A DNA stretch of 64,000 bases, from the NCBI RefSeq assembly GCF_001629705.1, contig NZ_CP015378.1, positions 4,092,001 to 4,156,000 on the forward strand. Direction: 5' to 3'. Position numbers and translations under genes: made by a program. This DNA is from Fictibacillus phosphorivorans (GTDB lineage: Bacteria; Bacillota; Bacilli; Bacillales; Fictibacillaceae). This document shows, piece by piece, positions 1 to 64,000 of the stretch; position 1 is the first letter of the stretch; each line of letters begins with the position of its first letter. Under the pieces are notes generated by a model. It saw nothing but the letters and a program-made list of their open reading frames with translations, ran no database searches and was not told where the DNA came from.

Positions 1-3
1 TAA

Positions 4-12
4 TGTTATAAT
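4..12 (+). promoter_or_regulatory. Extended -10 promoter element
   Basis: TG-t-TATAAT at 4-12 is an extended -10 hexamer; the -35 region lies outside the window. It sits about 30 bp before the aldo/keto reductase start and is the likely sigma-A promoter of that gene. Confidence 0.5.
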
Positions 13-41
13 TTGGATATTCAGAGAGGGGGTTGAAATGC

Positions 42-1007
42 ATGGAAATTAGTGAGGTTTCGAGAATAGCCATCGGCACACATCTGGGGAAAATGAATGA
101 AGAAGACTCACTTCTCTATCAGGCATCTATTGAATTTGCGCTTTTAAAAAGAATTAACTTTATTGATACTGCACTTAATTATCGAGGGATGCGTTCGGAG
201 CGCGATATTGGTAGTGTTTTAGAAACGCTCATTCAAAAGGAAAAGCAGATCAACAGGAAAGATGTTTTTTTGTCTACGAAAGCTGGTATCGTACCTGGTG
301 ATATAGACGCTCAACTTCGTCCTGATCAATACCTGCAGAAAGTTTTATTGAAAAAAGATATTCTTCAGCTTTCTGATCTACAGATCATCGACCATCACAA
401 ACACGTTATGGAAGCTTCTTTTTATGAATTTGCTATCCAGCAAAGTTTAAAACACATGCATGTTGACTACATAGATGTCCATTACATTCATAACCCTGAA
501 GTTTCTTTGATCGTTTTAGGGGAGGAAGTCTTTTATCAAAAACTTAAAAGCTTGTTCTCGTTTTATGAACAGCAAGTGGAGAAAGGTTTGATTCGCTATT
601 ATGGTTTAGCGGTTTGGTCAGCTTTTACTGAGTCTCCTGGCACATCTGGTTACATCTCTTTGGAGAAAGTGATCAATGTTGCCCAATCAGTTGCAGGAAA
701 CTCACACCATCTGTGTTTTATCCAAGCTCCGTTCAACCAATCGAATCAGAGAGCTGCAAACGATGAGAACCAGCAAATCAACGGTAAATGGAGAACACTA
801 TTTCAAGCTGCAGAAGAGTTACGCGTTCACGTCACAACAAGTGCCCCTTTAGATTGTGGAAGACTTGCTAATCATCAACACAAGAATGTAGATGAGTTGA
901 TGTCTATGGTTTTAAATACACCGGGTATCTTGTCCACGATGATCGGTATGCGAAAGGTAGACACGGTAAAAAAAAATTTGAGATGCTTAAACAAAGTTGG
1001 CTCGTAA
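42..1007 (+). CDS. Aldo/keto reductase family protein
   Basis: A 321-residue protein of the aldo/keto reductase fold (TIM barrel, NAD(P)H-dependent carbonyl reduction; substrate unknown). Family landmarks are present: an Asp/Tyr pair in FIDTALNYR near the N-terminus with an SERDIG segment after it, a Lys in LSTKAG, and a His in a DYIDVHYIHNPE segment, which correspond to the Asp-Tyr-Lys-His catalytic tetrad. A TTG at 33 lies in frame, but it is only one base from the GAGGGGG ribosome binding site; the ATG at 42 has normal spacing and was chosen. It is monocistronic and ends in a strong terminator. Cytoplasmic. Confidence 0.85.
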   Translation: MEISEVSRIAIGTHLGKMNEEDSLLYQASIEFALLKRINFIDTALNYRGMRSERDIGSVLETLIQKEKQINRKDVFLSTKAGIVPGDIDAQLRPDQYLQKVLLKKDILQLSDLQIIDHHKHVMEASFYEFAIQQSLKHMHVDYIDVHYIHNPEVSLIVLGEEVFYQKLKSLFSFYEQQVEKGLIRYYGLAVWSAFTESPGTSGYISLEKVINVAQSVAGNSHHLCFIQAPFNQSNQRAANDENQQINGKWRTLFQAAEELRVHVTTSAPLDCGRLANHQHKNVDELMSMVLNTPGILSTMIGMRKVDTVKKNLRCLNKVGS

Positions 1008-1026
1008 TAACGAGTCAACTTTGTTT
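989..1026 (+). terminator. Rho-independent terminator of the aldo/keto reductase gene
   Basis: The arms AAACAAAGTTGGCTCG and CGAGTCAACTTTGTTT flank a TAATAA loop that contains the stop codon. It can work in both directions but faces the VOC gene's 3' end, so it probably serves both convergent genes. Confidence 0.8.
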
Positions 1027-1076
1027 ATATGGAACAACTGTTAAACAAATTCCAATATGCACGTCCTATTGAAATC

Positions 1077-1448
1077 TTACCAGTGTGCTTGCAACTTATT
1101 ACCATTCGGATCATAAAAGTGAAAGAATGCATGACCATTATCTTCTTTGATATCATCGACCTTAACCTGATTATCAATCAAGTGTTCATGAAATTTAGCT
1201 AATTCGGGACTCGTAAAACCAATGCTGAATTCTTGTTCGTTGTTGACTGTAAAATGTGCAAAAGTTTCATCTTGAGTAGGAACTAAGATGATTAAGAATG
1301 GTCCTTCATTTACTTTTATAATTGCCAGCTCTTCTGTAATATTTAACAACTGGAGCCCTAATATATCTCTATACCAATGTGCTGATGGTTCTAAATCTTT
1401 TACAGGAATTCTAATATAATGTACTTGTTCAATAAATGAATTACTCAT
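1077..1448 (-). CDS. VOC (glyoxalase/bleomycin resistance fold) protein
   Basis: This 123-residue protein has the vicinal-oxygen-chelate fold pattern: an opening IRIPVKDLEPSAHWYRDILGLQL, and a closing HAFFHFYDPNGNKLQAH with the typical terminal metal-ligand-like region. Members bind metals or small hydrophobic ligands; the substrate cannot be told from sequence. The start has an AGAAGGATATG ribosome binding site. Monocistronic, convergent with the aldo/keto reductase gene. Confidence 0.85.
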   Translation of the reverse strand: MSNSFIEQVHYIRIPVKDLEPSAHWYRDILGLQLLNITEELAIIKVNEGPFLIILVPTQDETFAHFTVNNEQEFSIGFTSPELAKFHEHLIDNQVKVDDIKEDNGHAFFHFYDPNGNKLQAHW

Positions 1449-1652
1449 ATCCTTCTCCCCTTGCTTCGTTTTTTCAATATACCTCTTTCTTCCAATTTCT
1501 AAAAATACCTGCTATTTTAATAAAATTTCATAAAGATCGATCGTCCAATGTAATCTTACGAAATACATACCAAAACATCTGGAAAAACTTTTTTACTCAC
1601 TTTTTTAGAAATATTACTTGTAAATGAAACCGTTTTATTTTACAATCACTAA

Positions 1653-1666
1653 TGCAAACGATTGCA
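1653..1666. promoter_or_regulatory. LacI/MalR-type operator candidate
   Basis: TGCAAACGATTGCA is a nearly perfect palindrome with the central CG typical of LacI-family sugar repressors. It lies ~105 bp upstream of the PTS start. A second palindrome, TGCAC-CAAC-GTGCA, overlaps its right edge (1663-1676). The same 13-mer recurs inside the PTS gene at 1920-1932. No repressor gene is next to it in the window. Confidence 0.5.
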
Positions 1667-1686
1667 CCAACGTGCATATACAAATT

Positions 1687-1700
1687 TGTAAGCGATTCAA
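1687..1700 (+). promoter_or_regulatory. cre (CcpA) site candidate
   Basis: TGTAAGCGATTCAA matches 12 of 14 positions of the consensus TGWAARCGYTWNCW and lies ~70 bp before the PTS gene start, a usual place for CcpA repression of a sugar operon. The rest of the 320-bp gap 1449-1771 holds no gene that I can support. Confidence 0.45.
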
Positions 1701-1771
1701 TTTTTTTCGCAATCTACTGAATGCGATTTCAAAAAGACAACGAAAGATATATACTTAAGGAGGAAATCGTT

Positions 1772-3433
1772 TTGAAACAACGTGGAAAACTCATTTCATT
1801 TGATTTCTGGCAAAAGCTAGGTAAAGCGCTTCTTGTAGTAGTAGCGGTTATGCCAGCTGCCGGTTTGATGATATCACTAGGTAAAGTTATCGCTATGTTC
1901 GGTGGCGACATGACATTAGTGCAAACGATTGCTCGTGTTATGGAAGACATCGGATGGGCGATCATTACAAATCTGCACATCTTATTTGCGGTAGCGATCG
2001 GGGGATCTTGGGCGAAGGAACGTGCTGGCGGTGCATTCGCAGCCGTAATCGCGTTCATCTTGATCAACCGTATTACAGGAGCAATCTTCGGCGTGAACAG
2101 CGCGATGATGCTTGAAGAAGGCGCAAAAGTAAAATCACTTTTTGGCAGCGAACTCGTTGTTGGTGATTATTTCACTTCAATCCTTGGCGCTCCAGCACTA
2201 AATATGGGAGTATTCGTCGGAATCATTTCCGGTTTCCTAGGTGCTGTTCTATTTAACAAGTACTACAACTACAACAAGCTTCCAAATGCATTAGCATTCT
2301 TTAACGGAAAGCGTTTTGTACCATTCGCTGTTATTTTATGGTCAGTGGTTACAGCTTTACTACTAGCTTTAATTTGGCCGTTTATCCAATCACTGCTGAA
2401 TGACTTTGGTAAATGGATTGCAACATCTCGTAACACGGCTCCAGTTATCGCGCCATTCGTGTTCGGTACACTAGAACGACTATTGTTACCATTTGGTCTT
2501 CACCACATGTTAACAGTGCCGATCAACTACACGGAGCTCGGCGGAACGTATCAAATCATGACTGGTTCAGGAGCAGGATCTTCTGTAGCAGGACAAGATC
2601 CACTATGGTTGGCTTGGATCAATGATCTTAACAATTTCTTAGCGGCTGGAGATACAAAAGCGTATCAAGCACTTTTAAATGATGTAGTACCTGCTCGTTT
2701 TAAAATGGGACAAGTTGTTCTTTCAACGGCATCTCTTGTAGCGATCGCTCTTGCGATGTACATGAACGTTGATAAAGACAAGCGCAAAAAGTACAAGTCT
2801 ATGTTCTTATCTGCAGCACTCGCTGTATTCTTAACAGGTGTAACGGAGCCGATCGAATTCATGTTCATGTTTGCTGCTCCACTTCTTTATGTTGTTTACG
2901 CAATCACAACTGGACTTGCGTTCGCAGTAGCGGATCTAATCCACGTACGTGTTCACTCATTCGGTTTTATCGAGCTACTTACTCGTACACCATTGCTTGT
3001 AAAAGCAGGATTAACACGTGACTTAATCAACTTTGCTGTAACGTGTATCGTATTCTTTGGATTAAACTTCTCGATCTTCTACGTATTGATCAAAAAGTTC
3101 AACCTGCCTACTCCAGGTCGTGCAGGTAACTATATCGAAACAACAGAAGCTGATGCTGCACCTGCTAAAAATGAAGCAGCAACAGGATCAGACAACTCTC
3201 AAGCTTCAGCGATCATCACGCTTTTAGGTGGAGCTGACAACATCGAGGACGTTGACGCTTGTATGACTCGCCTTCGTGTAACGGTTAAGGATGCAACTGG
3301 CGTTGGCACAGAAAAAGAGTGGAAAGAGAACGGAGCACTTGGTCTGATCATTAAAGATAAAGGTGTTCAAGCGATTTACGGACCAAAAGCTGACGTATTA
3401 AAATCTGATATTCAAGATCGTTTGGGGATGTAA
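1772..3433 (+). CDS. PTS transporter EIICB, alpha-glucoside/maltose type
   Basis: A 553-residue membrane permease of the glucose/glucoside PTS family. An EIIC domain with about ten hydrophobic segments spans roughly residues 10-440; after a low-complexity Ala/Thr/Glu linker (~460-480) comes an EIIB domain whose phosphorylated Cys is in DVDACMTRLRV. There is no EIIA domain, so it must borrow one (for example the glucose EIIA). The TTG at 1772 is the start: it follows AAGGAGG with 8-base spacing, while the upstream in-frame ATG at 1721 has no ribosome binding site. The downstream partners (a phosphatase-fold protein 3 bp away and an alpha-glucosidase) point to maltose or a related alpha-glucoside. 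Upstream operator and cre candidates suggest induction by sugar and repression by glucose. Confidence 0.88.
   Translation: MKQRGKLISFDFWQKLGKALLVVVAVMPAAGLMISLGKVIAMFGGDMTLVQTIARVMEDIGWAIITNLHILFAVAIGGSWAKERAGGAFAAVIAFILINRITGAIFGVNSAMMLEEGAKVKSLFGSELVVGDYFTSILGAPALNMGVFVGIISGFLGAVLFNKYYNYNKLPNALAFFNGKRFVPFAVILWSVVTALLLALIWPFIQSLLNDFGKWIATSRNTAPVIAPFVFGTLERLLLPFGLHHMLTVPINYTELGGTYQIMTGSGAGSSVAGQDPLWLAWINDLNNFLAAGDTKAYQALLNDVVPARFKMGQVVLSTASLVAIALAMYMNVDKDKRKKYKSMFLSAALAVFLTGVTEPIEFMFMFAAPLLYVVYAITTGLAFAVADLIHVRVHSFGFIELLTRTPLLVKAGLTRDLINFAVTCIVFFGLNFSIFYVLIKKFNLPTPGRAGNYIETTEADAAPAKNEAATGSDNSQASAIITLLGGADNIEDVDACMTRLRVTVKDATGVGTEKEWKENGALGLIIKDKGVQAIYGPKADVLKSDIQDRLGM
1920..1933. promoter_or_regulatory. 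Possible auxiliary operator inside the PTS gene
   Basis: TGCAAACGATTGCT repeats 13 bases of the upstream operator candidate, 267 bp downstream of it, within the PTS coding region. LacI-family repressors often use a second site for looping. It may be a coding coincidence. Confidence 0.3.
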
Positions 3434-3436
3434 TTC

Positions 3437-4228
3437 ATGAAGCTATTAACGTTAAACGTTCATGCTTGGCAAGAAGAGAACCAGATGGAGAAATTAGAGA
3501 TGCTTGCTCGCGATATCGCGAGTGAGCGTTATGATGTTATCGCATTTCAAGAGGTCATGCAGTCGATAGACTCTTCTCTTGTCAAAGACAATATCAAAAA
3601 AGATAATTATGCCCTTGTTCTTTTAGAGCTATTGAAGAAACTTGGCGTTGAAGATTATGACTTTGTATGGGACATGGCCCACTATGGCTATGTAACGTAC
3701 GAAGAAGGATTGGCGATCATCAGCCGCCATCCAATTACGTCTCATGAAAGCTTTTTTGTTTCTGATCTACAAGATATGCACAACTGGAAAACACGCAAAA
3801 TCGTAAAAGCAACCATCTCTTATGAAGGACAAGATATTCAATTCTTCTCCGGGCACTTTGGCTGGTGGGAAGATGACATCGAACCCTTTAAAGGTCAGTT
3901 CGATCGTTTGATGCAGTACATTCCTGAAGAAGGTCTTTCTTTTATCATGGGTGACTTAAACAACGATGCGAACGTTTGTGGCGAAGGCTTTGACTACGTA
4001 AAAGAAAAAGGGCTTTACGATACGTACGAACTGGCTGCAGAGAAAGATGATGGGTTAACGATCATCGGTTCTATTGCTGGCTGGGATAACAATGAAGCTG
4101 GTCGCAGGATTGATTATATTTTAAGCAGCAAGCCTGTTGATGTGGTTCAATCATCTGTTCGTTTTAACGGTAAAGAAACACCAGTGGTCTCCGATCATGC
4201 AGGTGTGGCTGTGACGATAGAGATTTAA
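3437..4228 (+). CDS. mapP: EEP-family phosphatase, probable maltose-6'-phosphate phosphatase
   Basis: A 263-residue endonuclease/exonuclease/phosphatase-fold protein. Visible motifs are the first-strand Asn-His (LTLNVHAW), the metal-binding QE in DVIAFQEVM, the GHFGWW strand, the MGDLNND catalytic loop and the terminal SDHAGV. It starts 3 bp after the PTS stop codon, with GGGGATG as ribosome binding site inside the PTS gene, so the two are co-translated. In Enterococcus faecalis an EEP-type enzyme (MapP) dephosphorylates maltose-6'-phosphate made by a maltose PTS; the position here, between a PTS and an alpha-glucosidase, fits that role. The specific substrate is inferred from context; a general EEP hydrolase is the fallback. 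Confidence 0.65.
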   Translation: MKLLTLNVHAWQEENQMEKLEMLARDIASERYDVIAFQEVMQSIDSSLVKDNIKKDNYALVLLELLKKLGVEDYDFVWDMAHYGYVTYEEGLAIISRHPITSHESFFVSDLQDMHNWKTRKIVKATISYEGQDIQFFSGHFGWWEDDIEPFKGQFDRLMQYIPEEGLSFIMGDLNNDANVCGEGFDYVKEKGLYDTYELAAEKDDGLTIIGSIAGWDNNEAGRRIDYILSSKPVDVVQSSVRFNGKETPVVSDHAGVAVTIEI

Positions 4229-4276
4229 AGAATTCGCTTTTTATGGTTTTGTTTCTTAATCAGCTTCTTAGATAAA

Positions 4277-4404
4277 TTGATTGCAGTGGAAGGTGTGAGA
4301 CTCCTGCGGGACAGGCGGGCAGGTGAGACACTTAAGAGTGAAACGTCCGAATGTGACTCACCGCCTGCCCCGCGGAAAGCGAAGCACCTGAAACGGAAAT
4401 CAAC
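4277..4404 (+). repeat. Foldback intergenic repeat, copy 1
   Basis: The element begins TTGATTG, has a conserved GAGACTCCTGCGGGACAG block, internal complementary arms (GGGCAGGTGAG and CTCACCGCCTGCCC), a CCCGCGGAAAGCGA block and ends AATCAAC. It can fold on itself. It sits between the phosphatase and alpha-glucosidase genes; the ORFs that cross it are artefacts. Confidence 0.85.
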
Positions 4405-4517
4405 TCCCACAATAGCAACGAAAAGTACGGAAAAATATTTAAATCAAACAAACCATGGGGAGCCGTTTTGCGGTATCTACTGGCGTGTTGTTAAAGAGAA
4501 AACATGGAGGTAACATT

Positions 4518-6182
4518 ATGGAAAAAGTTTGGTGGAAAGAAGCCGTTGGCTATCAAATTTACCCTCGCAGCTTCCAAGATTCTAATGGAGACGGAATCGG
4601 CGATCTAAAAGGGATCATTCAACGTTTAGATTATATTAAAGACCTTGGTATCGACGTGATCTGGATCTGCCCAATGTACAAATCGCCAAATGACGATAAT
4701 GGTTACGACATTTCCGATTATCAAGATATCATGGACGACTTTGGAACGATGGAAGACTTTGATCTCCTGATGGAGGAAGTTCATAAGCGTGATATGAAGC
4801 TGATCATTGACCTAGTTCTTAACCATACGAGTGACGAGCACCAATGGTTCATCGAGTCTCGTTCATCTAAAGAAAATCCAAAGCGCGATTGGTACATTTG
4901 GAGAGACGGTAAAGACGGCAAAGAGCCAAACAACTGGGAAAGTATTTTCTCCGGATCTGCATGGCAATATGATGAAAAGACAGATCAATATTACCTCCAT
5001 GTTTTCTCAACAAAACAACCAGACGTAAACTGGGAAAACCCAGAGGTTCGCGAAGCTCTTTATGACACAGTTAACTGGTGGTTGGATAAAGGAATCGACG
5101 GTTTCCGTATCGATGCGATCAGCCATATTAAAAAGCGTGATGGCTTCCCTGACATGCCGAACCCGAAGAACGAAAAGTACGTGTCTTCCTTTGACATGCA
5201 CATGAACCAAAAAGGCATTCACACGTTCCTTCAAGAGTTCAAAGACCGCACATACGCAAACTATGATGTAATGACGGTTGGTGAAGCAAACGGCGTTAAG
5301 ATTGACGAAGCGGACCTTTGGGTAGGAAAAGAAAACGGAAAGATGGACATGATCTTCCAATTCGAACACCTCGGCCTCTGGGATGCAGAAACCAATCCGG
5401 AAGTAGATATCGTTGAACTGAAAAAAGTGTTAACACGCTGGCAAAAAGGTCTTGAAAAAGAAGGCTGGAACGCACTGTTCATTGAAAACCATGACAAACC
5501 ACGCGTTGTTTCCACTTGGGGCAATGATGATGAGTTTTGGTATGAAAGTGCAACGAGCTTCGGCGCGATGTATTTCTTGATGCAAGGAACACCGTTCATC
5601 TATCAAGGCCAAGAGATTGGAATGACGAATGTACAGTTTGACTCGATTGAAGATTATGATGATGTCGCTGACAAAAATCGTTACCGCATCAAGCGCGAAG
5701 AAGGCGTTTCACACGAAGATATCATGTCTGTGATCTGGGCATCGTCTCGTGACAACAGCCGTACTCCGATGCAGTGGAACAGTGATGAGAACGCTGGATT
5801 CACAACGGGTACTCCTTGGATGAAAGTCAATCCGAATTTCACAGAAATCAACGTGGAAAAGCAAGAACAAGACGAGCATTCGATCTTAAGCTTTTATAAG
5901 AAAATGATCGCATTAAAAAAAAAGAACGAAGTCTTCACGTACGGTGTATATGATCTGATCCTTGAAGAAGATGAGCAGATCTATGCGTACACTCGTACAC
6001 TTGGAGAGGAAAAGATCGTTGTGATCACGAACCTTTCTAAGACGGAAGCGAAGTTTGAAACAGAATTGAAGTTGAACGCTAATGATCTGTTATTAGCAAA
6101 TAAAGAAGTTGCAGCTCATGACGATGTAACAAGCGTAGCGTTACAACCGTATGAAGCGCGTGTATATCGCGTGAAAGCTTAA
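4518..6182 (+). CDS. GH13 alpha-glucosidase (maltase/oligo-glucosidase type)
   Basis: A 554-residue cytoplasmic enzyme of the oligo-1,6-glucosidase/maltase subfamily (GH13_31). Seen in order: DLVLNHTSDEH (~98-108), GFRIDAISHI with nucleophile Asp199, TVGEAN with acid/base Glu256, and FIENHDKPR with Asp326. The residue after the nucleophile is Ala200; isomaltase-type enzymes usually have Val there, maltase-type Ala or Thr, so alpha-1,4 preference is likely. The ATG at 4518 is preceded by GGAGG; an in-frame ATG at 4455 has none. Within the PTS-phosphatase operon it would split the dephosphorylated disaccharide to glucose. A repeat element separates it from the phosphatase gene. Confidence 0.88.
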   Translation: MEKVWWKEAVGYQIYPRSFQDSNGDGIGDLKGIIQRLDYIKDLGIDVIWICPMYKSPNDDNGYDISDYQDIMDDFGTMEDFDLLMEEVHKRDMKLIIDLVLNHTSDEHQWFIESRSSKENPKRDWYIWRDGKDGKEPNNWESIFSGSAWQYDEKTDQYYLHVFSTKQPDVNWENPEVREALYDTVNWWLDKGIDGFRIDAISHIKKRDGFPDMPNPKNEKYVSSFDMHMNQKGIHTFLQEFKDRTYANYDVMTVGEANGVKIDEADLWVGKENGKMDMIFQFEHLGLWDAETNPEVDIVELKKVLTRWQKGLEKEGWNALFIENHDKPRVVSTWGNDDEFWYESATSFGAMYFLMQGTPFIYQGQEIGMTNVQFDSIEDYDDVADKNRYRIKREEGVSHEDIMSVIWASSRDNSRTPMQWNSDENAGFTTGTPWMKVNPNFTEINVEKQEQDEHSILSFYKKMIALKKKNEVFTYGVYDLILEEDEQIYAYTRTLGEEKIVVITNLSKTEAKFETELKLNANDLLLANKEVAAHDDVTSVALQPYEARVYRVKA

Positions 6183-6187
6183 CAAAC

Positions 6188-6225
6188 AAAAGCGTGCTAT
6201 CCGATTAGGGAGAGCACGCTTTTTT
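6188..6225 (+). terminator. Terminator of the alpha-glucosidase operon
   Basis: AAAGCGTGCT...AGCACGCTTTTTT hairpin with a T tract directly after the stop codon. It touches the 3' end of the convergent small gene. Confidence 0.85.
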
Positions 6226-6538
6226 AATGTGGCAATCTTTTTTCAAACCGAATAAAGGAATACAGTCGCAGAAGTACAATCAACGTACCCACGATTGTTA
6301 AAACAGGCGATAAATTCGTGAATAACGGTAACCACGCTAAAACAAACGCAACAAGCGCTGTTAAATTTCCTGAAAATCCATTGATCGGCTGAGTTCCTAC
6401 AAGCCCCGCCCCTCTTAAGGAATTTTCATAACACGATCTATGATACGGTCGCAACTTAAAAAAGGCCCATACGGTACGCAGCTCTTCTCTTTGTTTGATC
6501 GGCATCAAACAGCTATCACAGTTTAGTTCTTTTTTCAT
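6224..6538 (-). CDS. Small membrane protein with N-terminal Cys-His cluster
   Basis: 104 residues, function not recognised. The first 40 residues carry CDSC and later HRSC, a possible zinc-binding CxxC/HxxC pair, followed by two hydrophobic segments (about 58-72 and 76-94) and a basic tail. It starts at an ATG after GAAGGAGAAG. Monocistronic and convergent with the alpha-glucosidase. Confidence 0.6.
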   Translation of the reverse strand: MKKELNCDSCLMPIKQREELRTVWAFFKLRPYHRSCYENSLRGAGLVGTQPINGFSGNLTALVAFVLAWLPLFTNLSPVLTIVGTLIVLLRLYSFIRFEKRLPH

Positions 6539-6659
6539 TATTTCTTCTCCTTCAGTAACAAATCTCTCCCTCTATTCTACCAATCCTTCGATCAATCCTA
6601 TAGCTTTTTAAAAGGACTTTTTGGGATAGAAGGAGAATTTTAACGTGAGGAGTGATGCT

Positions 6660-7643
6660 ATGATAAAAAAGGTAAGGATCAAGCCCATTTATATGGATAA
6701 GCTTCAGCTCTTGATGAACCGTTTAGATGACGATTTTGTTAGACAGAGTCTTGAAGTAGAACTGAGTAAGATGACGGCCGGTTACCGCGGCGAAGACTCT
6801 ATCAACTATTTTTTGAACATGCTTCCGAACAAGAAAGAATGCCACGTTCTGCACGACCTTCGAATTCCCCATGAATCTACTTTTTTTCAAATCGACACGC
6901 TTATTGTAAATCCCACCTACATTCTTATTATTGAAGTGAAGAACATCTCCGGAAACCTTTTCTTCGATCATACTTTCAATCAACTAATACGCACAAAAAA
7001 CGGTATAGAAGAACCCTTTCAAGATCCTATTTCACAAGTTGAACGACAAAAATACCAGCTTGAGCACTGACTTAGTAAAAATAAATACCCCACTGTTCCC
7101 ATCGAGACTCTTGTTGTTATGACTCATTCGCAATCTGTTCTGAAGACAAACGATGTATCGAGCCGTATATCGAAAAAAGTGATTCATAGTGTTCAGCTGC
7201 TAGACCGTATCCGGCAGCTTCAACTAAAGTATAAACAGCATGTCATTGTTGCTGGAGATGTAATGAACAAGATTACCCGACGATTGATCAAAGAACACAC
7301 CCCACGGGATGTAGATGTCATGGAGCGGTATAAGATTAGTAAGGAGATGATTATTAAGGGGGTGCAGTGTGAGGGGTGTTTTGTTTTTGGGATGATAAAA
7401 GGCTATCGTACCTGGAATTGTCCGCATTGTTCACATTCAAGCAGGAATCCCCACATAAGGGCGCTCAAAGATTACTCCCTTTTCATCCAAAATACGATAA
7501 CCAACCAGCAAGCACGTGATTTTCTGAAGCTTTCTTCTATTTCGGTAGCATCCAAGCTCTTAGTATCTATGAAATTGCCTTATACAGGTGCAACAAGAGG
7601 GCGAACATATGATTTAAGCTCCTTAAAAGACCTTCAGAAATAA
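6660..7643 (+). pseudogene. NERD-domain protein interrupted by an in-frame TGA
   Basis: Two open frames in the same reading frame are separated by a single TGA at 7068-7070. The first (to 7067) is a NERD nuclease-related domain with conserved GYRGEDSINYFL, FQIDTLIV and IIEVKNISG motifs. The second resumes straight after the stop with LSKNKYPTVPIETLVVMTHS, the expected NERD continuation, and ends with a zinc-ribbon-like region (CEGC...CPHC). Together they make 328 codons, the normal family length. The stop most likely replaces Trp (TGG to TGA). NERD proteins are implicated in DNA processing. The start is ATG 6660 (GAGGAGTG) or GTG 6645 (AAGGAG). A sequencing error is the alternative. Confidence 0.8.
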
Positions 7644-7644
7644 T

Positions 7645-7770
7645 AATCTGTCCGATTGAGTATTGAATCTGTCCATTCTTGTATTTAATCTGTCCATTTC
7701 GAGCAATAATCTGTCCAATCTTGCATATAATCTGTCCAATTCAGCAATTAATCTGTCCATTCTCGAAACC
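7645..7770 (+). repeat. 21-bp-period array A (six units)
   Basis: The 9-mer AATCTGTCC starts at 7645, 7666, 7687, 7708, 7729 and 7750: six perfect copies spaced exactly 21 bp, each followed by a 12-base AT-rich variable part usually starting ATT or AAT. It lies between the NERD pseudogene and the convergent desaturase gene. The same core occurs in array B. Confidence 0.95.
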
Positions 7771-7808
7771 CAACGCACCAACCACTGCACAAACAAAAAA
7801 CACCCAAA

Positions 7809-8900
7809 TTAATGGATGCTTTTCGACGTGCGGCTCACTGATTTACGTTTCCGCTTCTTCTCTTCCACAGTTTCATTCTGATTCATCCCATAACCAAGCG
7901 AAGGATACAGATTCCCTGGTGCTGGATCAACAAACTGAGTCTGGTTAAAGTACACATGAGGTGTCTTCCATAGTGCAACAAGTGCTTTCCAGTGCGGCAT
8001 CTCGTGATAGCGCTCTGGCCACATCTCTTTGATGTGCTTTTTCACGAGCGGGTAATATTTTGGACTCATACCCGGGAACAGATGATGCTCCGTATGGTAA
8101 GAGAAGTTAAAATGAATCACATCGATCCATTTTGGAACCGTAACCGTTAAGCTGTTCGCTAACGGATCGTTCACGTCTGTCATTGGGTTCAAGCGGTGAT
8201 TGGTTGAGATATAGCTCATTACGATCGCGTTTGCGATCAACAATGGCAGCAATACCGCAAAGAACCATTTAACCGGTCCTAGCCATGCTAACAATCCTAG
8301 CCACATCGCCCACGGCAATAGCAGTTGAATCCATACGGAAGGACGTTTGCTTGGTTTGAACTCTGTAATAAACCGTTTGAACATGAAAAGTCCGTGCAGC
8401 GTAAATGAAACAGATAAAAAAGCAAAGCTTACGATCGAACGCATCCACATTGGAAGCTTGTACACTTTTTGAAGCAATGGTTTGTGAGACAAGTTCTCTA
8501 GCGTCGGCCATGCATCCGGGTCTTTTCCATCATGTTGAGTATGAACGTGGTGCGTTGTATTGTGCCACTTTCTCCATAATTTCGGTCCTACACTTAACGG
8601 CCAAAAGGCAACTGCTCCTAAAAAGTCACGAAGCCAAGGCTTTCGGATAACGGTGCCGTGCAGGATCTCATGGCCTAAGAAGCCCATTCCCGCAAAACAC
8701 GTTCCTAATATTACAGCGATTCCAATCCCTAACCAAGGGTGTAAATTATTCAATAACCCGATAACTAAAATACCGGCGATTGCGATCAATAAGTAGACTA
8801 GTCCTCCCCATAATCTTGAAGGCACTGGCTTAAAGGCTTCTTTCGGCAGCTTTGGAGCGATTTTTGCTGCATACCAGCCAAACGATTGTAGATCTTTCAT
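7809..8900 (-). CDS. Membrane fatty acid desaturase
   Basis: A 363-residue integral membrane di-iron desaturase. The three histidine boxes are visible: GHEILHGT, HNTTHHVHT and HTEHH, between four or more hydrophobic segments. These enzymes insert a cis double bond into acyl chains of membrane lipids, using a reduced electron donor. It is not the delta-5 Des type of B. subtilis by sequence pattern. The C-terminus is unusually basic (KRKRKSVSRTSK). ATG after GAGGAGTTG. Monocistronic. Confidence 0.88.
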   Translation of the reverse strand: MKDLQSFGWYAAKIAPKLPKEAFKPVPSRLWGGLVYLLIAIAGILVIGLLNNLHPWLGIGIAVILGTCFAGMGFLGHEILHGTVIRKPWLRDFLGAVAFWPLSVGPKLWRKWHNTTHHVHTQHDGKDPDAWPTLENLSHKPLLQKVYKLPMWMRSIVSFAFLSVSFTLHGLFMFKRFITEFKPSKRPSVWIQLLLPWAMWLGLLAWLGPVKWFFAVLLPLLIANAIVMSYISTNHRLNPMTDVNDPLANSLTVTVPKWIDVIHFNFSYHTEHHLFPGMSPKYYPLVKKHIKEMWPERYHEMPHWKALVALWKTPHVYFNQTQFVDPAPGNLYPSLGYGMNQNETVEEKKRKRKSVSRTSKSIH

Positions 8901-9019
8901 TTGCTCAACTCCTCTAATCTGACTCTTTCGAATTCTCGTACAATACTATCGTAACAAGGATTGTTTTATGAAGCAACCGTTTTTGTTACCTGGTAATAAT
9001 AGTTGGTATTATGTACCCA

Positions 9020-9052
9020 CAAAAAAAGGGACCATCCAAAGGATAGCCTACT
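9020..9052 (-). terminator. Possible terminator after the helicase gene
   Basis: Imperfect hairpin on the minus strand (GGCTATCC-TTT-GGATGGTCC) followed by seven T residues, just after the DEAD-box gene. Confidence 0.5.
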
Positions 9053-9068
9053 TTCAAAAGAAATAATC

Positions 9069-10184
9069 TTACATATATTCAAGTTTTAACACGTTTAACT
9101 TTTGATCTGTCTCTCTTTCGATCACCTGTAGCAAACGTCGGTCTTTCTGAGCAACGAACGTCACCGCGAGTCCTTTTCCTCCAGCACGTCCCGTTCTTCC
9201 GATTCGATGAATATAGCTTTCTGCATCGAGCGCGATGTCGTAATTAAATACATGTGTTACACCGTCAACATCAAGACCGCGTGCTGCTACATCCGTAGCT
9301 ACTAAAAACTGAATCTCCCCTTCACGAAAGCGTCGCATCACGTCCTCTCGCTTCGCTTGAGAAAGATCGCCATGCAGTTCATCAGAGTTATAACCCATAT
9401 TTTGCAGCGCTTCGTTCAACTTGCTGGCTCTTCTTTTCGTTCGGCAAAAAATAATCGCTAAATACGGACGCAGCAGTCTGATCGTTTGAACGAGATCGTT
9501 CTGCTTCCCTCGATCTGTTGTTTCCACGATTCGCTGGCGAATTTCTTTTAATGTAATCTGTTTCGTTTTCACATGAATATCTTGAGGATCATTGGTATAC
9601 GTTTCAGCCAGCTTTTTCACTTCATCAGGCATCGTCGCGGAAAAAAGTAACGTTTGGCGATCTTCAGGCACCTCATACATGATGTCTTCTATATCATCTA
9701 AAAATCCGATATGAAGCATCTGATCCGCTTCATCTAGCACGAACGTTGAAACATGAGATAAGTCGATCGTCTCTCGTCGAATATGATCAAGCAGTCTTCC
9801 AGGTGTTGCGACAACAACATGTACCTTGCCCTCTAGCTTGTGCATCTGCGCGATCACATCCTGCCCACCGTAAACAGCGAGCACGTTGATCTCACCGAGA
9901 GCTTCTGTAAGTTTGCGTACTTCAGCTGTGATCTGAATGGCAAGCTCACGCGTCGGTGCGACGATCAACCCTTGAACCGCATCCCGTTCAGCATCAACTT
10001 TTTGCAGAAGAGGAAGCACGAAAGCAAGTGTCTTTCCCGTACCCGTTTGAGCTTGTCCCACAACATCCTTACCCTCTAAGATGACAGGAATCGTTTCCTT
10101 TTGAATAGGTGTAGGTTCACCGATTCCGTTTTGAAGCAAAATATCTATCAATTCATCATGAATCCCTAATTCTTTAAAACCCAT
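9069..10184 (-). CDS. DEAD-box RNA helicase
   Basis: A 371-residue minimal DEAD-box helicase: Q motif ([10 protein letters not shown]), Walker A AQTGTGKT near residue 45, [23 protein letters not shown] and [10 protein letters not shown]. It has only the two RecA domains and no C-terminal RNA-binding extension, unlike CshA or DbpA. It would unwind RNA in ribosome assembly or mRNA decay. It starts directly after the proC stop (TAG-ATG), so it is translated from the proC transcript. Confidence 0.9.
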
Positions 10185-10994
10185 CTACTTTTTCCCCAAT
10201 TTCTTTACTTTTTCTGTGCAGCTTTCCATTGCCGCTAACACTGCACCACGAAAACGTTCTTGCTCGAGTGTTGCGACTGCCGCAATCGTTGCTCCACCTG
10301 GAGACGTTACTTGATCTTTTAACTCGCCAGGATGCTTTCCTGTTTCAAGCACCATCTGCGCTGCTCCTAAAACCGCTTGTGCCGCTAAACGATAGGATTG
10401 ATCACGTGACAAGCCTTGTACTACGCCTCCGTCTGCCATCGCCTCAATCATCATGTACACGTAAGCTGGTGAAGAACCGCTGATCGCAGGAATCGCATCC
10501 ATCTGAGATTCTACTATCACTTCTACTTTACCGAAGCTGCCGAGCAACTCCTCAACCGTCTGCAGTTCATCATCCGTTATCTCATCATTTACAGAAACAG
10601 CCGTCATACCTGCTCCGACAAGTGATGGGGTGTTCGGCATCGTTCGTACCACTTTCATTTGTTTTCCGAAAGCGTGCTCCACGTCTTCCGTTGTAATCCC
10701 AGCTGCAATCGTTACGATGATCGCATCAGGTTTTACGAATTCCTTTACCTCTTCAATCACTTCAAAATAAGAATATGGCGCTACCGCAAGAAACAGCACG
10801 TCTGCTGCTTTTGCCACATCACTGTTTGACGAGAACGTGTGAATACCATATTGCTTCTCTACATACAGGCGTGTCTTTTCCGTTCGCATGCTCGCGATAA
10901 TCTGATCAGGACTGATCAAGCCTGAACTGATCATACCTCCTGCCATCGCTTGCGCCATCTTTCCAAAACCTATAAATCCTATTTTTTTCTCCAT
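10185..10994 (-). CDS. proC: Pyrroline-5-carboxylate reductase
   Basis: A 269-residue enzyme reducing pyrroline-5-carboxylate to proline with NAD(P)H. The N-terminal Rossmann motif GFIGFGKMAQAMAGG and the C-terminal P5CR signature (LKDQVTSPGGATIAAVATLE) are clear, and the length is normal. The ribosome binding site is weak (CATAGAG). It is the first gene of a two-gene unit with the DEAD-box helicase, an unusual pairing with no obvious functional link. Confidence 0.92.
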   Translation of the reverse strand: MEKKIGFIGFGKMAQAMAGGMISSGLISPDQIIASMRTEKTRLYVEKQYGIHTFSSNSDVAKAADVLFLAVAPYSYFEVIEEVKEFVKPDAIIVTIAAGITTEDVEHAFGKQMKVVRTMPNTPSLVGAGMTAVSVNDEITDDELQTVEELLGSFGKVEVIVESQMDAIPAISGSSPAYVYMMIEAMADGGVVQGLSRDQSYRLAAQAVLGAAQMVLETGKHPGELKDQVTSPGGATIAAVATLEQERFRGAVLAAMESCTEKVKKLGKK

Positions 10995-11107
10995 ACTCTA
11001 TGCACTTCTTTCTATCTTTTATAAAGGGAAATATCTACTTATACAGAATACACATACCGATAGCTTTACCTTTAGTAAACCACAAATACATAAGGTGTGT
11101 GAAATGG

Positions 11108-11575
11108 ATGGAGAAGTTCACTCTTAAAGAATGGCATCGCAAACAGGCTGTAGAGAATTTTAATAAAACGTGGGACATGATCGAAAAGAAAGACCGCACG
11201 AAGAAAGAAGACGTAGAAATGATTCATACCGCTCACGCCTCGCGCTTTCATTGGGGACAAATCGGAGAACCTCTCCACTTCGCACGTGGAGAATGGCAGC
11301 TCTCAAGAGTGTATGCCCTACTAAACATGAGCGAGTCCGCGCTTTTTCACGGGAAACACTCTCTAGAACTCTGTTTGGAGAACAACATAACCGATTTTGA
11401 TCTGGCTTTCGCGTATGAAGCTCTTGCACGTGCTTATCTAGTAAAAGATGATGAAACCAGTATGGAAGAGTATTTTGCTCTAGCGCTACAAGCTTCTCAA
11501 CAGATTATGAAAAAAGAGGATAAAGAATATTTCATTTCCGAGCTGAACTCCATTAAACTAGGAAGTAGAACATAA
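11108..11575 (+). CDS. Conserved hypothetical protein, helical
   Basis: 155 residues, no family recognised with confidence. It is mostly helical with TPR-like stretches (ALFHGKHSLELC, FDLAFAYEALARAYL) and a conserved-looking HASRFHWGQIGEP segment. The start chosen is the ATG at 11108, eight bases after AAGGTGTG; upstream frame extensions lack a ribosome binding site. It is divergent from proC and 23 bp upstream of the dipeptidase gene. Confidence 0.65.
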   Translation: MEKFTLKEWHRKQAVENFNKTWDMIEKKDRTKKEDVEMIHTAHASRFHWGQIGEPLHFARGEWQLSRVYALLNMSESALFHGKHSLELCLENNITDFDLAFAYEALARAYLVKDDETSMEEYFALALQASQQIMKKEDKEYFISELNSIKLGSRT

Positions 11576-11598
11576 CGTACATAAGGAGGATTTTTGCT

Positions 11599-12993
11599 AT
11601 GACAGATAAAATCGTCAATTACTTAAAAGAAAATCGCGACACGCATTTAGAAGAGTTAACAGACTGGCTTGCTGTTCCGAGTGTAAGTGCATTGCCAGAG
11701 CACAAAGAAGACGTTCGAAAAGGTGCAGAATGGATCGCAGATAGCCTTACGAATGCTGGAATGGACAATGTGAAAATCTATGAAACAGACGGGCATCCTG
11801 TTGTTTATGGAGACTGGTTAAAGGCAGAAGGCAAGCCGACCGTACTCGTTTATGGCCATTACGATGTACAGCCTGTCGATCCGATCGAGCTATGGGAATC
11901 TCCGCCTTATGAAGCTACCATCCGCGATAACAAACTATACGCGCGCGGAGCATCAGATGACAAAGGCCAAACGTTCATGCACGTAAAAGTTTTACAAGCC
12001 ATATTAAAATCAGAAGGTACACTCCCTCTTAACTTCAAGTTCTGTATCGAAGGTGAAGAAGAGATCGGGAGTCCAAGTCTTCCGAAGTTTATTGAGGAAA
12101 ATAAAGATTTACTAGCAGCAGACGTTATTGTTATTTCGGATACAGGCATGCTAGATCGCGGAAAACCAGCGATCTGCTACGGCCTTCGCGGCATGTGTGC
12201 GATGCAAGTGGATGTTACGGGACCAAACAGTGATCTCCATTCCGGTCTATATGGTGGTGCTGTTCAGAACCCGCTGCACGCGATCACAGAGCTTCTTCAA
12301 TCGTTCCGTGATGAAAACGGACGCATTTTAGTAGATGGCTTCTATGATAATGTACAAGAATTGACGAAAGAAGAAAGAGAAGCATTCCGCGCTCTTCCTC
12401 TAACAGAAGAAGCGCTTAAGAATCAGCTTGGCGTAACAGAGCTCACAGGTGAAGAAGGTTACTCTCACATCGAACGTACATGGGCCCGCCCTACTTTAGA
12501 GTTAAACGGCGTATGGGGAGGGTTCCAAGGTGAAGGAATCAAGACTGTAATCCCTGCAAAAGCACACGCAAAGATCAGCTGCCGACTCGTACCGAACCAA
12601 GAGCCAGATGAGATCATCGAAAAAGTAAAAGCTCACATTGAAAAGCATAAGCCAGCAGGCATTGATGTGAAAGTTACCCTTTTCGATAAAGGAGCTCCAT
12701 ACGTAACACCGTTCGATCACCCAGCCATCCAAGCGGCTGCACGTTCTTACGAAAAAGTGTACGGTGTACCAACAGCGTTCACACGTGGTGGCGGATCGAT
12801 CCCAATCGTAGCAACGTTCGACCAAATGCTGAATATTCCCGTCGTATTAATGGGCTTCGGACTATCAACAGAAAACTTCCATGCACCAAACGAGCACTTC
12901 CATCTCGAAAACTTCGACAAAGGCATGGAAACACTAGCAGACTATTGGTTCGAACTCGAAAAATCCATCCAAAAAGAAACAACAACAAAATAA
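11599..12993 (+). CDS. M20 family dipeptidase
   Basis: A 464-residue cytoplasmic dinuclear zinc peptidase. Metal-site landmarks: GHYDVQP, ASDDKGQ, the catalytic EGEEEIGS, and C-terminal FHAPNEHFHLENF; the dimerisation lid lies between about residues 190 and 370. The family cleaves dipeptides; exact specificity unknown. The ATG follows AAGGAGG. It may be co-transcribed with the preceding small gene. Confidence 0.9.
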   Translation: MTDKIVNYLKENRDTHLEELTDWLAVPSVSALPEHKEDVRKGAEWIADSLTNAGMDNVKIYETDGHPVVYGDWLKAEGKPTVLVYGHYDVQPVDPIELWESPPYEATIRDNKLYARGASDDKGQTFMHVKVLQAILKSEGTLPLNFKFCIEGEEEIGSPSLPKFIEENKDLLAADVIVISDTGMLDRGKPAICYGLRGMCAMQVDVTGPNSDLHSGLYGGAVQNPLHAITELLQSFRDENGRILVDGFYDNVQELTKEEREAFRALPLTEEALKNQLGVTELTGEEGYSHIERTWARPTLELNGVWGGFQGEGIKTVIPAKAHAKISCRLVPNQEPDEIIEKVKAHIEKHKPAGIDVKVTLFDKGAPYVTPFDHPAIQAAARSYEKVYGVPTAFTRGGGSIPIVATFDQMLNIPVVLMGFGLSTENFHAPNEHFHLENFDKGMETLADYWFELEKSIQKETTTK

Positions 12994-13001
12994 AACAGAT
13001 G

Positions 13002-13036
13002 AAGCTGACAGGAAAGAAATCTTGTCAGCTTTTTTT
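13002..13036 (+). terminator. Terminator of the dipeptidase gene
   Basis: AAGCTGACA...TGTCAGCTTTTTTT hairpin 10 bp after the stop codon. Confidence 0.85.
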
Positions 13037-13098
13037 ACTCGGATTGAAACATGGCGTGTGTTTTGAATTTGTTCTTTGATTATTAGACACCCTTGCAA

Positions 13099-13226
13099 GT
13101 TGATTGAAGTGGAAGGTGCGAGACTCCTGTGGGACAAGCGGTCAGGTGAGACCCTTAATGGCGCAAAGTGGCAAGGGGCTCACCGCCTGCCCCGCGGAAA
13201 GCGAAGCACCTGAAACGGAGATCAAC
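13099..13226 (+). repeat. Foldback intergenic repeat, copy 2
   Basis: Begins GTTGATTG and ends ATCAAC, with the conserved GCGAGACTCCTG and CCCCGCGGAAAGCGAAGC blocks. The centre differs from copy 1 (a GGCGCAAAGTGGCAAGG stretch), so it is an older or different subtype. It lies in the 336-bp gap between the dipeptidase and the next promoter. Confidence 0.85.
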
Positions 13227-13285
13227 TCCCCCAACCACAACACATAAATTCCCACAAGAGACCTTTTCGTTTTCACCCCTCAGTG

Positions 13286-13294
13286 TGATATAAT
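13286..13294 (+). promoter_or_regulatory. Extended -10 promoter
   Basis: TGaTATAAT upstream of the 13330 gene, with a poor -35 (TTCGTT) 17 bp away; it is ~36 bp before the start codon. Confidence 0.55.
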
Positions 13295-13329
13295 CAACCA
13301 ATCACAACAAAGAAACGGAGAGTATAAAC

Positions 13330-13824
13330 ATGCTTTCATTTGAAGATAAAATTGCTTTAATCGAAGAAAACTTCCCAGAGCTCGACATGCACGAGGTATC
13401 CCTCGGCCGCTTGAACTTCCACTTTGAAGAAAGTGTACAAGACAAGAAAATCGTCGTATACCACCTTCACCCGAACGGAAACGGCTTCGTTTATGGCGGA
13501 CACCTGCCACAGAGCGTAAAAAACGACAAAGGCTATGTGAACATCCGAGACTATGAAGCAGAAGAATTAATTGCTCTGATTCAAGACTCCATGGAGTTTT
13601 TATCAAAGAAACATGGTTGGCAGCAACCAAAGAAAGATCGTTCTGATGACGAAGAACGTAAAGAAGAACACTGGTACAGCCATAGCCACGAGGAAATTCG
13701 CCTCGTAGGAGAAGATGGCATGTGGTTCATCTTTGATGAAGATGATGCACTAGAAGCTGCATTTGAAACATATGCAGAAGCAGAAGGTTATTTAAAAGAA
13801 GCGGATTTTAAAAAGAAAAAATAG
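13330..13824 (+). CDS. Conserved hypothetical acidic protein
   Basis: 164 residues; not assigned to a function. It has an N-terminal acidic helix (EDKIALIEENFPELD), a beta-rich part with HLHPNGNGFVYGGHLP, and an EDGMWFIFDEDDALEAA segment ending in a Lys-rich tail. ATG after AACGGAGAG. First of three tightly linked genes (11 bp to the next). Confidence 0.65.
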   Translation: MLSFEDKIALIEENFPELDMHEVSLGRLNFHFEESVQDKKIVVYHLHPNGNGFVYGGHLPQSVKNDKGYVNIRDYEAEELIALIQDSMEFLSKKHGWQQPKKDRSDDEERKEEHWYSHSHEEIRLVGEDGMWFIFDEDDALEAAFETYAEAEGYLKEADFKKKK

Positions 13825-13835
13825 AGGTGACTTAG

Positions 13836-14012
13836 ATGGCTGAGGAGAAAAAGAAATTAAGCTTTCAAGAAATCGCGAAGCAGCGTTTAGCTGAAAAGAA
13901 AGCACAGCAATCAGGCGGATCATTCAGCAAGGGGCCTGTGAAAGTGGCGAACCAGCTAAAAAATCAACAAACCAAAAAAGCAAACAACCAAGCGCGGAGA
14001 ACAGGTGTTTAA
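13836..14012 (+). CDS. Small basic protein (58 aa), hypothetical
   Basis: Starts at an ATG after AGAGGTGAC, and its TAA overlaps the ATG of ywbE by one base (TAATG), which supports real, coupled translation. The product is Lys/Gln-rich with a helical N-terminus (SFQEIAKQRLAEKKA) and a likely disordered C-terminal half. Function unknown. Confidence 0.7.
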   Translation: MAEEKKKLSFQEIAKQRLAEKKAQQSGGSFSKGPVKVANQLKNQQTKKANNQARRTGV

Positions 14013-14206
14013 TGCATCGTAAGCGAGCAAACATCACCCCTGGTCTTCCTGTGAACGTGATTTTAAAAGCAGATCAGCGTTCTGGTAAGAAAACAAAAGG
14101 TATCGTAAAAGATATCTTAACAAACTCACCTACTCATCCACACGGCATCAAGGTACGCCTTGAAGACGGTCAAGTTGGACGAGTCATTGACATTCTGAAT
14201 GCATAA
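14012..14206 (+). CDS. ywbE: YwbE family protein (DUF2196)
   Basis: 64 residues with the diagnostic segments of B. subtilis YwbE: NITPGLPVNVILKADQRSGK, then KGIVKDILTNSPTHPHGIKV and LEDGQVGRV. A small beta-barrel (KOW/SH3-like) fold is likely; the molecular role is unknown. It overlaps the preceding small gene by one base. Confidence 0.9.
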   Translation: MHRKRANITPGLPVNVILKADQRSGKKTKGIVKDILTNSPTHPHGIKVRLEDGQVGRVIDILNA

Positions 14207-14212
14207 AACAAA

Positions 14213-14240
14213 AGCGGTCACCTCCTCGGGACCGTTTTTT
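14213..14240 (+). terminator. Terminator after ywbE
   Basis: CGGTC...GACCG hairpin with a short stem and a following run of six T residues, right after the ywbE stop. Confidence 0.7.
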
Positions 14241-14304
14241 CTGTACATGGAATACATTGGATATTCGTATACTAGTTGATAGATTTTTTAAAGGAGATCA
14301 CTTC

Positions 14305-16041
14305 ATGAACATAGATGCTCTAAAAAAACGAATTGATGTTAGTACAAAAAGAATGCCAGCAGATATTGTAATCAAGAACGGAAAAATCATTGATGTATTT
14401 AATCTTGAAATCATTGAAAGAGATATTGCGATCGTTGACGGCTATATTGCGGGTATTGGGCAATACGAAGGAAATGAAACGATAGATGCATCGGGTAAAT
14501 TCATATCCCCTGCCTTCATTGACGGTCATGTGCACATCGAGTCATCTATGGTAACGCCGGCTGAATTCAGCAAAGTGTTGCTCGCTCATGGCGTTACAAC
14601 GGTCATAACGGATCCTCATGAGATCGGGAACGTTTCAGGAGCTGAAGGGATCTCTTTTATGCTGGATCAGTCTGAAGGGCTTCCTTTGGACGTACGAGTG
14701 ATGTTACCTTCATCTGTTCCTGCTACTCCTTTTGAGAATGCAGGGGCTGTCTTAAAAGCATCTGACCTAGAACCCTTTTTAAACCATCCACGTGTTCTCG
14801 GTTTAGCGGAAGTGATGGATTTTCCTGCTGTTTTTAGAGGAGATGAGGATATGCTTCAAAAAATCGTTTCTGCATCTAAGCAGAACGGAAAGATCGACGG
14901 TCACGCGGCAGGTTTAGACGTAAATGGTATCAACGTGTATCGTTCCTCACTGATCACAACGGACCATGAATGTACATCAAAGCAAGAAGCATTGGATCGG
15001 ATCTCTAGAGGGATGTACGTGCTAATACGTGAAGGATCTGTAGCCAAAAATTTAAAAGCACTCATTACAGCTGTAACACCGAAGAACGCTCGTCGCTTTC
15101 TATTCTGTACAGACGATAAGCACCTGGATGATTTGGTAGCAGAAGGAAGCGTAGATCATAACGTGAGGCTCGCTATTCAAGAAGGTATGGATTCTTTACA
15201 AGCGATTCAACTCGCAACCTTGAACGCAGCCGAATGTTACGGTTTAAAAGAAAAAGGCGCTGTCGCTCCAGGTTACAAAGCAGACTTTCTTGTGCTTGAG
15301 AATTTGGATTCCATCACCATATCAGATGTTTTTGTAGGAGGAAAATTGGTCGCGCAGAACGGGAAGTACAAAGGATCAGAATCTAGACGTGCAAAACCTC
15401 CAGCCCCTTTAACAAAGTCGGTAAACATGACCATGATAAATTCCGAAAAGCTTTCTATTCCTATTTCCAATGGTAGTCCCATGCATGTGATTGAAATCAT
15501 CCCGAACCAGATTGTTACCAAGAAGAAAATTCATGCGGCAACAGCAGAAAACGGAGAATTTGCACCATGTACCACAAACGATTTATTAAAGATCGCTGTG
15601 ATCGAACGCCACAACAAGACTGAAAACATTGGACTCGGCGTCGTAAAAGGATTACTTATCAAGAGTGGCGCGATCGCTTCAACAGTTGCACATGATTCGC
15701 ACAACTTAGTCGTTGCGGGAACGAATGACGAGGATATGTTGGTAGCGATTGACGCAATCCGAGAGATGCAAGGTGGTTATGTAATCGCAAATAACGGAGC
15801 TGTGCTCGCGTCTGTCCCGCTTCCGATCTCAGGATTGATGTCAGATCGACCAATTACAGAAGTCAATCAACAGATTGTTCATCTTAAAGAAAAGTTAAAG
15901 GAGATTGGATTCAACGGAGACTTTGATCCGTTCCTGACCCTATCCTTCTTAACTCTTCCTGTCATTCCAGAGATCAAGCTTACAGATCTCGGGCTATTTG
16001 ATTTCAAAACCTTTCAACATATCTCTGTGCAGGCAGAATAA
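14305..16041 (+). CDS. ade: Adenine deaminase
   Basis: A 578-residue amidohydrolase that converts adenine to hypoxanthine and ammonia in purine salvage. Metal-site motifs: GHVHIESSM, HEIGNV, the CTDDKHLDD segment and a KADFLVLENL strand; a C-terminal adenine deaminase domain ends with IPEIKLTDLGLFD. The start at 14305 follows AAAGGAGATCA; the upstream in-frame ATG has none. It converges on liaR with a 3-bp gap and no terminator between them. Confidence 0.92.
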   Translation: MNIDALKKRIDVSTKRMPADIVIKNGKIIDVFNLEIIERDIAIVDGYIAGIGQYEGNETIDASGKFISPAFIDGHVHIESSMVTPAEFSKVLLAHGVTTVITDPHEIGNVSGAEGISFMLDQSEGLPLDVRVMLPSSVPATPFENAGAVLKASDLEPFLNHPRVLGLAEVMDFPAVFRGDEDMLQKIVSASKQNGKIDGHAAGLDVNGINVYRSSLITTDHECTSKQEALDRISRGMYVLIREGSVAKNLKALITAVTPKNARRFLFCTDDKHLDDLVAEGSVDHNVRLAIQEGMDSLQAIQLATLNAAECYGLKEKGAVAPGYKADFLVLENLDSITISDVFVGGKLVAQNGKYKGSESRRAKPPAPLTKSVNMTMINSEKLSIPISNGSPMHVIEIIPNQIVTKKKIHAATAENGEFAPCTTNDLLKIAVIERHNKTENIGLGVVKGLLIKSGAIASTVAHDSHNLVVAGTNDEDMLVAIDAIREMQGGYVIANNGAVLASVPLPISGLMSDRPITEVNQQIVHLKEKLKEIGFNGDFDPFLTLSFLTLPVIPEIKLTDLGLFDFKTFQHISVQAE

Positions 16042-16044
16042 GCA

Positions 16045-16674
16045 CTACACGATTGAATGGTTGAAGGCGTAGATCACAGCTTGTGTACGATCCTGTACAT
16101 CCAACTTGCTCAAAATATTGCTCACATGTACTTTGACCGTTTTTAAAGCGATGAACAGATCATCCGCAATTTCTTGATTCGTCTTTCCTTTCGTCATCAA
16201 CAGAAGAATCTCCATCTCGCGCGCAGTCAGTTCTTCATGTGGCTCGCGCGTTTGCTTTTTACGCATCTTGCTCATCATCTTCCCTGTTACTTCCGGTTCA
16301 AGAACAGATTTACCATGATACGTATCGCGAACAGCTTGAGCGATATCACTCGCTTTTGACGTTTTTAGCATATAACTAGACGCACCCGCCTCTAGTGCTG
16401 GATATACTTTCTCGTCATCAAGAAAACTTGTAACAACGATGATTTTTGCTTCTGGCCATGCCGCCGTAATCTCTCGTGTTGCTTCGATTCCATCCATCTC
16501 ATCCATAACAAGATCCATTAAGATGATATCCGGTTTCAGCGCTAGTGCCTTCTCAATCGCCACTTTTCCGTTCTCCGCTTCATCCGTTACCTCTATATCT
16601 GGCTGCGCAGAAAGGTATGCCGAAACCCCAATACGCACCATCTCATGATCATCCACTAATAATACTTTGATCAT
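16045..16674 (-). CDS. liaR: Response regulator LiaR
   Basis: A 209-residue NarL/FixJ-type regulator. The receiver has [13 protein letters not shown], phosphorylated Asp in [14 protein letters not shown], and a Thr/Lys signature (VTSF, LLKTSKA region as MLKTSKA); the DNA-binding domain has [25 protein letters not shown]. It is close to B. subtilis LiaR along its length. The ATG at 16674 follows GGGAGATGA and is preferred to an ATG three codons upstream. Overlaps liaS; last gene of the lia operon. It activates its own operon on cell-wall stress. Confidence 0.9.
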
Positions 16675-17710
16675 TGCCGTCATCTCCCGCTTTCAAAATA
16701 GGTACTTTCACTTCAAGCCGCGTTCCTTCGCCTGGCAAACTCACAATCTTCAATGTTCCGCCAATCTCTGCTGCGCGTTCATGCATGTTCTGCAGACCGT
16801 AAGAACCTGTTTTTTCTTGATCCATCTTAAAGCCTACACCATCATCTTCAATGCGTAGGATAATCAGATCATCTCTTTGAACGAGCAATATTTGTGCTTT
16901 ATTTGCCTGTGCATGCCTTAGAATGTTAGACACAGATTCTTGCAGAATACGAAACAGGTGATCTTCGACTCCTTTAGCAAGAGGGATCGTTTCAATCTTC
17001 CATTTTAGTTCGATCGGTACTTTTTGTAGAAGCTCTTGTAAAAGCTCTTCCATCCCCTTCTGCAAGGATTTTCCGTTTAATGCAGCAGGACGAAGGTGCA
17101 GTAGGAGTGCTCTCATCTCAAGCTGTGTTTGATGAATCGTTTCTTCAACAAGCTTTAACTGTTTGGTTTCACGTGTGTCTTCTTCTCTTCGCGTTTCATT
17201 TACAGCAGACATGATCATACTTGCAGCAAAAAGCTGCTGCGAAACGGAGTCGTGTAATTCCCTCGCCAAACGATTTCTTTCTTGGGAAATAATCTCTTGA
17301 ATCCGCTTCTCTTGATCAAACGCTTTTTCAGTAGCCATCTTCTGAGACTGACGAATCTTTTCTCCTAGCTGCTTTTGAATACCTTCCATACGCTTCTTAA
17401 TCGTTCGCAACTCAAGACTGCTGACTTCTTTCATATCTACTTGCCTACCGTCTTCAATGGACTTCAACGTACGATTGATGGAGTTTAGTTGTTTGCGAGA
17501 CGTGATGCCTGAATTTAAACCAAAGAAAGCGCCCATGATGAACACTAAAAATGGCAAGACGAAAGCAACGGGAATATCAAGCAAGTGTTTTTGTAATAAA
17601 AAATCCCAGTTGTCGATCGGAAAAATCGTATAAACGATCGAACCTAAAACAATTGCTATAGCAAATGCAGCTAAGATACCGGAGAACATATGACGTAAAA
17701 CAGTACTCAT
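16649..17710 (-). CDS. liaS: Sensor histidine kinase LiaS
   Basis: A 353-residue kinase: two N-terminal membrane helices (about 10-32 and 46-68) with a short extracellular loop, a HAMP-like linker, the HisKA_3 box [17 protein letters not shown] with the phosphorylated His, and a HATPase domain with DDGVGFK. An intramembrane-sensing kinase for lipid II-cycle disturbance; kept off by LiaF. Overlaps liaF by 4 bp. Confidence 0.9.
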
Positions 17711-18438
17711 ACCCGTTTCACCTCCAGACTTCCGGCAAACATACTTGTAACAATTTTTATTTTTTTATCCGCTTCTCCATACCCTTTTGTTCTGTAAAAG
17801 AGCGTTTGGTTAAAAAGTTTAGATTCACTTCGGTCAAAAATCCTTGAATTACCCATGATCATCGAGTGGCTGACTGCTGCTTCTATCTCATAAGGAACAT
17901 AAATCGTAATATTCCCAATCGTACCGCGGATGAGAATTACCGATTCCCCATGGGGTAAGATGGTCTGGTTCAAGTCGATGATCGTATCACCAGGACCACA
18001 TTGGATGTTAATATCGTTCCATTCATACACATGTTCTGGTGTTTGTTGTGTGCCAAGCAGAAGATTTTTTAACAACGTTTCTTTTCTGTATATATCATCT
18101 TGTGACCTAGTAGAATCCGCTTCAAACTGAGGTGTAACAAAAACCGGGTTTTGTTTGGTTTGATAAAATTCATAGATCACATAGATGACGAATGCGACCA
18201 ATAAGAGCTTAAAGGTGAACATACTTAATACGTTCATGACTGCGATAAAAACACCGAGCCAGAACATGATCTTGCCGGAGCGCTTCGGCATTCGTTTTTT
18301 TCCAAAGAACATGAGTGCAGCGCTAATTAAAAGAGAAAATAAAATTCCTCCACCGTTTAGAGTTGCTTCTAAAAGCACTAAAACAACCGCTAATAAAAGC
18401 CCCCAACTTAAGAAATCACTTCTTTTCCGATTCAGCAT
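17707..18438 (-). CDS. liaF: LiaF, inhibitor of LiaS
   Basis: 243 residues: four hydrophobic segments in the first ~110 residues, then a soluble cytoplasmic beta-solenoid-like domain (cell wall-active antibiotic response type; strands such as NIQCGPGDTIIDLNQTILPHGESV and NITIYVPYEIEAAV). LiaF represses LiaS in unstressed cells. Its place just before liaS and liaR is diagnostic. Confidence 0.88.
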   Translation of the reverse strand: MLNRKRSDFLSWGLLLAVVLVLLEATLNGGGILFSLLISAALMFFGKKRMPKRSGKIMFWLGVFIAVMNVLSMFTFKLLLVAFVIYVIYEFYQTKQNPVFVTPQFEADSTRSQDDIYRKETLLKNLLLGTQQTPEHVYEWNDINIQCGPGDTIIDLNQTILPHGESVILIRGTIGNITIYVPYEIEAAVSHSMIMGNSRIFDRSESKLFNQTLFYRTKGYGEADKKIKIVTSMFAGSLEVKRV

Positions 18439-18470
18439 CTACACTCACTCACTTTCTGTCATAAACGAGG

Positions 18471-18498
18471 TAAAAGGCGCAGCAATTTGCGCCTTGTC
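18471..18498 (-). terminator. Internal terminator between pspA/liaH and liaF
   Basis: AAGGCGCA-AATTGC-TGCGCCTTTT on the minus strand. It probably limits readthrough so that the liaI-liaH part is expressed far more than liaFSR, as known for B. subtilis. Confidence 0.6.
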
Positions 18499-18525
18499 TC
18501 TTATTTTATCGTATCACATACTGTC

Positions 18526-19170
18526 TCAAACGGTAGTAGATGATTCTTCTTTTTTCCAATCTTTTTCAAGTTTAGCGAGCTTAGCTTCCATCGAACTCGC
18601 ATGGTAATCAGCGTTTACTTTCTGTTCAAGACGATCCATATAATGTTCAAGTTCATCAAAACGGAAAGCTGACTTTTTCATGGATTGAGACGGATCGATC
18701 ACACGGTCCATCTTCTGGTGTGCACGTGCTACATTCTCACGACCCATCAATTCCATGCGTTTAATCTGCATATCTTTTAGCTTATGTTTCATCTGCTCAT
18801 ACTTTTGCTCAAGCTCTACAAGATCTTTTTCTGCTTGAAGCGTAGACTCTTTTAAGTGGGCTGCTCGTAATGCATGCTGTTCTTTTTCTTGGACTGCGAA
18901 CTGATACAGCTCTTGTTCGTTCGCTTGTTGAGCGATTTCAGCCTGATGAGCACGCTTAGCTGCTCTTGATTCTGCTTCTTCCATCTCACGCAGAAATTGA
19001 TCTTTTAACAATTGCTGACGTTCTACTAATTTATGAGCTTTATTTACTTCGATCTCACACTGTCTTAAATATTGATTTAGAAGTGATAAAGGATTCTTAT
19101 CCTCTTTTTGATCTAAAAGCTCATGTACATCTGCCGAGATTGAGTTTTTAATGCGTTCAAATAAATTCAT
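18526..19170 (-). CDS. liaH: PspA/IM30 family protein (LiaH-like)
   Basis: 214 residues, almost entirely coiled coil with the PspA pattern (NPLSLLNQYLRQCEIEVNKA, long Glu/Gln/Lys-rich helices). Family members form oligomeric scaffolds at stressed membranes. It is the main effector of the Lia response. ATG after AAAGGAGAG; 27 bp after the liaI-like gene. Confidence 0.85.
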   Translation of the reverse strand: MNLFERIKNSISADVHELLDQKEDKNPLSLLNQYLRQCEIEVNKAHKLVERQQLLKDQFLREMEEAESRAAKRAHQAEIAQQANEQELYQFAVQEKEQHALRAAHLKESTLQAEKDLVELEQKYEQMKHKLKDMQIKRMELMGRENVARAHQKMDRVIDPSQSMKKSAFRFDELEHYMDRLEQKVNADYHASSMEAKLAKLEKDWKKEESSTTV

Positions 19171-19197
19171 AGTGATTCTCTCCTTTAACGTTTGTTT

Positions 19198-19545
19198 TTA
19201 GCTGTTTTTAAGTTTTGCCCATTCTCTTTCAAAGTTGGTGAAAGGGTCATTGCTGTCGTTCTCATCTAATACCGCTGATTGGTTCCATTTCTTATAAACC
19301 ACATAAAGAACATAGATCGCAACAGCGCCTAATATCGCAGGAAGGTTGCTAACAGCTACGCAAAGCCCAACTACTGATAGAGCACCCCACCAAAATTTCT
19401 TTCCTCCACTGTGTGCAGCCATCGCCTTCTTAAAGGCGTAATACATGACAGCCAGACCGATTCCAAGACCCACCATCGGGCCAAGATTTGCGATCAAAAC
19501 GATTGCCGCGATTCCTCCAACTACAAGCAAGCCTAATTTTTTCAT
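19198..19545 (-). CDS. Small membrane protein, LiaI-like (lmo0954 family)
   Basis: 115 residues with three or four hydrophobic segments (5-22, 24-42, 50-85) and a charged C-terminal tail (KNWNQ... FTNFEREWAKLKNS). As first gene of the lia operon it would anchor the PspA/LiaH scaffold. ATG after AAAGGAGGAAG. Confidence 0.75.
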   Translation of the reverse strand: MKKLGLLVVGGIAAIVLIANLGPMVGLGIGLAVMYYAFKKAMAAHSGGKKFWWGALSVVGLCVAVSNLPAILGAVAIYVLYVVYKKWNQSAVLDENDSNDPFTNFEREWAKLKNS

Positions 19546-19638
19546 TTTGGCTTCCTCCTTTCGTATCTTTAGCTTACCTCCCTCAGCATTTTCTCAAAAC
19601 TGGCCGTAGCTGTATCTTTAGATAAGCCTCGAGGCGTA

Positions 19639-19687
19639 GTGGGGTCTGACCCCACACAAATACAAACACCCCACTTTGTACAAGTGG
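19639..19687. repeat. Two intergenic palindromes between liaI and the carbonic anhydrase gene
   Basis: GTGGGGTC-T-GACCCCAC (19639-19655) is a perfect 8-bp-arm palindrome; CCACTT-TGTAC-AAGTGG (19671-19687) follows 15 bp later. They lie in the divergent gap upstream of both genes. No T tract follows, so they are not clear terminators. Confidence 0.6.
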
Positions 19688-19810
19688 AGTGGACACTAAC
19701 ATCTATCTGCGCGGTAATATCACCTAGGACGAGTATGATTGATTAGACAGGTTTCCACTTCTTATTTTTCTGCATAGGCTGAAGAGATAAATTGTAAGGG
19801 GTGGGTAGTT

Positions 19811-20491
19811 TTGAAACATAATGATTGCGGTGATGGCTTTCAACCGTTTGTTAGCCCTAATCCTAAGACGACATTTAATCCAATTCAGATTTCACCAACC
19901 ATTGATCAAAGTTCATTTTTAAGTCCATTTACTAGCGTAATCGGTGATGTAAGGATTCAAGAGAACGTATATGTCGCACCACTCGTGAGTATTCGCGCAG
20001 ATGAAGGAACGCCATTTTATATAGGCTCTGATACGAACCTTCAAGATGGCGTCATTCTACATGGATTAACCAATCAGTTCGTCAAAGTAGATGGCAGAAA
20101 GTATTCCATCTATATCGACAATGAAGTCTCTGTCGCGCATGGCGCTCTCGTTCACGGGCCGTGTTTTATCGGAGAAAAAGTTTTCGTAGGCTTTAAAGCG
20201 ATCGTTTATAACGCAACAGTCGAGAAAGGAAGCTTTATTTCCTACAATGCCGTAGTTACGAACGGTGTGCGTATTCGAAAGAATCGGTTTGTCCCGCCTG
20301 GAGCTTATATCGATTCTCAAAAGAAAGCCGATGCACTTTCCCGAGTACCAACAGATGTAAAAGAGTTTGCGCGCGGCGTACAGGAAGTCAATCAAGAGTT
20401 CCCGGCTGCTTATCATCTATTGTTCGGTGATTCTCGATGTTCTTGCGGATTGGCTTACAATAATAACAGCAGCGAAGAAGAATCTGATTAA
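19811..20491 (+). CDS. Gamma-class carbonic anhydrase-like hexapeptide protein
   Basis: 226 residues of left-handed beta-helix repeats. The zinc ligands of gamma carbonic anhydrases are in place: His84 (ILHG), His110 and His115 (VAHGALVHG), with Arg62/Asp64 (SIRADEG). An N-terminal ~30-residue extension and an acidic Cys-containing C-terminus (RCSCGLAY) flank the core. It starts at TTG 19811 after AAGGGGTGGG. Catalysis of CO2 hydration is possible but not shown by sequence alone. Confidence 0.8.
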   Translation: MKHNDCGDGFQPFVSPNPKTTFNPIQISPTIDQSSFLSPFTSVIGDVRIQENVYVAPLVSIRADEGTPFYIGSDTNLQDGVILHGLTNQFVKVDGRKYSIYIDNEVSVAHGALVHGPCFIGEKVFVGFKAIVYNATVEKGSFISYNAVVTNGVRIRKNRFVPPGAYIDSQKKADALSRVPTDVKEFARGVQEVNQEFPAAYHLLFGDSRCSCGLAYNNNSSEEESD

Positions 20492-20500
20492 GAACGAAGT

Positions 20501-20558
20501 AAAAAAGGTAAGCAGCTTAAGGTTAAAAACAAACGTTAACCTCGCTACTTACCTTTTT
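20501..20558 (+). terminator. Long bidirectional terminator
   Basis: Outer arms AAAAAAGGTAAG and CTTACCTTTTT with an inner GGTTAA/TTAACC stem. It serves the carbonic anhydrase-like gene and, on the other strand, the NUDIX gene. Confidence 0.7.
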
Positions 20559-20594
20559 ACTTTATTCTCACACCAGTTAAGTACGCATTCCTGC

Positions 20595-21068
20595 TCACTG
20601 CGGTTGGTCTATTAAGAAATAATCCGGCTCAAATGAACCTTCTATCAGCTTTTCTTTCACCACTTGGGGATGCAGCACATACTCATTCAAATCCTCTAAT
20701 GATACCCATTTAAAAACAAGCCGATCTGCTTCTAACACGGTAAATTCTTCACCATCATGAAGTGGCAACGGGTTTTCAGCTGTGATCTTAAAATATAATC
20801 CAACCTCGTGTATCTCTTTTTCTGCATATGTAAAAAAGTTTTCAACTGTCCATAAGAAACCATCAACCGTCACGTTCAAATCCAGTTCTTCTTTCATCTC
20901 TCGTTTTAAGCTCGATTTAGCATCTTCACCAAGTTTCACCCGTCCTCCAGGCAATGACCAATTTGTTTCTGCTTTCGCTCGATGCATGAGAACTCGACCT
21001 TCTTTAATCATAACGGCAGCCACACGATAATTAAAAACTTGATGTTCCACATGAAACACTGCGTCCAT
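20595..21068 (-). CDS. NUDIX hydrolase
   Basis: 157 residues. The NUDIX box GRVKLGEDAKSSLKREMKEE matches GX5EX7REUXEE; the Gly normally two residues after the last Glu is Asp here. It hydrolyses a nucleoside diphosphate linked to an unknown group. Strand before the box (NWSLPGG) is typical. Monocistronic. Confidence 0.85.
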   Translation of the reverse strand: MDAVFHVEHQVFNYRVAAVMIKEGRVLMHRAKAETNWSLPGGRVKLGEDAKSSLKREMKEELDLNVTVDGFLWTVENFFTYAEKEIHEVGLYFKITAENPLPLHDGEEFTVLEADRLVFKWVSLEDLNEYVLHPQVVKEKLIEGSFEPDYFLIDQPQ

Positions 21069-21183
21069 TTTATCTTCCCCCTTCTAGTTAGCTCCTTATT
21101 TTACCACTTCGAGCATTTTCAGTGAAAGCCATTCCATTTACAGGTACACTAATAAAAAATACGTAAATAAGGAGCTTGAGAAA

Positions 21184-21660
21184 ATGTCTGTATACGATTT
21201 TTCAGTTGAAACGATCAAAGGCGAGAAAACGAACCTAGACACTTACAAAGGCGATGTGCTCTTAATTGTAAATACAGCAAGTAAATGCGGTTTTACCCCA
21301 CAGTACAAAGGCCTTCAATCCATTTATGAGAGCCATAAAGAGGAAGGATTATCCGTACTTGGATTTCCGTGTAACCAATTTGGAGCTCAAGAACCCGGTT
21401 CAAGTGACGAGATCATGGAGTTCTGCGAGTTAAACTATGGGGTTAACTTCCCGATGTTTGCAAAAGTAGATGTAAACGGTGATGGAGCGCATCCTCTTTT
21501 TAAATATCTAGCGGCTGAAGCTCCTGGAATTTTAGGATCTAAAGCGATCAAATGGAACTTCACTAAATTTTTAGTAGACCGAAACGGACAAGTTGTTAAA
21601 CGCTTCGCACCAACGGACAAGCCCGAAACCATTGAAAAACATATACAAGAACTTTTATAG
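21184..21660 (+). CDS. gpx: Glutathione/thioredoxin peroxidase
   Basis: 158 residues, Cys-type GPx. Peroxidatic Cys35 in NTASKCGFT, a second Cys63 in FPCNQFG, Gln65 and the WNFTKFLVD segment complete the catalytic set. Bacillaceae lack glutathione, so thioredoxin is the probable reductant. ATG after AAGGAGCTTGAG. Confidence 0.9.
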
Positions 21661-21666
21661 CATCTA

Positions 21667-21708
21667 AAAAAAGCTGTTCAGAGAAACGACTCTCTGAACA
21701 GCTTTTGT
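21667..21708. terminator. Bidirectional terminator between gpx and yjiH
   Basis: AAAAGCTGTTCAGAGA-AACGAC-TCTCTGAACAGCTTTT; both strands carry T tracts. It ends one base before the yjiH stop codon. Confidence 0.9.
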
Positions 21709-23088
21709 TTAAAACATAAGGTGTGCCATTCCCACTACAATCGGAAGTGAGATGAATGTACGCAAGAAAAAGATAATAACTAGTTCTTTAAAGTTAACAG
21801 GAATCTTTGAAGCTAGCAGTAATCCGCCAACTTCAGACATATAGATCAATTGGATGACTGACATTGCCGCAATTACGAAACGAGTCAGTTCACTCTCAAT
21901 TCCTGCTCCGATGATAGAAGGTAGGAACATATCTGCAAATCCGATTACGATCGTCTGCGCTGCATCTGATGCATATGGTACTTGCAGGAACTCTAAGATC
22001 GGTACAAAAGGTGCTCCTAGGTATGTGAAGAAAGGTGTGAACTCTGCTACCATCAGTGCAGATGTTCCGATCGCCATTACGATTGGAACTACACCCATCC
22101 ACATATCAAGAACGTTCTGAATGCCTTCTTTTACTAACGGTGCCGCTTTTTTATTTTGATCAGCGCGTTCAACCGCCTTTTTAAGACCAAATCTAAAAGG
22201 TGTGTCACCCTCTGGAATCACTTCATCCGCTACATTTTCTTTTGCGCCTTCATAATACGTATCAGGCTTTCTAGATAGTGGCGGGATGCGCGGGATAATA
22301 ATCGCACACACGAGCCCAGCTAATACAACCGTCAAATAATACGGAACGATCATGTGAGCGAGATCGACTTGAGCAAGAACAACAATTGCAAATGTGATAG
22401 ATACAACAGAAAACGTTGTACCAATTACAGCTGCTTCACGTTTTGTATAATAACCTTCTTCATACTGCTTGTTTGTTAAAAGAACACCGATCGTTCCATC
22501 ACCAAGCCATGATGCTAAACAGTCGATAGACGAACGTCCAGGCAGTTTAAAAACAGGTCGCATCACTTTTACGAGTAGAGCTCCACAAAGCTCTAATAAG
22601 CCGAAATTGAATAACAAAGGTAAGAACAGTCCGGCGAATAAGAACACCGAAAATAATACAGGAATTAAATCAAAGAGTAGAAGCTGTCCTGTATTTTCAG
22701 ACCATACAGCTTCCGGCCCAAGCTTGAACAGCGTCATTACAGCAAAAACTAATCCTAATAAACGGATAAGCTGCCATACGATATTTACATTAAACAATGT
22801 GTTTAAAAACGGTTGGTTAATAATAGCTTTCGGTTTAAAAATGTACGTTCCTAGAGAACCTATAACCGTAATCGCTATGATAGCCGTCATGATTTTCGGA
22901 ATATACGCGCCGATTCCATCCTGCAACATTCCAGCTAAAATGGCTACAGGTATAGTAATTTCCCCACTGTATGAGATAGGAATCATAAATAAGAATATAC
23001 CGATCAAAGACGGAACAATAAATTTAATCAAACTAGAAGAATCTGTTCTTTTCATGTCATAATTCATTTGTTGCTTTGGTAAACCCAT
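21709..23088 (-). CDS. yjiH: YjiH family membrane protein (nucleoside recognition/gate domain)
   Basis: 459 residues with 10-12 hydrophobic segments and two gate-like halves (LPLLFNFGLLELCGALLVKVMRPVFKLPGRSS and IVIGFADMFLPSIIGAGIES). Proposed transporter of an unknown substrate. ATG at 23088; a cre-like site lies ~25 bp upstream. Confidence 0.75.
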   Translation of the reverse strand: MGLPKQQMNYDMKRTDSSSLIKFIVPSLIGIFLFMIPISYSGEITIPVAILAGMLQDGIGAYIPKIMTAIIAITVIGSLGTYIFKPKAIINQPFLNTLFNVNIVWQLIRLLGLVFAVMTLFKLGPEAVWSENTGQLLLFDLIPVLFSVFLFAGLFLPLLFNFGLLELCGALLVKVMRPVFKLPGRSSIDCLASWLGDGTIGVLLTNKQYEEGYYTKREAAVIGTTFSVVSITFAIVVLAQVDLAHMIVPYYLTVVLAGLVCAIIIPRIPPLSRKPDTYYEGAKENVADEVIPEGDTPFRFGLKKAVERADQNKKAAPLVKEGIQNVLDMWMGVVPIVMAIGTSALMVAEFTPFFTYLGAPFVPILEFLQVPYASDAAQTIVIGFADMFLPSIIGAGIESELTRFVIAAMSVIQLIYMSEVGGLLLASKIPVNFKELVIIFFLRTFISLPIVVGMAHLMF

Positions 23089-23113
23089 GATGTTATGCCT
23101 CTCTTTCTACGTT

Positions 23114-23127
23114 GTAAAGCGCTTTCA
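23114..23127 (-). promoter_or_regulatory. cre-like site upstream of yjiH
   Basis: On the minus strand TGAAAGCGCTTTAC matches the cre consensus at 12 of 14 positions. Located in the yjiH leader. Confidence 0.4.
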
Positions 23128-23228
23128 TACACTTTTCATTTCCAAGTATATGTTTATTCTACAATTTTCGCAATATTGTAAGAAATGCTAGAATTCTTAT
23201 AAAATACTAGTTTTTCTTTCCTTTTTTA

Positions 23229-23921
23229 CTAAATCTCTAAACCTTTTTTGAGTTCAATAAGCTCGTCATCCCTTAAATAACGCCACTTCCCGACTTCCAA
23301 TGCATGAAGATGTATATTCATAATACGTATACGCTCTAGCTTCTCCACTTCATACCCGAGTGTTTTACACATACGCCTAATCTGCCGGTTCAGTCCTTGC
23401 GTAAGTGTGATTCGGAAAACATACTTGCTTATGAGCTCTGTTTTCGCAGGTTTGGTTACTGAATCTAAAATGAAAACGCCTTGAGCCATTTTTTGAAGAA
23501 ACAAATCAGTAACAGGTTGATTGACTGTCACCTCATATTCTTTCTCATGACCATAATCAGCCTGTGAAATCCGATTAGCTAACTCCCCGTCATTCGTTAA
23601 TAAAATCAACCCTTGAGAGGCTTTATCTAACCTACCAACAGCAAATACGCGCTCTGATAGTTCGATGTACGCTAGAATGTTTCCATCAATCCCAGGATTA
23701 GAGGTGGTCGTGACTCCCACTGGTTTATTAAAAGCGAGGTAGACCGCTGACGTTTTTTGAGGAATGACTTTACCATCGATAAGGACAGTATCTGTTTCAA
23801 GTACAAAACTATCTTTGTTCGCGACCTCTCCATTAATAGAAATCCGACCATTCTTTAATAGTCGGTCCGTCTCTCTTCTAGAACAAAAACCCGTTAAACT
23901 TATATATTTATGAATGCGCAT
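23229..23921 (-). CDS. 23S rRNA pseudouridine synthase, RluF-like
   Basis: 230 residues: an N-terminal S4 RNA-binding domain (MRIHKYISLTGFCSRRETDRLL), then the RsuA/RluB/E/F-type catalytic domain with Asp in VGRLDKASQGLILLTND and the LNRQIRRMCKTLGYEV motif. RluF modifies U2604 of 23S rRNA. The start at 23921 has GTGAGGATT ahead of it; an in-frame ATG 11 codons upstream does not. Confidence 0.82.
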   Translation of the reverse strand: MRIHKYISLTGFCSRRETDRLLKNGRISINGEVANKDSFVLETDTVLIDGKVIPQKTSAVYLAFNKPVGVTTTSNPGIDGNILAYIELSERVFAVGRLDKASQGLILLTNDGELANRISQADYGHEKEYEVTVNQPVTDLFLQKMAQGVFILDSVTKPAKTELISKYVFRITLTQGLNRQIRRMCKTLGYEVEKLERIRIMNIHLHALEVGKWRYLRDDELIELKKGLEI

Positions 23922-24172
23922 GCTAATCCTCACTTCAACGTTGTGAATATGCACAACGATTTATAATTATAACTCCAAATGAATATAATTTCGATAGTTT
24001 TTATAAATATCCATTATTTTTCACTTCTCTATTCATACTACCATTTTGTTTAAAGGTATTTATCTATGCTTGATCACCCGGAAATTAAACATCAAAAACT
24101 TTTTTAGTGAAATCCTTTTCAACTCTCTCACCGAACTTGTACTATGGAGGAGTAAAGGGAGGTCATTTTAAA

Positions 24173-25324
24173 ATGGAACGTAGAGTATTATCCGAGTCAG
24201 AATTCGAAAAATCCATCCAGCTTTCTCAATATGCTTTTCAGTACATCGTAAAGAAAGAAGATCTGCCAAAACGGTATGAAATGATGAAGAGACAAGAAAT
24301 CTGGGGAGAGTTTGAAAACGAAGAGCTTATTTCTAAGCTTCACATTCACTCTTTGGAAATCTCTATTGAAAATCAACGGTTTCCGATGGGTGGAATCGCA
24401 GGTGTAGCCACTTGGCCAGAGCATCGCCGAAAAGGATCGGTCACCCGTCTATTACAACAAGCACTTTTAAGAATGAAGGAGAATGGTCAAAGCATCAGCT
24501 TGCTTCACCCTTTCAATATCCAGTTTTATCGCCGTTTCGGCTGGGAACTCACAGCTTCAGTGAACAAATATACACTTAATAAAAGTGATTTCGTAAGATA
24601 TGAAGATGTCCCTGGAACCATTTCCAGGTTAACGGAGAAGGACGGAAATGACTTACTGAACACGGTTTATGAGGGATGGTTCCGTAAATACAACCACCTC
24701 CTTGTTCGTTCCGACTATTGGTGGAACAATCATGTGTTTACAGAGGGCTTCAACCGTATCCTTTTTAAGGATGAAAACGGTGAACCTAAGGGATATTTAT
24801 GCTGCAAGGTCGCAGACAAATTGATGGATGTTCAAGAGTTTGTCTATGTAAATGAGGATGCACGCAGAGCTCTTTGGAATTTCATCTGTCAACACGATTC
24901 GATGGTAGACAAAGTGAAAATCATTGCACCATCTAATGATCAGCTTCCGTTTTTATTGAATAATCCACGGATCCACCAAGAGCACTATCCATACTTTATG
25001 GCACGTATTGTGGATGTAGAAAGCTTTCTAAAGCAATACCCATTTAAGAACGTAGAAGGCAGTCTTACACTATCCATTACAGATGAAAAAGCAGAATGGA
25101 ACAACGGTACATTCACAATCGATGCAAATGGCATCACGAGGGAATCAGAGACCGTAGCAGACGCATTGGCTATGGATGTACAAACGCTAGCAGCAGCACT
25201 TCTAGGGTCACAAAAGCCCCAGTTTCTATTTTCATGCGGAAAAATCAAAGGAAACCAAAAAGACGTAGAACGATTTGAAGAAATCATTACAAATAAGCCC
25301 GCAGCGTTTCTGGATTTCTTTTAA
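24173..25324 (+). CDS. GNAT acetyltransferase, Eis-like (GNAT plus SCP2 domain)
   Basis: 383 residues. The N-terminal GNAT domain has the acetyl-CoA loop VATWPEHRRKGSVTRLL; a second GNAT-like domain follows and the C-terminal ~100 residues have the sterol-carrier-protein-2 pattern (GSLTLSITDEKAEWNNGTFTI). Eis-like enzymes acetylate amines on varied substrates. ATG 24173 follows GGGAGGTCA. Confidence 0.82.
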   Translation: MERRVLSESEFEKSIQLSQYAFQYIVKKEDLPKRYEMMKRQEIWGEFENEELISKLHIHSLEISIENQRFPMGGIAGVATWPEHRRKGSVTRLLQQALLRMKENGQSISLLHPFNIQFYRRFGWELTASVNKYTLNKSDFVRYEDVPGTISRLTEKDGNDLLNTVYEGWFRKYNHLLVRSDYWWNNHVFTEGFNRILFKDENGEPKGYLCCKVADKLMDVQEFVYVNEDARRALWNFICQHDSMVDKVKIIAPSNDQLPFLLNNPRIHQEHYPYFMARIVDVESFLKQYPFKNVEGSLTLSITDEKAEWNNGTFTIDANGITRESETVADALAMDVQTLAAALLGSQKPQFLFSCGKIKGNQKDVERFEEIITNKPAAFLDFF

Positions 25325-25374
25325 TTAAGGATTTTATAAGTTTATCAGCTTACAAATCCTTGCCTTCTGCGACA

Positions 25375-25503
25375 GTTGATTGTAGAGGAAGGTGCGAGAC
25401 TCCTGCGGGACAGGCTGGCAGGTGAGACACTTAAGAGTGAAACGTACAAATGTGGCTCACCGCCTGCCCCGCGGAAAGCGAGCAACCTGAAACGGAAATC
25501 AAC
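25375..25503 (+). repeat. Foldback intergenic repeat, copy 3
   Basis: GTTGATTG...AAATCAAC with the same internal blocks as copy 1, including ACACTTAAGAGTGAAACG, so it is a recent subtype. It occupies most of the 351-bp gap 25325-25675; the apparent ORF over it is an artefact. Confidence 0.85.
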
Positions 25504-25566
25504 AACTATCATAAGCTACAAAGGTATTCCTAAAAACAGGATTTCCAACCACAAGCCTTATCTCAC

Positions 25567-25600
25567 AAGCCTTATCCACCATCGGATAAGGCTTATTTTA
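25567..25600 (+). terminator. Terminator between the Eis-like gene and the small hydrophilic gene
   Basis: AAGCCTTATCC-ACCATC-GGATAAGGCTT followed by a T-rich run. Confidence 0.7.
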
Positions 25601-25675
25601 ATTCAACATGTTTCAGGGAAAACTAAGAGGGAAAAGGATAAGTAGACCCTTTTCTAAAATAGGAGGTAATCATTC

Positions 25676-25864
25676 ATGAGCGACAAAACAGATAAACAAA
25701 AACAATCCGAAGACATCGCAGAGAAAAACTTTGAACTTGATAAGAAAAACAAATCAAAGACAGATAAGGACTTAGAAACGGTTCACGATCAGATCAACGA
25801 TACATTTAACGAAGGTACCATTGATCAAAAAGAACAGAATAAAAATGAAAAGAAGCATAAATAG
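25676..25864 (+). CDS. Small hydrophilic protein (62 aa)
   Basis: Starts at an ATG after AGGAGGTAATC and ends in a terminator, so it is a genuine gene. The product is highly charged, Lys/Asp/Glu/Gln-rich, with no hydrophobic core and probably disordered, resembling small sporulation- or stress-related hydrophilic proteins. Function not recognised. Confidence 0.7.
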   Translation: MSDKTDKQKQSEDIAEKNFELDKKNKSKTDKDLETVHDQINDTFNEGTIDQKEQNKNEKKHK

Positions 25865-25865
25865 C

Positions 25866-25899
25866 AAAAAAGCCTCTCATTTTCGAGAGGCTTTTTCTT
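25866..25899. terminator. Bidirectional terminator
   Basis: AAAAAAGCCTCTC-ATTTTC-GAGAGGCTTTTTCT, shared by the small hydrophilic gene and the convergent secreted-protein gene. Confidence 0.85.
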
Positions 25900-26557
25900 A
25901 TGACGTTCTAAATGAGTCTGGAAACTGCTTCATGATGCCATTCGTGATTTCATCAGCAAACATCACCATATGGTTCTTATTCTTATCAAAGATCACAATT
26001 TCACCAGCGTAATCTTTTTTAAGCCTTGCAACAGCTTCATCACTGACATACTTCAAATGTGTATAAAGCATTTCTTTTACTTGTTGCTCTGACCAGTTTG
26101 GATTGGCTTTACTCATAAATTTAGCTATATCATCAGCGTTACGGTACCAATTTTTATTAATTGTTGCTGCTTTTGCTGTATCGCCTTGTTTCACGGCATC
26201 CACCAACTGCCCTGCGATTACAATATGCTCTGTTAATAATTTTCCGAGTTCGTTCCCGGCTTTATCTCCATAATAAGGCTTAATGGAGTTACCAATATCT
26301 GTTTGATTCTGTAATAGTCTCTTTAACACAGCCTCTTGATCTTTGGCTCCTTCAGTAGCACTCACGATGTAGCTTCTCGTCCAATAAACATGGTCTTTCC
26401 ACAGTCTTCTTTGCAACGAATACAAATCGATCGCGTTTTGGTTAAAACACGGTCCTTGCACTCGTTGTTTTGGCTTTGCTTCTGCTGTTAAGGATGAAGC
26501 AAAAATCGGAAACGCTATGGTAAGCACCATAATCATGGTTAGTATTTTTCGGTACAT
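25898..26557 (-). CDS. Secreted helical protein of unknown function
   Basis: 219 residues. A signal peptide (MYRKILTMIMVLTIAFPIFASSLTAEA, cleavage near residue 27) precedes a helical domain with repeated amphipathic helices and conserved-looking segments: LYSLQRRLWKDHVYWTRSYI, IVIAGQLVDAV, NADDIAKFMSKANPNWS. Homologues are often mis-annotated; no catalytic motif is visible. Probably extracellular or wall-associated. Confidence 0.7.
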   Translation of the reverse strand: MYRKILTMIMVLTIAFPIFASSLTAEAKPKQRVQGPCFNQNAIDLYSLQRRLWKDHVYWTRSYIVSATEGAKDQEAVLKRLLQNQTDIGNSIKPYYGDKAGNELGKLLTEHIVIAGQLVDAVKQGDTAKAATINKNWYRNADDIAKFMSKANPNWSEQQVKEMLYTHLKYVSDEAVARLKKDYAGEIVIFDKNKNHMVMFADEITNGIMKQFPDSFRTS

Positions 26558-26623
26558 ATGAAATCTCCTTTATGTTCGTATTCATATGTAGTTTGTATCG
26601 ATCACATGATTTCATGCTTAGAA

Positions 26624-26662
26624 AATAAAAAAAGAACAGTAAACGTTAGCTTACTGTTCTTT
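26624..26662 (-). terminator. Terminator of katE
   Basis: AAAGAACAGTAA...TTACTGTTCTTT with a long T tract on the minus strand, 6 bp after the katE stop. Confidence 0.85.
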
Positions 26663-26667
26663 CATCC

Positions 26668-28707
26668 TTATACTTGACGGTTCCAATGGCGGTGTACAGA
26701 AATAGCTTCCGTAAAGTTCTGTACGAAATCGTCTTTTCCATCTCCACTAACAACACCAGGCTGTCCAGTTAGTTCTGCTTCCTTCAACCATTGCTGACCT
26801 TCATGCGTACCACCAATCGGTTTAAAATGCGCGAAAGCTTCATTAACGAAGTGTACAGCATTCTTCTTAAACGTAGCATCCTCACTACCACCTACCACGT
26901 AGATCGCATCAAAGATAACAGAAGTCGCTGTTAAGAACGTATGCATGATCTCTAGTTCAGATCCATCACCTGCTGTTCGCTTCCCTAGCTTATCACTGAT
27001 ACATTCACCTTGAATGCCACTCTCTTTTAGTGATTGAAGGATTTCTGCCACTTCACTGCTTACAGTAGACCCAACGATCACTCCTACTTTTCTTGTTTTC
27101 GGGCTTTTCACCGTATTCAGCTGGCTTAGAGCTGGTGAAGACTTTGTAACCGAAGAATCTTCTCCTTGAGGAGGTACGGCATCGATCGCTTCTGCAAAAG
27201 TAGTCGCAAGCTCCAAGCTCACATTTCCAAACATATCTACGACTTGTTGTTGTACGGATTTACTCTTCACTTTACCGAGCTCAAAGCTAAAAGCATTCTT
27301 AAGATGCTGTTTTTCAGGCTCGCTCATACTATTCCAGAATAGAGTGGCTTGTGAGAAATGATCTTTAAAACTCTCGCTTCTGCTTCTGATTTTTCTTCCA
27401 TCTACTTTTTCTTGATAATGAACATATCCACCTTCTGCTTCAGGAGTAGGTGACGGCGTATTCGCTGCAAGCGAATTCTTGTGATAGCTCACTTGCCCTC
27501 TATTGATCGTATGGCGTGAAATTCCGTCACGCTGATTGTTATGAAACGGACAAACCGGTCGATTGATCGGAAGTTCGTGGAAGTTTGGTCCACCAAGACG
27601 AGAAAGCTGTGTATCCGTATAGGAGAACAACCGCCCTTGTAAAAGTGGATCGTTAGAAAAGTCGATTCCAGGTACAACATGTCCTGGATGGAACGCAACT
27701 TGCTCTGTTTCGGCAAAAACGTTATCCACGTTACGATTTAACGTCATCTTTCCTACAAGCTTTACTGGCACATCCTCTTCAGGCCACAATTTCGTCGGAT
27801 CTAAGATATCAAAATCAAAGTTAAATTCATCTTCTTCTGCAATAATTTGAAGTCCTAGTTCATACTCAGGGTAATCCCCATTTTCAATGGATTCCCATAG
27901 ATCTCTGCGGTGAAAATCCGGATCTTTCCCTGAGATCTTTTGTGCTTCATCCCATACGAGTGAATGTGTTCCTAAGACTGGCTTCCAGTGAAACTTCACA
28001 AAATGCGCTTTTCCTTCGTCATTCACAAGTCTGAACGTATGAACGCCGAACCCTTCCATCATACGAAAGCTTCTCGGAATCGCTCGGTCTGACATCGCCC
28101 ACATTACCATATGCGCGGACTCTTGATTATTGGCTACAAAATCCCAAAACGTATCATGTGCGCTTGCTGCTTGCGGCATCTCGTTATGCGGTTCTGGTTT
28201 TAACGCATGAACCAAGTCAGGAAACTTAATCGCATCTTGAATGAAGAAAACCGGAATGTTGTTTCCAACAAGATCGTAGTTTCCTTCTTCCGTATAAAAT
28301 TTCGTCGCAAAACCGCGCGCGTCACGCACTGTTTCAGCAGATCCACGTGAACCAGCTACGGTTGAAAAACGGACGAATGTTGGAGTTGTTTTAGAGGTAT
28401 CATTTAAAAAATTTGCTTTCGTAAATTCTCCTAATGACTCATATAATTCAAACTCACCATGAGCTGCGAATCCACGAGCATGTACGATACGCTCTGGAAT
28501 TCGTTCATGGTCAAAGTGAGTCATTTTTTCCCGAAAATGAAAATCTTCCATAAGTGTCGGACCACGTTCTCCTGCTTTTAGCGAGAATTCGTCTTCAGCA
28601 ACTTTTAACCCCTGATTGGTCGTTAACTTTTTGCCTTTGTCATCTGCACGATACTGTTCCAGCTGCACGTTCTTGCTGTTGCCGTTCACTTTGTTCTGAT
28701 CGCTCAT
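26668..28707 (-). CDS. katE: Large-subunit (clade 2) catalase
   Basis: 679 residues. The core has the distal His in RIPERIVHARGFAAHG, Asn in GNNIPVFFIQDA, and the heme-ligand Tyr in RLFSYTDTQLSRLG; a flavodoxin/DJ-1-like C-terminal domain begins near residue 535 (KTRKVGVIVGST). This is the architecture of KatE/HPII. In Bacillus katE is a general-stress gene; I could not place a sigma-B promoter with confidence. ATG after GGAGAGGATT. Confidence 0.93.
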   Translation of the reverse strand: MSDQNKVNGNSKNVQLEQYRADDKGKKLTTNQGLKVAEDEFSLKAGERGPTLMEDFHFREKMTHFDHERIPERIVHARGFAAHGEFELYESLGEFTKANFLNDTSKTTPTFVRFSTVAGSRGSAETVRDARGFATKFYTEEGNYDLVGNNIPVFFIQDAIKFPDLVHALKPEPHNEMPQAASAHDTFWDFVANNQESAHMVMWAMSDRAIPRSFRMMEGFGVHTFRLVNDEGKAHFVKFHWKPVLGTHSLVWDEAQKISGKDPDFHRRDLWESIENGDYPEYELGLQIIAEEDEFNFDFDILDPTKLWPEEDVPVKLVGKMTLNRNVDNVFAETEQVAFHPGHVVPGIDFSNDPLLQGRLFSYTDTQLSRLGGPNFHELPINRPVCPFHNNQRDGISRHTINRGQVSYHKNSLAANTPSPTPEAEGGYVHYQEKVDGRKIRSRSESFKDHFSQATLFWNSMSEPEKQHLKNAFSFELGKVKSKSVQQQVVDMFGNVSLELATTFAEAIDAVPPQGEDSSVTKSSPALSQLNTVKSPKTRKVGVIVGSTVSSEVAEILQSLKESGIQGECISDKLGKRTAGDGSELEIMHTFLTATSVIFDAIYVVGGSEDATFKKNAVHFVNEAFAHFKPIGGTHEGQQWLKEAELTGQPGVVSGDGKDDFVQNFTEAISVHRHWNRQV

Positions 28708-28881
28708 TTAACTAATCCTCTCCATTATGTATTTTCACATCACAAAGAGACCTTTCCCTACCTGTGTTGGAAGCAAACTGATTTTTAATAAAAGTTCTAC
28801 TCCTTGAAAGTTAAAATAGTTGCTGTTTCATGTACCGAAACCGATCGTTTCATATACCTAGAGGGGTATTATTTCATTTTA

Positions 28882-28990
28882 ATCCTGAAGTTTAAGGAGC
28901 CAATCCAGAAATTTCGGCTGTTTATCCACGAGATTAGTCGCTCAATCCAAAAGTTTTAGTCGTTTATCCGCAAGTTTACAATCCTCGACA
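28882..28990. repeat. 21-bp-period array D (degenerate)
   Basis: ATCC tetramers start at 28882, 28903, 28924, 28945 and 28966, all 21 bp apart; a sixth at 28981 is out of phase by 6 bp. Each is followed by an AAA/GTTT then CGGCTGTTT- or TAGTCGTTT-like stretch. It fills the 375-bp gap upstream of katE and downstream of the ParM cassette. Confidence 0.75.
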
Positions 28991-29046
28991 AATTTCGCCT
29001 ACCTATTTCTCTCACATACCCCATACCATGAAAGCTTACTTTAATA

Positions 29047-29080
29047 AAAAAACGCAGCTGATCCCTCAGCTACGCTTTCT
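29047..29080 (-). terminator. Terminator of the ParM cassette
   Basis: GCGTAGCTGA-GGGA-TCAGCTGCG followed by seven T on the minus strand, immediately after the partner gene. Confidence 0.85.
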
Positions 29081-29082
29081 AG

Positions 29083-29670
29083 TTACTTATTCATATGTGC
29101 CAGGAAATCTCCAAGCAGATCTTCCATTTCCTGCTCTGGGCTTTGTGTTTCTTCTTTTTCTTCAGGCTCATCTCGCTTTGCACTGTTCCAATCGAATTGA
29201 CTGAGATCATCATCGTCAAAATCATCGGTTGAGTGTTCGGTTTCAGGTGGATTCTCATACTGATCCAATGAATCCACATCGCGCGCTACATTTTCCTGCA
29301 GATATAGGGCCTGGTCTATATCGGTTGAGTTGCTATTTAAAGCCGCAAGTAAAGATGCTGTTCTTACAGGATTAGATATAAGCTGATACAAAATATTGCC
29401 TAACAAGGCCTCTGAATGTTCATGCTTCAACCAATCACGCTGCATCTTACTTAAATTTTTCGGCAACGGTATAGTAATCGTCTCTCGATCTTTTTGGATG
29501 TCTTGTCCAACACCTTGAAGTACATACTCTGAGATCTTGCTCGAAAAATTGCGCCTCTCCGTCTCTTTCAGCTTTTGAAGCTGTTTGATGACGTGATCTG
29601 GGGTGTCAGAGGGGATACGAAAAGCAATCGTTTTACCTCTTGTAATCTCATTGGATGCTTTTTTGTCCAT
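29083..29670 (-). CDS. ParR-like DNA-binding partner with tandem ribbon-helix-helix
   Basis: 195 residues. Two successive beta-helix-helix units are visible: residues 13-53 (KTIAFRIP strand, then two helices) and 63-99 (ETITIPLP strand, then two helices), so a single chain could form a full ribbon-helix-helix dimer. The C-terminal third is strongly acidic (DDFDDDDLSQFDWN, EEKEETQSPEQEMED), suitable for contacting the actin-like filament. It lies 14 bp after the actin-like gene. Assignment as the adaptor (ParR equivalent) is inferred from fold pattern and context. ATG after AAGGGTGATG. Confidence 0.65.
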   Translation of the reverse strand: MDKKASNEITRGKTIAFRIPSDTPDHVIKQLQKLKETERRNFSSKISEYVLQGVGQDIQKDRETITIPLPKNLSKMQRDWLKHEHSEALLGNILYQLISNPVRTASLLAALNSNSTDIDQALYLQENVARDVDSLDQYENPPETEHSTDDFDDDDLSQFDWNSAKRDEPEEKEETQSPEQEMEDLLGDFLAHMNK

Positions 29671-29684
29671 TTCATCACCCTTGT

Positions 29685-30872
29685 TTAAGCTTTAACGGCT
29701 TTTTTGTCTTTATCCTCGCTCTTTTTCTCTTTTGGCGCAGTTCTTCTTAAGTGATCAGAGATCAGCTTATAATACGCGTTTGCCATCATCCAGATGCTTT
29801 CTTTTTCATCTTCAAAAAAGTCGATGTTGTAGCCATCTAGGTTATTGTTTAGCGTCTTAATATAGTCTTTGAGTACCGCAGATCCTCCACCTACAAAATA
29901 GCAGATTTCAGTTTGCGAATTCTTTTGCCATACGTTGCGAAGAAGACGGTATTGCTTTTTCGCCAAGTCGACTAGAATACGATCCGTAATGTCATGAACA
30001 CTCGTACGGCTTCCACGCACCATGATGTGGTTGCGGTTCGTCTTCTTCGTAATGATATCTACTACATCACGTCGGCTATCTAATTCCACGCCATGCTTAG
30101 AGCGGATTTCTTCTCTAATTTGCTCTAGCGCTTCAGAAACACCAAGGTTAAAGCCTTGAGCTTTATCATCATCAACGTTTCTATTCTTGATCACTGCGAT
30201 ATCTGTAGAAAGTCCGCCAATATCTTGAATAAGAATAGGCTTGTCGATCAGATCTTTATTCGTAATATTTAGATCGTTATCCATAACTAGGTTAATAAAA
30301 GCTGCGAATCCTTCTGGATACACTTTTACTTCTTCAAACTTTAAGTTTACTTTAATTCCTTGATACTTAGGTGTTACTAAGAATTCTACTTGGTGAACAG
30401 ATCCTAGTAGTTTTGAACGATATCCAGCATCCTTACCTTCTTTCACTTCGCGTAGAGGAAGGCCTGTACCTAAAATGTAGCTTGTATCAATCACATTGTT
30501 GTTTTTCGTAAATGTTTTAGCATTATCTTCATTTACAGCATCAAGAGCTAATGCAGCAAAAAGCATGATCAATGTTTGATCTTCTTCTGATTTACTGCTT
30601 CCTGGATCTAATTCAGTAGAGTTATCGCTCTTAGCAGCAAGCTGACCTACACGATAAATAACATTGTTTTCTTTTAGGGCAGGGGAGTGAACTCTAATAT
30701 GTATGCCTTCTAAAGGATCTTTGCTGTCTAACTCCTCAATCCCGATAACAGGACGATCCTCAATATCTCTAGCAATTACGTTAGGGATGTTTAATTCATG
30801 TTCTAATGTACCGAAAATTCCTTTTAGTGAATCGTTACCTACATCAACTGCAGCAATTCTAGAATTACTCAT
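29685..30872 (-). CDS. ParM/StbA-type actin-like ATPase
   Basis: 395 residues with actin-fold nucleotide motifs: phosphate-1 loop AAVDVGNDSLKG (7-18), phosphate-2 ILIQDIGGLSTDIAVI (~212-227), and adenosine motif YFVGGGSAVLKDYI (~334). A Lys-rich C-terminal tail follows. Such proteins form filaments that push replicons apart, usually on plasmids or phages; it is not MreB/Mbl. With the downstream ribbon-helix-helix gene and the upstream repeat array it forms a complete type II partition cassette, here amid ordinary chromosomal genes. RBS AAAGGATG. Confidence 0.85.
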   Translation of the reverse strand: MSNSRIAAVDVGNDSLKGIFGTLEHELNIPNVIARDIEDRPVIGIEELDSKDPLEGIHIRVHSPALKENNVIYRVGQLAAKSDNSTELDPGSSKSEEDQTLIMLFAALALDAVNEDNAKTFTKNNNVIDTSYILGTGLPLREVKEGKDAGYRSKLLGSVHQVEFLVTPKYQGIKVNLKFEEVKVYPEGFAAFINLVMDNDLNITNKDLIDKPILIQDIGGLSTDIAVIKNRNVDDDKAQGFNLGVSEALEQIREEIRSKHGVELDSRRDVVDIITKKTNRNHIMVRGSRTSVHDITDRILVDLAKKQYRLLRNVWQKNSQTEICYFVGGGSAVLKDYIKTLNNNLDGYNIDFFEDEKESIWMMANAYYKLISDHLRRTAPKEKKSEDKDKKAVKA

Positions 30873-30922
30873 GGGCGTACATCCTTTCTTTTTTCAAATC
30901 TATATTTTGTTGCTATATAAAT

Positions 30923-30951
30923 AGATTAGAGGGTTAATTGAAATTAAACAA
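30923..30951 (-). promoter_or_regulatory. Promoter of the ParM cassette
   Basis: TTGTTT (30951-30946), 17-bp spacer, TAATCT (30928-30923) on the minus strand, between the repeat array and the actin-like gene. Confidence 0.5.
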
Positions 30952-30976
30952 TGCCTATTTTTCTTTTTAATACATT

Positions 30977-31144
30977 TGTAAACACGCAAACATTTTCTGT
31001 AAACTTGTAAACATCATTGCAAACAAACCACTTAATATTAAACAAACCCTTATATATCAACATGTAAACAACTTTGCAAACTTGCAAACAATTAAGCAAA
31101 CAATTGTAAACGTATTTGTAAACTTGTAAACAAAAATGTTTGCA
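30977..31144. repeat. Centromere-like array of TTGYAAACA repeats
   Basis: The heptamer TGYAAAC or a one-base variant begins at 30977, 30985, 30998, 31006, 31018, 31063, 31075, 31083, 31095, 31105, 31117 and 31125, with an inverted copy at 31138-31144 and related AAAC motifs between. Spacing alternates near 8 and 12 bp. The array lies just upstream of the actin-like operon's promoter, as parC sites do, and is the likely binding site of the ribbon-helix-helix protein. Confidence 0.9.
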
Positions 31145-31263
31145 TCCAAAAAATAGGTCCTTAAAATACCTCTCCCCTACTCCTCTTACATGTTGATTAT
31201 ATTATTTTAGATAGGGAAATCATGATTTATAATCTATCTTATAAAATTGAGGTGATCGTCTTG

Positions 31264-32829
31264 ATGCTTTCATTAGATAAACAACATGATCCACTTACAA
31301 ACAAAAACTTAATAAAACAAATAAGAAAGAAACATGCTCATACAGAATCTATTGATTTAAAAACTTCAGAGAATCTGTTTAAAGATTCGTCTAAAAAATA
31401 TAATGCACAGCAAAGAAATTCTCTTGAATGGATCAAATACGCGACAAAAAGCATGGTAATAAAAAGAGCTCCCTATTACGACGTTGATACCACGGATTGG
31501 GAAAAAGACGAGCAAGACAATATCTATCCAAGATGGATCTTAAAGCTAAATGGGCAGTACGAGATGCTTTATCGTTATATAAAAGAGGAAGTGAACGTAT
31601 TAGATTATGGAGCAGTTGGGGACGGAATAACTGATAATACGGAGGCTTTTAAAAAAGCAATCGGAAAAGGAAGAGTCATTGTACGGATTCCAGCAGGAAA
31701 ATTCATAACAAAAGGCATCAAATTGCCTTCTTGGACGATACTTTTAGGGGAAGGAAAAGGGAAAACGACCCTACAACTGCATGATGATTGTCCTAAAGGA
31801 GAATGGCTGATCACGAACAAGAATCACTATAAAGGTAACCGAAACATAGCCGTAAAAGGAATGACTCTAGATTGGAACATTGAACGCCTAAATCCTGAAG
31901 AAAAATCAAGTGCAGGAAACAATCGATCAAGCTGTATGACCTTCGCAAACGTCACTTATGGATGGATGTTTGACCTAGAAGCTGTTAATCCAGGGCTGCA
32001 CGGGTTTGATGTGTCTTCTTCGCTATATACTTACCTCGGGGACGGTACTCGTTCAAGAGGAGGAAGTAAATACATCTGGTTAGACAATCTCAATGGCTAC
32101 GGCTTTGGGGATGATGGTATTACCACACACCACAGTGAGTATATCTTTATTTCGAATTCCCATATGTGTGACCCCAGCGGAAGGTCCCATAAGAAAGGAT
32201 TTTCGAACTCTAATGGCATTGAAATCGATGACGGTTCTCATAATGTTTGGCTACTAAACAACTCAACAGCACGCTGCTTTGGAGGTGTTGAGATTAAAGC
32301 ACATCATAACGCTTCTGCCGCTTCAAACGTACACATCTATGGTCACTTATCCGTAAATGATAACCGATCCTACAACTTTCGTCATATCGGCCATCATAAG
32401 GATATAGATCCTGAATCGAAAACAGCTCATCATATCTCTGCAACTAATCTCTTTAGCATCGCTCCTATTTATACTGAGCTCTATAAAGAATCAACACCTC
32501 GTAGCCTTGTGGTATCAGGATATAACCATGTTGTTATCAATGGTTTAACGGTACTCGGTGATCGGACATATAACTATGATGGACACCCGCTAATCGCCAT
32601 TCAATATCGTGCTCACAACGTCATTCTGAACGATGTTGTCGTAAAAGATTTTACAACCTCTGGACCTGCAGTAAAAGTATACGGAGGACCGCATCGGGCC
32701 AATGATGTAACGCTAAAAGGCATTCGTTGCGATCACCATATTATTAAGGCGATAGATATTGCTTCAGACATCGAGAAAGCTGTAACTGATGAGATTGTTA
32801 TTGAAAAAGAGACATCTAGCAGTACCTAG
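31264..32829 (+). CDS. Right-handed beta-helix protein (pectate lyase superfamily type)
   Basis: 521 residues. After an ~100-residue N-terminal region comes the phage/pectate-lyase-3 motif VNVLDYGAVGDGITDNTEAF (~109-128), then beta-helix coils rich in Asn/Gly/His. No signal peptide. Such proteins include prophage tail-fibre-like and polysaccharide-degrading enzymes; substrate unknown, and no phage genes are next to it. Start ATG 31264 follows GAGGTGAT; an in-frame ATG at 31222 lacks one. It diverges from the ParM cassette. Confidence 0.75.
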   Translation: MLSLDKQHDPLTNKNLIKQIRKKHAHTESIDLKTSENLFKDSSKKYNAQQRNSLEWIKYATKSMVIKRAPYYDVDTTDWEKDEQDNIYPRWILKLNGQYEMLYRYIKEEVNVLDYGAVGDGITDNTEAFKKAIGKGRVIVRIPAGKFITKGIKLPSWTILLGEGKGKTTLQLHDDCPKGEWLITNKNHYKGNRNIAVKGMTLDWNIERLNPEEKSSAGNNRSSCMTFANVTYGWMFDLEAVNPGLHGFDVSSSLYTYLGDGTRSRGGSKYIWLDNLNGYGFGDDGITTHHSEYIFISNSHMCDPSGRSHKKGFSNSNGIEIDDGSHNVWLLNNSTARCFGGVEIKAHHNASAASNVHIYGHLSVNDNRSYNFRHIGHHKDIDPESKTAHHISATNLFSIAPIYTELYKESTPRSLVVSGYNHVVINGLTVLGDRTYNYDGHPLIAIQYRAHNVILNDVVVKDFTTSGPAVKVYGGPHRANDVTLKGIRCDHHIIKAIDIASDIEKAVTDEIVIEKETSSST

Positions 32830-32841
32830 ATGTCTCTTTCC
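32806..32841 (+). terminator. Terminator overlapping the end of the beta-helix gene
   Basis: AAAGAGACATCTAG-CAGTA-CTAGATGTCTCTTT; the left arm encodes the last residues of the protein. Confidence 0.85.
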
Positions 32842-32846
32842 CTTTG

Positions 32847-33386
32847 TTATAGCGCTTTTTCAAGTTGAATGTCTAATGGCTCTCTTTTGAAGATACACTC
32901 AATCACTTCTTCGGCTGGAGAACACCCTACAGCACTATAAAACGATTGTGATTCAATAGACGGATGCGCTGCGATATAGAGTTTCTTACCACCAAACCTC
33001 TTCGCTTCTTGGCAGCAAAGAGAAAAAAGCTTCTTCCCTATCCCCATACCCCGTATCTCATTTGTGACATGTAGGTATGGCAGCTCTACATATTGCGCTT
33101 CGGAACCAAAGCGTTCACTTTCAATATTCGCAAAGCCCACTAACTGCTTCTGTAGCCATGCTGCCACAACCACTCCCCCGCTGCTTAAACATCTTCTTAA
33201 CTCTTCGATGACCTGAATCTTCCTTTCAGGCGACCAGTCATCCATAAAATAATCATCCTTAACTTTGTAGGATTTATCCTCTACATACCATACTTGTTTT
33301 GTTACTTGATATCGATTGAATTCGTTTAAAAAATCATCCGTTAGTTCCATAACGCCTACTACCCTACACGTGACAAGGTTCTTCAT
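32847..33386 (-). CDS. GNAT family N-acetyltransferase
   Basis: 179 residues with the acetyl-CoA binding strand-loop PYLHVTNEIRGMGIGKKLFSL and a C-terminal LYIAAHPSIESQSFYSAVGC typical of the GNAT fold. Substrate unknown. It starts 13 bp after the MutS2-like gene and is probably co-transcribed with it. Confidence 0.82.
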   Translation of the reverse strand: MKNLVTCRVVGVMELTDDFLNEFNRYQVTKQVWYVEDKSYKVKDDYFMDDWSPERKIQVIEELRRCLSSGGVVVAAWLQKQLVGFANIESERFGSEAQYVELPYLHVTNEIRGMGIGKKLFSLCCQEAKRFGGKKLYIAAHPSIESQSFYSAVGCSPAEEVIECIFKREPLDIQLEKAL

Positions 33387-33399
33387 TTAGATCCCTCAC

Positions 33400-35352
33400 T
33401 TAGTGATCTTCCCTCTCGATAGAAAGACCTTCAATATGTCGCTTATTCATGGAATTGTTCTTTTTCCTATTTTCTTTTGATTCAAATACAATGTCCATAT
33501 CATAATTGTCTGGATACAGCATTTTACTCTCAATATGAAGTTTTAATCGCTTTTTGTGAATGATATGCTTACTTTCTCCAACCAATACACCTAGTTCTCC
33601 ATGATCATTCTCTAGCTTGTAAACAATTCCTGCCGCTTTAAGACTTGATACAAATACGCGATCTCCAATATGAAAAACTTCTCCTAGCTGTTCTCCCGTT
33701 TTTAGTGGTTTCTCCTGATATTTTTTCACTTTTGACTGAGCTTTATCACGCAAGTTCTTATGTTGGATAAATTCATCTGTGGAAAACATAGAACTATCAT
33801 CTTTATCCACATGTGGATAACTTTCTTTTCCTGAGATGAGTTGTGCACGGTGGATAATTTCATCGTCCATCCCCAATTTCTTTGCGATCGAGAAAGCCTG
33901 ACTCTTACCTGCTTTACCTATAATTAGAGAATACGTAGGTTGAAGCGTCTCAAGATTAAAATCCATCGATCCGTTTTCAAATCCAGGTGTAACGGAAGCA
34001 AATTCTTTTATTTCACTATAATGAGTGGTTGCTAAAATCATACTTCCTTTGCTGTACAATCTCTCAAGGATAGCAACGGCAAGCCCCATTCCTTCAGAAG
34101 GATCCGTTCCTGCACCTAGTTCATCTAAAATGACTAAATCCTGTGGTCCTGCATCTTTTAAAATGGAAATAATCGTTGTCATATGAGAAGAAAACGTACT
34201 TAAAGATTGTTCGATGCTTTGCCCATCTCCGATATCAACAAAAACGTCTCTAAATACGGCAAATTCACTTCCTTCATCAACAGGTACGTGGAGCCCTATT
34301 TGAACCATTAGAGTTAATAAACCAACTGTTTTGATAGCTACCGTCTTTCCACCCGTATTAGGTCCAGTGATGATGAGTGACTGATAGTTTATGCCAAGAT
34401 TAAAATGCAGTGGTACACATTTTTCACCGATCAGAGGATGTTTGCCGTTAACAATCTTTATTCTGTTCTCTTGATTTAACGCTACTGATTTCGCATCTAA
34501 CGTTCTGCTATACTTCGCTTTTGCAAAGATAAAATCGTAATGAATCATCGCTTCGATCGTAATGTGCAATTCCCTCTCATAACTCGCAACCATACCTGTT
34601 AGCACGCCTAGAATCATAGAGATCTCGATCTCCTCTTCCGCTCTAAGCATACTGATCTCGGTTTGAAGTTTACGAATATCATGAGGTTCTATATACACGG
34701 TAGCGCCACTTGAAGAACTATCGAGTACTTGACCGTCAATATTACGCTTATATTTGCTCTTAACAGGAATAACATAACGACCATCTCTCATGGAAACGAT
34801 CTGATCTTGCAGCATATCACGGTAAACAGAGGACTTCATCATATTATCAAGCTTGGATTTAATTCTTTCTTCGACAACGGTGATCTTTTTTCTTACTTTC
34901 AACAAAGCTTTACTAGCATGGTCATCGACTCTACCGTTACGAATACAACGGTAGATTTCTTCTTTTAGATCACTTAGGTCAAACATAGAATACGCATAAG
35001 AAGATACGCTGGGTCCTACAGAAGCCTTGTCTTTCATAAATCGCTGCATTCGGCTCACGTTTTCTAAAAGTCCAAAAATTAATGTGAGTTGTTCAGGGGA
35101 TAGATTCAATCCCTTTTTCGGTATCTCTAAAACTTGCTCCAAACCGTTGAGATTAGCGATAGGAACACTGGCACTCTTCTCTAAAATGCGTTTTGCCTCT
35201 GTCGTATCGAGCATCCATGATTGAATCACAGACAGGTTTGAAGAAGGTTGGAGCTTTTCTATTTGTTCTTTTGTAGCTTTATTTAATGCATGAGATGCAA
35301 GTTGCTCTTTAATCTTGTTATATTCAAGCATGTTTATGGTTTGTGTATTCAA
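33400..35352 (-). CDS. MutS2-like ATPase lacking the Smr domain
   Basis: 650 residues. MutS-type core with clamp/lever region (~1-310), Walker A GPNTGGKT (330-337), Walker B DELGAGTDPSEG (~410), and the signature STFSSHM. A short helical/KOW-like part follows, but the protein ends near HIEGLSIEREDH with no Smr nuclease domain, unlike canonical ~785-residue MutS2. MutS2 proteins act on branched DNA and split collided ribosomes; this is a paralogue of unknown role. Start is TTG 35352 after GGAGGTCG; the frame extends further upstream without RBS. Preceded by a ~370-nt leader. Confidence 0.82.
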   Translation of the reverse strand: MNTQTINMLEYNKIKEQLASHALNKATKEQIEKLQPSSNLSVIQSWMLDTTEAKRILEKSASVPIANLNGLEQVLEIPKKGLNLSPEQLTLIFGLLENVSRMQRFMKDKASVGPSVSSYAYSMFDLSDLKEEIYRCIRNGRVDDHASKALLKVRKKITVVEERIKSKLDNMMKSSVYRDMLQDQIVSMRDGRYVIPVKSKYKRNIDGQVLDSSSSGATVYIEPHDIRKLQTEISMLRAEEEIEISMILGVLTGMVASYERELHITIEAMIHYDFIFAKAKYSRTLDAKSVALNQENRIKIVNGKHPLIGEKCVPLHFNLGINYQSLIITGPNTGGKTVAIKTVGLLTLMVQIGLHVPVDEGSEFAVFRDVFVDIGDGQSIEQSLSTFSSHMTTIISILKDAGPQDLVILDELGAGTDPSEGMGLAVAILERLYSKGSMILATTHYSEIKEFASVTPGFENGSMDFNLETLQPTYSLIIGKAGKSQAFSIAKKLGMDDEIIHRAQLISGKESYPHVDKDDSSMFSTDEFIQHKNLRDKAQSKVKKYQEKPLKTGEQLGEVFHIGDRVFVSSLKAAGIVYKLENDHGELGVLVGESKHIIHKKRLKLHIESKMLYPDNYDMDIVFESKENRKKNNSMNKRHIEGLSIEREDH

Positions 35353-35446
35353 TGGAACGACCTCCAAAATTTTTAATAGCAAAAACAAATTACTTTTTAA
35401 GTCTGTTTTTTTATCCCCTCCTCATAACAGAGGCCAGGAACTGCCA

Positions 35447-35483
35447 ATAAAAAAAGACAGAAATGAACATGTCATTTCTGCCT
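35447..35483 (-). terminator. Second leader terminator
   Basis: AGGCAGAAATGA-CATGT-TCATTTCTGTCT then seven T on the minus strand, 95 nt upstream of the MutS2-like start codon. Confidence 0.85.
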
Positions 35484-35512
35484 CATAGATAGACTTCACC
35501 CTAAAAAATGCA

Positions 35513-35541
35513 TAAAAAAATCGGCTCATAAGAAGAGTCCG
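35513..35541 (-). terminator. First leader terminator
   Basis: CGGACTC-TTCTTAT-GAGCCG followed by seven T; the stem has one bulged base. It lies upstream of the second terminator in the same leader. Confidence 0.65.
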
Positions 35542-35675
35542 AAGCATCATGGGATTTAGTATGATGGCTTGTATCTGACCGCTGTTCTTAACTATTGGTG
35601 GCAAACAAAAGACATAGCAAATAAACCGGATAATCCGTTTCATTTTTTCTTTTGTAGACCGATATCCAAATTGTT

Positions 35676-35699
35676 TTAGTTAAGAACGACAACGCTCAC
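35676..35699 (-). other. Possible leader peptide (MSVVVLN)
   Basis: GTG start 35699, stop TAA 35676. It overlaps (GTGA) the stop of a second mini-ORF starting at ATG 35719 (MEGMVCL). A GGAAGGG lies 11 nt before the GTG. Its last codons form the 5' arm of the leader's closing stem, the layout of translation-dependent attenuators. Expression is not established. Confidence 0.35.
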
Positions 35700-35731
35700 A
35701 AACACACCATCCCTTCCATTGAATTACCATC

Positions 35732-35760
35732 ATCATATGTAATTGTTTTACATTTGTCAA
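35732..35760 (-). promoter_or_regulatory. Strong sigma-A promoter of the MutS2-like gene
   Basis: TTGACA (35760-35755), 17-bp spacer, TATGAT (35737-35732). Transcription should start near 35725. Confidence 0.8.
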
Positions 35761-35834
35761 CTTAATAAAAAGAGACCAGTTGAAAAAACCGGTCTCTTTT
35801 CATTAGGCTGTTTTCGAATTCAATGCTGCTTTTG

Positions 35835-35960
35835 AAATATATAATTGGACAGATTATGGGCTGAAATGGACAGATTACGGTGCAGATTGGACAGATTATG
35901 TGAGCAATTGGACAGATTATGTGAGCAATCGGACAGATTAATCTTCGAATCAGACAGATT
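35835..35960 (-). repeat. 21-bp-period array B (six units)
   Basis: On the minus strand AATCTGTCC units start at 35960 (AATCTGTCT), 35939, 35918, 35897, 35876 and 35855, spaced exactly 21 bp. Core and follow-on (AATT/GATT) match array A. Lies between rlmN and the MutS2-like promoter. Confidence 0.95.
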
Positions 35961-36052
35961 ACCGTCACCATCAACAAAACTACCTCTACATAGAATCAGT
36001 TTTAATGCGTAGACAGGCATATGGTAAGCGGGCAAACACCTCAAAGTGTGCT

Positions 36053-36178
36053 TACTGTCAGCTTTTTAGAAAATACTGTCCACTTTTTGAGTTTTACTGT
36101 CCACTCTCGATGAAATACTGTCCACTTTTACACATTTACTATCGACTTCGCCATTTTTACTGTCCACTTCCATTCACC
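36053..36178 (+). repeat. 21-bp-period array C (six units)
   Basis: TACTGTCCAC or variants (TACTGTCAGC, TACTATCGAC) start at 36053, 36074, 36095, 36116, 36137 and 36158, exactly 21 bp apart. It shares CTGTCC with arrays A and B but has a different left flank and runs opposite to B, 92 bp away. Confidence 0.92.
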
Positions 36179-36207
36179 ACGCACTTTTAGGAGTAAACAG
36201 CCTTCCA

Positions 36208-37287
36208 TTAAGACTTAATCGATTGATCTTTATCCTTCTTGATCTGTTTACTTCTCAACTGGCCGCAGGCTGCATCGATATCTGTACCATGCTCTTGACG
36301 AATCTTACAGTTGATTCCGTTCTTCTTGAGCGTATCATAAAACGCTAGAACCGATTCTTGGTCACTTCGCTGATACTGGCTATGCTCATCGACTGGGTTA
36401 TATGGAATTAAGTTAATATATGTTTTTTTCTTTTTATCTTGGAAAAGAGCTGCAAGTTCTACTGCTTCTTCTACATGATCATTTACATCTTTTAATAGAA
36501 TGTATTCGATCGTAATTCTACGATTTGTTTTCTCGATATAGTAGTTGATCGCATCCATCAGCTTTTCAACAGGGAAAGCTCGGTTGATCTTCATAATTTT
36601 TGTACGCAGTTCATTGTTCGGTGCGTGAAGAGATAATGCAAGATTGACTGGGATGTTCACATCTGCAAACTCGTACATTTTGTTCACGATCCCGCTTGTT
36701 GAGACAGTGATATGCCTTGAACCGATCGCTAGACCTTTTTGATCGATCATGATTTTAAGGAAATCAATCATGTTTTGGAAGTTATCGAAAGGCTCACCGA
36801 TTCCCATAACAACGATATGACTTACCTTTTCTCCTTCGCCTGCAGCGTCTAAATGATGCTGCACGTTCATGATCTGCTCTACAATTTCCCCACTTGATAG
36901 ATCCCGTGTTTTCGTTAACAGACCACTTGCGCAGAAACTGCATCCGATGTTGCAACCGACTTGAGTGGTTACACAAACAGATAAACCGTATTTATGTCTC
37001 ATCAGCACGGTTTCGATCAAATTGCCATCATTCAATTTGAATAGAAATTTAACTGTCCCATCAGAAGCTTCCTGCTTAACGTGCTCCCGAAGCGTTTGAA
37101 TCGTAAAGTTTTCGGTTAATAATTCAATACAGTCTGCTTTAATATCGATCATTTCCGTAAAAGCGGTTACCCGTTCTCTATATAAATAGTTCCATACTTG
37201 TGCTGCACGATATGGTTTATAGCCATGCTGTCCAAGCCATTCTGTAAGTTGTTCAATCGTTAATCCATAAATGGAATTTTTGTTCAT
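36208..37287 (-). CDS. rlmN: RlmN-type 23S rRNA (A2503-C2) methyltransferase, radical SAM
   Basis: 359 residues. Radical SAM cluster Cys112-x3-Cys116-x2-Cys119 (CNIGCSFC), the GEP motif in [11 protein letters not shown], and the methyl-carrying Cys341 in [10 protein letters not shown]. It methylates A2503 of 23S rRNA and A37 of some tRNAs. It stands alone rather than in the usual translation cluster, so it may be a second paralogue; Cfr is less likely because the CVTTQVGC and terminal motifs are RlmN-like. RBS AGAGGTC, 8 bp spacing. Confidence 0.82.
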
Positions 37288-37552
37288 GTAAAAAGACCTC
37301 TTTTCACTACCTGTAAACTTATTCTTCTATAGTACTAAAAATTTCACTATGTACACAATGGTTGAAACTCTTTCCCAGCACCTTACAATTTTTTTGTTTT
37401 TTTGTGCATACTACGTAAGTAAATTTCCGCACTACTTTTATACACCTTTTATAACCGATTTATGCATAGATATAAGCCATTATGCCTACATAGGGTGTAA
37501 TTTCCATTTACGTATGCATAAGAACCTGTAATAATAGATAAGCCGAAAACTT

Positions 37553-37582
37553 TTGACAATAATAAATATTTCAAAGTATTAT
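37553..37582 (+). promoter_or_regulatory. Promoter of the peptide transporter gene
   Basis: TTGACA (37553-37558), 18-bp spacer, TATTAT (37577-37582). The remainder of the 323-bp gap 37288-37610 shows no gene. Confidence 0.7.
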
Positions 37583-37610
37583 ATTTAATGTACTAAGAGG
37601 AGGTTGTCAT

Positions 37611-39104
37611 ATGTCAGACATCAATAGACAGAAAATTGTGGATAGTGTCCCGCAAAAAGGATTCTTTGGACACCCTAAAGGTTTATTCACTCTTTTCTTC
37701 ACAGAGTTTTGGGAGCGCTTTTCTTACTACGGAATGCGTGCAATCCTTATTTACTACATGTACTATGAAGTTTCAAAAGGTGGTCTAGGCTTAGAAGAGT
37801 CCACTGCACTCGCAATCATGTCCATTTATGGTTCACTTGTATATATGTCCGGTGTAATCGGTGGTTGGTTAGCAGACAGAGTTTTTGGTACATCTAGAGC
37901 GTTATTCTATGGTGGTATTTTGATCATGATTGGTCATATCGTCCTAGCTGTATTACCAGGCGATCTGACTATGCTGTTTATTTCCATGGTCTTTATCGTT
38001 ATTGGTACAGGTTTACTTAAACCTAACGTATCCAGTGTTGTGGGTGATATTTATGCTCCTGGCGATACTCGTCGTGATGCAGGTTTTAGTATCTTCTACA
38101 TGGGGATCAACCTTGGTGCTTTCATCTCTCCATTAATCGTTGGGGAAGTTGCTAAAAAGAGCTTCCACTTAGGTTTCGGTATCGCAGCAGTCGGTATGTT
38201 ATTAGGACTAATCGTATTTGCGCTAACGAAGAAAAAGAATCTTGGGCTTGCAGGTACGTATGTGCCTAACCCATTAACTCCAGCTGAGAAGAAGAAAGTA
38301 TCAATCATCGTTGGTATTTCTGCCGTTGTACTAGCTGTTATCTTAGGAACAACCATTCCAGCAGGTATTTTCACACTTGATGTATTCATTACATTAGTCG
38401 GTATTTTTGGTATCGCGATTCCTACCATCTACTTTGTGGTTATGTATCGTAGTCCAAAAACAACTTCAGATGAGCGTTCACGAATTATTGCGTACATTCC
38501 GCTATTCATCGCTGCTGTTATGTTCTGGGCGATCCAAGAACAAGGTTCAACGATTCTTGCAGCTTATGCGGACAAGCGTACAGATTTAACATTTGCAGGA
38601 CTAGAGATTTCACCAGCTTGGTTCCAATCTCTTAATCCTTTATTCATCATTACTCTTGCTCCACTATTCGCATGGATGTGGGTAAAACTTGGTACACGTC
38701 AACCGTCTGTACCTAAGAAATTTGCACTAAGCTTATTATTTGCTGGATTATCTTTCTTAGTTATTCTTCTTCCTGCTTACTTTGGTGGAGAAGATTCACT
38801 AGTAAGTCCATTATGGTTAGTGCTTAGTTACTTTATCGTTGTTATCGGTGAGCTTCTATTGTCTCCAGTAGGACTTTCTGCAACAACGAAGCTTGCTCCA
38901 GCAGCGTTCTCTGCACAAACAATGAGCTTATGGTTCTTAGCAAGTGCAGCTGCACAAGCGATCAACGCACAAATCGTTAAGTTCTATTCTGCAGAAACAG
39001 AAATGATGTACTTCGGTACGATCGGTGGAGCTGCGATTGTGTTATCACTAATCCTATTTGTCATCTCACCTAAGATCCAAGAGAAGATGAAAGGTATTCG
39101 TTAA
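37611..39104 (+). CDS. dtpT: POT/PTR family proton-coupled di-/tripeptide transporter
   Basis: 497 residues, about 14 membrane segments. The family signature FFTEFWERFSYYGMRA (proton-coupling ExxER) is in helix 1, and the PTR2 motif GAFISPLIVG in helix 5. Imports di- and tripeptides. ATG after AGAGGAGG. Monocistronic. Confidence 0.92.
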   Translation: MSDINRQKIVDSVPQKGFFGHPKGLFTLFFTEFWERFSYYGMRAILIYYMYYEVSKGGLGLEESTALAIMSIYGSLVYMSGVIGGWLADRVFGTSRALFYGGILIMIGHIVLAVLPGDLTMLFISMVFIVIGTGLLKPNVSSVVGDIYAPGDTRRDAGFSIFYMGINLGAFISPLIVGEVAKKSFHLGFGIAAVGMLLGLIVFALTKKKNLGLAGTYVPNPLTPAEKKKVSIIVGISAVVLAVILGTTIPAGIFTLDVFITLVGIFGIAIPTIYFVVMYRSPKTTSDERSRIIAYIPLFIAAVMFWAIQEQGSTILAAYADKRTDLTFAGLEISPAWFQSLNPLFIITLAPLFAWMWVKLGTRQPSVPKKFALSLLFAGLSFLVILLPAYFGGEDSLVSPLWLVLSYFIVVIGELLLSPVGLSATTKLAPAAFSAQTMSLWFLASAAAQAINAQIVKFYSAETEMMYFGTIGGAAIVLSLILFVISPKIQEKMKGIR

Positions 39105-39114
39105 TCTTAAATGT

Positions 39115-39156
39115 AAAACCACTAATGTAATGGTCCTCCATTGCGTCAGTGGTTTT
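39115..39156 (+). terminator. Terminator of dtpT
   Basis: AAACCACT...AGTGGTTTTTTT with an inner AATGG/CCATT stem. Confidence 0.75.
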
Positions 39157-39169
39157 TTTCTTAGATGTA

Positions 39170-39297
39170 GTTGATCTCCGTTTCAGGTGCTCGCTTTCCG
39201 GGGGGCGTGCGGTGAGCCTCTTAGTGGCTTGCACTATTAAGAGTCTCACCTGTCACACTGATCCCCCAGGAGTCTCCCACCTTACACTCCAATCAAC
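39170..39297 (-). repeat. Foldback intergenic repeat, copy 4
   Basis: Minus-orientation copy: GTTGATCTCCG at the left edge, GCTCGCTTTCCG block, GGAGTCTCCCACC and AATCAAC at the right. Centre diverged (TTAGTGGCTTGCACTATTAA). Confidence 0.85.
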
Positions 39298-39353
39298 TTG
39301 TCAATGATGCCTTTGTAAGCATGAACGACATGCTTTATGACTTAATCTTTTAC

Positions 39354-39385
39354 AAAAAAAAAGAAGCTTAGCAACTAAGCTTCTT
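39354..39385 (-). terminator. Terminator of the DUF1761 gene
   Basis: AAGAAGCTTAG-TTG-CTAAGCTTCTT then T tract on the minus strand. Confidence 0.85.
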
Positions 39386-39390
39386 CCTTC

Positions 39391-39771
39391 TTAATTCATC
39401 CATCCATGCAACAATCCAAGTAGGGTGAAAATCACTAGGTGATCTCCGATTGCAATGATAAAAGACTTTCTTGTCAGTAGACCAAAAAGTTTGTTTTTAT
39501 AATAGACCATCGTAATTATGATCCCTATGATGAACCCAACCATGAGTCCTTCTGCTGCACTTTCAGCTCCCATTAAGCCGATAAGATAAGACATTAGAAA
39601 TGAGCTGACAAAGGCAACGATTACAGAAAAAATGTATTTAAAAGGTCCTGTCTCACCATTATCCTTTTTCTTACCGAGTATCGTTGAATAGTAGATCCCT
39701 CCGTAAATCATATATAAAAGTCCCCCAGCGATAATCGCTGTTATGTTTATTTGTACTCCGTTTATTTCCAT
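39391..39771 (-). CDS. DUF1761-like small membrane protein
   Basis: 126 residues with four hydrophobic segments (about 9-27, 45-65, 69-90, 100-122) and the early GGLLYMIYGGIYYS motif of this family. Function unknown. The start at 39771 follows AAGGGGG; the longer frame overlaps the upstream regulator gene. Co-transcribed with that regulator. Confidence 0.7.
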   Translation of the reverse strand: MEINGVQINITAIIAGGLLYMIYGGIYYSTILGKKKDNGETGPFKYIFSVIVAFVSSFLMSYLIGLMGAESAAEGLMVGFIIGIIITMVYYKNKLFGLLTRKSFIIAIGDHLVIFTLLGLLHGWMN

Positions 39772-39784
39772 AATGGCCCCCTTG

Positions 39785-40729
39785 TTATTTTGGTTCAATG
39801 GCTAGGGCAATCGCTTTAATCTTGCTTTCCCGTTGTAACGTATTCTTGTTCTGTTGAATCTGTATGACTTCAACTGGATTACTTAAATATTTGTAGCCGC
39901 TTCTTGGCAGCCAATAGCTATACAGTTCGGAGTAACAGTCAATGATCAGGTTGCGTTCTGAATAATCGGCAGGCTCATCAAATTCGTACACCACATGCTT
40001 TCCACCAACAAATTTAGATGTATCATCAGCCGATATGGAATCAGAGATTGAGTCTCTGATCGTAATGTGACAATCATACCGACATTTTTCAGGAGGCGTG
40101 ATGTATGGATTGTTTCGCGGTATTCCAAGAAACAACGAATGTGAATCGATTAAATTTCTTGATTCACACCATTTATGAACTTCTTCCCAAGCTTCAGAAA
40201 CCCCGCTCGTATACGTCCCAAAATGATGAGCTTTCAACGTAGTACGGTTTGGAAAAGTTTCGATTCTTATTTTAGATAAATCTAGCCATTTAAACTCATT
40301 ATAAGGAGCATTGATCTCCATTACTTTCGAAGGGTTGCGAACTTGTTTAGATTTCTTGCTATCTTCATATTCCCGAGGAAATTGCTGAAGATAAGCTCCT
40401 TCCCGCCAGTTCTTCGGGCTCGTCTTGAAATAGGATTGAAAAGAATATGTGAAATACGATAAAGATGAGAAACCACACAACATCGCAACCTGAGTGATAG
40501 GGATATAGGTTTCATAGATCAGTCGATGTGCTGCGTTTTCCAATCGAAATCTTTTTACGTAAGCTGCTGGTGTTTCTCCCACAATACTTTTAAAAATTCG
40601 CTGAAAATGAAAAGGAGAATATGTAGAGATGACAGCCAGTTTCTCTAATGGCAATGAATCCTCTACATGCTCTTCAATATACTCCAAGACTTTGAATATT
40701 TGTTTTCGTTGCTCCCACTCAACATTCAT
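39785..40729 (-). CDS. AraC family regulator with GyrI-like effector domain
   Basis: 314 residues. N-terminal AraC double helix-turn-helix (VLEYIEEHVEDSLPLEKLA ... VAMLCGFSSLSYFTYSF) and a C-terminal GyrI/SoxS-binding type domain (IETFPNRTTLKAHHFGTY, YELYSYWLPRSGY). Such proteins sense small hydrophobic or drug ligands. Linked to the DUF1761 gene, which it may control. Confidence 0.85.
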   Translation of the reverse strand: MNVEWEQRKQIFKVLEYIEEHVEDSLPLEKLAVISTYSPFHFQRIFKSIVGETPAAYVKRFRLENAAHRLIYETYIPITQVAMLCGFSSLSYFTYSFQSYFKTSPKNWREGAYLQQFPREYEDSKKSKQVRNPSKVMEINAPYNEFKWLDLSKIRIETFPNRTTLKAHHFGTYTSGVSEAWEEVHKWCESRNLIDSHSLFLGIPRNNPYITPPEKCRYDCHITIRDSISDSISADDTSKFVGGKHVVYEFDEPADYSERNLIIDCYSELYSYWLPRSGYKYLSNPVEVIQIQQNKNTLQRESKIKAIALAIEPK

Positions 40730-40927
40730 AAACTGGACTCCTTTTTCATGCTAGTTCTTAAATTATAATCGAATTTCTGTATGTATTTGTAAATGGATTT
40801 TTTTTAGCATCCATTTTTAAGAATCGTCCAAACCATTGAGACAAGCTTGCGTAAGATAGAGTAGAGAAGAAAACAAGAATCATTGTTCTTTTTCTCAACA
40901 GTTCGCTTATAGAAGGGGGGGTCTATA

Positions 40928-40999
40928 GTGAGCTTAATCGGTAGCCTATTAGGATTCAAGAAAAGAAAAAAAGGTAAAAAAAGACCTGAAGTAGCATAA
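40928..40999 (+). CDS. 23-residue basic amphipathic peptide
   Basis: GTG start after AAGGGGGGG, stop TAA 40997, and a terminator 8 bp later, so it looks like a complete miniature gene. The peptide has a short hydrophobic N-terminus (MSLIGSLLGF) and then KKRKKGKKR. It resembles membrane-active or regulatory micro-proteins. Too short for database recognition; real translation is inferred from its signals. Confidence 0.55.
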   Translation: MSLIGSLLGFKKRKKGKKRPEVA

Positions 41000-41007
41000 G
41001 CAGGTTG

Positions 41008-41034
41008 AAAGCCGGGGATCTTCCTCGGCTTTTA
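41008..41034 (+). terminator. Terminator after the 23-residue peptide gene
   Basis: AAAGCCGGGG-ATCTT-CCTCGGCTTTT. Confidence 0.7.
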
Positions 41035-41251
41035 TATGTTTTTAAAACATTCTTTTATATAGAGCCTTTTTCATAAGAATTAGGACGGTATCCAGACCCT
41101 TTCAAGGACAAGCACATATAGTACAAGCAAGGGGGATTTTTAAAAAATTAATAGGTATGTTTTGATGTAACCTATGGTTTTCGCAAGCGAATCATCTTCT
41201 ATTTATTTCTTTATATCTTCCCTTCGTAAAGTAATATAAGGGGGAATATCA

Positions 41252-41746
41252 TTGTATATTCGCAAACGGGTACCTGGTAAGGACGATCCTTTTTTAGTAG
41301 ATATGGTAGTAAGTAACTTTCAAGTCCGTAAAAACGTGATTGAAATGATTATAAACATGGCCAACGAGGTCATGATTGTCTGTGATAGCAATGACACAAT
41401 TATCGGTTTTGTATGTTATCGATTTAGAATCGGTCCGACGATTTTTGTGGATTATGTCGTGTTAGATACGAAGCATCAAGGAAAAGGGATCGCAACTTCA
41501 TTTCTGCCCGTATTCGAGAGTCACCTTATGCAACAAGGTATACGCAATGTATTTGGTACAGTTGACGAAGAGAATACAGATGCTCTAAAGACTTTTCAAC
41601 ATTGGGGCTTTAAAGTTCATGGGCAGCTAGGCTCTAGCATCGTTATCCAAAAAGAACTTACATCGTCTAATGCTATTTCAACGCCGACTGGTGTTCGTAC
41701 GAAGTCAAGCGTAAGAAAGCTTGCTACTCCTCCATCGCTTCGTTAA
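41252..41746 (+). CDS. GNAT family N-acetyltransferase
   Basis: 164 residues from a TTG start after AAGGGGGAAT. The acetyl-CoA site VDYVVLDTKHQGKGIATSFLP and the C-terminal NTDALKTFQHWGFKVHG segment are typical. A ~25-residue Ser/Thr/Arg-rich tail follows. Substrate unknown. The 252-bp gap before it (41000-41251) holds only the peptide terminator. Confidence 0.8.
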   Translation: MYIRKRVPGKDDPFLVDMVVSNFQVRKNVIEMIINMANEVMIVCDSNDTIIGFVCYRFRIGPTIFVDYVVLDTKHQGKGIATSFLPVFESHLMQQGIRNVFGTVDEENTDALKTFQHWGFKVHGQLGSSIVIQKELTSSNAISTPTGVRTKSSVRKLATPPSLR

Positions 41747-41761
41747 TTGATGGACTCATTT

Positions 41762-41794
41762 AAAGCAGATCTTCTATGTAAGGTCTGCTTTTTG
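41762..41794 (+). terminator. Terminator of the GNAT gene
   Basis: AAAGCAGAT...GGTCTGCTTTTTG hairpin 15 bp past the stop codon. Confidence 0.65.
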
Positions 41795-41841
41795 TATTTG
41801 ATATGAAGTTTATATTTCCATGAAGATGCTCTTAGAAAGTA

Positions 41842-41863
41842 GTTGATTTCCGCTCAAATCAAC
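41842..41863. repeat. Mini copy (both ends only) of the foldback repeat
   Basis: GTTGATTT-CCGCTC-AAATCAAC: the two termini of the ~128 bp element joined with the centre missing. It lies 88 bp from copy 5. Confidence 0.6.
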
Positions 41864-41950
41864 TTTCATGGAAGGAGGAAGTGAAAAACCCACTGTACGA
41901 TAGACATGCTCTTTAAACATTGCGCTTTCAAATTATGTCTTCATGAATCT

Positions 41951-42076
41951 TTGATTGGAGTGTAAGATGCGAGACTCCTACGGGACAGGCGGGCAGGTGA
42001 GACACTTAAGAGTGAAACGAACAAATGTGGCTCACCGCCTGCCCCGTGGAAAGCGAGTATCTGGAACGGAGATCAA
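41951..42076 (+). repeat. Foldback intergenic repeat, copy 5
   Basis: TTGATTGG...GATCAA with the ACACTTAAGAGTGAAACG centre of copies 1 and 3. It occupies much of the 455-bp gap 41747-42201. Confidence 0.85.
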
Positions 42077-42112
42077 TACTTCCAAAAGCAACCTTTAAAA
42101 AATCCCATAAAA

Positions 42113-42163
42113 AATTAAAAAAGCCCACTCATGATTTGCAGAAAAACAAATCATGTAGTCGGC
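42113..42163 (-). terminator. Terminator after the zinc-ribbon gene
   Basis: ACATGATTTG...CAAATCATGAGT stem on the minus strand followed by GGGCTTTTTT. Confidence 0.65.
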
Positions 42164-42201
42164 ATTGTAACGTTTATAAGAATGAATAAGTCTTATTGTT
42201 C

Positions 42202-42381
42202 TTACAGATCTAAGAGATTTTGCGGGCGTCTCGTCTTCTTCGATCCATTCACCTGATTGTTGTTTGGATTGAAGATTTCTTCAATGTATCTTTGATTCCA
42301 ATCACTAGTAAATTCTTTATCAGAACAGATACATCCACTTAGATCATATCGGAAAAGGCCACAGTGCGGGCAGTTACTCAT
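42202..42381 (-). CDS. Small zinc-ribbon-like protein (59 aa)
   Basis: Starts at an ATG after AAGGGGGGATT. Contains CPHC (residues 4-7) and CIC (~17-19), a possible zinc knuckle, then a polar Asn-rich C-terminus. Function unknown. Confidence 0.6.
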   Translation of the reverse strand: MSNCPHCGLFRYDLSGCICSDKEFTSDWNQRYIEEIFNPNNNQVNGSKKTRRPQNLLDL

Positions 42382-42489
42382 ATTAATCCCCCCTTGAGTC
42401 AACATAACATATTCTATGAACATCTAAGAGAGTTGGCAACGGCATTCGTACAGCTTTTCCAGCACATAAAATGCTGATTTTTATTGAAA

Positions 42490-43296
42490 TTACTTATTCA
42501 TCCAATCTGGCTTATGAAACTCTTCGAAATCACTTTGAATGACCTTCTTAAATGCATCTGACTCTACGGCAGCTTTTAAATCTTTTGCGAGCTGTGAATT
42601 CTTATCTTTTTCAAGTACAACAATTCGATTGATGATATCTTCTGGAAGTTTATCTTTTACTAGCGCATCCTTTAAATCTAGACCTGATGATAGAGCAAAG
42701 TTTCCGTTAACTGCCGCTAGATCTACGGAGTCGAGCGTTCTTGGAGTTTGTGCAGCTTCAACAGGTTGAAATTTTAAGTTCTTCGGATTTTTCGTGACAT
42801 CTTTTTCCGAGACTCTGAGTGGATTTGCGGAAGAATCGATTTCAATCAGTCCATTATCTCTCAAAACAGTAAGGCCTCTTGCTAAGTTCGTTGGATCATT
42901 CGCTAGAGAAACCGTGCTTCCGGGCTTAATCTCGTCTATTGACTTGTATTTCTTAGAATAGATACCAATTGGCGCAGTAGGCACCGTAATCACAGAAGCT
43001 AGTTTCATATCATTCTCTTCTGAAAAAGCATCCATGTACACTTTATGCTGAAACAGATTTGCATCTAACGAACCGCTCTTTAAAGAGATATTCGGCTGTA
43101 CATAATCATTGAATTCTTTTACTTCAACTGCGTATCCTTTTTTCTCGAGATATGGCTTTACACCTTTTTCTAGCATGTCGCTGTAAGGCACGGTTGCGCC
43201 GAGTGTTATCTTCTTCTCACTCTCACCTGAAGCGCCACACCCTGCTAGAATACCGATTAAGAGCGCTGCTGATATAAAGACTTTGAATCGTTTCAT
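42490..43296 (-). CDS. metQ: Methionine-type ABC transporter substrate-binding lipoprotein
   Basis: 268 residues of the NlpA/MetQ family. Lipobox LAGC at the end of the signal peptide (Cys ~20), then ITLGATVPYSDMLEKGVKPYLEKKGY and VPTAPIGIYSKKYKS. Binds methionine or a related sulfur compound on the outer membrane face. No metN/metP partners in the window. 23 bp after the LLM monooxygenase gene, under its SAM riboswitch. Confidence 0.88.
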   Translation of the reverse strand: MKRFKVFISAALLIGILAGCGASGESEKKITLGATVPYSDMLEKGVKPYLEKKGYAVEVKEFNDYVQPNISLKSGSLDANLFQHKVYMDAFSEENDMKLASVITVPTAPIGIYSKKYKSIDEIKPGSTVSLANDPTNLARGLTVLRDNGLIEIDSSANPLRVSEKDVTKNPKNLKFQPVEAAQTPRTLDSVDLAAVNGNFALSSGLDLKDALVKDKLPEDIINRIVVLEKDKNSQLAKDLKAAVESDAFKKVIQSDFEEFHKPDWMNK

Positions 43297-43319
43297 AAGA
43301 TTTCTCCTCCACTCTCCAC

Positions 43320-44711
43320 TTATTTACTTTCCGTTAACACCGGTCTAAATCTAGCCGCTGGATGATCATTAGGCAGCAAAGGTTGTCCAGGTGTAAACAA
43401 TTTTTCACGAAGCGTGCCCCTGTTGTACTCTTTTTTGTATAGTCCTCTTTCTTGAAGAACAGGTACAACAAGCTCTACAAAAGCTTCTAAGTCTCCTGGT
43501 GTTACAAGGTGATTTAGGTTAAAACCGTCTACGCCAGACTCTTCAAACTGCTTTTGAATACCATCCGCTACCTCTTCAGGGTTCCCCACTATGAAACTAC
43601 CTCTGTCAGGAGACTCGAAGCGATTCAATACTTCTCCCACTGTTAACGGTTTAGGCGCATCCGTAGTGAGTGTGGCGGCTTTATAATGTCCGCCCTCTGT
43701 TGATTTGTTGTACGAGAATGGAAGTTCCGGATCTAACTCTTCATACTCCGCGATATCATAACCGCTCGCTCCATACTGCGCTTTTGCAGCATCCGCGCTC
43801 CAAACACTTGCATATTCTTTGAATTTCTCCTCCGCCTCTTCAGTCGTTCTCCCCACCACCACGTTTAGGAAAGAGAAAATCTTCAGGTTTTCTGGATTTC
43901 GACCGTGCTTGATAGCGCGTTTACGAATATCGTCAACATAAAAGCGAATTCTCTCTGGTGTTGGACCACCTACAAAGATACACTCCGCATGCTTTGCCGC
44001 AAAATCACGGCCACGCTCAGACGTTCCAGCTTGGTAGATCACTGGCGTACGCTGAAGAGATGGTTCACTTAAGTGAGGTCCTTCCACGCTAAAATATTGT
44101 CCTTCATGGTTGATCTCATGAACTTTTTCAGGATCAACCAGTTTATTGTTCTCAACGTCTTCTACAACGGCTCCATCTTCCCAGCTGCTTTCCCAAAGTT
44201 TATAAGAAACATCTAAATATTCATCCGCGATGTTGTATCGTTCATCGTGCTTGATCATATTCTGCAGCCCAAAATTTCTCGCCGCGTTTGGCAGATAAGA
44301 AGTGACCACATTCCAAGCAATTCGCCCATTCGTTAGATGGTCTAGCGTAGAAAAGCGACGCGCGTTCCCAAACGGCTGTTCATACGTTGTGCTTACCGTC
44401 ACGGCAAAAGATAGATTTTCTGTTACGCTCGCCATAGCCGATACAAGTAATGCTGGATCGTTTAAAGGAACTTGAAGCCCATCTTGAATAGAAGGAGTTT
44501 TGCTTTGTTTATAAACGTCATAAACCCCTAACACATCTGCAAAGAACACAGCGTCAAACTTCCCTCTTTCTAAAAGCTTCGCATAGTCGATCCAATAGTT
44601 CAGATCCTTGTAACTTCTTTGTCTCTTGTTCTCAGGATGTTTCCAAAGACCATGAGAATTGTGCATAGCACTTGTCATCTCGAACGCGTTTAACAAAATT
44701 TTTTTACCCAA
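43320..44711 (-). CDS. LLM-class flavin-dependent monooxygenase (NtaA/SnaA/DszA type)
   Basis: 463 residues, TIM-barrel FMNH2-dependent monooxygenase. Typical strings: LNAFEMTSAMHNSHGLWKHP, AKLLERGKFDAVFFADVLG, GRIAWNVVTSY, and VGNPEEVADGIQ near the end. Relatives cleave C-S or C-N bonds in organosulfur compounds. The TTG at 44711 was chosen because GGAGGAA ends 6 bases before it; an in-frame ATG at 44726 sits on that same ribosome binding site. The gene follows a SAM riboswitch, which ties it to sulfur limitation. Confidence 0.87.
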   Translation of the reverse strand: MGKKILLNAFEMTSAMHNSHGLWKHPENKRQRSYKDLNYWIDYAKLLERGKFDAVFFADVLGVYDVYKQSKTPSIQDGLQVPLNDPALLVSAMASVTENLSFAVTVSTTYEQPFGNARRFSTLDHLTNGRIAWNVVTSYLPNAARNFGLQNMIKHDERYNIADEYLDVSYKLWESSWEDGAVVEDVENNKLVDPEKVHEINHEGQYFSVEGPHLSEPSLQRTPVIYQAGTSERGRDFAAKHAECIFVGGPTPERIRFYVDDIRKRAIKHGRNPENLKIFSFLNVVVGRTTEEAEEKFKEYASVWSADAAKAQYGASGYDIAEYEELDPELPFSYNKSTEGGHYKAATLTTDAPKPLTVGEVLNRFESPDRGSFIVGNPEEVADGIQKQFEESGVDGFNLNHLVTPGDLEAFVELVVPVLQERGLYKKEYNRGTLREKLFTPGQPLLPNDHPAARFRPVLTESK

Positions 44712-44754
44712 AATAACTTCCTCCATCCGAATATTTTGTACCCGCTCCAAGAGA

Positions 44755-44789
44755 AAATAAAAAAACCTCTTCAGCGTTGAGAAGAGGTT
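44755..44789 (-). terminator. Riboswitch terminator (LLM operon)
   Basis: AACCTCTTC-TCAACGCT-GAAGAGGTT then seven T on the minus strand, directly downstream of the SAM aptamer. Confidence 0.85.
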
Positions 44790-44823
44790 AATAAATACGT
44801 GAAATAAACATACGTATATAGAT

Positions 44824-44928
44824 TTCCTCTTATCTTTCAAGCTTTCGCTTGCTGGAATTGGCACAGTCTAAAAATAGTTGTTGCCGAGGCTTCAAAGGGC
44901 CAGTCCCTCCACCTCTCTCGATAAGGAA
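44824..44928 (-). promoter_or_regulatory. SAM-I riboswitch (S-box) for the LLM-metQ operon
   Basis: On the minus strand: TTCCTTATC P1 strand, GAGAGAGGTGGAGGGACTGG, GAAGCCTCGGCAAC, GTGCCAATTCCAGCAAG and closing GATAAGAGGAA. This is the full S-box consensus. SAM binding favours the terminator, so the operon is on when SAM is low. Confidence 0.95.
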
Positions 44929-45080
44929 TCGATACTATTCAATTTAATAACGAAATATACAGGAATAAAAATGGCCTGTCAATGCAATTTAGAGAAATAA
45001 AATAATTTTCTTAACAATCAGTTTTTAGTTGACAGTGGTTTGCTTTATCCTCTATAGTGATGACTAATAATTAAATATTT

Positions 45081-45193
45081 TTCTTATCAAGAGTCAGGGG
45101 AGGAACTGGTCCTACGATCCTGCAGCAACCGCTTTGAAAAAAGAAAGGTGCTAATTCCAGCAGATGTTTTTCTAATGTCTGAAAGATGAGAAA
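45081..45193 (+). promoter_or_regulatory. SAM-I riboswitch (S-box) for the acyl-CoA-dehydrogenase-like gene
   Basis: TTCTTATC P1 strand, AAGAGTCAGGGGAGGAACTGG, CCTGCAGCAACCG, GGTGCTAATTCCAGCAG and GATGAGAA close a second S-box, divergent from the first. Confidence 0.95.
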
Positions 45194-45218
45194 GCGTGTT
45201 AGCTTATGGAATCTACGT

Positions 45219-45249
45219 CCTCTTTCGTCTTTGAAAGAGGGCTTTTTTG
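45219..45249 (+). terminator. Riboswitch terminator (acyl-CoA-dehydrogenase-like gene)
   Basis: CCTCTTTC-GTCTT-TGAAAGAGG followed by GCTTTTTT. Confidence 0.85.
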
Positions 45250-45273
45250 TTTTCTCCGCTGTTCTTGTATGTA

Positions 45274-45400
45274 GTTGATTTCCGCTCCAGGTGCTCGCTT
45301 TCCGTGGGGCAATCGGTGAGCCCCTTGCCGCTTCGCGCCCTTAAGGGTCTAACCTGACCGCTTGTCCCACAGGAGTCTCTCACCTTGCGCTCCAATCAAC
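45274..45400 (-). repeat. Foldback intergenic repeat, copy 6
   Basis: Minus-orientation copy, GTTGATTTCCGCTCC at the left to AATCAAC at the right, with CGCTTTCCGTGGGGC and CCCACAGGAGTCTC blocks. It lies between the S-box terminator and the ribosome binding site of the regulated gene, inside the leader. Confidence 0.88.
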
Positions 45401-45467
45401 CTATCAAAGATGTCTAATAACAAAACCAATCTACTAAAACCTTGCTGAAAAAAATTAGGAGGGAACT

Positions 45468-46625
45468 ATGAGCATTCCATTGAGAAAAACCACTGAGATC
45501 AATCATTTTGAAGAAGCGATAAATACCGCACTAGCACTAAAAGAAGTTTTCAAGAAACGCGCAGATTTTGTAGATCAAGAAGGCGTTTTTCCTTATGAGA
45601 ACTTTCAAGATTTGAAGGATGCTGGCTTTCTTTCTCTTACCATCCCAATAGAATATGGTGGTAAAGGATTGAATCTACTTGAGTTCTTAACGATTCAAGA
45701 GCATTTAGCTGAGGGAGATGCTCCTACTGCCCTTTCTCTCGGCTGGCATCTCGGTACTCTTTTAGAAGCGGCGGAAAACCATCATTGGAGTGGTGATGCG
45801 TTCGCTGACCTTAGCCGGAAAGTAGTGGAACAAAAAGCACTCATCAACTTGGCACAAACAGAGCGTGCGACAGGAAGTCCTTCTCGCGGAGGTATTCCTA
45901 CAACAACCGCTGTTAAGAAAGCAGACGGATGGTTGATCAACGGAAGCAAAGCTTTTACTTCTATGGCAGAAGCTCTTGATTACTCGGTCGTCACCGCCAC
46001 TATTTCTGAAACTAACCATAAAGGTTTTTTCTTAGTGAACCATAGTGAAAAAGGGGTTTTTGTAAAAGAAACATGGGACAGTATCTCTATGAGAGGCACA
46101 AAAAGTGACGACCTCCTTTTGAAAGATGTTTATGTGTCCAAGGAAAACCTTCTTGTTGTTGAAGATGGAAAGAACATTGTTCCGAAAGGCTGGTATCTGC
46201 AAGTACCTGCTGTGTACTTAGGTATTGCAAGAGCAGCGCGGAATTACGCAATTAAATTTGCGTCAGAATATAGTCCTAACACATTATCAGGACTGATCTC
46301 AGACGTACCTGAGGTGAGAAGAAAGATTGGCAAGATTGAACTTGAGCTATTCCAAGCAAGAACAATTCTGCACGCCGTTGCTGAAAAATGGGTGAACCAC
46401 CCTGAACAGCGTCAGAATCTAGGAACAGAACTCGCTGCCGTTAAGCATTCTGTAACAAACAGTGCAAATCGAGTCGTAGACCTTGCGATGAGGATTGTTG
46501 GGGCTCGAAGTCTTTCTGTACAAAATCCGCTTCAGCGACATTTTAGGGATGTGAGAGCTGGTCTTCATAACCCACCAACAGATGATGCAATCGTCTATTC
46601 GTTAGCTGATGCTGCGCTTAAATAA
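45468..46625 (+). CDS. Acyl-CoA dehydrogenase family flavoprotein, sulfur-assimilation type
   Basis: 385 residues. ACAD fold: N-terminal helical domain (FQDLKDAGFLSLTIPIEYGGKG), beta domain (LAQTERATGSPSRGG, DSISMRGTKSDD) and C-terminal helices. The usual catalytic Glu position is not obvious, in keeping with the DszC/SfnC-like branch that acts as reduced-flavin-dependent oxygenases or desulfurases. Control by an S-box and the divergent monooxygenase support an organosulfur role. Start ATG 45468 after TAGGAGGGA. Confidence 0.82.
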   Translation: MSIPLRKTTEINHFEEAINTALALKEVFKKRADFVDQEGVFPYENFQDLKDAGFLSLTIPIEYGGKGLNLLEFLTIQEHLAEGDAPTALSLGWHLGTLLEAAENHHWSGDAFADLSRKVVEQKALINLAQTERATGSPSRGGIPTTTAVKKADGWLINGSKAFTSMAEALDYSVVTATISETNHKGFFLVNHSEKGVFVKETWDSISMRGTKSDDLLLKDVYVSKENLLVVEDGKNIVPKGWYLQVPAVYLGIARAARNYAIKFASEYSPNTLSGLISDVPEVRRKIGKIELELFQARTILHAVAEKWVNHPEQRQNLGTELAAVKHSVTNSANRVVDLAMRIVGARSLSVQNPLQRHFRDVRAGLHNPPTDDAIVYSLADAALK

Positions 46626-46746
46626 AATAGTCAACTGACAGATTCATGTTAAACTCACCATTTTTTTATATGATGAGATTTAAATCACCATAGGTTATTA
46701 TGGATACAATATATTTCCATATCAATCGATAAAAGGTGGTTTGCTC

Positions 46747-47529
46747 ATGAGAGCGCTTCTTACATTCACTTATTTACAAGCACTTTCTTGTATCTTTCCG
46801 GTCATCATCTTTGGAGCGTTAGCTCTTTCAAAGTTCGTCAGCATTCCGGTCATCCCTCGATACGACTTCATACTTCTTTTATGTCTCATCACACAGGTTG
46901 CAATGATTCTAACGAAACTTGAAACAATCGATGAGCTAAAAGTCATTTGTGTCTTTCACTTGATCGGCTTAGCACTAGAGTTATTCAAAGTTCATATGGG
47001 GTCTTGGAGCTATCCTGAAGAGGGTTATTCGAAAATTTATGGTGTGCCTCTTTACAGCGGTTTTATGTACGCAAGTGTAGCAAGTTATATATGCCAAAGC
47101 TGGCGGAGGCTCGACCTTCAGATTACGGGTTGGCCGTATCCTCTCTTTTCTTTTGGTATTTGTGTGCTGATCTATTTAAACTTTTTTATCCATCATTACT
47201 TGTTTGATGCCAGATGGATTCTTATCCTGCTTTTATTTCCTATCTTTTATAAGACCGTTGTTCATTATACGATCAACGAGCGTGTCTATAAGATGCCGAT
47301 CCTTCTTTCCTTTTTGCTGATCGGATTTTTCATCTGGATCGCTGAGAACATCACAACGTTTCTCGGTGCCTGGCAGTATCCGAACCAGGAAGTCTCTTGG
47401 TCACTCGTTCATATCGGTAAGATCAGCTCATGGTTTCTGCTCGTAATCATCAGCATCATTATTGTGGCACAGTTAAAACGGATAAAAAGTCACCAAGATG
47501 AGATTTTCACGCATACGAAACACCTTTAA
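46747..47529 (+). CDS. DUF817-like membrane protein
   Basis: 260 residues with eight or so membrane segments; early ALSCIFPVIIFGALALSK and WSYPEEGYSKIYGVPLYSGFMYASV are characteristic of this family. Function unknown. ATG 46747 lies 8 bases after AAGGTGG. Confidence 0.7.
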   Translation: MRALLTFTYLQALSCIFPVIIFGALALSKFVSIPVIPRYDFILLLCLITQVAMILTKLETIDELKVICVFHLIGLALELFKVHMGSWSYPEEGYSKIYGVPLYSGFMYASVASYICQSWRRLDLQITGWPYPLFSFGICVLIYLNFFIHHYLFDARWILILLLFPIFYKTVVHYTINERVYKMPILLSFLLIGFFIWIAENITTFLGAWQYPNQEVSWSLVHIGKISSWFLLVIISIIIVAQLKRIKSHQDEIFTHTKHL

Positions 47530-47575
47530 GCATTTGCTTGCATACAACGTCCCAAGAAACAGTAATAGCACATAA

Positions 47576-47610
47576 AAAAGGAGCATGGATAATCAAGCTC
47601 CTTTTGTTTT
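47576..47610 (+). terminator. Terminator of the DUF817 gene
   Basis: AAAAGGAGC...GCTCCTTTTGTTTT. Confidence 0.75.
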
Positions 47611-47710
47611 GTATTGATTGACCTCTTCTTCAACTAACGTTCCCTTTAGTTTTAACAGGTTAATACTTTTAAATTTTCTCTAACTTCAAATCAATGCAGA
47701 TAAGTTACCT

Positions 47711-48253
47711 TTAATACTGTTTTATTTGGTAATAGCCTCTGCAAAAATTTGTGTTCTTGGGTTTAATCGCAACTAGAAATGAATTAATGATATCTGAAGA
47801 AGATATCAAAGTGTTGAACCAACTTACAAATAATAGAATTAATTTGATATTTCCTGATACATAGAACGATAAAATGACTGGCACAACGGATAATACAATA
47901 AAGGGCAAGCTCATAAAGACCCAGAACCTAACTTTGTTGAGGATTGCGTTTGTATTTAGCCAAAAAAACATACCACTAAACGTTAGGCTAATATCACCTT
48001 TTTTGTTTATGACCAAAATGTGTATGCATTCATGAATGATGAAAACAAGAATGGCTATTAAGATGAGTAAAAATAGATTAATACTTGTAAATCCTGTAGT
48101 AAAGAAATGTGGTATCAAAAAGATGATTATCTGAAGTAGGTATACAAACTTCATATAATGTTTTCGATACCAATTATTTTGTATGAAAGGAATCCATTCT
48201 GATAGGTCCATACTCTTTTGTGGTAAGTGTCGAAACCAAAGTATAATAAGCAT
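47711..48253 (-). CDS. DUF3267-like membrane metalloprotease
   Basis: 180 residues with several hydrophobic segments and an HExxH motif (HECIH, 74-78) inside a membrane helix, the hallmark of this group of putative zinc peptidases. A second metal ligand cannot be placed. AT-richer than its neighbours. The 316-bp gap after it (48254-48569) shows no gene. Confidence 0.65.
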   Translation of the reverse strand: MLIILWFRHLPQKSMDLSEWIPFIQNNWYRKHYMKFVYLLQIIIFLIPHFFTTGFTSINLFLLILIAILVFIIHECIHILVINKKGDISLTFSGMFFWLNTNAILNKVRFWVFMSLPFIVLSVVPVILSFYVSGNIKLILLFVSWFNTLISSSDIINSFLVAIKPKNTNFCRGYYQIKQY

Positions 48254-48569
48254 TCACCTTCCTCAGTTAAACTAACTTCCTTATTTTAACATAAATAACC
48301 AATTAACCTTTTGGTTTGTTAATTTCTACACAATATATTTATAGCAATTAACATATCAATCAGCTTATAAAAATAACGTCTGCAATGTAAAATGATGAAA
48401 TCCCGTGTCAAAATCAACAAAAAGACAGTCCAATTCAGTTGCGGAAGGACTGCTTTAGCCAGTATTTTTTTCATTTACCATCCTTTCCAAGAAATCTGCA
48501 TGTTCAAGATGTCCCCTCCATATGAATACAGAGATGACGTTTGAACCTTTTTAGAGAGGAGCTCATCAG

Positions 48570-49748
48570 ATGGATAAGAACCATAAAGATCAACAGCAAC
48601 AAAGACAGATGCAGATTCCTCAGCCGATCCGCAGTGATGGTGCAGGTGCGACCGACTTAGGACCTCGTGACATCATGCGTGACATACAAAATCCGGATAT
48701 GCTAGTTTCTCCTGCAACAGATGCGGGAACTGTCCCGAATTTGCGCTTTTCCTATTCTGATACTCATATGCAATTAAATTTTGGGGGCTGGTCGAGAGAA
48801 ATTACGGTTCGTGAGCTTCCCGTCGCCAAGACCCTTGCCGGAGTGAATATGCGTCTTACCCCAGGCGGTGTTAGAGAGCTGCATTGGCATCAAGAAGCTG
48901 AATGGGCTTATATGATATTAGGCCGTGCTCGCATTACCTCGGTTGATCAAAACGGCAGGAATTTCATAGCCGACGTTAGTGAAGGCGATCTTTGGTATTT
49001 CCCGCCAGGCATCCCACACTCCATTCAAGGTCTTGAAGAAGGCTGTGAGTTTTTACTCGTTTTTGATAACGGAAGTTTTTCCGATCTTAGTACGTTTTCT
49101 ATTTCAGATTGGTTTGCACATACACCAAAAGAAGTACTCTCAGCTAATTTCGGTATACCGGAGAGCGCGTTTGCGAACATTCCGACTGAGCAACGTTATA
49201 TCTATCAATCTACGGTTCCAGGTCCGATTGAAACACAAGCTGTACCTGATCCCTATGGAACAGTTCCGTTAAGCTTCACACACCGTTTAATGGCACAGAA
49301 ACCTCTCGTTACTCCCGGTGGGACCGTTCGTATCGTTGATTCTACTAATTTTCCGATTTCACAGAGAATCGCTGCTGCTTTAGTTGAAATAAAACCTGGC
49401 GGAATGAGAGAGTTGCATTGGCATCCGAATAATGATGAGTGGCAATATTATTTAGCCGGTCAAGGGCGCATGACCGCTTTCGCTGGAAATGGCACAGCAC
49501 GAACGTTTGATGTAAGAGCGGGAGACGTGGGGTATGTTCCGTTTGCGTTCGGTCATTATGTACAAAATACCGGAAATAAGAGCCTCTGGTTTTTAGAAAT
49601 GTTTAAAAGTGACCGTTTTGCAGATGTTTCTTTAAACCAATGGATGGCTTTAACGCCCAAAGAAATCGTGCAAACGAATGTGAACGCTAGTCCTGAGCTC
49701 ATGAACTCTCTTAGAAAAGAAAAATGGCCAGTTGTGAAATATGATTAA
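48570..49748 (+). CDS. oxdC: Oxalate decarboxylase (bicupin)
   Basis: 392 residues, two cupin domains. N-terminal Mn site His105/His107/Glu111/His150; C-terminal site in [15 protein letters not shown] and FGHYVQN. The C-terminal Glu in FLEMF is kept. The N-terminal lid, SENST in B. subtilis OxdC, is SDLST here (171-175), so the Glu162 equivalent is Asp172. It converts oxalate to formate and CO2. Some paralogues are spore-coat proteins. ATG after GAGAGGAGC. Confidence 0.88.
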
Positions 49749-49771
49749 ATGCACGATCATACCTATTAACG

Positions 49772-49802
49772 GCGATTAGAAACTACTAATCGCTTTCTTT
49801 CA
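49772..49802 (+). terminator. Terminator of oxdC
   Basis: GCGATTAG-AAACTA-CTAATCGC then TTTCTTTC. Confidence 0.75.
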
Positions 49803-49944
49803 TTCTTTCTAGTAAAACTACTTCCCCTACCTCTATGCATACACACCACTTACACCTTGTCCGCATAATCTACTAGTAATAATCTGATAGATTATTCTCT
49901 GATTTAGATTTTAGTTCAGAGTGAAAATAGGAGGGAAAGTTCGT

Positions 49945-50442
49945 ATGTACCACCATTATGATCATGATTCGTACGCACATATGAAAAGAGATTGTGAGTG
50001 CAAGCATAGAAAAATTCAGCCTTGCCAAAAGGTTTCTGCCTTTAAAGCGGTTAAAGATCTGTTTCAATTTATTTTAGGCACAACACCAAATCAAGTCATT
50101 TATCCGGTAGAAGTTTTTGATAGCAATAATGAATATAATCCAGATACATCAACGTTTGTTCCAAAAAGCAATGGCATTTATACGTTTACAGCTAGTATCT
50201 TTTTGCCGATTTATACGGGAACACCCTATTCTGCATTCGTCGGCATTCGTGTAAACGGCGAAATTGTTGCAGGAAATCAAGAAACGATTACATCGCCAAA
50301 CGCGATCGTCGCTACTTCATCTCTCGTCGAGTTAAGAAGAGGCGATGAAGTTCAAGTAGTGGCTTCAAGTCCTTCGGGCGCAACGATAGAAATTGAGGTA
50401 AATCCAATCGCAACTCGTTTTGAGGGAGCGAAGATAGGTTAA
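49945..50442 (+). CDS. C1q/TNF-like spore-surface type protein
   Basis: 165 residues. A His/Cys-rich N-terminus (MYHHYDHDSYAHMKRDCECKH) precedes a jelly-roll C1q-like domain (YNPDTSTFVPKSNGIYTFT, SSLVELRRGDEVQVV). C1q-like domains occur in Bacillus exosporium proteins; no signal peptide. Role inferred. ATG after AGGAGGG. Confidence 0.65.
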   Translation: MYHHYDHDSYAHMKRDCECKHRKIQPCQKVSAFKAVKDLFQFILGTTPNQVIYPVEVFDSNNEYNPDTSTFVPKSNGIYTFTASIFLPIYTGTPYSAFVGIRVNGEIVAGNQETITSPNAIVATSSLVELRRGDEVQVVASSPSGATIEIEVNPIATRFEGAKIG

Positions 50443-50450
50443 TGAATGTT

Positions 50451-50479
50451 GGAAGGTGAACCCTATCACCTTCCTTTTT
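50451..50479 (+). terminator. Terminator of the C1q-like gene
   Basis: GGAAGGTGA-ACCCTA-TCACCTTCC then TTTTTC. Confidence 0.85.
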
Positions 50480-50574
50480 CGTTGTTTCATGTGAAACAAT
50501 CCATGAAACCCTCTCGTAGAGCACGCTATATAAGGTATAATTTCCCTATTACAATCTCGTTTAGGAGTAATCCA

Positions 50575-51441
50575 ATGACAGAAAAAAACGTACGCAGATC
50601 AAATTACATCCTTCATGCAAAGAGCGCGCAATATCATTGGGACGGCACAGGACTTCTCTCTATTAAAACCTTTTTGAACGGAAAAGCTTATTACAAAACA
50701 AATCGTGGATATTTTGCCGTTGAAGAAGGGAATTACCTGCTACTCAATCAAGGTCCCTACACCATAACCATAGACGAACAAAAAGAAGTAGAATCGTTCT
50801 GTGTCTTTTTCCAAGAAGATTTTGCGAACGATGTATTCCGTAATCTGTCCGTTTCCGATCATCAACTATTAGATGATCCTTATACGACTCATACATCAGC
50901 TTCCTTTTTTGAAAAAACGTATGAACAAAGCCAGGTTCTGACTCAGCAAATGAGCCTCTTAAAACATATGACAAATCAATACCCACTTGACTCCAACATG
51001 TTAGATGAACAATTTTATTCCATAATGACCACTCTATTTAGAGAACAAATGAAAACTTTTAAAGAAATCGATCGGTTGGATTTAGCCCGTAAATCAACAC
51101 GCGAAGAAATTTATAAACGAGTAAGTACAGCACATGAATACATAAGAGCCTTTTATGATAAACAACTTACGCTTGATGAGATTGCAGCAATCTCATGCTT
51201 ATCTCCTAATCACCTGTTAAGAAATTACTCAACTCTCTACAAAAAAACACCTTTTCAGCATATTGCTGAGCTAAGAATTGCTAAATCAATCACCTTACTA
51301 GAGACAACCGAATACTCCATGACTGATATTACCTATGAAATTGGCTTGAATAACCCTGTTTCATTCAGCAGATTATTTAAGCAACATCTGGGCATCTCTC
51401 CCCTTCAATATCGCAAAAAGGTGATTTTGGATAAGAAATAG
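50575..51441 (+). CDS. AraC family transcriptional regulator
   Basis: 288 residues: N-terminal cupin-like sensing domain (GYFAVEEGNYLLLNQGPYTI) and a C-terminal AraC DNA-binding domain (LTLDEIAAISCLSPNHLLRNY ... MTDITYEIGLNNPVSFSRLFK). The start 50575 follows TAGGAGTAA. Followed after 57 bp by a VOC gene, which it may regulate. Confidence 0.87.
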   Translation: MTEKNVRRSNYILHAKSAQYHWDGTGLLSIKTFLNGKAYYKTNRGYFAVEEGNYLLLNQGPYTITIDEQKEVESFCVFFQEDFANDVFRNLSVSDHQLLDDPYTTHTSASFFEKTYEQSQVLTQQMSLLKHMTNQYPLDSNMLDEQFYSIMTTLFREQMKTFKEIDRLDLARKSTREEIYKRVSTAHEYIRAFYDKQLTLDEIAAISCLSPNHLLRNYSTLYKKTPFQHIAELRIAKSITLLETTEYSMTDITYEIGLNNPVSFSRLFKQHLGISPLQYRKKVILDKK

Positions 51442-51498
51442 CTATTATTACTGGTTATGATGAATGATGAAGAAGAAAAGATTAAGGGAGAGGTTAAC

Positions 51499-51885
51499 AT
51501 GACGATTCAGACAAATAGCATAAAAAAAGTTGGACAAGTTGCAGTACCTGTTCAAGATATTAAACGCTCCATTCACTTTTATAAGGACGTATTAGGATTA
51601 CAACTTCTTTTCAACACCGATCATATGGCATTCTTTGATTGTGACGGACTAAGAATCATGCTCAGCCTGCCTGAAAAAGAAGAATTTGCGGGAACTAGCT
51701 CGGTTATATACTTTCAAGTGGGAGACATCACAGAATCCTATAAAGAGCTTAAAAGGAAAGAAGTTACTTTCCTAGGCGCTCCTCATATTGTTGCTAAGAT
51801 GGAAAATACGGAAACATGGATGGTATTCTTTAAAGATTCAGAAGGGAATACTCATGCTTTAATGAGTGAAGTTGTAATATCATAA
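51499..51885 (+). CDS. VOC family protein
   Basis: 128 residues, VOC fold: VGQVAVPVQDIKRSIHFYKDVLGLQL at the start and MVFFKDSEGNTHALMSE at the end. Ligand unknown. ATG 51499 after AAGGGAGAGG. Probably co-transcribed with the AraC gene. Confidence 0.82.
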   Translation: MTIQTNSIKKVGQVAVPVQDIKRSIHFYKDVLGLQLLFNTDHMAFFDCDGLRIMLSLPEKEEFAGTSSVIYFQVGDITESYKELKRKEVTFLGAPHIVAKMENTETWMVFFKDSEGNTHALMSEVVIS

Positions 51886-51894
51886 GTTGTACAG

Positions 51895-51924
51895 AAAAGG
51901 TGCCTACTTGTAGCACCTTTTTTT
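51895..51924 (+). terminator. Terminator of the VOC gene
   Basis: AAAAGGTGC-CTACTTGTA-GCACCTTTTTTT. Confidence 0.85.
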
Positions 51925-52038
51925 GGTTTGCGATTTTAATAATAGGAATGGATTGTGACGTTTAAAAATACACATCCTAGAAAATATCCAAGTTTTGCTA
52001 TAGACTAAAAAACATATCAAGTAATGATGTGGTGATAA

Positions 52039-52731
52039 ATGATGTTTAAAATTTTGCTTATAGAAGATGATGCGACGCTATTCGGCGAGATCAAGGAGCG
52101 ATTGTCTCAATGGTCGTATGAAGTGTATGGTATTACAGACTTTGGACGAGTGATGCAGGAGTTTACAGAGATTAAACCTGACCTGGTTGTCATCGATATT
52201 CAGCTTCCAAAGTTTGATGGCTTTCATTGGTGCCGAAATATTCGATCGCATTCTAACATACCGATCATCTTTTTATCTTCTCGTGACCATCCGAGCGATA
52301 TGGTCCTATCCATGCAGCTCGGTGCGGACGACTTTGTTCAAAAACCATTTCACTTTGAAGTATTGATCGCTAAGATACATGCGATTCTCAGGCGCGTTTA
52401 TAATTACAATACAGATACCGTTAGTCTCAAAACGTGGTGCGGCGCTCAAATCGATTATGAAAAGAATATCGTAACGAACGAAAAGGGTACCGTTGAACTG
52501 ACTAAGAATGAAGTGTTTATTCTGAAACTCCTGATCGAGCAAAAGAATAAAATTGTAAGTCGTGATAATCTCATCAACAGCTTATGGGATGATAAAAAGT
52601 TTATTAGTGACAATACCCTCACCGTGAATGTGAATCGCTTAAGAAAACGTCTAGAGGAAATCGAACTCGGACAATTTATTGAAACGAAAGTGGGACAAGG
52701 CTATCGTGCAATAGAAGAGGATTCTGTATGA
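52039..52731 (+). CDS. bceR: BceR-like response regulator
   Basis: 230 residues, OmpR/PhoB type. Receiver with IEDDATLF and phosphorylated Asp in LVVIDIQLPKFDG; winged-helix domain with VELTKNEVFILKLL and VGQGYRAIEE. The following kinase and ABC transporter identify it as a BceR-type regulator of peptide-antibiotic defence. Ribosome binding site GTGGTGAT. Overlaps the kinase gene by 4 bp (ATGA). Confidence 0.88.
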   Translation: MMFKILLIEDDATLFGEIKERLSQWSYEVYGITDFGRVMQEFTEIKPDLVVIDIQLPKFDGFHWCRNIRSHSNIPIIFLSSRDHPSDMVLSMQLGADDFVQKPFHFEVLIAKIHAILRRVYNYNTDTVSLKTWCGAQIDYEKNIVTNEKGTVELTKNEVFILKLLIEQKNKIVSRDNLINSLWDDKKFISDNTLTVNVNRLRKRLEEIELGQFIETKVGQGYRAIEEDSV

Positions 52732-53732
52732 TCAAACGCTATTTGATCGAACGCAGCAGCTGGATTTTTTTGTTTTTATTACAACAGCTGATCCTTCTCT
52801 TGATCGCCTATCTAGATCCATCGATTCCCCTTTCTGCTGTTGGCTATATCGTTTTTATTTCACTTATTGTCTTTGTCCTCTTTCTTTTTTATCGGTATCA
52901 GAAGGAAACAGACTTCTTCCAACAGCTTGAGGAAAGAGAAAATGATTTTGATCTTTCTAATATGTCATCACCTTCTACACCTTTTGAAAAAATCGTTAAA
53001 AACAGCATTACCGAACAAACAAAGCATTTAAAACAAACAGCATCCGAAAACCGTATGCTGGTGGAACAAGAAAAGGACGATCTCTTAGCTTGGATTCATG
53101 AGGTAAAAACACCGCTGACGGCGATGCATCTCATGATTCAACGGATGGACGAAACACCTCTTAAAGGAGATCTGACCTACGAATGGCTTCGGATCCACCT
53201 TCTACTCGATCAACAGCTTCATCAAAAAAGAATCCCGTTTATTAAAAACGATCTTTATATGGAAGTAACGGAACTCGAGATGCTGCTTTTTTCCGAGCTG
53301 AAAACGCTGCAGTCATGGTGCATTCAAAAAGGAATCGGCTTTGATTTTGACCTTCAAGTTACTCATGTCTTGAGTGATGCCAAGTGGCTAGCTTTTATCG
53401 TTCGTCAGATCTTAACGAATGCTGTAAAATACAGTCATTCTTCTGAAATTGTCATTAACAGCTATAACATGAACGATAGAAACTATTTAAGAATTCAAGA
53501 CTTTGGTCGAGGAATTGATACAAAGGATATGCCTCGTATCTTTGATAAAGGGTTCACATCAACAACAGACCATCAAGATCAAGCTTCCACCGGCATGGGC
53601 TTATATTTGGCTAAGAAAGCAGCAGATTCCTTACATATCCAACTTTCTATAGATTCGAAGCGGAATGAAGGAACAACCGTAACGCTCGCTTTTCCAAAAA
53701 GAAATGAGTTTGATCAAACGATGGGCATGTGA
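52728..53732 (+). CDS. bceS: BceS-like intramembrane-sensing histidine kinase
   Basis: 334 residues. Two N-terminal helices (about 12-30 and 36-56) with almost no extracellular loop, then the H-box LLAWIHEVKTPLTAMHLM and HATPase motifs (IRQILTNAVKYS, DFGRGID, GMGLYLAKK). BceS-type kinases read flux through the partner transporter rather than drug directly. Confidence 0.88.
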   Translation: MIKRYLIERSSWIFLFLLQQLILLLIAYLDPSIPLSAVGYIVFISLIVFVLFLFYRYQKETDFFQQLEERENDFDLSNMSSPSTPFEKIVKNSITEQTKHLKQTASENRMLVEQEKDDLLAWIHEVKTPLTAMHLMIQRMDETPLKGDLTYEWLRIHLLLDQQLHQKRIPFIKNDLYMEVTELEMLLFSELKTLQSWCIQKGIGFDFDLQVTHVLSDAKWLAFIVRQILTNAVKYSHSSEIVINSYNMNDRNYLRIQDFGRGIDTKDMPRIFDKGFTSTTDHQDQASTGMGLYLAKKAADSLHIQLSIDSKRNEGTTVTLAFPKRNEFDQTMGM

Positions 53733-53758
53733 CGAAAGTGTCACATGCTTTTCTGTTT
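53725..53758 (+). terminator. Hairpin at the end of bceS
   Basis: GCATGTGAC-GAAAGT-GTCACATGC overlaps the stop codon and is followed by TTTTCTGTTTTG: a terminator that separates the regulatory and transporter genes. Confidence 0.65.
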
Positions 53759-53802
53759 TGTTCGTTGAACAGAAGGAAAAGAGCTGAAATGCTTTCTATA
53801 AT
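53751..53802 (+). promoter_or_regulatory. Activated promoter of bceA with upstream inverted repeat
   Basis: TTCTGTT (53751-53757) and AACAGAA (53768-53774) form an inverted repeat directly upstream of a poor -35, with TATAAT at 53797-53802. A weak -35 next to an operator is expected of a BceR-activated promoter. Confidence 0.5.
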
Positions 53803-53829
53803 GAAAGTATCAGAGAGGGGTAATCAATC

Positions 53830-54591
53830 ATGAGTATATTGAAAGCAGTTAAGCTTCATAAGAGCTATGGAAATAAAAATAATAAACAGCATGTCCTTAA
53901 AGGCATCGATCTTTCCGTTGAAAAAGGTGAATTCATCAGTATCATGGGAGCATCTGGATCAGGTAAAACAACATTGTTGAACGTCTTATCCTCCATCGAT
54001 CAAGTGAGTGAAGGAACCATTCATATTAACTCGTTTGAGATGACTGCCATGAAGGAAAAACAGCTGGCAGAGTTCAGAAAGAACCATCTTGGTTTCATCT
54101 TTCAAGATTACAACCTATTAGATACGTTAACGGTTAAAGAAAATATTCTTCTGCCGCTTTCGATAACCAAAACACCGAAAAAAGAAGCGGAAAAGAAATT
54201 TGAAGAAGTGGCGAATGAGCTCGGTATTTCTGAGATAAAAGATAAATATCCGAATGAGATCTCGGGTGGACAAAAGCAGAGAACATCTGCCGCTCGCGCA
54301 TTCATTCATGAGCCGAGTATCATCTTCGCCGATGAACCGACCGGCGCTCTCGATTCCAAGTCTGCGTCTGACCTTTTAAACAAATTAAGCGGTCTTAACG
54401 AGAACAGACAAGCAACCATTCTTATGGTAACGCATGATCCTGTAGCAGCAAGCTATTGCAGCCGCGTTGTGTTTATAAAAGACGGACAGATCTACACGCA
54501 GCTTATGAAAGGAGAGCAAGATCGACAAAGTTTCTTTAAGGATATTATGAAAACGCAAGGTGTTTTAGGTGGTGTTCATCATGAACATTAA
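53830..54591 (+). CDS. bceA: BceA-like ABC transporter ATPase
   Basis: 253 residues: Walker [10 protein letters not shown]-loop FIFQDYN, signature SGGQKQR, Walker [16 protein letters not shown]. MacB/LolD-type ATPase powering the BceB permease. ATG after GAGAGGGGTAA. Confidence 0.92.
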
Positions 54592-56527
54592 TCAGCTCAT
54601 CTTTCGCAACTTAAAGAAAAACTTAAGAAACTATTACCTGTATGTTTTTGCTTTAGTGTTCAGTTCTGCGCTTTATTTTGCATTTGTAACGCTGCAATAT
54701 GATCCTTCTATGGATTCTGTGGAAGGTTCTGTAAAAGGTGAAGCAGCGATTCGAGCTGCCTCCATCTTATTGGTCGTAATCGTATCGGTGTTTCTACTTT
54801 ACGCGAACAACATCTTTATCAAGAGACGCAGCAAAGAAATAGGGCTGTTCCAGTTGATCGGAATGACGAAGGGAAAGATCTTTCGAATTCTTTCAATCGA
54901 AAATTTATTCCTCTACTTCGGTTCCTTATTGATTGGAATCTTTGCTGGATTCTCGTTCTCAAAATTAATGATTCTCGTATTGTTTAAGACGACGGGTGTT
55001 AATTCAGTCGCATCACTACGGTTTTCACCACAAGCCCTTGTACAAACGGTTATCGTTTTCACAGTCATCTATCTGTTGATCATGATCATGAACTATACAT
55101 TCATTAAAAGACAGACCATTCTATCCCTATTCCGTGTGACTTCTTCAACAGAAATCACAGTGAAAAAACTATCTCGCTTCGAGATGGTGATGGGAATCGT
55201 GGGTCTCGTTCTGATCACGACAGGATACATCGTATCTTCCAAACTGTTTGGCGGCGATTTTACAACGATGCCTCAATTATTTGGAGCAATGATCTTTATT
55301 TTGGCTGCCGTTATTTTAGGTACGTATTTCTTTTACAAAGGCTCTGTCAGTTTTCTTTTAAACCTAGTGAGAAAGCGAAAAGGTGGCTATTTGTCCATAA
55401 ACGAAGTGATGTCACTCGCATCCGTCATGTTCCGTATGAAGTCAAACGCACTTCTGCTTATGATCATTACGACTGTTTCAGCGCTTTCAATCGCTTTGTT
55501 GTGCCTTGCATATATCTCGTATTATTCGGCAGAGAAAACGGCTGAAAAAAATGTTCCGCATGACTTTTCAATCATTGATAGAGAATCAGCTGATACGTTC
55601 CAATCCGCTTTAGAGAAAAACAATATTCCGTATTCGGAAAAATCGATTGAAGTGGTCCAGGTGACGGTGAATGCTTCACAGCTTATTGATCGAAGCTTAG
55701 AAGAACTCGTGATCGATCCAAAAGCGATGCCACTTCCTTTAATCAGTGAAAAGTCAGTATCCGGCATGGATGTTTCACGGGATGAAGTGGTCTTTACCGG
55801 CTATGACGACCTGCTTCAAAAGTTTATGCCATTAAAGAGCTCTGGTTCTATTAAGATCAAAGGAAAGACAGAAACGCTCACTCAACGTTATGTAGGCTTA
55901 GAAGATATTTATCCCGTATCCTGGTATTTCACAGCTGGAGGCGTTCCTACAGCGATCGTTGATGATGCCATTTTTACAAAGATGCAAAAAGATATCGATC
56001 CTAAGGTACAAAAGGAATCCAGCCTCTATATTGGGGTTGACATAAAAAATAAAGAACAACTTGAAGAGGCAGATAAACTGTTTAAATCAACCGAAACGTA
56101 TAAAAAGCTATACAACGAATCACGTCATGAGATCAGCACGAATCAGAAGAAAAACATGGGACTCATAATGTTTATCGTAGGTTTCCTAGGACTAACTTTC
56201 CTCGTTACCTCAGGGTGTATCCTCTACTTCAAACAGATGGACGAGGGTGAAAGTGAAAAGCCGAACTATATGATTCTGCGAAAACTAGGTTACACGCAAA
56301 GTGACCTGTTAAAGGGTATTCAGTATAAGCAGCTCTTTAACTTTGGAATTCCACTAGTGGTCGGCTTGCTTCATAGCTATTTCGCCGTACAATCCGGTTG
56401 GTTCCTGTTCGGAGCTGAACTTTGGACACCAATGATCATCGTTATGGTCATGTATACGATCCTCTATTCGATCTTTGGTGTGTTATCTGTTCTTTATTAT
56501 AAGAAAGTGGTTAGAGAAGCACTGTAG
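54581..56527 (+). CDS. bceB: BceB-like ABC transporter permease
   Basis: 648 residues, ten membrane segments with a large extracellular domain (about residues 310-520) between helices 7 and 8, the Bce hallmark that binds the target peptide-lipid complex. FtsX-type segments recur at both ends ([34 protein letters not shown]). The ATG at 54581 lies within the last codons of bceA. Confidence 0.9.
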
Positions 56528-56535
56528 ATACACTC

Positions 56536-56572
56536 AAAAACGCTCCACCTAAAAATCCGGAGGAGCGTTTTT
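56536..56572. terminator. Bidirectional terminator between bceB and the radical SAM gene
   Basis: AAAAACGCTCC and GGAGCGTTTTT arms. The minus-strand gene ends inside it: its last codons lie in the right arm. Confidence 0.85.
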
Positions 56573-57181
56573 GACTTTCTTAAAATGATTTTGACTGAAA
56601 AGATCAGAAAGTGTATGTTGAGTAGCCATACCATTAATTGAAACCACACCATCACTACCAATACGTATCTCAACTTTATTTTGAATGGATTCCAACTCGT
56701 TCTCTATATGTTTATACACTTTCGTTAAAAAATGATACCGCTGATTCGAAGAACCCACCCAAGGACGTGTTAAGTCTAACTTGTCTTTAATAAAAGGACC
56801 GTCAATCAGTAAATCTGCTGCATTAAGAAGATTCTGTGCTTCTTTTCGTTCTTTAAGATTCTCATAAAGGTATCCAGAAAACACCATTACGGTTAATCCA
56901 ATCTCCTTAACCATGACAGCAAGTTCTCCTAAAGGTTCTGCTTGGTCAAACGGTTCTCCACCAAGTATTGTGATACCTTCTATCCTGTTATCCTGTTTAC
57001 TTCTTTTTATTTCCTCAAAGAGATCAATAACGCTTACTATCTTTCCGTTTTCTTTTGACCATGTCCATGGAACGCCACATCCTTCACAACGAATGGAGCA
57101 CCCTTGTACCCATAGACAAAATCGTTTACCTGGACCTTCAACGGTTGTAACTGGCAAAAATCGATGTATAGTAAGTTCCAT
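56549..57181 (-). CDS. Radical SAM (4Fe-4S single-cluster) enzyme of the AAA operon
   Basis: 210 residues. The cluster motif CSIRCEGC (CxxxCxxC) lies in CLWVQGCSIRCEGCGVPWTW, followed by the glycine-rich SAM strand GITILGGEPFDQAEPL. It looks like a small activating-enzyme type (NrdG/PflA-like) radical SAM protein, but no ribonucleotide reductase or glycyl-radical partner is present. It overlaps the preceding gene by one base (TGATG) and is last in the operon. Target unknown; a protein substrate within the cluster is an inference. Confidence 0.8.
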   Translation of the reverse strand: MELTIHRFLPVTTVEGPGKRFCLWVQGCSIRCEGCGVPWTWSKENGKIVSVIDLFEEIKRSKQDNRIEGITILGGEPFDQAEPLGELAVMVKEIGLTVMVFSGYLYENLKERKEAQNLLNAADLLIDGPFIKDKLDLTRPWVGSSNQRYHFLTKVYKHIENELESIQNKVEIRIGSDGVVSINGMATQHTLSDLFSQNHFKKVKNAPPDF

Positions 57182-57906
57182 CAGAAATCGATGACTCTTC
57201 CTTCCATTTTTTTGGCTGATACTACCACAGGTTCTTTCTCTGGAAACAAGAGATATGGTCTTATTTTTTCAGCCAAATGTGGTTTAACAGAAAGTACCTC
57301 AACAAAGTGATTAAAAGATTGAAACCCATTTTCCTGACTTCGAGTAGAAATGATCTTCTTAGCGAACAAACCTCCAATGCCTGGGACTTTCGCTAACTCC
57401 TCCTCAGTTGTTTCGTTGATCATAACTTGTTCTACCCTCATTTCTTTCTCTTCTTTAAATTTTATTTGTTCATCTACAGTTTTAGATGGTAAAACAGGTT
57501 GCTTCTCTATTACCGAAGCAGCACCATACTCTCTAGCGATTGTCTTTTTCAAATAATCTATTTCTTTTTCTTTATACCCAGAAGAAAGTTTGGCATCAAG
57601 TCTTAGCAAATATTCAGGACGTATTTTAATTACATGAAGGATAGAAACAATATACCCAATTATATAACTCATAGTTCCAACATCACTTAGCCAAGTATCA
57701 CTTAAAACCGTATCAGCAGTAATCATCATCAATATAAATGGGATTGAATACAGAATCCCTGCTACAAACCATTTTCTTTGTTTTACTTTATAAGAAACAT
57801 AAAAGAATGAAATATAATTAAAAAAACCAAACGTAAGAAAAACCCAAAGCATCCATATTGAATTTTTCATCTCCCAAAACTTTCCTCTGTCCGTAACTGA
57901 AGCCAT
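57181..57906 (-). CDS. Membrane protein with C-terminal helix-hairpin-helix
   Basis: 241 residues. Four hydrophobic segments in the first ~95 residues, a Lys/Glu-rich linker, then a ComEA-like HhH domain (INETTEEELAKVPGIGGLFAKKII, ~163-186) with a second hairpin-like part. It ends GRVIDF. The HhH may bind DNA or a protein partner at the membrane. 4 bp from the DUF2997 gene and overlapping the radical SAM gene. ATG after AGGGAGAC. Confidence 0.75.
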   Translation of the reverse strand: MASVTDRGKFWEMKNSIWMLWVFLTFGFFNYISFFYVSYKVKQRKWFVAGILYSIPFILMMITADTVLSDTWLSDVGTMSYIIGYIVSILHVIKIRPEYLLRLDAKLSSGYKEKEIDYLKKTIAREYGAASVIEKQPVLPSKTVDEQIKFKEEKEMRVEQVMINETTEEELAKVPGIGGLFAKKIISTRSQENGFQSFNHFVEVLSVKPHLAEKIRPYLLFPEKEPVVVSAKKMEGRVIDF

Positions 57907-57910
57907 TTTA

Positions 57911-58117
57911 TTAGTCTCCCTTCACTGTTTGTTGCTGTTCTTGGAAAGTTTGTATTTCTGTTTCGTGGTATTCTTCCGTAAAAGTTGAATCGACCGTTTC
58001 TGCATCAAGCAATTCTTCTAACATTTTTATATATGACAAACAGGAATTCCCTTTAATACCCATTGTTTCTGCGTAAAATTTACCGTCTTCTGCTATACGA
58101 ATCTGAATCTTCTTCAT
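57911..58117 (-). CDS. DUF2997 family protein
   Basis: 68 residues with the family core KIQIRIAEDGKFYAETMGIKGNSC then a Leu/Glu helix and an acidic Gln-rich tail. DUF2997 genes are known next to DUF1257 (Ycf35) genes in cyanobacteria and firmicutes. Function unknown. It overlaps the DUF1257-like gene by 4 bp. Confidence 0.8.
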   Translation of the reverse strand: MKKIQIRIAEDGKFYAETMGIKGNSCLSYIKMLEELLDAETVDSTFTEEYHETEIQTFQEQQQTVKGD

Positions 58118-58575
58118 CTTTCACCACCTACATTCGCGACATTAAAGGTTAATAGAATTGAACGATCTTTCTGTATTTCTTCAGATTCAAGTATCAGTCC
58201 TTTATCTTTCGCTTTTATCAGGAGCGCTTTATACGTTTCTTGTTGAATTAAATATTTATACTCGGTATGTAAATTTTCTATAAACTCTATAGCGTCATTT
58301 GCATCTACACTTTCATCAAAAACAGCTTCAAAGATCCCTTGCTCGTCTTGTTGGAAATAAATTTTAATATCTCCTATTTCTGTTTCATAGTTTTGCAGAG
58401 TAAGTTCATTAACCTTGCATCCATATTGCTCAATGGCTCTTTGTAATAAGTGATGTCGTTTCATTACTGTTTTTATCGTATACGTTTTTTCCTTAAATTT
58501 GTGTTTTTCAATCATAGAGCCCACAGATTGTGCAACAGCGATGCCAACAGGAATTAGTACTAATTCGATACTCAT
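58114..58575 (-). CDS. DUF1257/Ycf35-like protein
   Basis: 153 residues. Alternating strands and helices (YTIKTVMKRHHLLQRAIEQYG, GDIKIYFQQDEQGIFEAVFD) and a C-terminal strand. Identification rests on the length, pattern and place between a Ycf46-like ATPase and DUF2997; the sequence alone is a weaker match. The ATG at 58575 follows AAAGGGTG; a GTG three codons upstream is less well placed. Confidence 0.6.
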   Translation of the reverse strand: MSIELVLIPVGIAVAQSVGSMIEKHKFKEKTYTIKTVMKRHHLLQRAIEQYGCKVNELTLQNYETEIGDIKIYFQQDEQGIFEAVFDESVDANDAIEFIENLHTEYKYLIQQETYKALLIKAKDKGLILESEEIQKDRSILLTFNVANVGGER

Positions 58576-58601
58576 ATCTATCACCCTTTCTTATTCATAT
58601 C

Positions 58602-60242
58602 TTAGAAATCAATTGTACGTCCGCCTCGAGACGCTTTGATGTCAAACTCAGGGTCTGAATCCGCATTTTCAAAATACTCTTTTCGATCTTCACGAGGTGT
58701 TGCCGTTACTGCTCTTACATTTGCCCATTCACGGACCTTTTTGATCTGTTCTGCTTGAGTAACAGATAACGGAATGAATTGCTTACACACTTTTTCGAAA
58801 TCACTGAGTCTCACACTTCGATCCTCGTAATAAGCTTCAAATAATCCATTAATCACGACCTGTTCAATTTCAGCACCCACAAATCCTTCCGTCAGTTCTG
58901 CCAAATATTCTAAGTTATAATCAGAGATATCGAATTCTCCTATAACTTCCTGTGCCTTTAATCTTTTCTTTAAATGGACTCTAAAAATATCAATCCGTTC
59001 CCGGTGAGTTGGCAGATCCACAAAAAAGATTTCATCAAACCTTCCTTTGCGCAACATTTCTGGAGGAAGACTGGAAATATTATTTGCTGTGGCAATAACA
59101 AAAACTGGCTTTTCTTTTTCTTGCATCCAAGTTAAGAACTGCCCAAAAATTCGGGAGCTTGTCCCGCCGTCTCCGGTAGAGTTTATCCCGCTAAAGCCTT
59201 TTTCAATCTCATCGATCCAGAGTATAGAGGGGGCTATGGCTTCTGCAGTTTGAATTGCTTTTCTCATGTTCTCTTCACTGCTTCCTACAATGCCGCTAAA
59301 TATTTTCCCTATATCCAGCCTCAATAATGGCAGCTGCCACATTTCACTAATTGATTTACTTATTAAGCTCTTTCCACAACCAGGCACCCCTGTAATGAGC
59401 ACCCCTTTTGGAGAAGGCAATCCATATAGTTGAGCCGATTCCAGCCAGGACTTATTTCTTTTTCGAAGCCACCTTTTTAAATTTTCCAATCCACCGATGT
59501 CTTCCATGTTCAATTCATTATTTACAAACTCTAAAATACCCGTTTTTTTAATGATTTGTTCTTTTTCTTCTAATATCACTTCTACATCATCGACAGATAA
59601 TTTCCCATCTTCCACCATAGCACGTGCAAAAGCGTTTTCCGCTTCTGATAATGTTAATCCTAGTGCTGCTTTAACCAGCTTTTCAATTTCTTCATCAGAC
59701 ATATTAATTTCAATACGACCTCTTTGCTTATTAACTGCAATCATCTCTTCTAAACTATTCTTAATCTCTTTAAACGTTGGCAGATTGAAGTCAAAGATGG
59801 TAATATCCTTTTCCAGCTCAAGAGGAAGTTTTAAAATCGGGGATAAAAAAACGACGTTCTTTGGGTTTTGACTTTGTTTAAGATTGGATAATAGGTCTCT
59901 CAATTTACGAATGATTTGATAATCAGGAAGCTGGCCTTGATTACCAAAATAAACATGAAAATCATGTAAAATAAAAATAGCAGGGTCTTGGAACTTTTCG
60001 ATGTATTCCAAAGCTCTTAACGGAGATTTAGTATCTGTAATACTCAAATCATCTCCTGATATGCCATTGGTCACTTTCCAAGTAATTAATTTTCTTGGTG
60101 TTTTGATTAATTCATGATTTGAAGCAATAGAGCGTATGAATTCAAGTGCCCTATCCTCTTCCCAAGTAGACAAGTAAAGGAAAGGAAAGCGTGCTTTAAA
60201 AAGATCAGCCATTAGTTTTTTTCTATTCAAATTTTTATCCAT
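58602..60242 (-). CDS. Ycf46-like AAA ATPase
   Basis: 546 residues. N-terminal half (to ~235) looks like a degenerate AAA domain: no Walker A, but a Walker-B-like AIFILHDFH strand. The C-terminal AAA domain has Walker A GVPGCGKS (285-292), Walker B LWIDEIE (~341-347), sensor ATANN and Arg finger in RKGRFDE (~401). It ends GRTIDF. The ATG at 60242 follows GAGGTGG; a GTG three codons upstream is poorer. First of five closely packed genes. Ycf46 family; likely a remodelling ATPase. Confidence 0.85.
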
Positions 60243-60299
60243 CGTAGCCACCTCAGTATTATTCAGTTATCTATCTATAAATGCTTACTAATATTTTAC

Positions 60300-60329
60300 A
60301 TTATAGTCCTATTAAATGGGACATGTTTA
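60300..60329 (-). promoter_or_regulatory. Promoter of the AAA operon with a palindrome filling its spacer
   Basis: TATAAT (60305-60300) is the -10; TAAACA (60329-60324) or the overlapping hexamer is a poor -35. The spacer is GTCC-n-ATT-n-AAT-n-GGAC (60306-60322), a 17-bp palindrome that begins next to the -10. A repressor there would block polymerase. Confidence 0.55.
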
Positions 60330-60355
60330 TACAGACAGAGAGAGTTTATAAACAC

Positions 60356-60393
60356 AAAAAAACCCCAGCCAATATTCATGACTGAGGTTATTA
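60356..60393 (-). terminator. Terminator of the hydroxybutyrate dehydrogenase operon
   Basis: AACCTCAGTCA-TGAATAT-TGGCTGGGGTT then seven T on the minus strand; G-U pairs in the stem. Confidence 0.75.
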
Positions 60394-60402
60394 AATCTGA
60401 AA

Positions 60403-61179
60403 TTATTGAGCTGTATAACCGCCATCGATAACGATTGCTTGTCCTGTTACACTCTTCGCTTTGTCACTTGATAGGAACATCGCATAGTCTGCAATTTCAC
60501 TAACTTCTAACAAACGTTTTTGTGGAACAAGTGGATAGATTACTTCTTCAAGTACTTTATCAAGTGATACGTTTCTTGTTTTCGCTAAGTCTTCCATTTG
60601 ACCGCGAACAAGTGGCGTATCTACATATCCTGGGCAAAGTGCGTTAACTGTAACACCTTCTGCTGCTGATTCTAATGCTGCTACTTTTGTAAGACCGATT
60701 ACACCATGTTTCGCACTGTTATAAGCTGCTTTACCAGCAAATCCGATCAAACCATTGATGGATGAGATATTGATGATACGGCCGAAACCTTGTTGCTTCA
60801 TGATTGGCATTACGTGCTTCGTTGCGATAAATGGTGCTGTCAGCATGATTTTGATCATAAGTTCGAATTTAGCTGTTGGAAACTCTTCGATTGGAGAAAC
60901 GTGCTGAAGACCAGCGTTGTTGATCAGAACGTCAACACGGCCATACTCTTTGTGTGCTGTTTCGATCATACTCTTGATGTCTTCTTCACTTGTAACGTCG
61001 GCTTTAAGACCGATCGCTTCTAGTCCAAGACCTTTTAGTTCTTCTGCAGCCTTTTTAACGCCTTCTTCGTTAAGGTCTGTTAAGACTACTTTGCTTCCGT
61101 TTTGAGCGAATGTTTTTCCGATTTCAAATCCGATACCACTTGCAGAACCTGTAATAACGACTACTTTATTTTCTACCAT
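60403..61179 (-). CDS. 3-hydroxybutyrate dehydrogenase
   Basis: 258 residues, short-chain dehydrogenase. Cofactor motif TGSASGIG, NNAG, catalytic Ser/Tyr-x3-Lys (INISSINGL, AYNSAKHG). The full pattern with LQHVSPIEEFP and LCPGYVDTPLVRGQ is that of D-3-hydroxybutyrate dehydrogenase, oxidising 3-hydroxybutyrate to acetoacetate with NAD. Paired with a GntP permease 24 bp upstream. Confidence 0.9.
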   Translation of the reverse strand: MVENKVVVITGSASGIGFEIGKTFAQNGSKVVLTDLNEEGVKKAAEELKGLGLEAIGLKADVTSEEDIKSMIETAHKEYGRVDVLINNAGLQHVSPIEEFPTAKFELMIKIMLTAPFIATKHVMPIMKQQGFGRIINISSINGLIGFAGKAAYNSAKHGVIGLTKVAALESAAEGVTVNALCPGYVDTPLVRGQMEDLAKTRNVSLDKVLEEVIYPLVPQKRLLEVSEIADYAMFLSSDKAKSVTGQAIVIDGGYTAQ

Positions 61180-61203
61180 ACTATACTCACTCCTAAAAAG
61201 TTT

Positions 61204-62490
61204 TTATATAATTCCCATGCTTGCCATAATGATTCCAACAATTACAGCAATGGTAGGGATGATTAAAGCGACTACAAATACATCTTTGTACGTTTCTTTA
61301 TGCGTTAACTGCGTTACCGCAAGAAGCGTTAACAATGCTCCGTTATGAGGCAAGATTGATGCTCCAGATGCAATGGATGCCATTCTATGGAATGCCTCAG
61401 GACTCATGCCTGTTGACTGAGATAAGTCATAATATGTTCCACCAAGAGCTTCTAACGCGATTCCCATACCACCTGAAGCTGAACCTGTGATCATCGCTAA
61501 AAGCTGTACGACTAAGGATTCAGATACAAGTGGGTTACTTGAGATTCCTAAAAGCAAATCAGTAATTCGGTCAAAGTCAGGTACACTCGTTACAACTGCA
61601 CCGAAACCAACTGCGGCACTCGTGTTGATGATCGCCATAACAGAGCCTTTAGCACCTTCGTTCATAGAAGGAATGAACGTTTTGTATTGCTTGATATTGA
61701 TAAGAAGAATAGCTAGAATTCCAGCTAACAACGAAGGAATTGGAGCGATTTTTAAGAAATTAAGTAAAATAACAACAACGATTAAAGGGACTAATGAAAG
61801 AATCCAGTTAGGAAGGTGTTCCTCATTTTCATCTTCATTCTCTTTTGACTTATTTGGTTCTGTATACTTTTCACCAGCTGCTGTTAAACGGTTCTCTCTG
61901 AACTTCAGCCAGAAATATCCGCCAACTGCCATGATCAGTGTAGCTACAATACCGATAATGGTACCCGCCATTGGGGTCGTCTTAAACGTGTTCATCGGTA
62001 TTAAGTTTTGAATCTGCGGTGTTCCTGGTACAGCAGTCATCGTAAACGTGAATGCTCCAAGAACGATCGTAGGTGCGATCAATCTTCTAGAGATATCTGC
62101 CTTTTTAAACAATGCCAACGCGATCGGATAGATGGCGAACACGACAACAAACAAACTTACGCCACCGTATGTTAAGACAGCTGATGCTACCAAAACTCCG
62201 AGAATGGCACGTTTTTCACCTATAAACTTCGTGAACTGAATCGCAACCGATTTAGCAGCGCCCGTATCTTCCATCAATTTACCGAGTACGGCTCCTAATA
62301 AGAAGATCGGAAACCACGCTTTTGCAAAGTTTACAAAGCCGGTCATATACGTATTGGTATACGCGTCCATCAAGTCTAAACCACTCATCAGAGCAACAAT
62401 ACCTGCTACGATTGGAGCGACCCAGATGATCGACCAGCCCAGGTAGGCAAAAAACATGAGTAGAGCCAGACCTATAATGATACTAATCAA
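61204..62490 (-). CDS. GntP family permease, probable hydroxybutyrate importer
   Basis: 428 residues, ~12 membrane segments, GntP/gluconate-proton symporter family (FPIFLLGAVLGKLMEDTGAAKS; the TGSASGGMGIALEALGG and ILPHNGALLTLL segments). The downstream dehydrogenase suggests 3-hydroxybutyrate as substrate. Start is TTG 62490 after AAGGAGGAAAG; the upstream in-frame start has no ribosome binding site and overlaps the cre-like site. Confidence 0.85.
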   Translation of the reverse strand: MISIIIGLALLMFFAYLGWSIIWVAPIVAGIVALMSGLDLMDAYTNTYMTGFVNFAKAWFPIFLLGAVLGKLMEDTGAAKSVAIQFTKFIGEKRAILGVLVASAVLTYGGVSLFVVVFAIYPIALALFKKADISRRLIAPTIVLGAFTFTMTAVPGTPQIQNLIPMNTFKTTPMAGTIIGIVATLIMAVGGYFWLKFRENRLTAAGEKYTEPNKSKENEDENEEHLPNWILSLVPLIVVVILLNFLKIAPIPSLLAGILAILLINIKQYKTFIPSMNEGAKGSVMAIINTSAAVGFGAVVTSVPDFDRITDLLLGISSNPLVSESLVVQLLAMITGSASGGMGIALEALGGTYYDLSQSTGMSPEAFHRMASIASGASILPHNGALLTLLAVTQLTHKETYKDVFVVALIIPTIAVIVGIIMASMGII

Positions 62491-62516
62491 AATCTTTCCT
62501 CCTTTTTTATATAGAA

Positions 62517-62530
62517 AGAGTGCGCTTTCA
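62517..62530 (-). promoter_or_regulatory. cre (CcpA) site candidate upstream of gntP
   Basis: Minus-strand TGAAAGCGCACTCT matches the cre consensus at 12 of 14 positions, 26 bp before the gntP start. CcpA repression of the hydroxybutyrate genes in glucose is likely. Confidence 0.5.
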
Positions 62531-62657
62531 TCTATTAGCACTTACTTTTCAAAAGTTTTCATTGCACGAAGGACATTTTACTCCTGTGTATTTATTAAGT
62601 AAAATGAATTATAACTATAGATAGTATGCACAAAAGTTATAGAATGGAGATCTCCAT

Positions 62658-63539
62658 ATGGATATTCGACAATTGACTTATTTTCACGCTGTGGCCAAAC
62701 ATAAAAGCTTCACGAAAGCCTCTACCGTATTGCATTTATCTCAACCTAGTCTTAGTAAAATGGTAAAAAGTTTAGAAGACGAACTTGAGATGGAACTGAT
62801 CGATCGCTCTTCGAGACAGATCGAACTAACAGAAGCAGGCGAAATTGTGTTTGAACAGAGCAAGATGATTCTAGAGTCTTTGGACAACCTATCATCAAAC
62901 CTTTACGACTTAATGAACTTAAAAAAAGGGAAAATCAAAATTGGAATACCACCTCTTATCGGCTTCTTATTTTTCCCTAAAATCATCAAGAAATTCAAGG
63001 CATCCTACCCTGAAATACAGATTCAGCTCGTGGAACATGGCGCAAACCGTGTGCAACGAGAAGTGAATGACGGTCTCTTAGATCTAGGGGTTGTCGTTAT
63101 GCCCTTAAATGAAGATAAACTCGAGATCGTTTCATTCTTAACCGAGCATCTTATGTTGTTTGTTCATCATTCACATCCGTTAGCGAATAGAGAAAAAGTA
63201 TCGATGAAGGAATTAGAGAATGAATCTTTTATCATTTTTAAAGAAGGCTTCACCCTGCATGACAGAGTGATCAATGAGTGCCTAGCAGCTGGTTTTCAGC
63301 CTAAAATTTCCTATGAAAGCTCACAATGGGACTTCATCAGCGGCATGATCGGGGAAAACTTAGGAGTTTCTATCTTTCCAGAATCCATCGCAAAAAAGGT
63401 GGATCAAAATTTGATTAAAGCTATTCCGATCGTTGATCCTTCACTGCCTTATAAGCTAGGTATTATCAAAAAGAAAGATAAATACGTTGCGTATGCGACT
63501 CGAGAATTCATAAACATGCTCTCGCCATTTAGCGAATAA
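62658..63539 (+). CDS. LysR family transcriptional regulator
   Basis: 293 residues. N-terminal winged helix (MDIRQLTYFHAVAKHKSFTKAS, SQPSLSKMVKSLEDELEMELIDRSSR) and a C-terminal periplasmic-binding-like effector domain (IKIGIPPLIGFLFFPKII). Divergent from gntP with a 167-bp gap that holds ATAACTATAGATAGTATG, a plausible binding region. Likely regulates the hydroxybutyrate operon. Confidence 0.88.
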   Translation: MDIRQLTYFHAVAKHKSFTKASTVLHLSQPSLSKMVKSLEDELEMELIDRSSRQIELTEAGEIVFEQSKMILESLDNLSSNLYDLMNLKKGKIKIGIPPLIGFLFFPKIIKKFKASYPEIQIQLVEHGANRVQREVNDGLLDLGVVVMPLNEDKLEIVSFLTEHLMLFVHHSHPLANREKVSMKELENESFIIFKEGFTLHDRVINECLAAGFQPKISYESSQWDFISGMIGENLGVSIFPESIAKKVDQNLIKAIPIVDPSLPYKLGIIKKKDKYVAYATREFINMLSPFSE

Positions 63540-63640
63540 CATATAACTAAAATGCATAATTTAGATATATTATATGTATTTTACGAATAGGTTGAGTTGA
63601 GATAAAGTAATTCCTATACAAATTATAGGAGGCACTACTC

Positions 63641-64000
63641 ATGGAAAAAGATCGTTATCAAAATGGATTAGATAAATTGATGGAGTACACGCTAACGGAT
63701 AACAAAGACATTTCAACACACTTAAAAATCTCAGATGACCTGCAAGATATTGCGCCAGATGTAGGAAAATACATTATTGAATTTGCGTACGGCGAGATCT
63801 ATTCACGAGCCGGATTAACGAACAAACAAAGAGCGCTTGTAACCATTTCTTCTCTTGTGACACAAGGAACGGAACCACAATTGGAGCTTCATATCAATAC
63901 GGGGCTGACGGCAGGATTAACGAAAGAAGAGGTCGTAGAGAGCATCACGCACTTGATTCCGTATACAGGTTTTCCTCGTGTGTTGAATGCGTTATCGATT
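63641..64000 (+). CDS. Carboxymuconolactone decarboxylase family protein (partial)
   Basis: Open from ATG 63641 (after TATAGGAGG) to the end of the window, 120 codons, C-terminus missing. Family segments: EFAYGEIYSRAGLTNKQRALVTI and ELHINTGLTAGLTKEEVVESITHLIPYTGFPRVLNAL (AhpD/CMD-type). Usually gamma-carboxymuconolactone decarboxylase or alkylhydroperoxidase-like; the Cys-x-x-Cys of AhpD is absent, so it is not an AhpD peroxidase. Confidence 0.82.
   Translation, partial: MEKDRYQNGLDKLMEYTLTDNKDISTHLKISDDLQDIAPDVGKYIIEFAYGEIYSRAGLTNKQRALVTISSLVTQGTEPQLELHINTGLTAGLTKEEVVESITHLIPYTGFPRVLNALSI

Follow-up and report, generated by a model that had tools for sequence, protein, structure and literature searches.

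RiPP-type radical SAM maturases are modifying enzymes encoded beside their substrates, which have a conserved short part and a variable remainder. The CIA system, a eukaryotic pathway (PMC10623007), works on Fe-S client proteins that end in the TCR tripeptide [LIM]-[DES]-[WF]-COOH (PMC10623007, PMC13082141). The CIA tag of Leu1 is reported in the former to fail once it is lengthened by three residues. For Ycf46, PMC7496141 describes a stress-operon gene of unknown function and a carbon-use phenotype, and in a red-algal survey ycf35 and ycf46 are among the ycf genes treated as a conserved hypothetical family (PMC5940233).

A five-gene operon

The window is the whole stretch of 64,000 nt analysed here, from Fictibacillus phosphorivorans (GCF_001629705.1, NZ_CP015378.1, 4,092,001 to 4,156,000), and all coordinates refer to it. 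The operon consists of five packed genes, all on the minus strand, with intergenic gaps of 26, -4, 4 and -1 bp, exactly as the first-pass annotation had them. The features are as follows.

58602..60242, minus strand: Ycf46-type AAA ATPase, 546 aa (PF00004; kin of the AAA in cyanobacterial loci with Ycf35)
58114..58575, minus strand: DUF1257-like (Ycf35-like) protein, 153 aa (profile-profile homology; model pLDDT 85.4)
57911..58117, minus strand: DUF2997 protein, 68 aa, overlapping the preceding gene by 4 bp (PF11211; beta-beta-alpha model)
57181..57906, minus strand: HhH membrane protein, 241 aa, no cysteine (HHH_3; three hydrophobic stretches, variable linker, tag)
56549..57181, minus strand: small radical SAM protein, 210 aa, Fer4_12/NrdG-like (Pfam, NCBIfam; without auxiliary-cluster cysteines)
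58605..58622, minus strand: C-terminal tag of the AAA, G-R-T-I-D-F, directly before the stop codon (tail comparison)
57184..57201, minus strand: C-terminal tag of the HhH protein, G-R-V-I-D-F, directly before the stop, which overlaps the radical SAM start (tail comparison)
58040..58042, minus strand: codon of DUF2997 Cys26 (invariant in 52 aligned members)
57077..57100, minus strand: radical SAM CX3CX2C motif, residues 28-35, CSIRCEGC (alignment)
60300..60329, minus strand: weak sigma-70-like promoter match upstream of the operon, 10/12 positions (site scan)
56536..56572, no strand assigned: terminator-like inverted repeat with a loop of ~15, reaching into the 3' end of the radical SAM gene (by eye)

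The one promoter and one terminator of that annotation stand less firmly. The region has 14 sigma-70-like sites against 16.8 expected by chance, which makes the claim of a single promoter weak, and the terminator-like repeat is absent from the scanner's list and was seen by eye only. The operon's neighbours in the window are ordinary-looking metabolic and ABC-transporter genes.

A conserved-neighbourhood search shows the five genes to be a true recurring set rather than independently scattered homologues. All five families stand together in 43 of the 88 loci examined, which excludes chance for the gene set, and they span several bacterial phyla; the radical SAM and HhH genes are both present in 46 of the 88. 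AAA, DUF1257 and DUF2997 also stand without HhH or radical SAM, forming a separate "core" clade. A 100/99 branch divides the AAA (47 rows against 29) and sets those of the system apart from the cyanobacterial core AAA. Over 38 loci the gene distances correlate pairwise (Mantel 0.55-0.82), none of 200 permutations being as high. The system is bacterial, plus one archaeal record. Its distribution is patchy: of 150 genomes of the order, 9 have a full-length HhH homologue, as do 2 of the 5 listed of the same genus. Carriage on plasmids is also observed.

A shared C-terminal tag

The AAA (...RGGRTIDF) and the HhH protein (...EGRVIDF) end alike, in R-x-[ILV]-[DE]-hydrophobic-COOH. This common pentapeptide is absent from the statements of the first-pass annotation, which did point to the C-terminal peptides of the operon proteins; the pointer was well aimed, as two of them carry the tag. 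In the 46 loci where radical SAM and HhH genes are both present, 59 of the 60 complete HhH-family frames terminate in the tag, as do 40 of the 46 AAA frames that are complete. The tag ends none of the 43 DUF2997, 45 radical SAM and 45 DUF1257-like frames of the same loci (0/133). Among the other frames of at least 60 aa, read in six frames from all 88 loci, 3 of 3614 end in the tag and all three are operon proteins. A check on 33 loci outside these counts (L155-L171, L199-L214) gave 7 fits in 2468 frames of at least 60 aa, every one an AAA or a client: two actinobacterial plasmids contribute both proteins and a third its client, and the remaining fits are the AAA of L161 and L204. The AAA of the third plasmid ends off-motif in RTFEF, with Phe at -3. 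The host genome has 27 matches to R-x-[ILV]-[DE]-[FY], and among frames of at least 50 aa only the two operon genes have it.

Conservation was measured over 65 proteins of the client type, which form 48 clusters at 50% identity. Arg at -5 is found in 64 of the 65 (4.21 bits) and Asp at -2 in 63 (4.09 bits). Values are just 0.42-0.87 bits from -7 to -12 and at the four positions sampled further upstream (-15, -20, -25 and -30); the linker upstream of the tag is unconserved. Across the family -3 may be V and the last residue may be L, I, V or Y. Since some tags have Glu for Asp and the final residue is variable, neither position has the look of a single chemical target. The tags on the client of L080 and on the AAA of L100 and L102 are longer by one or two residues, and a free carboxylate in exactly this position may thus not be a strict requirement; the motif is absent from the AAA of L105, L111 and L115.

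The tag sits on unrelated folds: the AAA, a TPR protein with an HhH-like end and a membrane/Mrr_cat nuclease in L098, a GYF_2 plus HhH protein in L078, and a membrane-only protein in L118. Client genes are duplicated, L091 holding seven tagged HhH-family proteins. In L161, L114 and L204 the radical SAM and AAA genes are paired and no tagged client was found (the contig of L204 ends there). The HhH protein of the window consists of three hydrophobic stretches, an HHH_3 domain (PF12836, E 8.8e-13, residues 159-219), a variable linker and the tag; judged by loop charges, its C-terminal half is probably cytoplasmic. As it has zero cysteines, it is no conventional Fe-S protein in its own right. In L018, L019 and L020, relatives of the membrane domain that stand alone have no tag at their ends.

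The likeness to the CIA tag is a short hydrophobic-acidic-hydrophobic C-terminus with a terminal aromatic residue on otherwise unrelated proteins, the CIA tag being read by one machine. The I-D-F of the window AAA and HhH protein fits the TCR consensus. Unlike the CIA tag, the operon tag is bacterial (one archaeal record), has a near invariant Arg at -5 and may also end in L, I, V or Y. The operon clients do not resemble Fe-S proteins, the window HhH protein lacking any Cys. They would not belong with the clients read by Cia1/Cia2/Met18, CIA being a eukaryotic pathway, and CIA proteins would have no part in the operon system. A few operon tags carry the one or two extra residues, unlike the Leu1 tag as characterized in the cited passage.

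The AAA/DUF1257/DUF2997 core

The AAA matches Pfam AAA (PF00004, E 2.8e-30), with Walker A GVPGCGKS at residue 285, a Walker B-like ILWIDE at 340 and an alternative GTG start at 60251. It is nearly full-length kin to the AAA of the core cyanobacterial loci listed (43-47% identity, best segment), and its Ycf46-type assignment means sequence kinship to the AAA beside Ycf35 rather than a match to a curated Ycf46 model. Ycf35 adjoins the AAA in 15 cyanobacterial loci. The window DUF1257-like protein itself gives no Pfam hit, PF06868 included; within its family, 5 of the 42 members reach PF06868 with E <= 0.01, the best value being 6e-4. Profile-profile comparison with cyanobacterial Ycf35/DUF1257 gives a probability of 96.3% (E 1.8e-9), and the name "DUF1257-like" holds as a statement of remote homology only. 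The DUF2997 protein (PF11211, E 1.2e-13) scores 51.1 bits, above the gathering score of 24.1, and its Cys26 is invariant in 52 of 52 aligned members. Two fold searches returned no informative function; a KA1 domain was compared as a candidate fold for the DUF1257 model.

The operon thus shares its AAA, DUF1257 and DUF2997 families with the Ycf46/Ycf35/DUF2997 set of cyanobacteria and plastids, and the cyanobacterial link drawn in the first-pass annotation is real by both the Ycf35 neighbourhoods and the profile match. Unlike the operon, the cyanobacterial core loci examined have no adjacent HhH clients and no adjacent radical SAM. On a Pseudanabaena plasmid DUF1257, DUF2997 and AAA stand beside Hsp70 and GrpE, company that fits a remodelling role. 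Of the 15 cyanobacterial AAA adjoining Ycf35, 14 end in R-[ML]-E-F, and the core-clade AAA of L116, L117 and L127 fit the strict motif. Four of 11 cyanobacterial genomes tested, drafts included, have the AAA tail without a close radical SAM. The tail therefore reaches beyond the radical SAM plus HhH loci and may serve docking only.

The radical SAM protein

The radical SAM protein matches Fer4_12 (PF13353, 1.9e-34) and Radical_SAM (PF04055, 5.3e-9). Its CX3CX2C motif is CSIRCEGC, the three Cys being invariant in 42 aligned sequences. With just four Cys in all (22, 28, 32, 35), it falls outside the SPASM/twitch auxiliary-cluster class. It resembles NrdG/PflA in fold family (Fer4_12), CX3CX2C, length (about 200 aa) and NrdG-like sequence, and among solved structures PFL-activating enzyme is the closest to it in sequence. 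Unlike them it scores below the curated cut-offs, with 109.6 bits against 126.1 for NrdG (TIGR02491), the best NCBIfam match, and 75.7 against 231.75 for PflA (TIGR02493), and its host lacks a glycyl-radical client. NRDD/NrdD (PF13597) was found in none of nine operon-bearing genomes, host included; a control search recovered it from 6 of 14 known genomes. Gly_radical (PF01228) is absent from the host and five other operon-bearing genomes, and three of the nine have such a protein (G149, G068, G063). In the genome of L080 a further NrdG-like gene stands next to that of a 706-aa protein, probably NrdD; the two radical SAM genes are distinct (142.9 against 278.3 bits). The earlier view that this is no ordinary NrdG/PflA serving distant genes is upheld by the NRDD and host Gly_radical searches.

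Like RiPP-type maturases, the enzyme is encoded beside possible substrates with a short conserved part and a variable remainder. Unlike in those systems, there are no SPASM-type cysteines, the clients are membrane or multidomain proteins of full size, and an AAA plus DUF1257/DUF2997 core is present.

A model and its alternatives

The shared tag suggests that the operon encodes a so far undescribed machine, which would find tagged proteins and probably modify them. We give roughly even chances to a horizontally moving protein-handling system centred on a short C-terminal address tag, in which the core and the radical SAM protein would act on tagged proteins. By sequence, the tag is carried by the AAA, by one or more membrane/HhH proteins and occasionally by other operon proteins, and it would be the recognition signal, much as the CIA tripeptide is in eukaryotes. 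The AAA/DUF1257/DUF2997 core (the Ycf46/Ycf35 module) would recognize the tag and remodel or present its bearers, and the radical SAM protein may then modify the presented proteins, at the tag or elsewhere. Its partner in these loci would be this core, not a glycyl-radical enzyme. Candidate binders of the tag are DUF1257, DUF2997 with its invariant Cys, the radical SAM protein and the AAA itself. The proposal of the first-pass annotation, a radical SAM modification or Fe-S-linked process at the membrane with the AAA as its motor, is a hypothesis. More tentatively, a widespread and hitherto unrecognised prokaryotic machine might read the pentapeptide, with radical-SAM-dependent modification of every bearer including its own ATPase; the plastid and cyanobacterial Ycf46/Ycf35 would be the ancestral core, and a stand-alone cyanobacterial radical SAM a possible partner in trans.

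The main rival, itself rather unlikely, is a docking hub without modification. The tail would dock the AAA ring and membrane partners on one receptor (e.g. DUF1257, DUF2997 or an AAA pocket), and the radical SAM target would lie elsewhere, such as the DUF2997 Cys or a small molecule. The tails of p97 and of the proteasomal ATPase (HbYX) dock on partner proteins. The tail of many core AAA that lack HhH clients in the locus, the four cyanobacterial genomes that have the tail but in which no close radical SAM was seen, and the invariant DUF2997 Cys all favor such a hub. So do two Anaerolineales loci where the AAA ends (GLRQMEIN, GLRQMELG) resemble those of the adjacent multipass membrane proteins (GLIKLELD, GLIQLEID). 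Radical SAM was not found in these two loci or in the genome of L124, one of them; the genome of the other, L128, has a related one elsewhere. However, a hub leaves unexplained the presence of the radical SAM gene and the common gene history in tagged-HhH loci.

An anti-phage or anti-plasmid conflict system, with tagged membrane effectors armed or restrained by radical SAM/AAA, has a low probability and is compatible with the address-tag system. The patchy distribution (9/150), plasmid carriage, client duplication and the tagged Mrr_cat protein argue for it, as does a related radical SAM in a helicase-like/PIN/AAA cluster on Pseudomonadota plasmids. But the PADLOC matches are weak and partial (IetA 3e-20 (3.1e-20, AAA domain only), pVip 8e-7, ZorE 1e-3 to DUF2997), and the window neighbours resemble ordinary genes. 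The AAA scores 57.1 bits against the IetAS defence model (IteA, NF042959), far below the curated 510.

It is improbable that the tag is itself a RiPP-like substrate, the radical SAM protein altering Arg -5, Asp -2 or the pentapeptide backbone. The tag is the only visible sequence common to all client types, the L098 Mrr_cat and TPR proteins among them, and Arg is kept in 64/65 clients. Yet Arg is also kept in cyanobacterial AAA whose genome shows no close radical SAM, Asp can be replaced by Glu, variant tails on a P. polymyxa plasmid (RVIHF, RVIRL) have no acid, and the enzyme lacks SPASM-kind cysteines.

A tail artefact, whether from one-family homology, a Shine-Dalgarno site serving the gene that follows or profile selection, is very hard to sustain. 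The window HhH tail codons do directly precede the radical SAM start and include AAGGAAGAG, but the tag also ends 33 of 33 clients whose stop does not adjoin radical SAM, and its Arg codon is CGN in 22 and AGN in 39. Profiles built without the last 25 or 40 columns gave unchanged counts (59/60 HhH, 40/46 AAA), unrelated proteins bear the tag, and the L018, L019 and L020 relatives end without it. An ordinary NrdG/PflA activase present by happenstance is scarcely credible, since the top NrdG match, the nearest structure and the three Gly_radical genomes are set against a score under the cut-off, the missing NRDD and host Gly_radical, gene distances that track the operon's and the distinct NrdG-like gene in the genome of L080.

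Implications

To our knowledge, few short C-terminal address tags are common to unrelated proteins and read by one machine; a recent example, from eukaryotes, is the CIA tripeptide. A bacterial equivalent linked to radical SAM would, if true, be a novel means of selecting protein substrates. The signal is only five residues long and so is easy to test and to transplant. If true, it would also provide the first mechanistic handle on Ycf46, Ycf35 and DUF2997.

The operon and its protein families

The operon consists of five genes on the minus strand, encoding a Ycf46-like AAA ATPase, a DUF1257-like protein (protein 2), a DUF2997 protein, a membrane protein with a helix-hairpin-helix (HhH) domain and a radical SAM enzyme. 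The place of the genes and the gaps between them (26, -4, 4 and -1 bp) are as the first-pass annotation had given them, and Pfam searches of the window proteins bore out the AAA, DUF2997, HHH_3 and Fer4_12/Radical_SAM domains. Protein 2 of the window had no Pfam match. By hhalign its family of 42 members, five of which reach PF06868 weakly, is remotely related to Ycf35/DUF1257 of cyanobacteria (probability 96.3%, E 1.8e-9). Fold searches gave no PDB match with E < 0.5 for DUF2997 and a KA1-like match of middling Z for DUF1257, and neither suggested a function. The PADLOC search covered just the five proteins of the window. The HhH protein of the window has three hydrophobic stretches, and the charges of its loops suggest that the HhH domain and the tail lie on the cytoplasmic side. 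The operon and the other features of this part of the window are:

44827-44927, minus strand: SAM riboswitch (91.4 bits)
45081-45192, plus strand: SAM riboswitch, divergent from the preceding one (88.0 bits)
52728-56527, plus strand: sensor kinase, ABC ATPase and 652-aa permease, adjoining the operon and convergent with it (by eye)
56549-60242, minus strand: five-gene operon

The run of sensor kinase, ABC ATPase and permease looks like a peptide-sensing/export module.

A C-terminal tag on the AAA ATPase and the HhH protein

The C-termini of the window AAA (last ten residues not shown) and HhH protein (KKMEGRVIDF) end in the same tag, R-x-[ILV]-[DE]-hydrophobic-COOH. When the HhH protein is aligned with seven relatives, the most distant at 31% identity, all eight share G, R and D in the tail, whereas the linker that precedes it is unconserved. 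The frequency of the tag was determined in 88 loci, the best 80 of 562 AAA relatives from an AAA-alignment search of a named genome collection plus 8 others from the host's genus and order, and thus not a random sample. In this set, with its best 80 of 562, the radical SAM enzyme and the HhH protein are both present in 46 loci. For these counts the tag was taken as R-x-[ILVM]-[DE]-[FYWLIVM].

Frames ending in the tag, in loci from the best 80 of 562 AAA relatives plus 8 others
HhH family, complete frames (46 loci): 59/60
AAA, complete frames (46 loci): 40/46
DUF2997 (46 loci): 0/43
DUF1257-like (46 loci): 0/45
Radical SAM (46 loci): 0/45
Other frames, minimum 60 aa, all six reading frames (88 loci): 3/3614

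The three tagged among the other frames are operon proteins overlooked by the profiles. The single HhH exception (L080) has one residue beyond the tag. Among the AAA exceptions, two carry extra residues after the tag (L100 two, L102 one), one has a stop inside the tag close to a contig end (L089), and the tag is absent from three (L105, L111, L115). In 65 proteins of the client type, clients being the tag-bearing operon proteins other than the AAA, Arg occupies position -5 from the C-terminus in 64 (4.21 bits) and Asp position -2 in 63 (4.09 bits). Positions -7 to -12, and -15, -20, -25 and -30 as sampled, hold 0.42-0.87 bits.

Artefactual origins of the tag were rejected. Profiles shortened before the tail still gave 59/60 for HhH (all loci) and 40/46 for AAA, which disposes of selection by the profiles themselves. 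A Shine-Dalgarno origin fails because all 33 clients that do not adjoin a radical SAM gene are tagged, with both types of Arg codon. The tag looks slightly like the PFL glycyl loop, which raised the idea of a glycyl radical on its Gly; this was discarded, as Arg is preceded by G in 40 and by E in 18 of the 65 clients. In three genomes (L018, L019, L020) the membrane domain has relatives that stand alone, and these lack the tag at their ends.

Clients and occurrence in whole genomes

By their predicted domains the tagged proteins belong to more than one family. The commonest client has a membrane domain plus HhH, and one locus (L091) encodes seven tagged HhH-family proteins. Other clients combine GYF_2 with HhH (L078, and L073 by eye) or have several HhH-like repeats in a row (L108, by eye). 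L098 has two further kinds, a TPR protein whose end is HhH-like and a membrane plus Mrr_cat protein. Tagged membrane domains without HhH were seen by eye in L112 (in a short form) and L118.

A check set of 33 loci outside the 88-locus counts comprised seven DUF2997 loci (L165-L171), plasmid loci (L155-L163, L209-L214), a phage locus (L164) and radical SAM loci (L199-L208). The tag is present on 7 of its 2468 frames of at least 60 aa, each of them an AAA or a client gene belonging to a locus of this kind. AAA and client end in RRIDF and RTLDL on plasmid L211 and in RQIDF and RRLDL on plasmid L212. The client of plasmid L155 ends in RRLEF, its AAA in RTFEF with Phe at -3, outside the strict motif. 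Tagged AAA proteins end in RKLEM in L161 and RQLDL in L204.

Fifteen genomes, nine with the operon and six without, were searched at the DNA level for a strict version of the motif, G-[RS]-x-[ILV]-D-[FY]-stop. Among truly stop-terminated frames of at least 50 aa it marks operon genes only. Seven of the genomes with the operon have two such genes each and G063 has three; G106 has one, the codons of its HhH tail lying outside the strict pattern. The form R-x-[ILV]-[DE]-[FY]-stop has 27 matches in the host genome, of which only the two operon genes lie in frames of at least 50 aa. Since this pattern omits ATG, CTG, GTG and TTR at -3 and the end residues L, I, V, M and W, the host may still encode clients of these kinds in trans.

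The operon as a unit

Counted as open frames, all five families occur in 43 of the 88 loci, a set that includes the best 80 of 562 relatives. For the 38 loci in which each of the five families has a complete, start-called member, the gene distance matrices agree pairwise (Spearman 0.55-0.82, 0/200 permutations as high). The sequences being related, this agreement is taken to show common history, not function. A tree of 76 start-callable AAA rows has a 100/99 branch that separates 47 system AAA from 29 core AAA. Radical SAM and HhH are present for 42 of the 47 on the system side; the remaining five are two rows at contig ends (L075, L084), L098, whose clients are of other kinds, L114, and L118, a reduced form. 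The system side, several rows of which are metagenome bins, spans Bacillota, Actinomycetota, Bacteroidota, Fusobacteriota, Armatimonadota and Melainabacteria, and also holds a single row from cyanobacteria (L114) and a single record from archaea (Methanosphaera).

The spread is patchy. A full-length HhH homologue is found in 9/150 genomes of the order and in two of the five listed genomes of the same genus, and copies of the operon are found on conjugative plasmids. DUF2997 occurs in 8/398 genomes of the phylum, the host among them. In the stretches fetched from the other seven (L165-L171), neither radical SAM nor HhH was matched and no frame of at least 60 aa is tagged; with all three missing these loci were ruled out as the same system. 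In Gastranaerophilales and kin (L079, L081-L083, L085, L086) the DUF1257-like frame is about 420 aa, with an extra N-terminal part.

The Ycf46/Ycf35 core in cyanobacteria and on plasmids

The AAA adjoins Ycf35 in 15 cyanobacterial loci, and 14 of these AAA end in R-[ML]-E-F. Seven of the 11 cyanobacterial genomes that were tested encode a related stand-alone radical SAM enzyme elsewhere, at 165-173 bits compared with 250-295 for five system enzymes; none that close was found in the other four, some of which are drafts. The stand-alone enzymes (L199-L203, L206, L207) are 203-244 aa long and are possible partners of Ycf46/Ycf35. In L199 and L201 the gene adjoins another protein with a CX3CX2C stretch.

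A Pseudanabaena galeata plasmid (L213) carries GrpE, Hsp70, DUF1257, DUF2997 and AAA in one gene run. On a Paenibacillus polymyxa plasmid (L162) AAA, DUF1257, DUF2997 and radical SAM are followed by two proteins with hydrophobic N-termini that end in SRVIHF and KRVIRL, variants of the tail in which the acidic residue is missing. Another plasmid form has AAA, DUF1257 and DUF2997, with no Hsp70/GrpE, radical SAM or RVIHF/RVIRL-type proteins in the stretch seen. In two Anaerolineales loci the AAA and an adjoining multipass membrane protein are similar at the C-terminus (GLRQMEIN/GLIKLELD in L124; GLRQMELG/GLIQLEID in L128). No radical SAM was found in either locus; the L128 genome encodes a related one at another place.

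The radical SAM enzyme

The window enzyme has the CX3CX2C motif and one further cysteine only. It scores 109.6 bits against the NrdG model, under the 126.1 cut-off, and no NRDD or Gly_radical protein was found in the host genome; judged from these two results, it is not the activase for a known client there. A Gly_radical protein is present in three of nine operon-bearing genomes.

Enzymes with 39-43% identity to that of the window occur on plasmids of Polaromonas, Photobacterium, Acinetobacter, Leisingera and Moellerella (L156-L160), in a recurrent five-gene cluster with a large AAA-domain protein, a PIN-domain protein, a 367-381 aa protein and a 612-622 aa AAA ATPase. No frame of at least 60 aa there bears the tag, and the cluster could represent a mobile or conflict system of its own. 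On a Treponema succinifaciens plasmid (L161) a radical SAM enzyme and the Ycf46-like AAA with the RKLEM end lie within a contractile-injection gene cluster.

Proposed mechanism

Because the same tail is found on unrelated proteins, the tag may be a recognition signal. The analogy is with the CIA tripeptide, [LIM]-[DES]-[WF]-COOH (PMC10623007, PMC13082141). AAA, DUF1257 and DUF2997 would hold and remodel the tagged proteins, and the radical SAM enzyme would then act on them; that they may be modified is suggested by the gene partnership. The strongest rival is an assembly hub in which the tagged proteins undergo no modification. The AAA tail is kept in the four tested cyanobacterial genomes, drafts among them, in which no close radical SAM was found, and so does not seem to depend on one, which favours a role in docking rather than the tail being modified itself.

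No paper in the searched open-access PMC literature joins radical SAM with Ycf46. DUF1257 or DUF2997 are mentioned in three of its papers, and the relevant passages of two of these do not describe the system. Leaving aside the proposed chemistry, the system itself is rated as new within the open-access literature.
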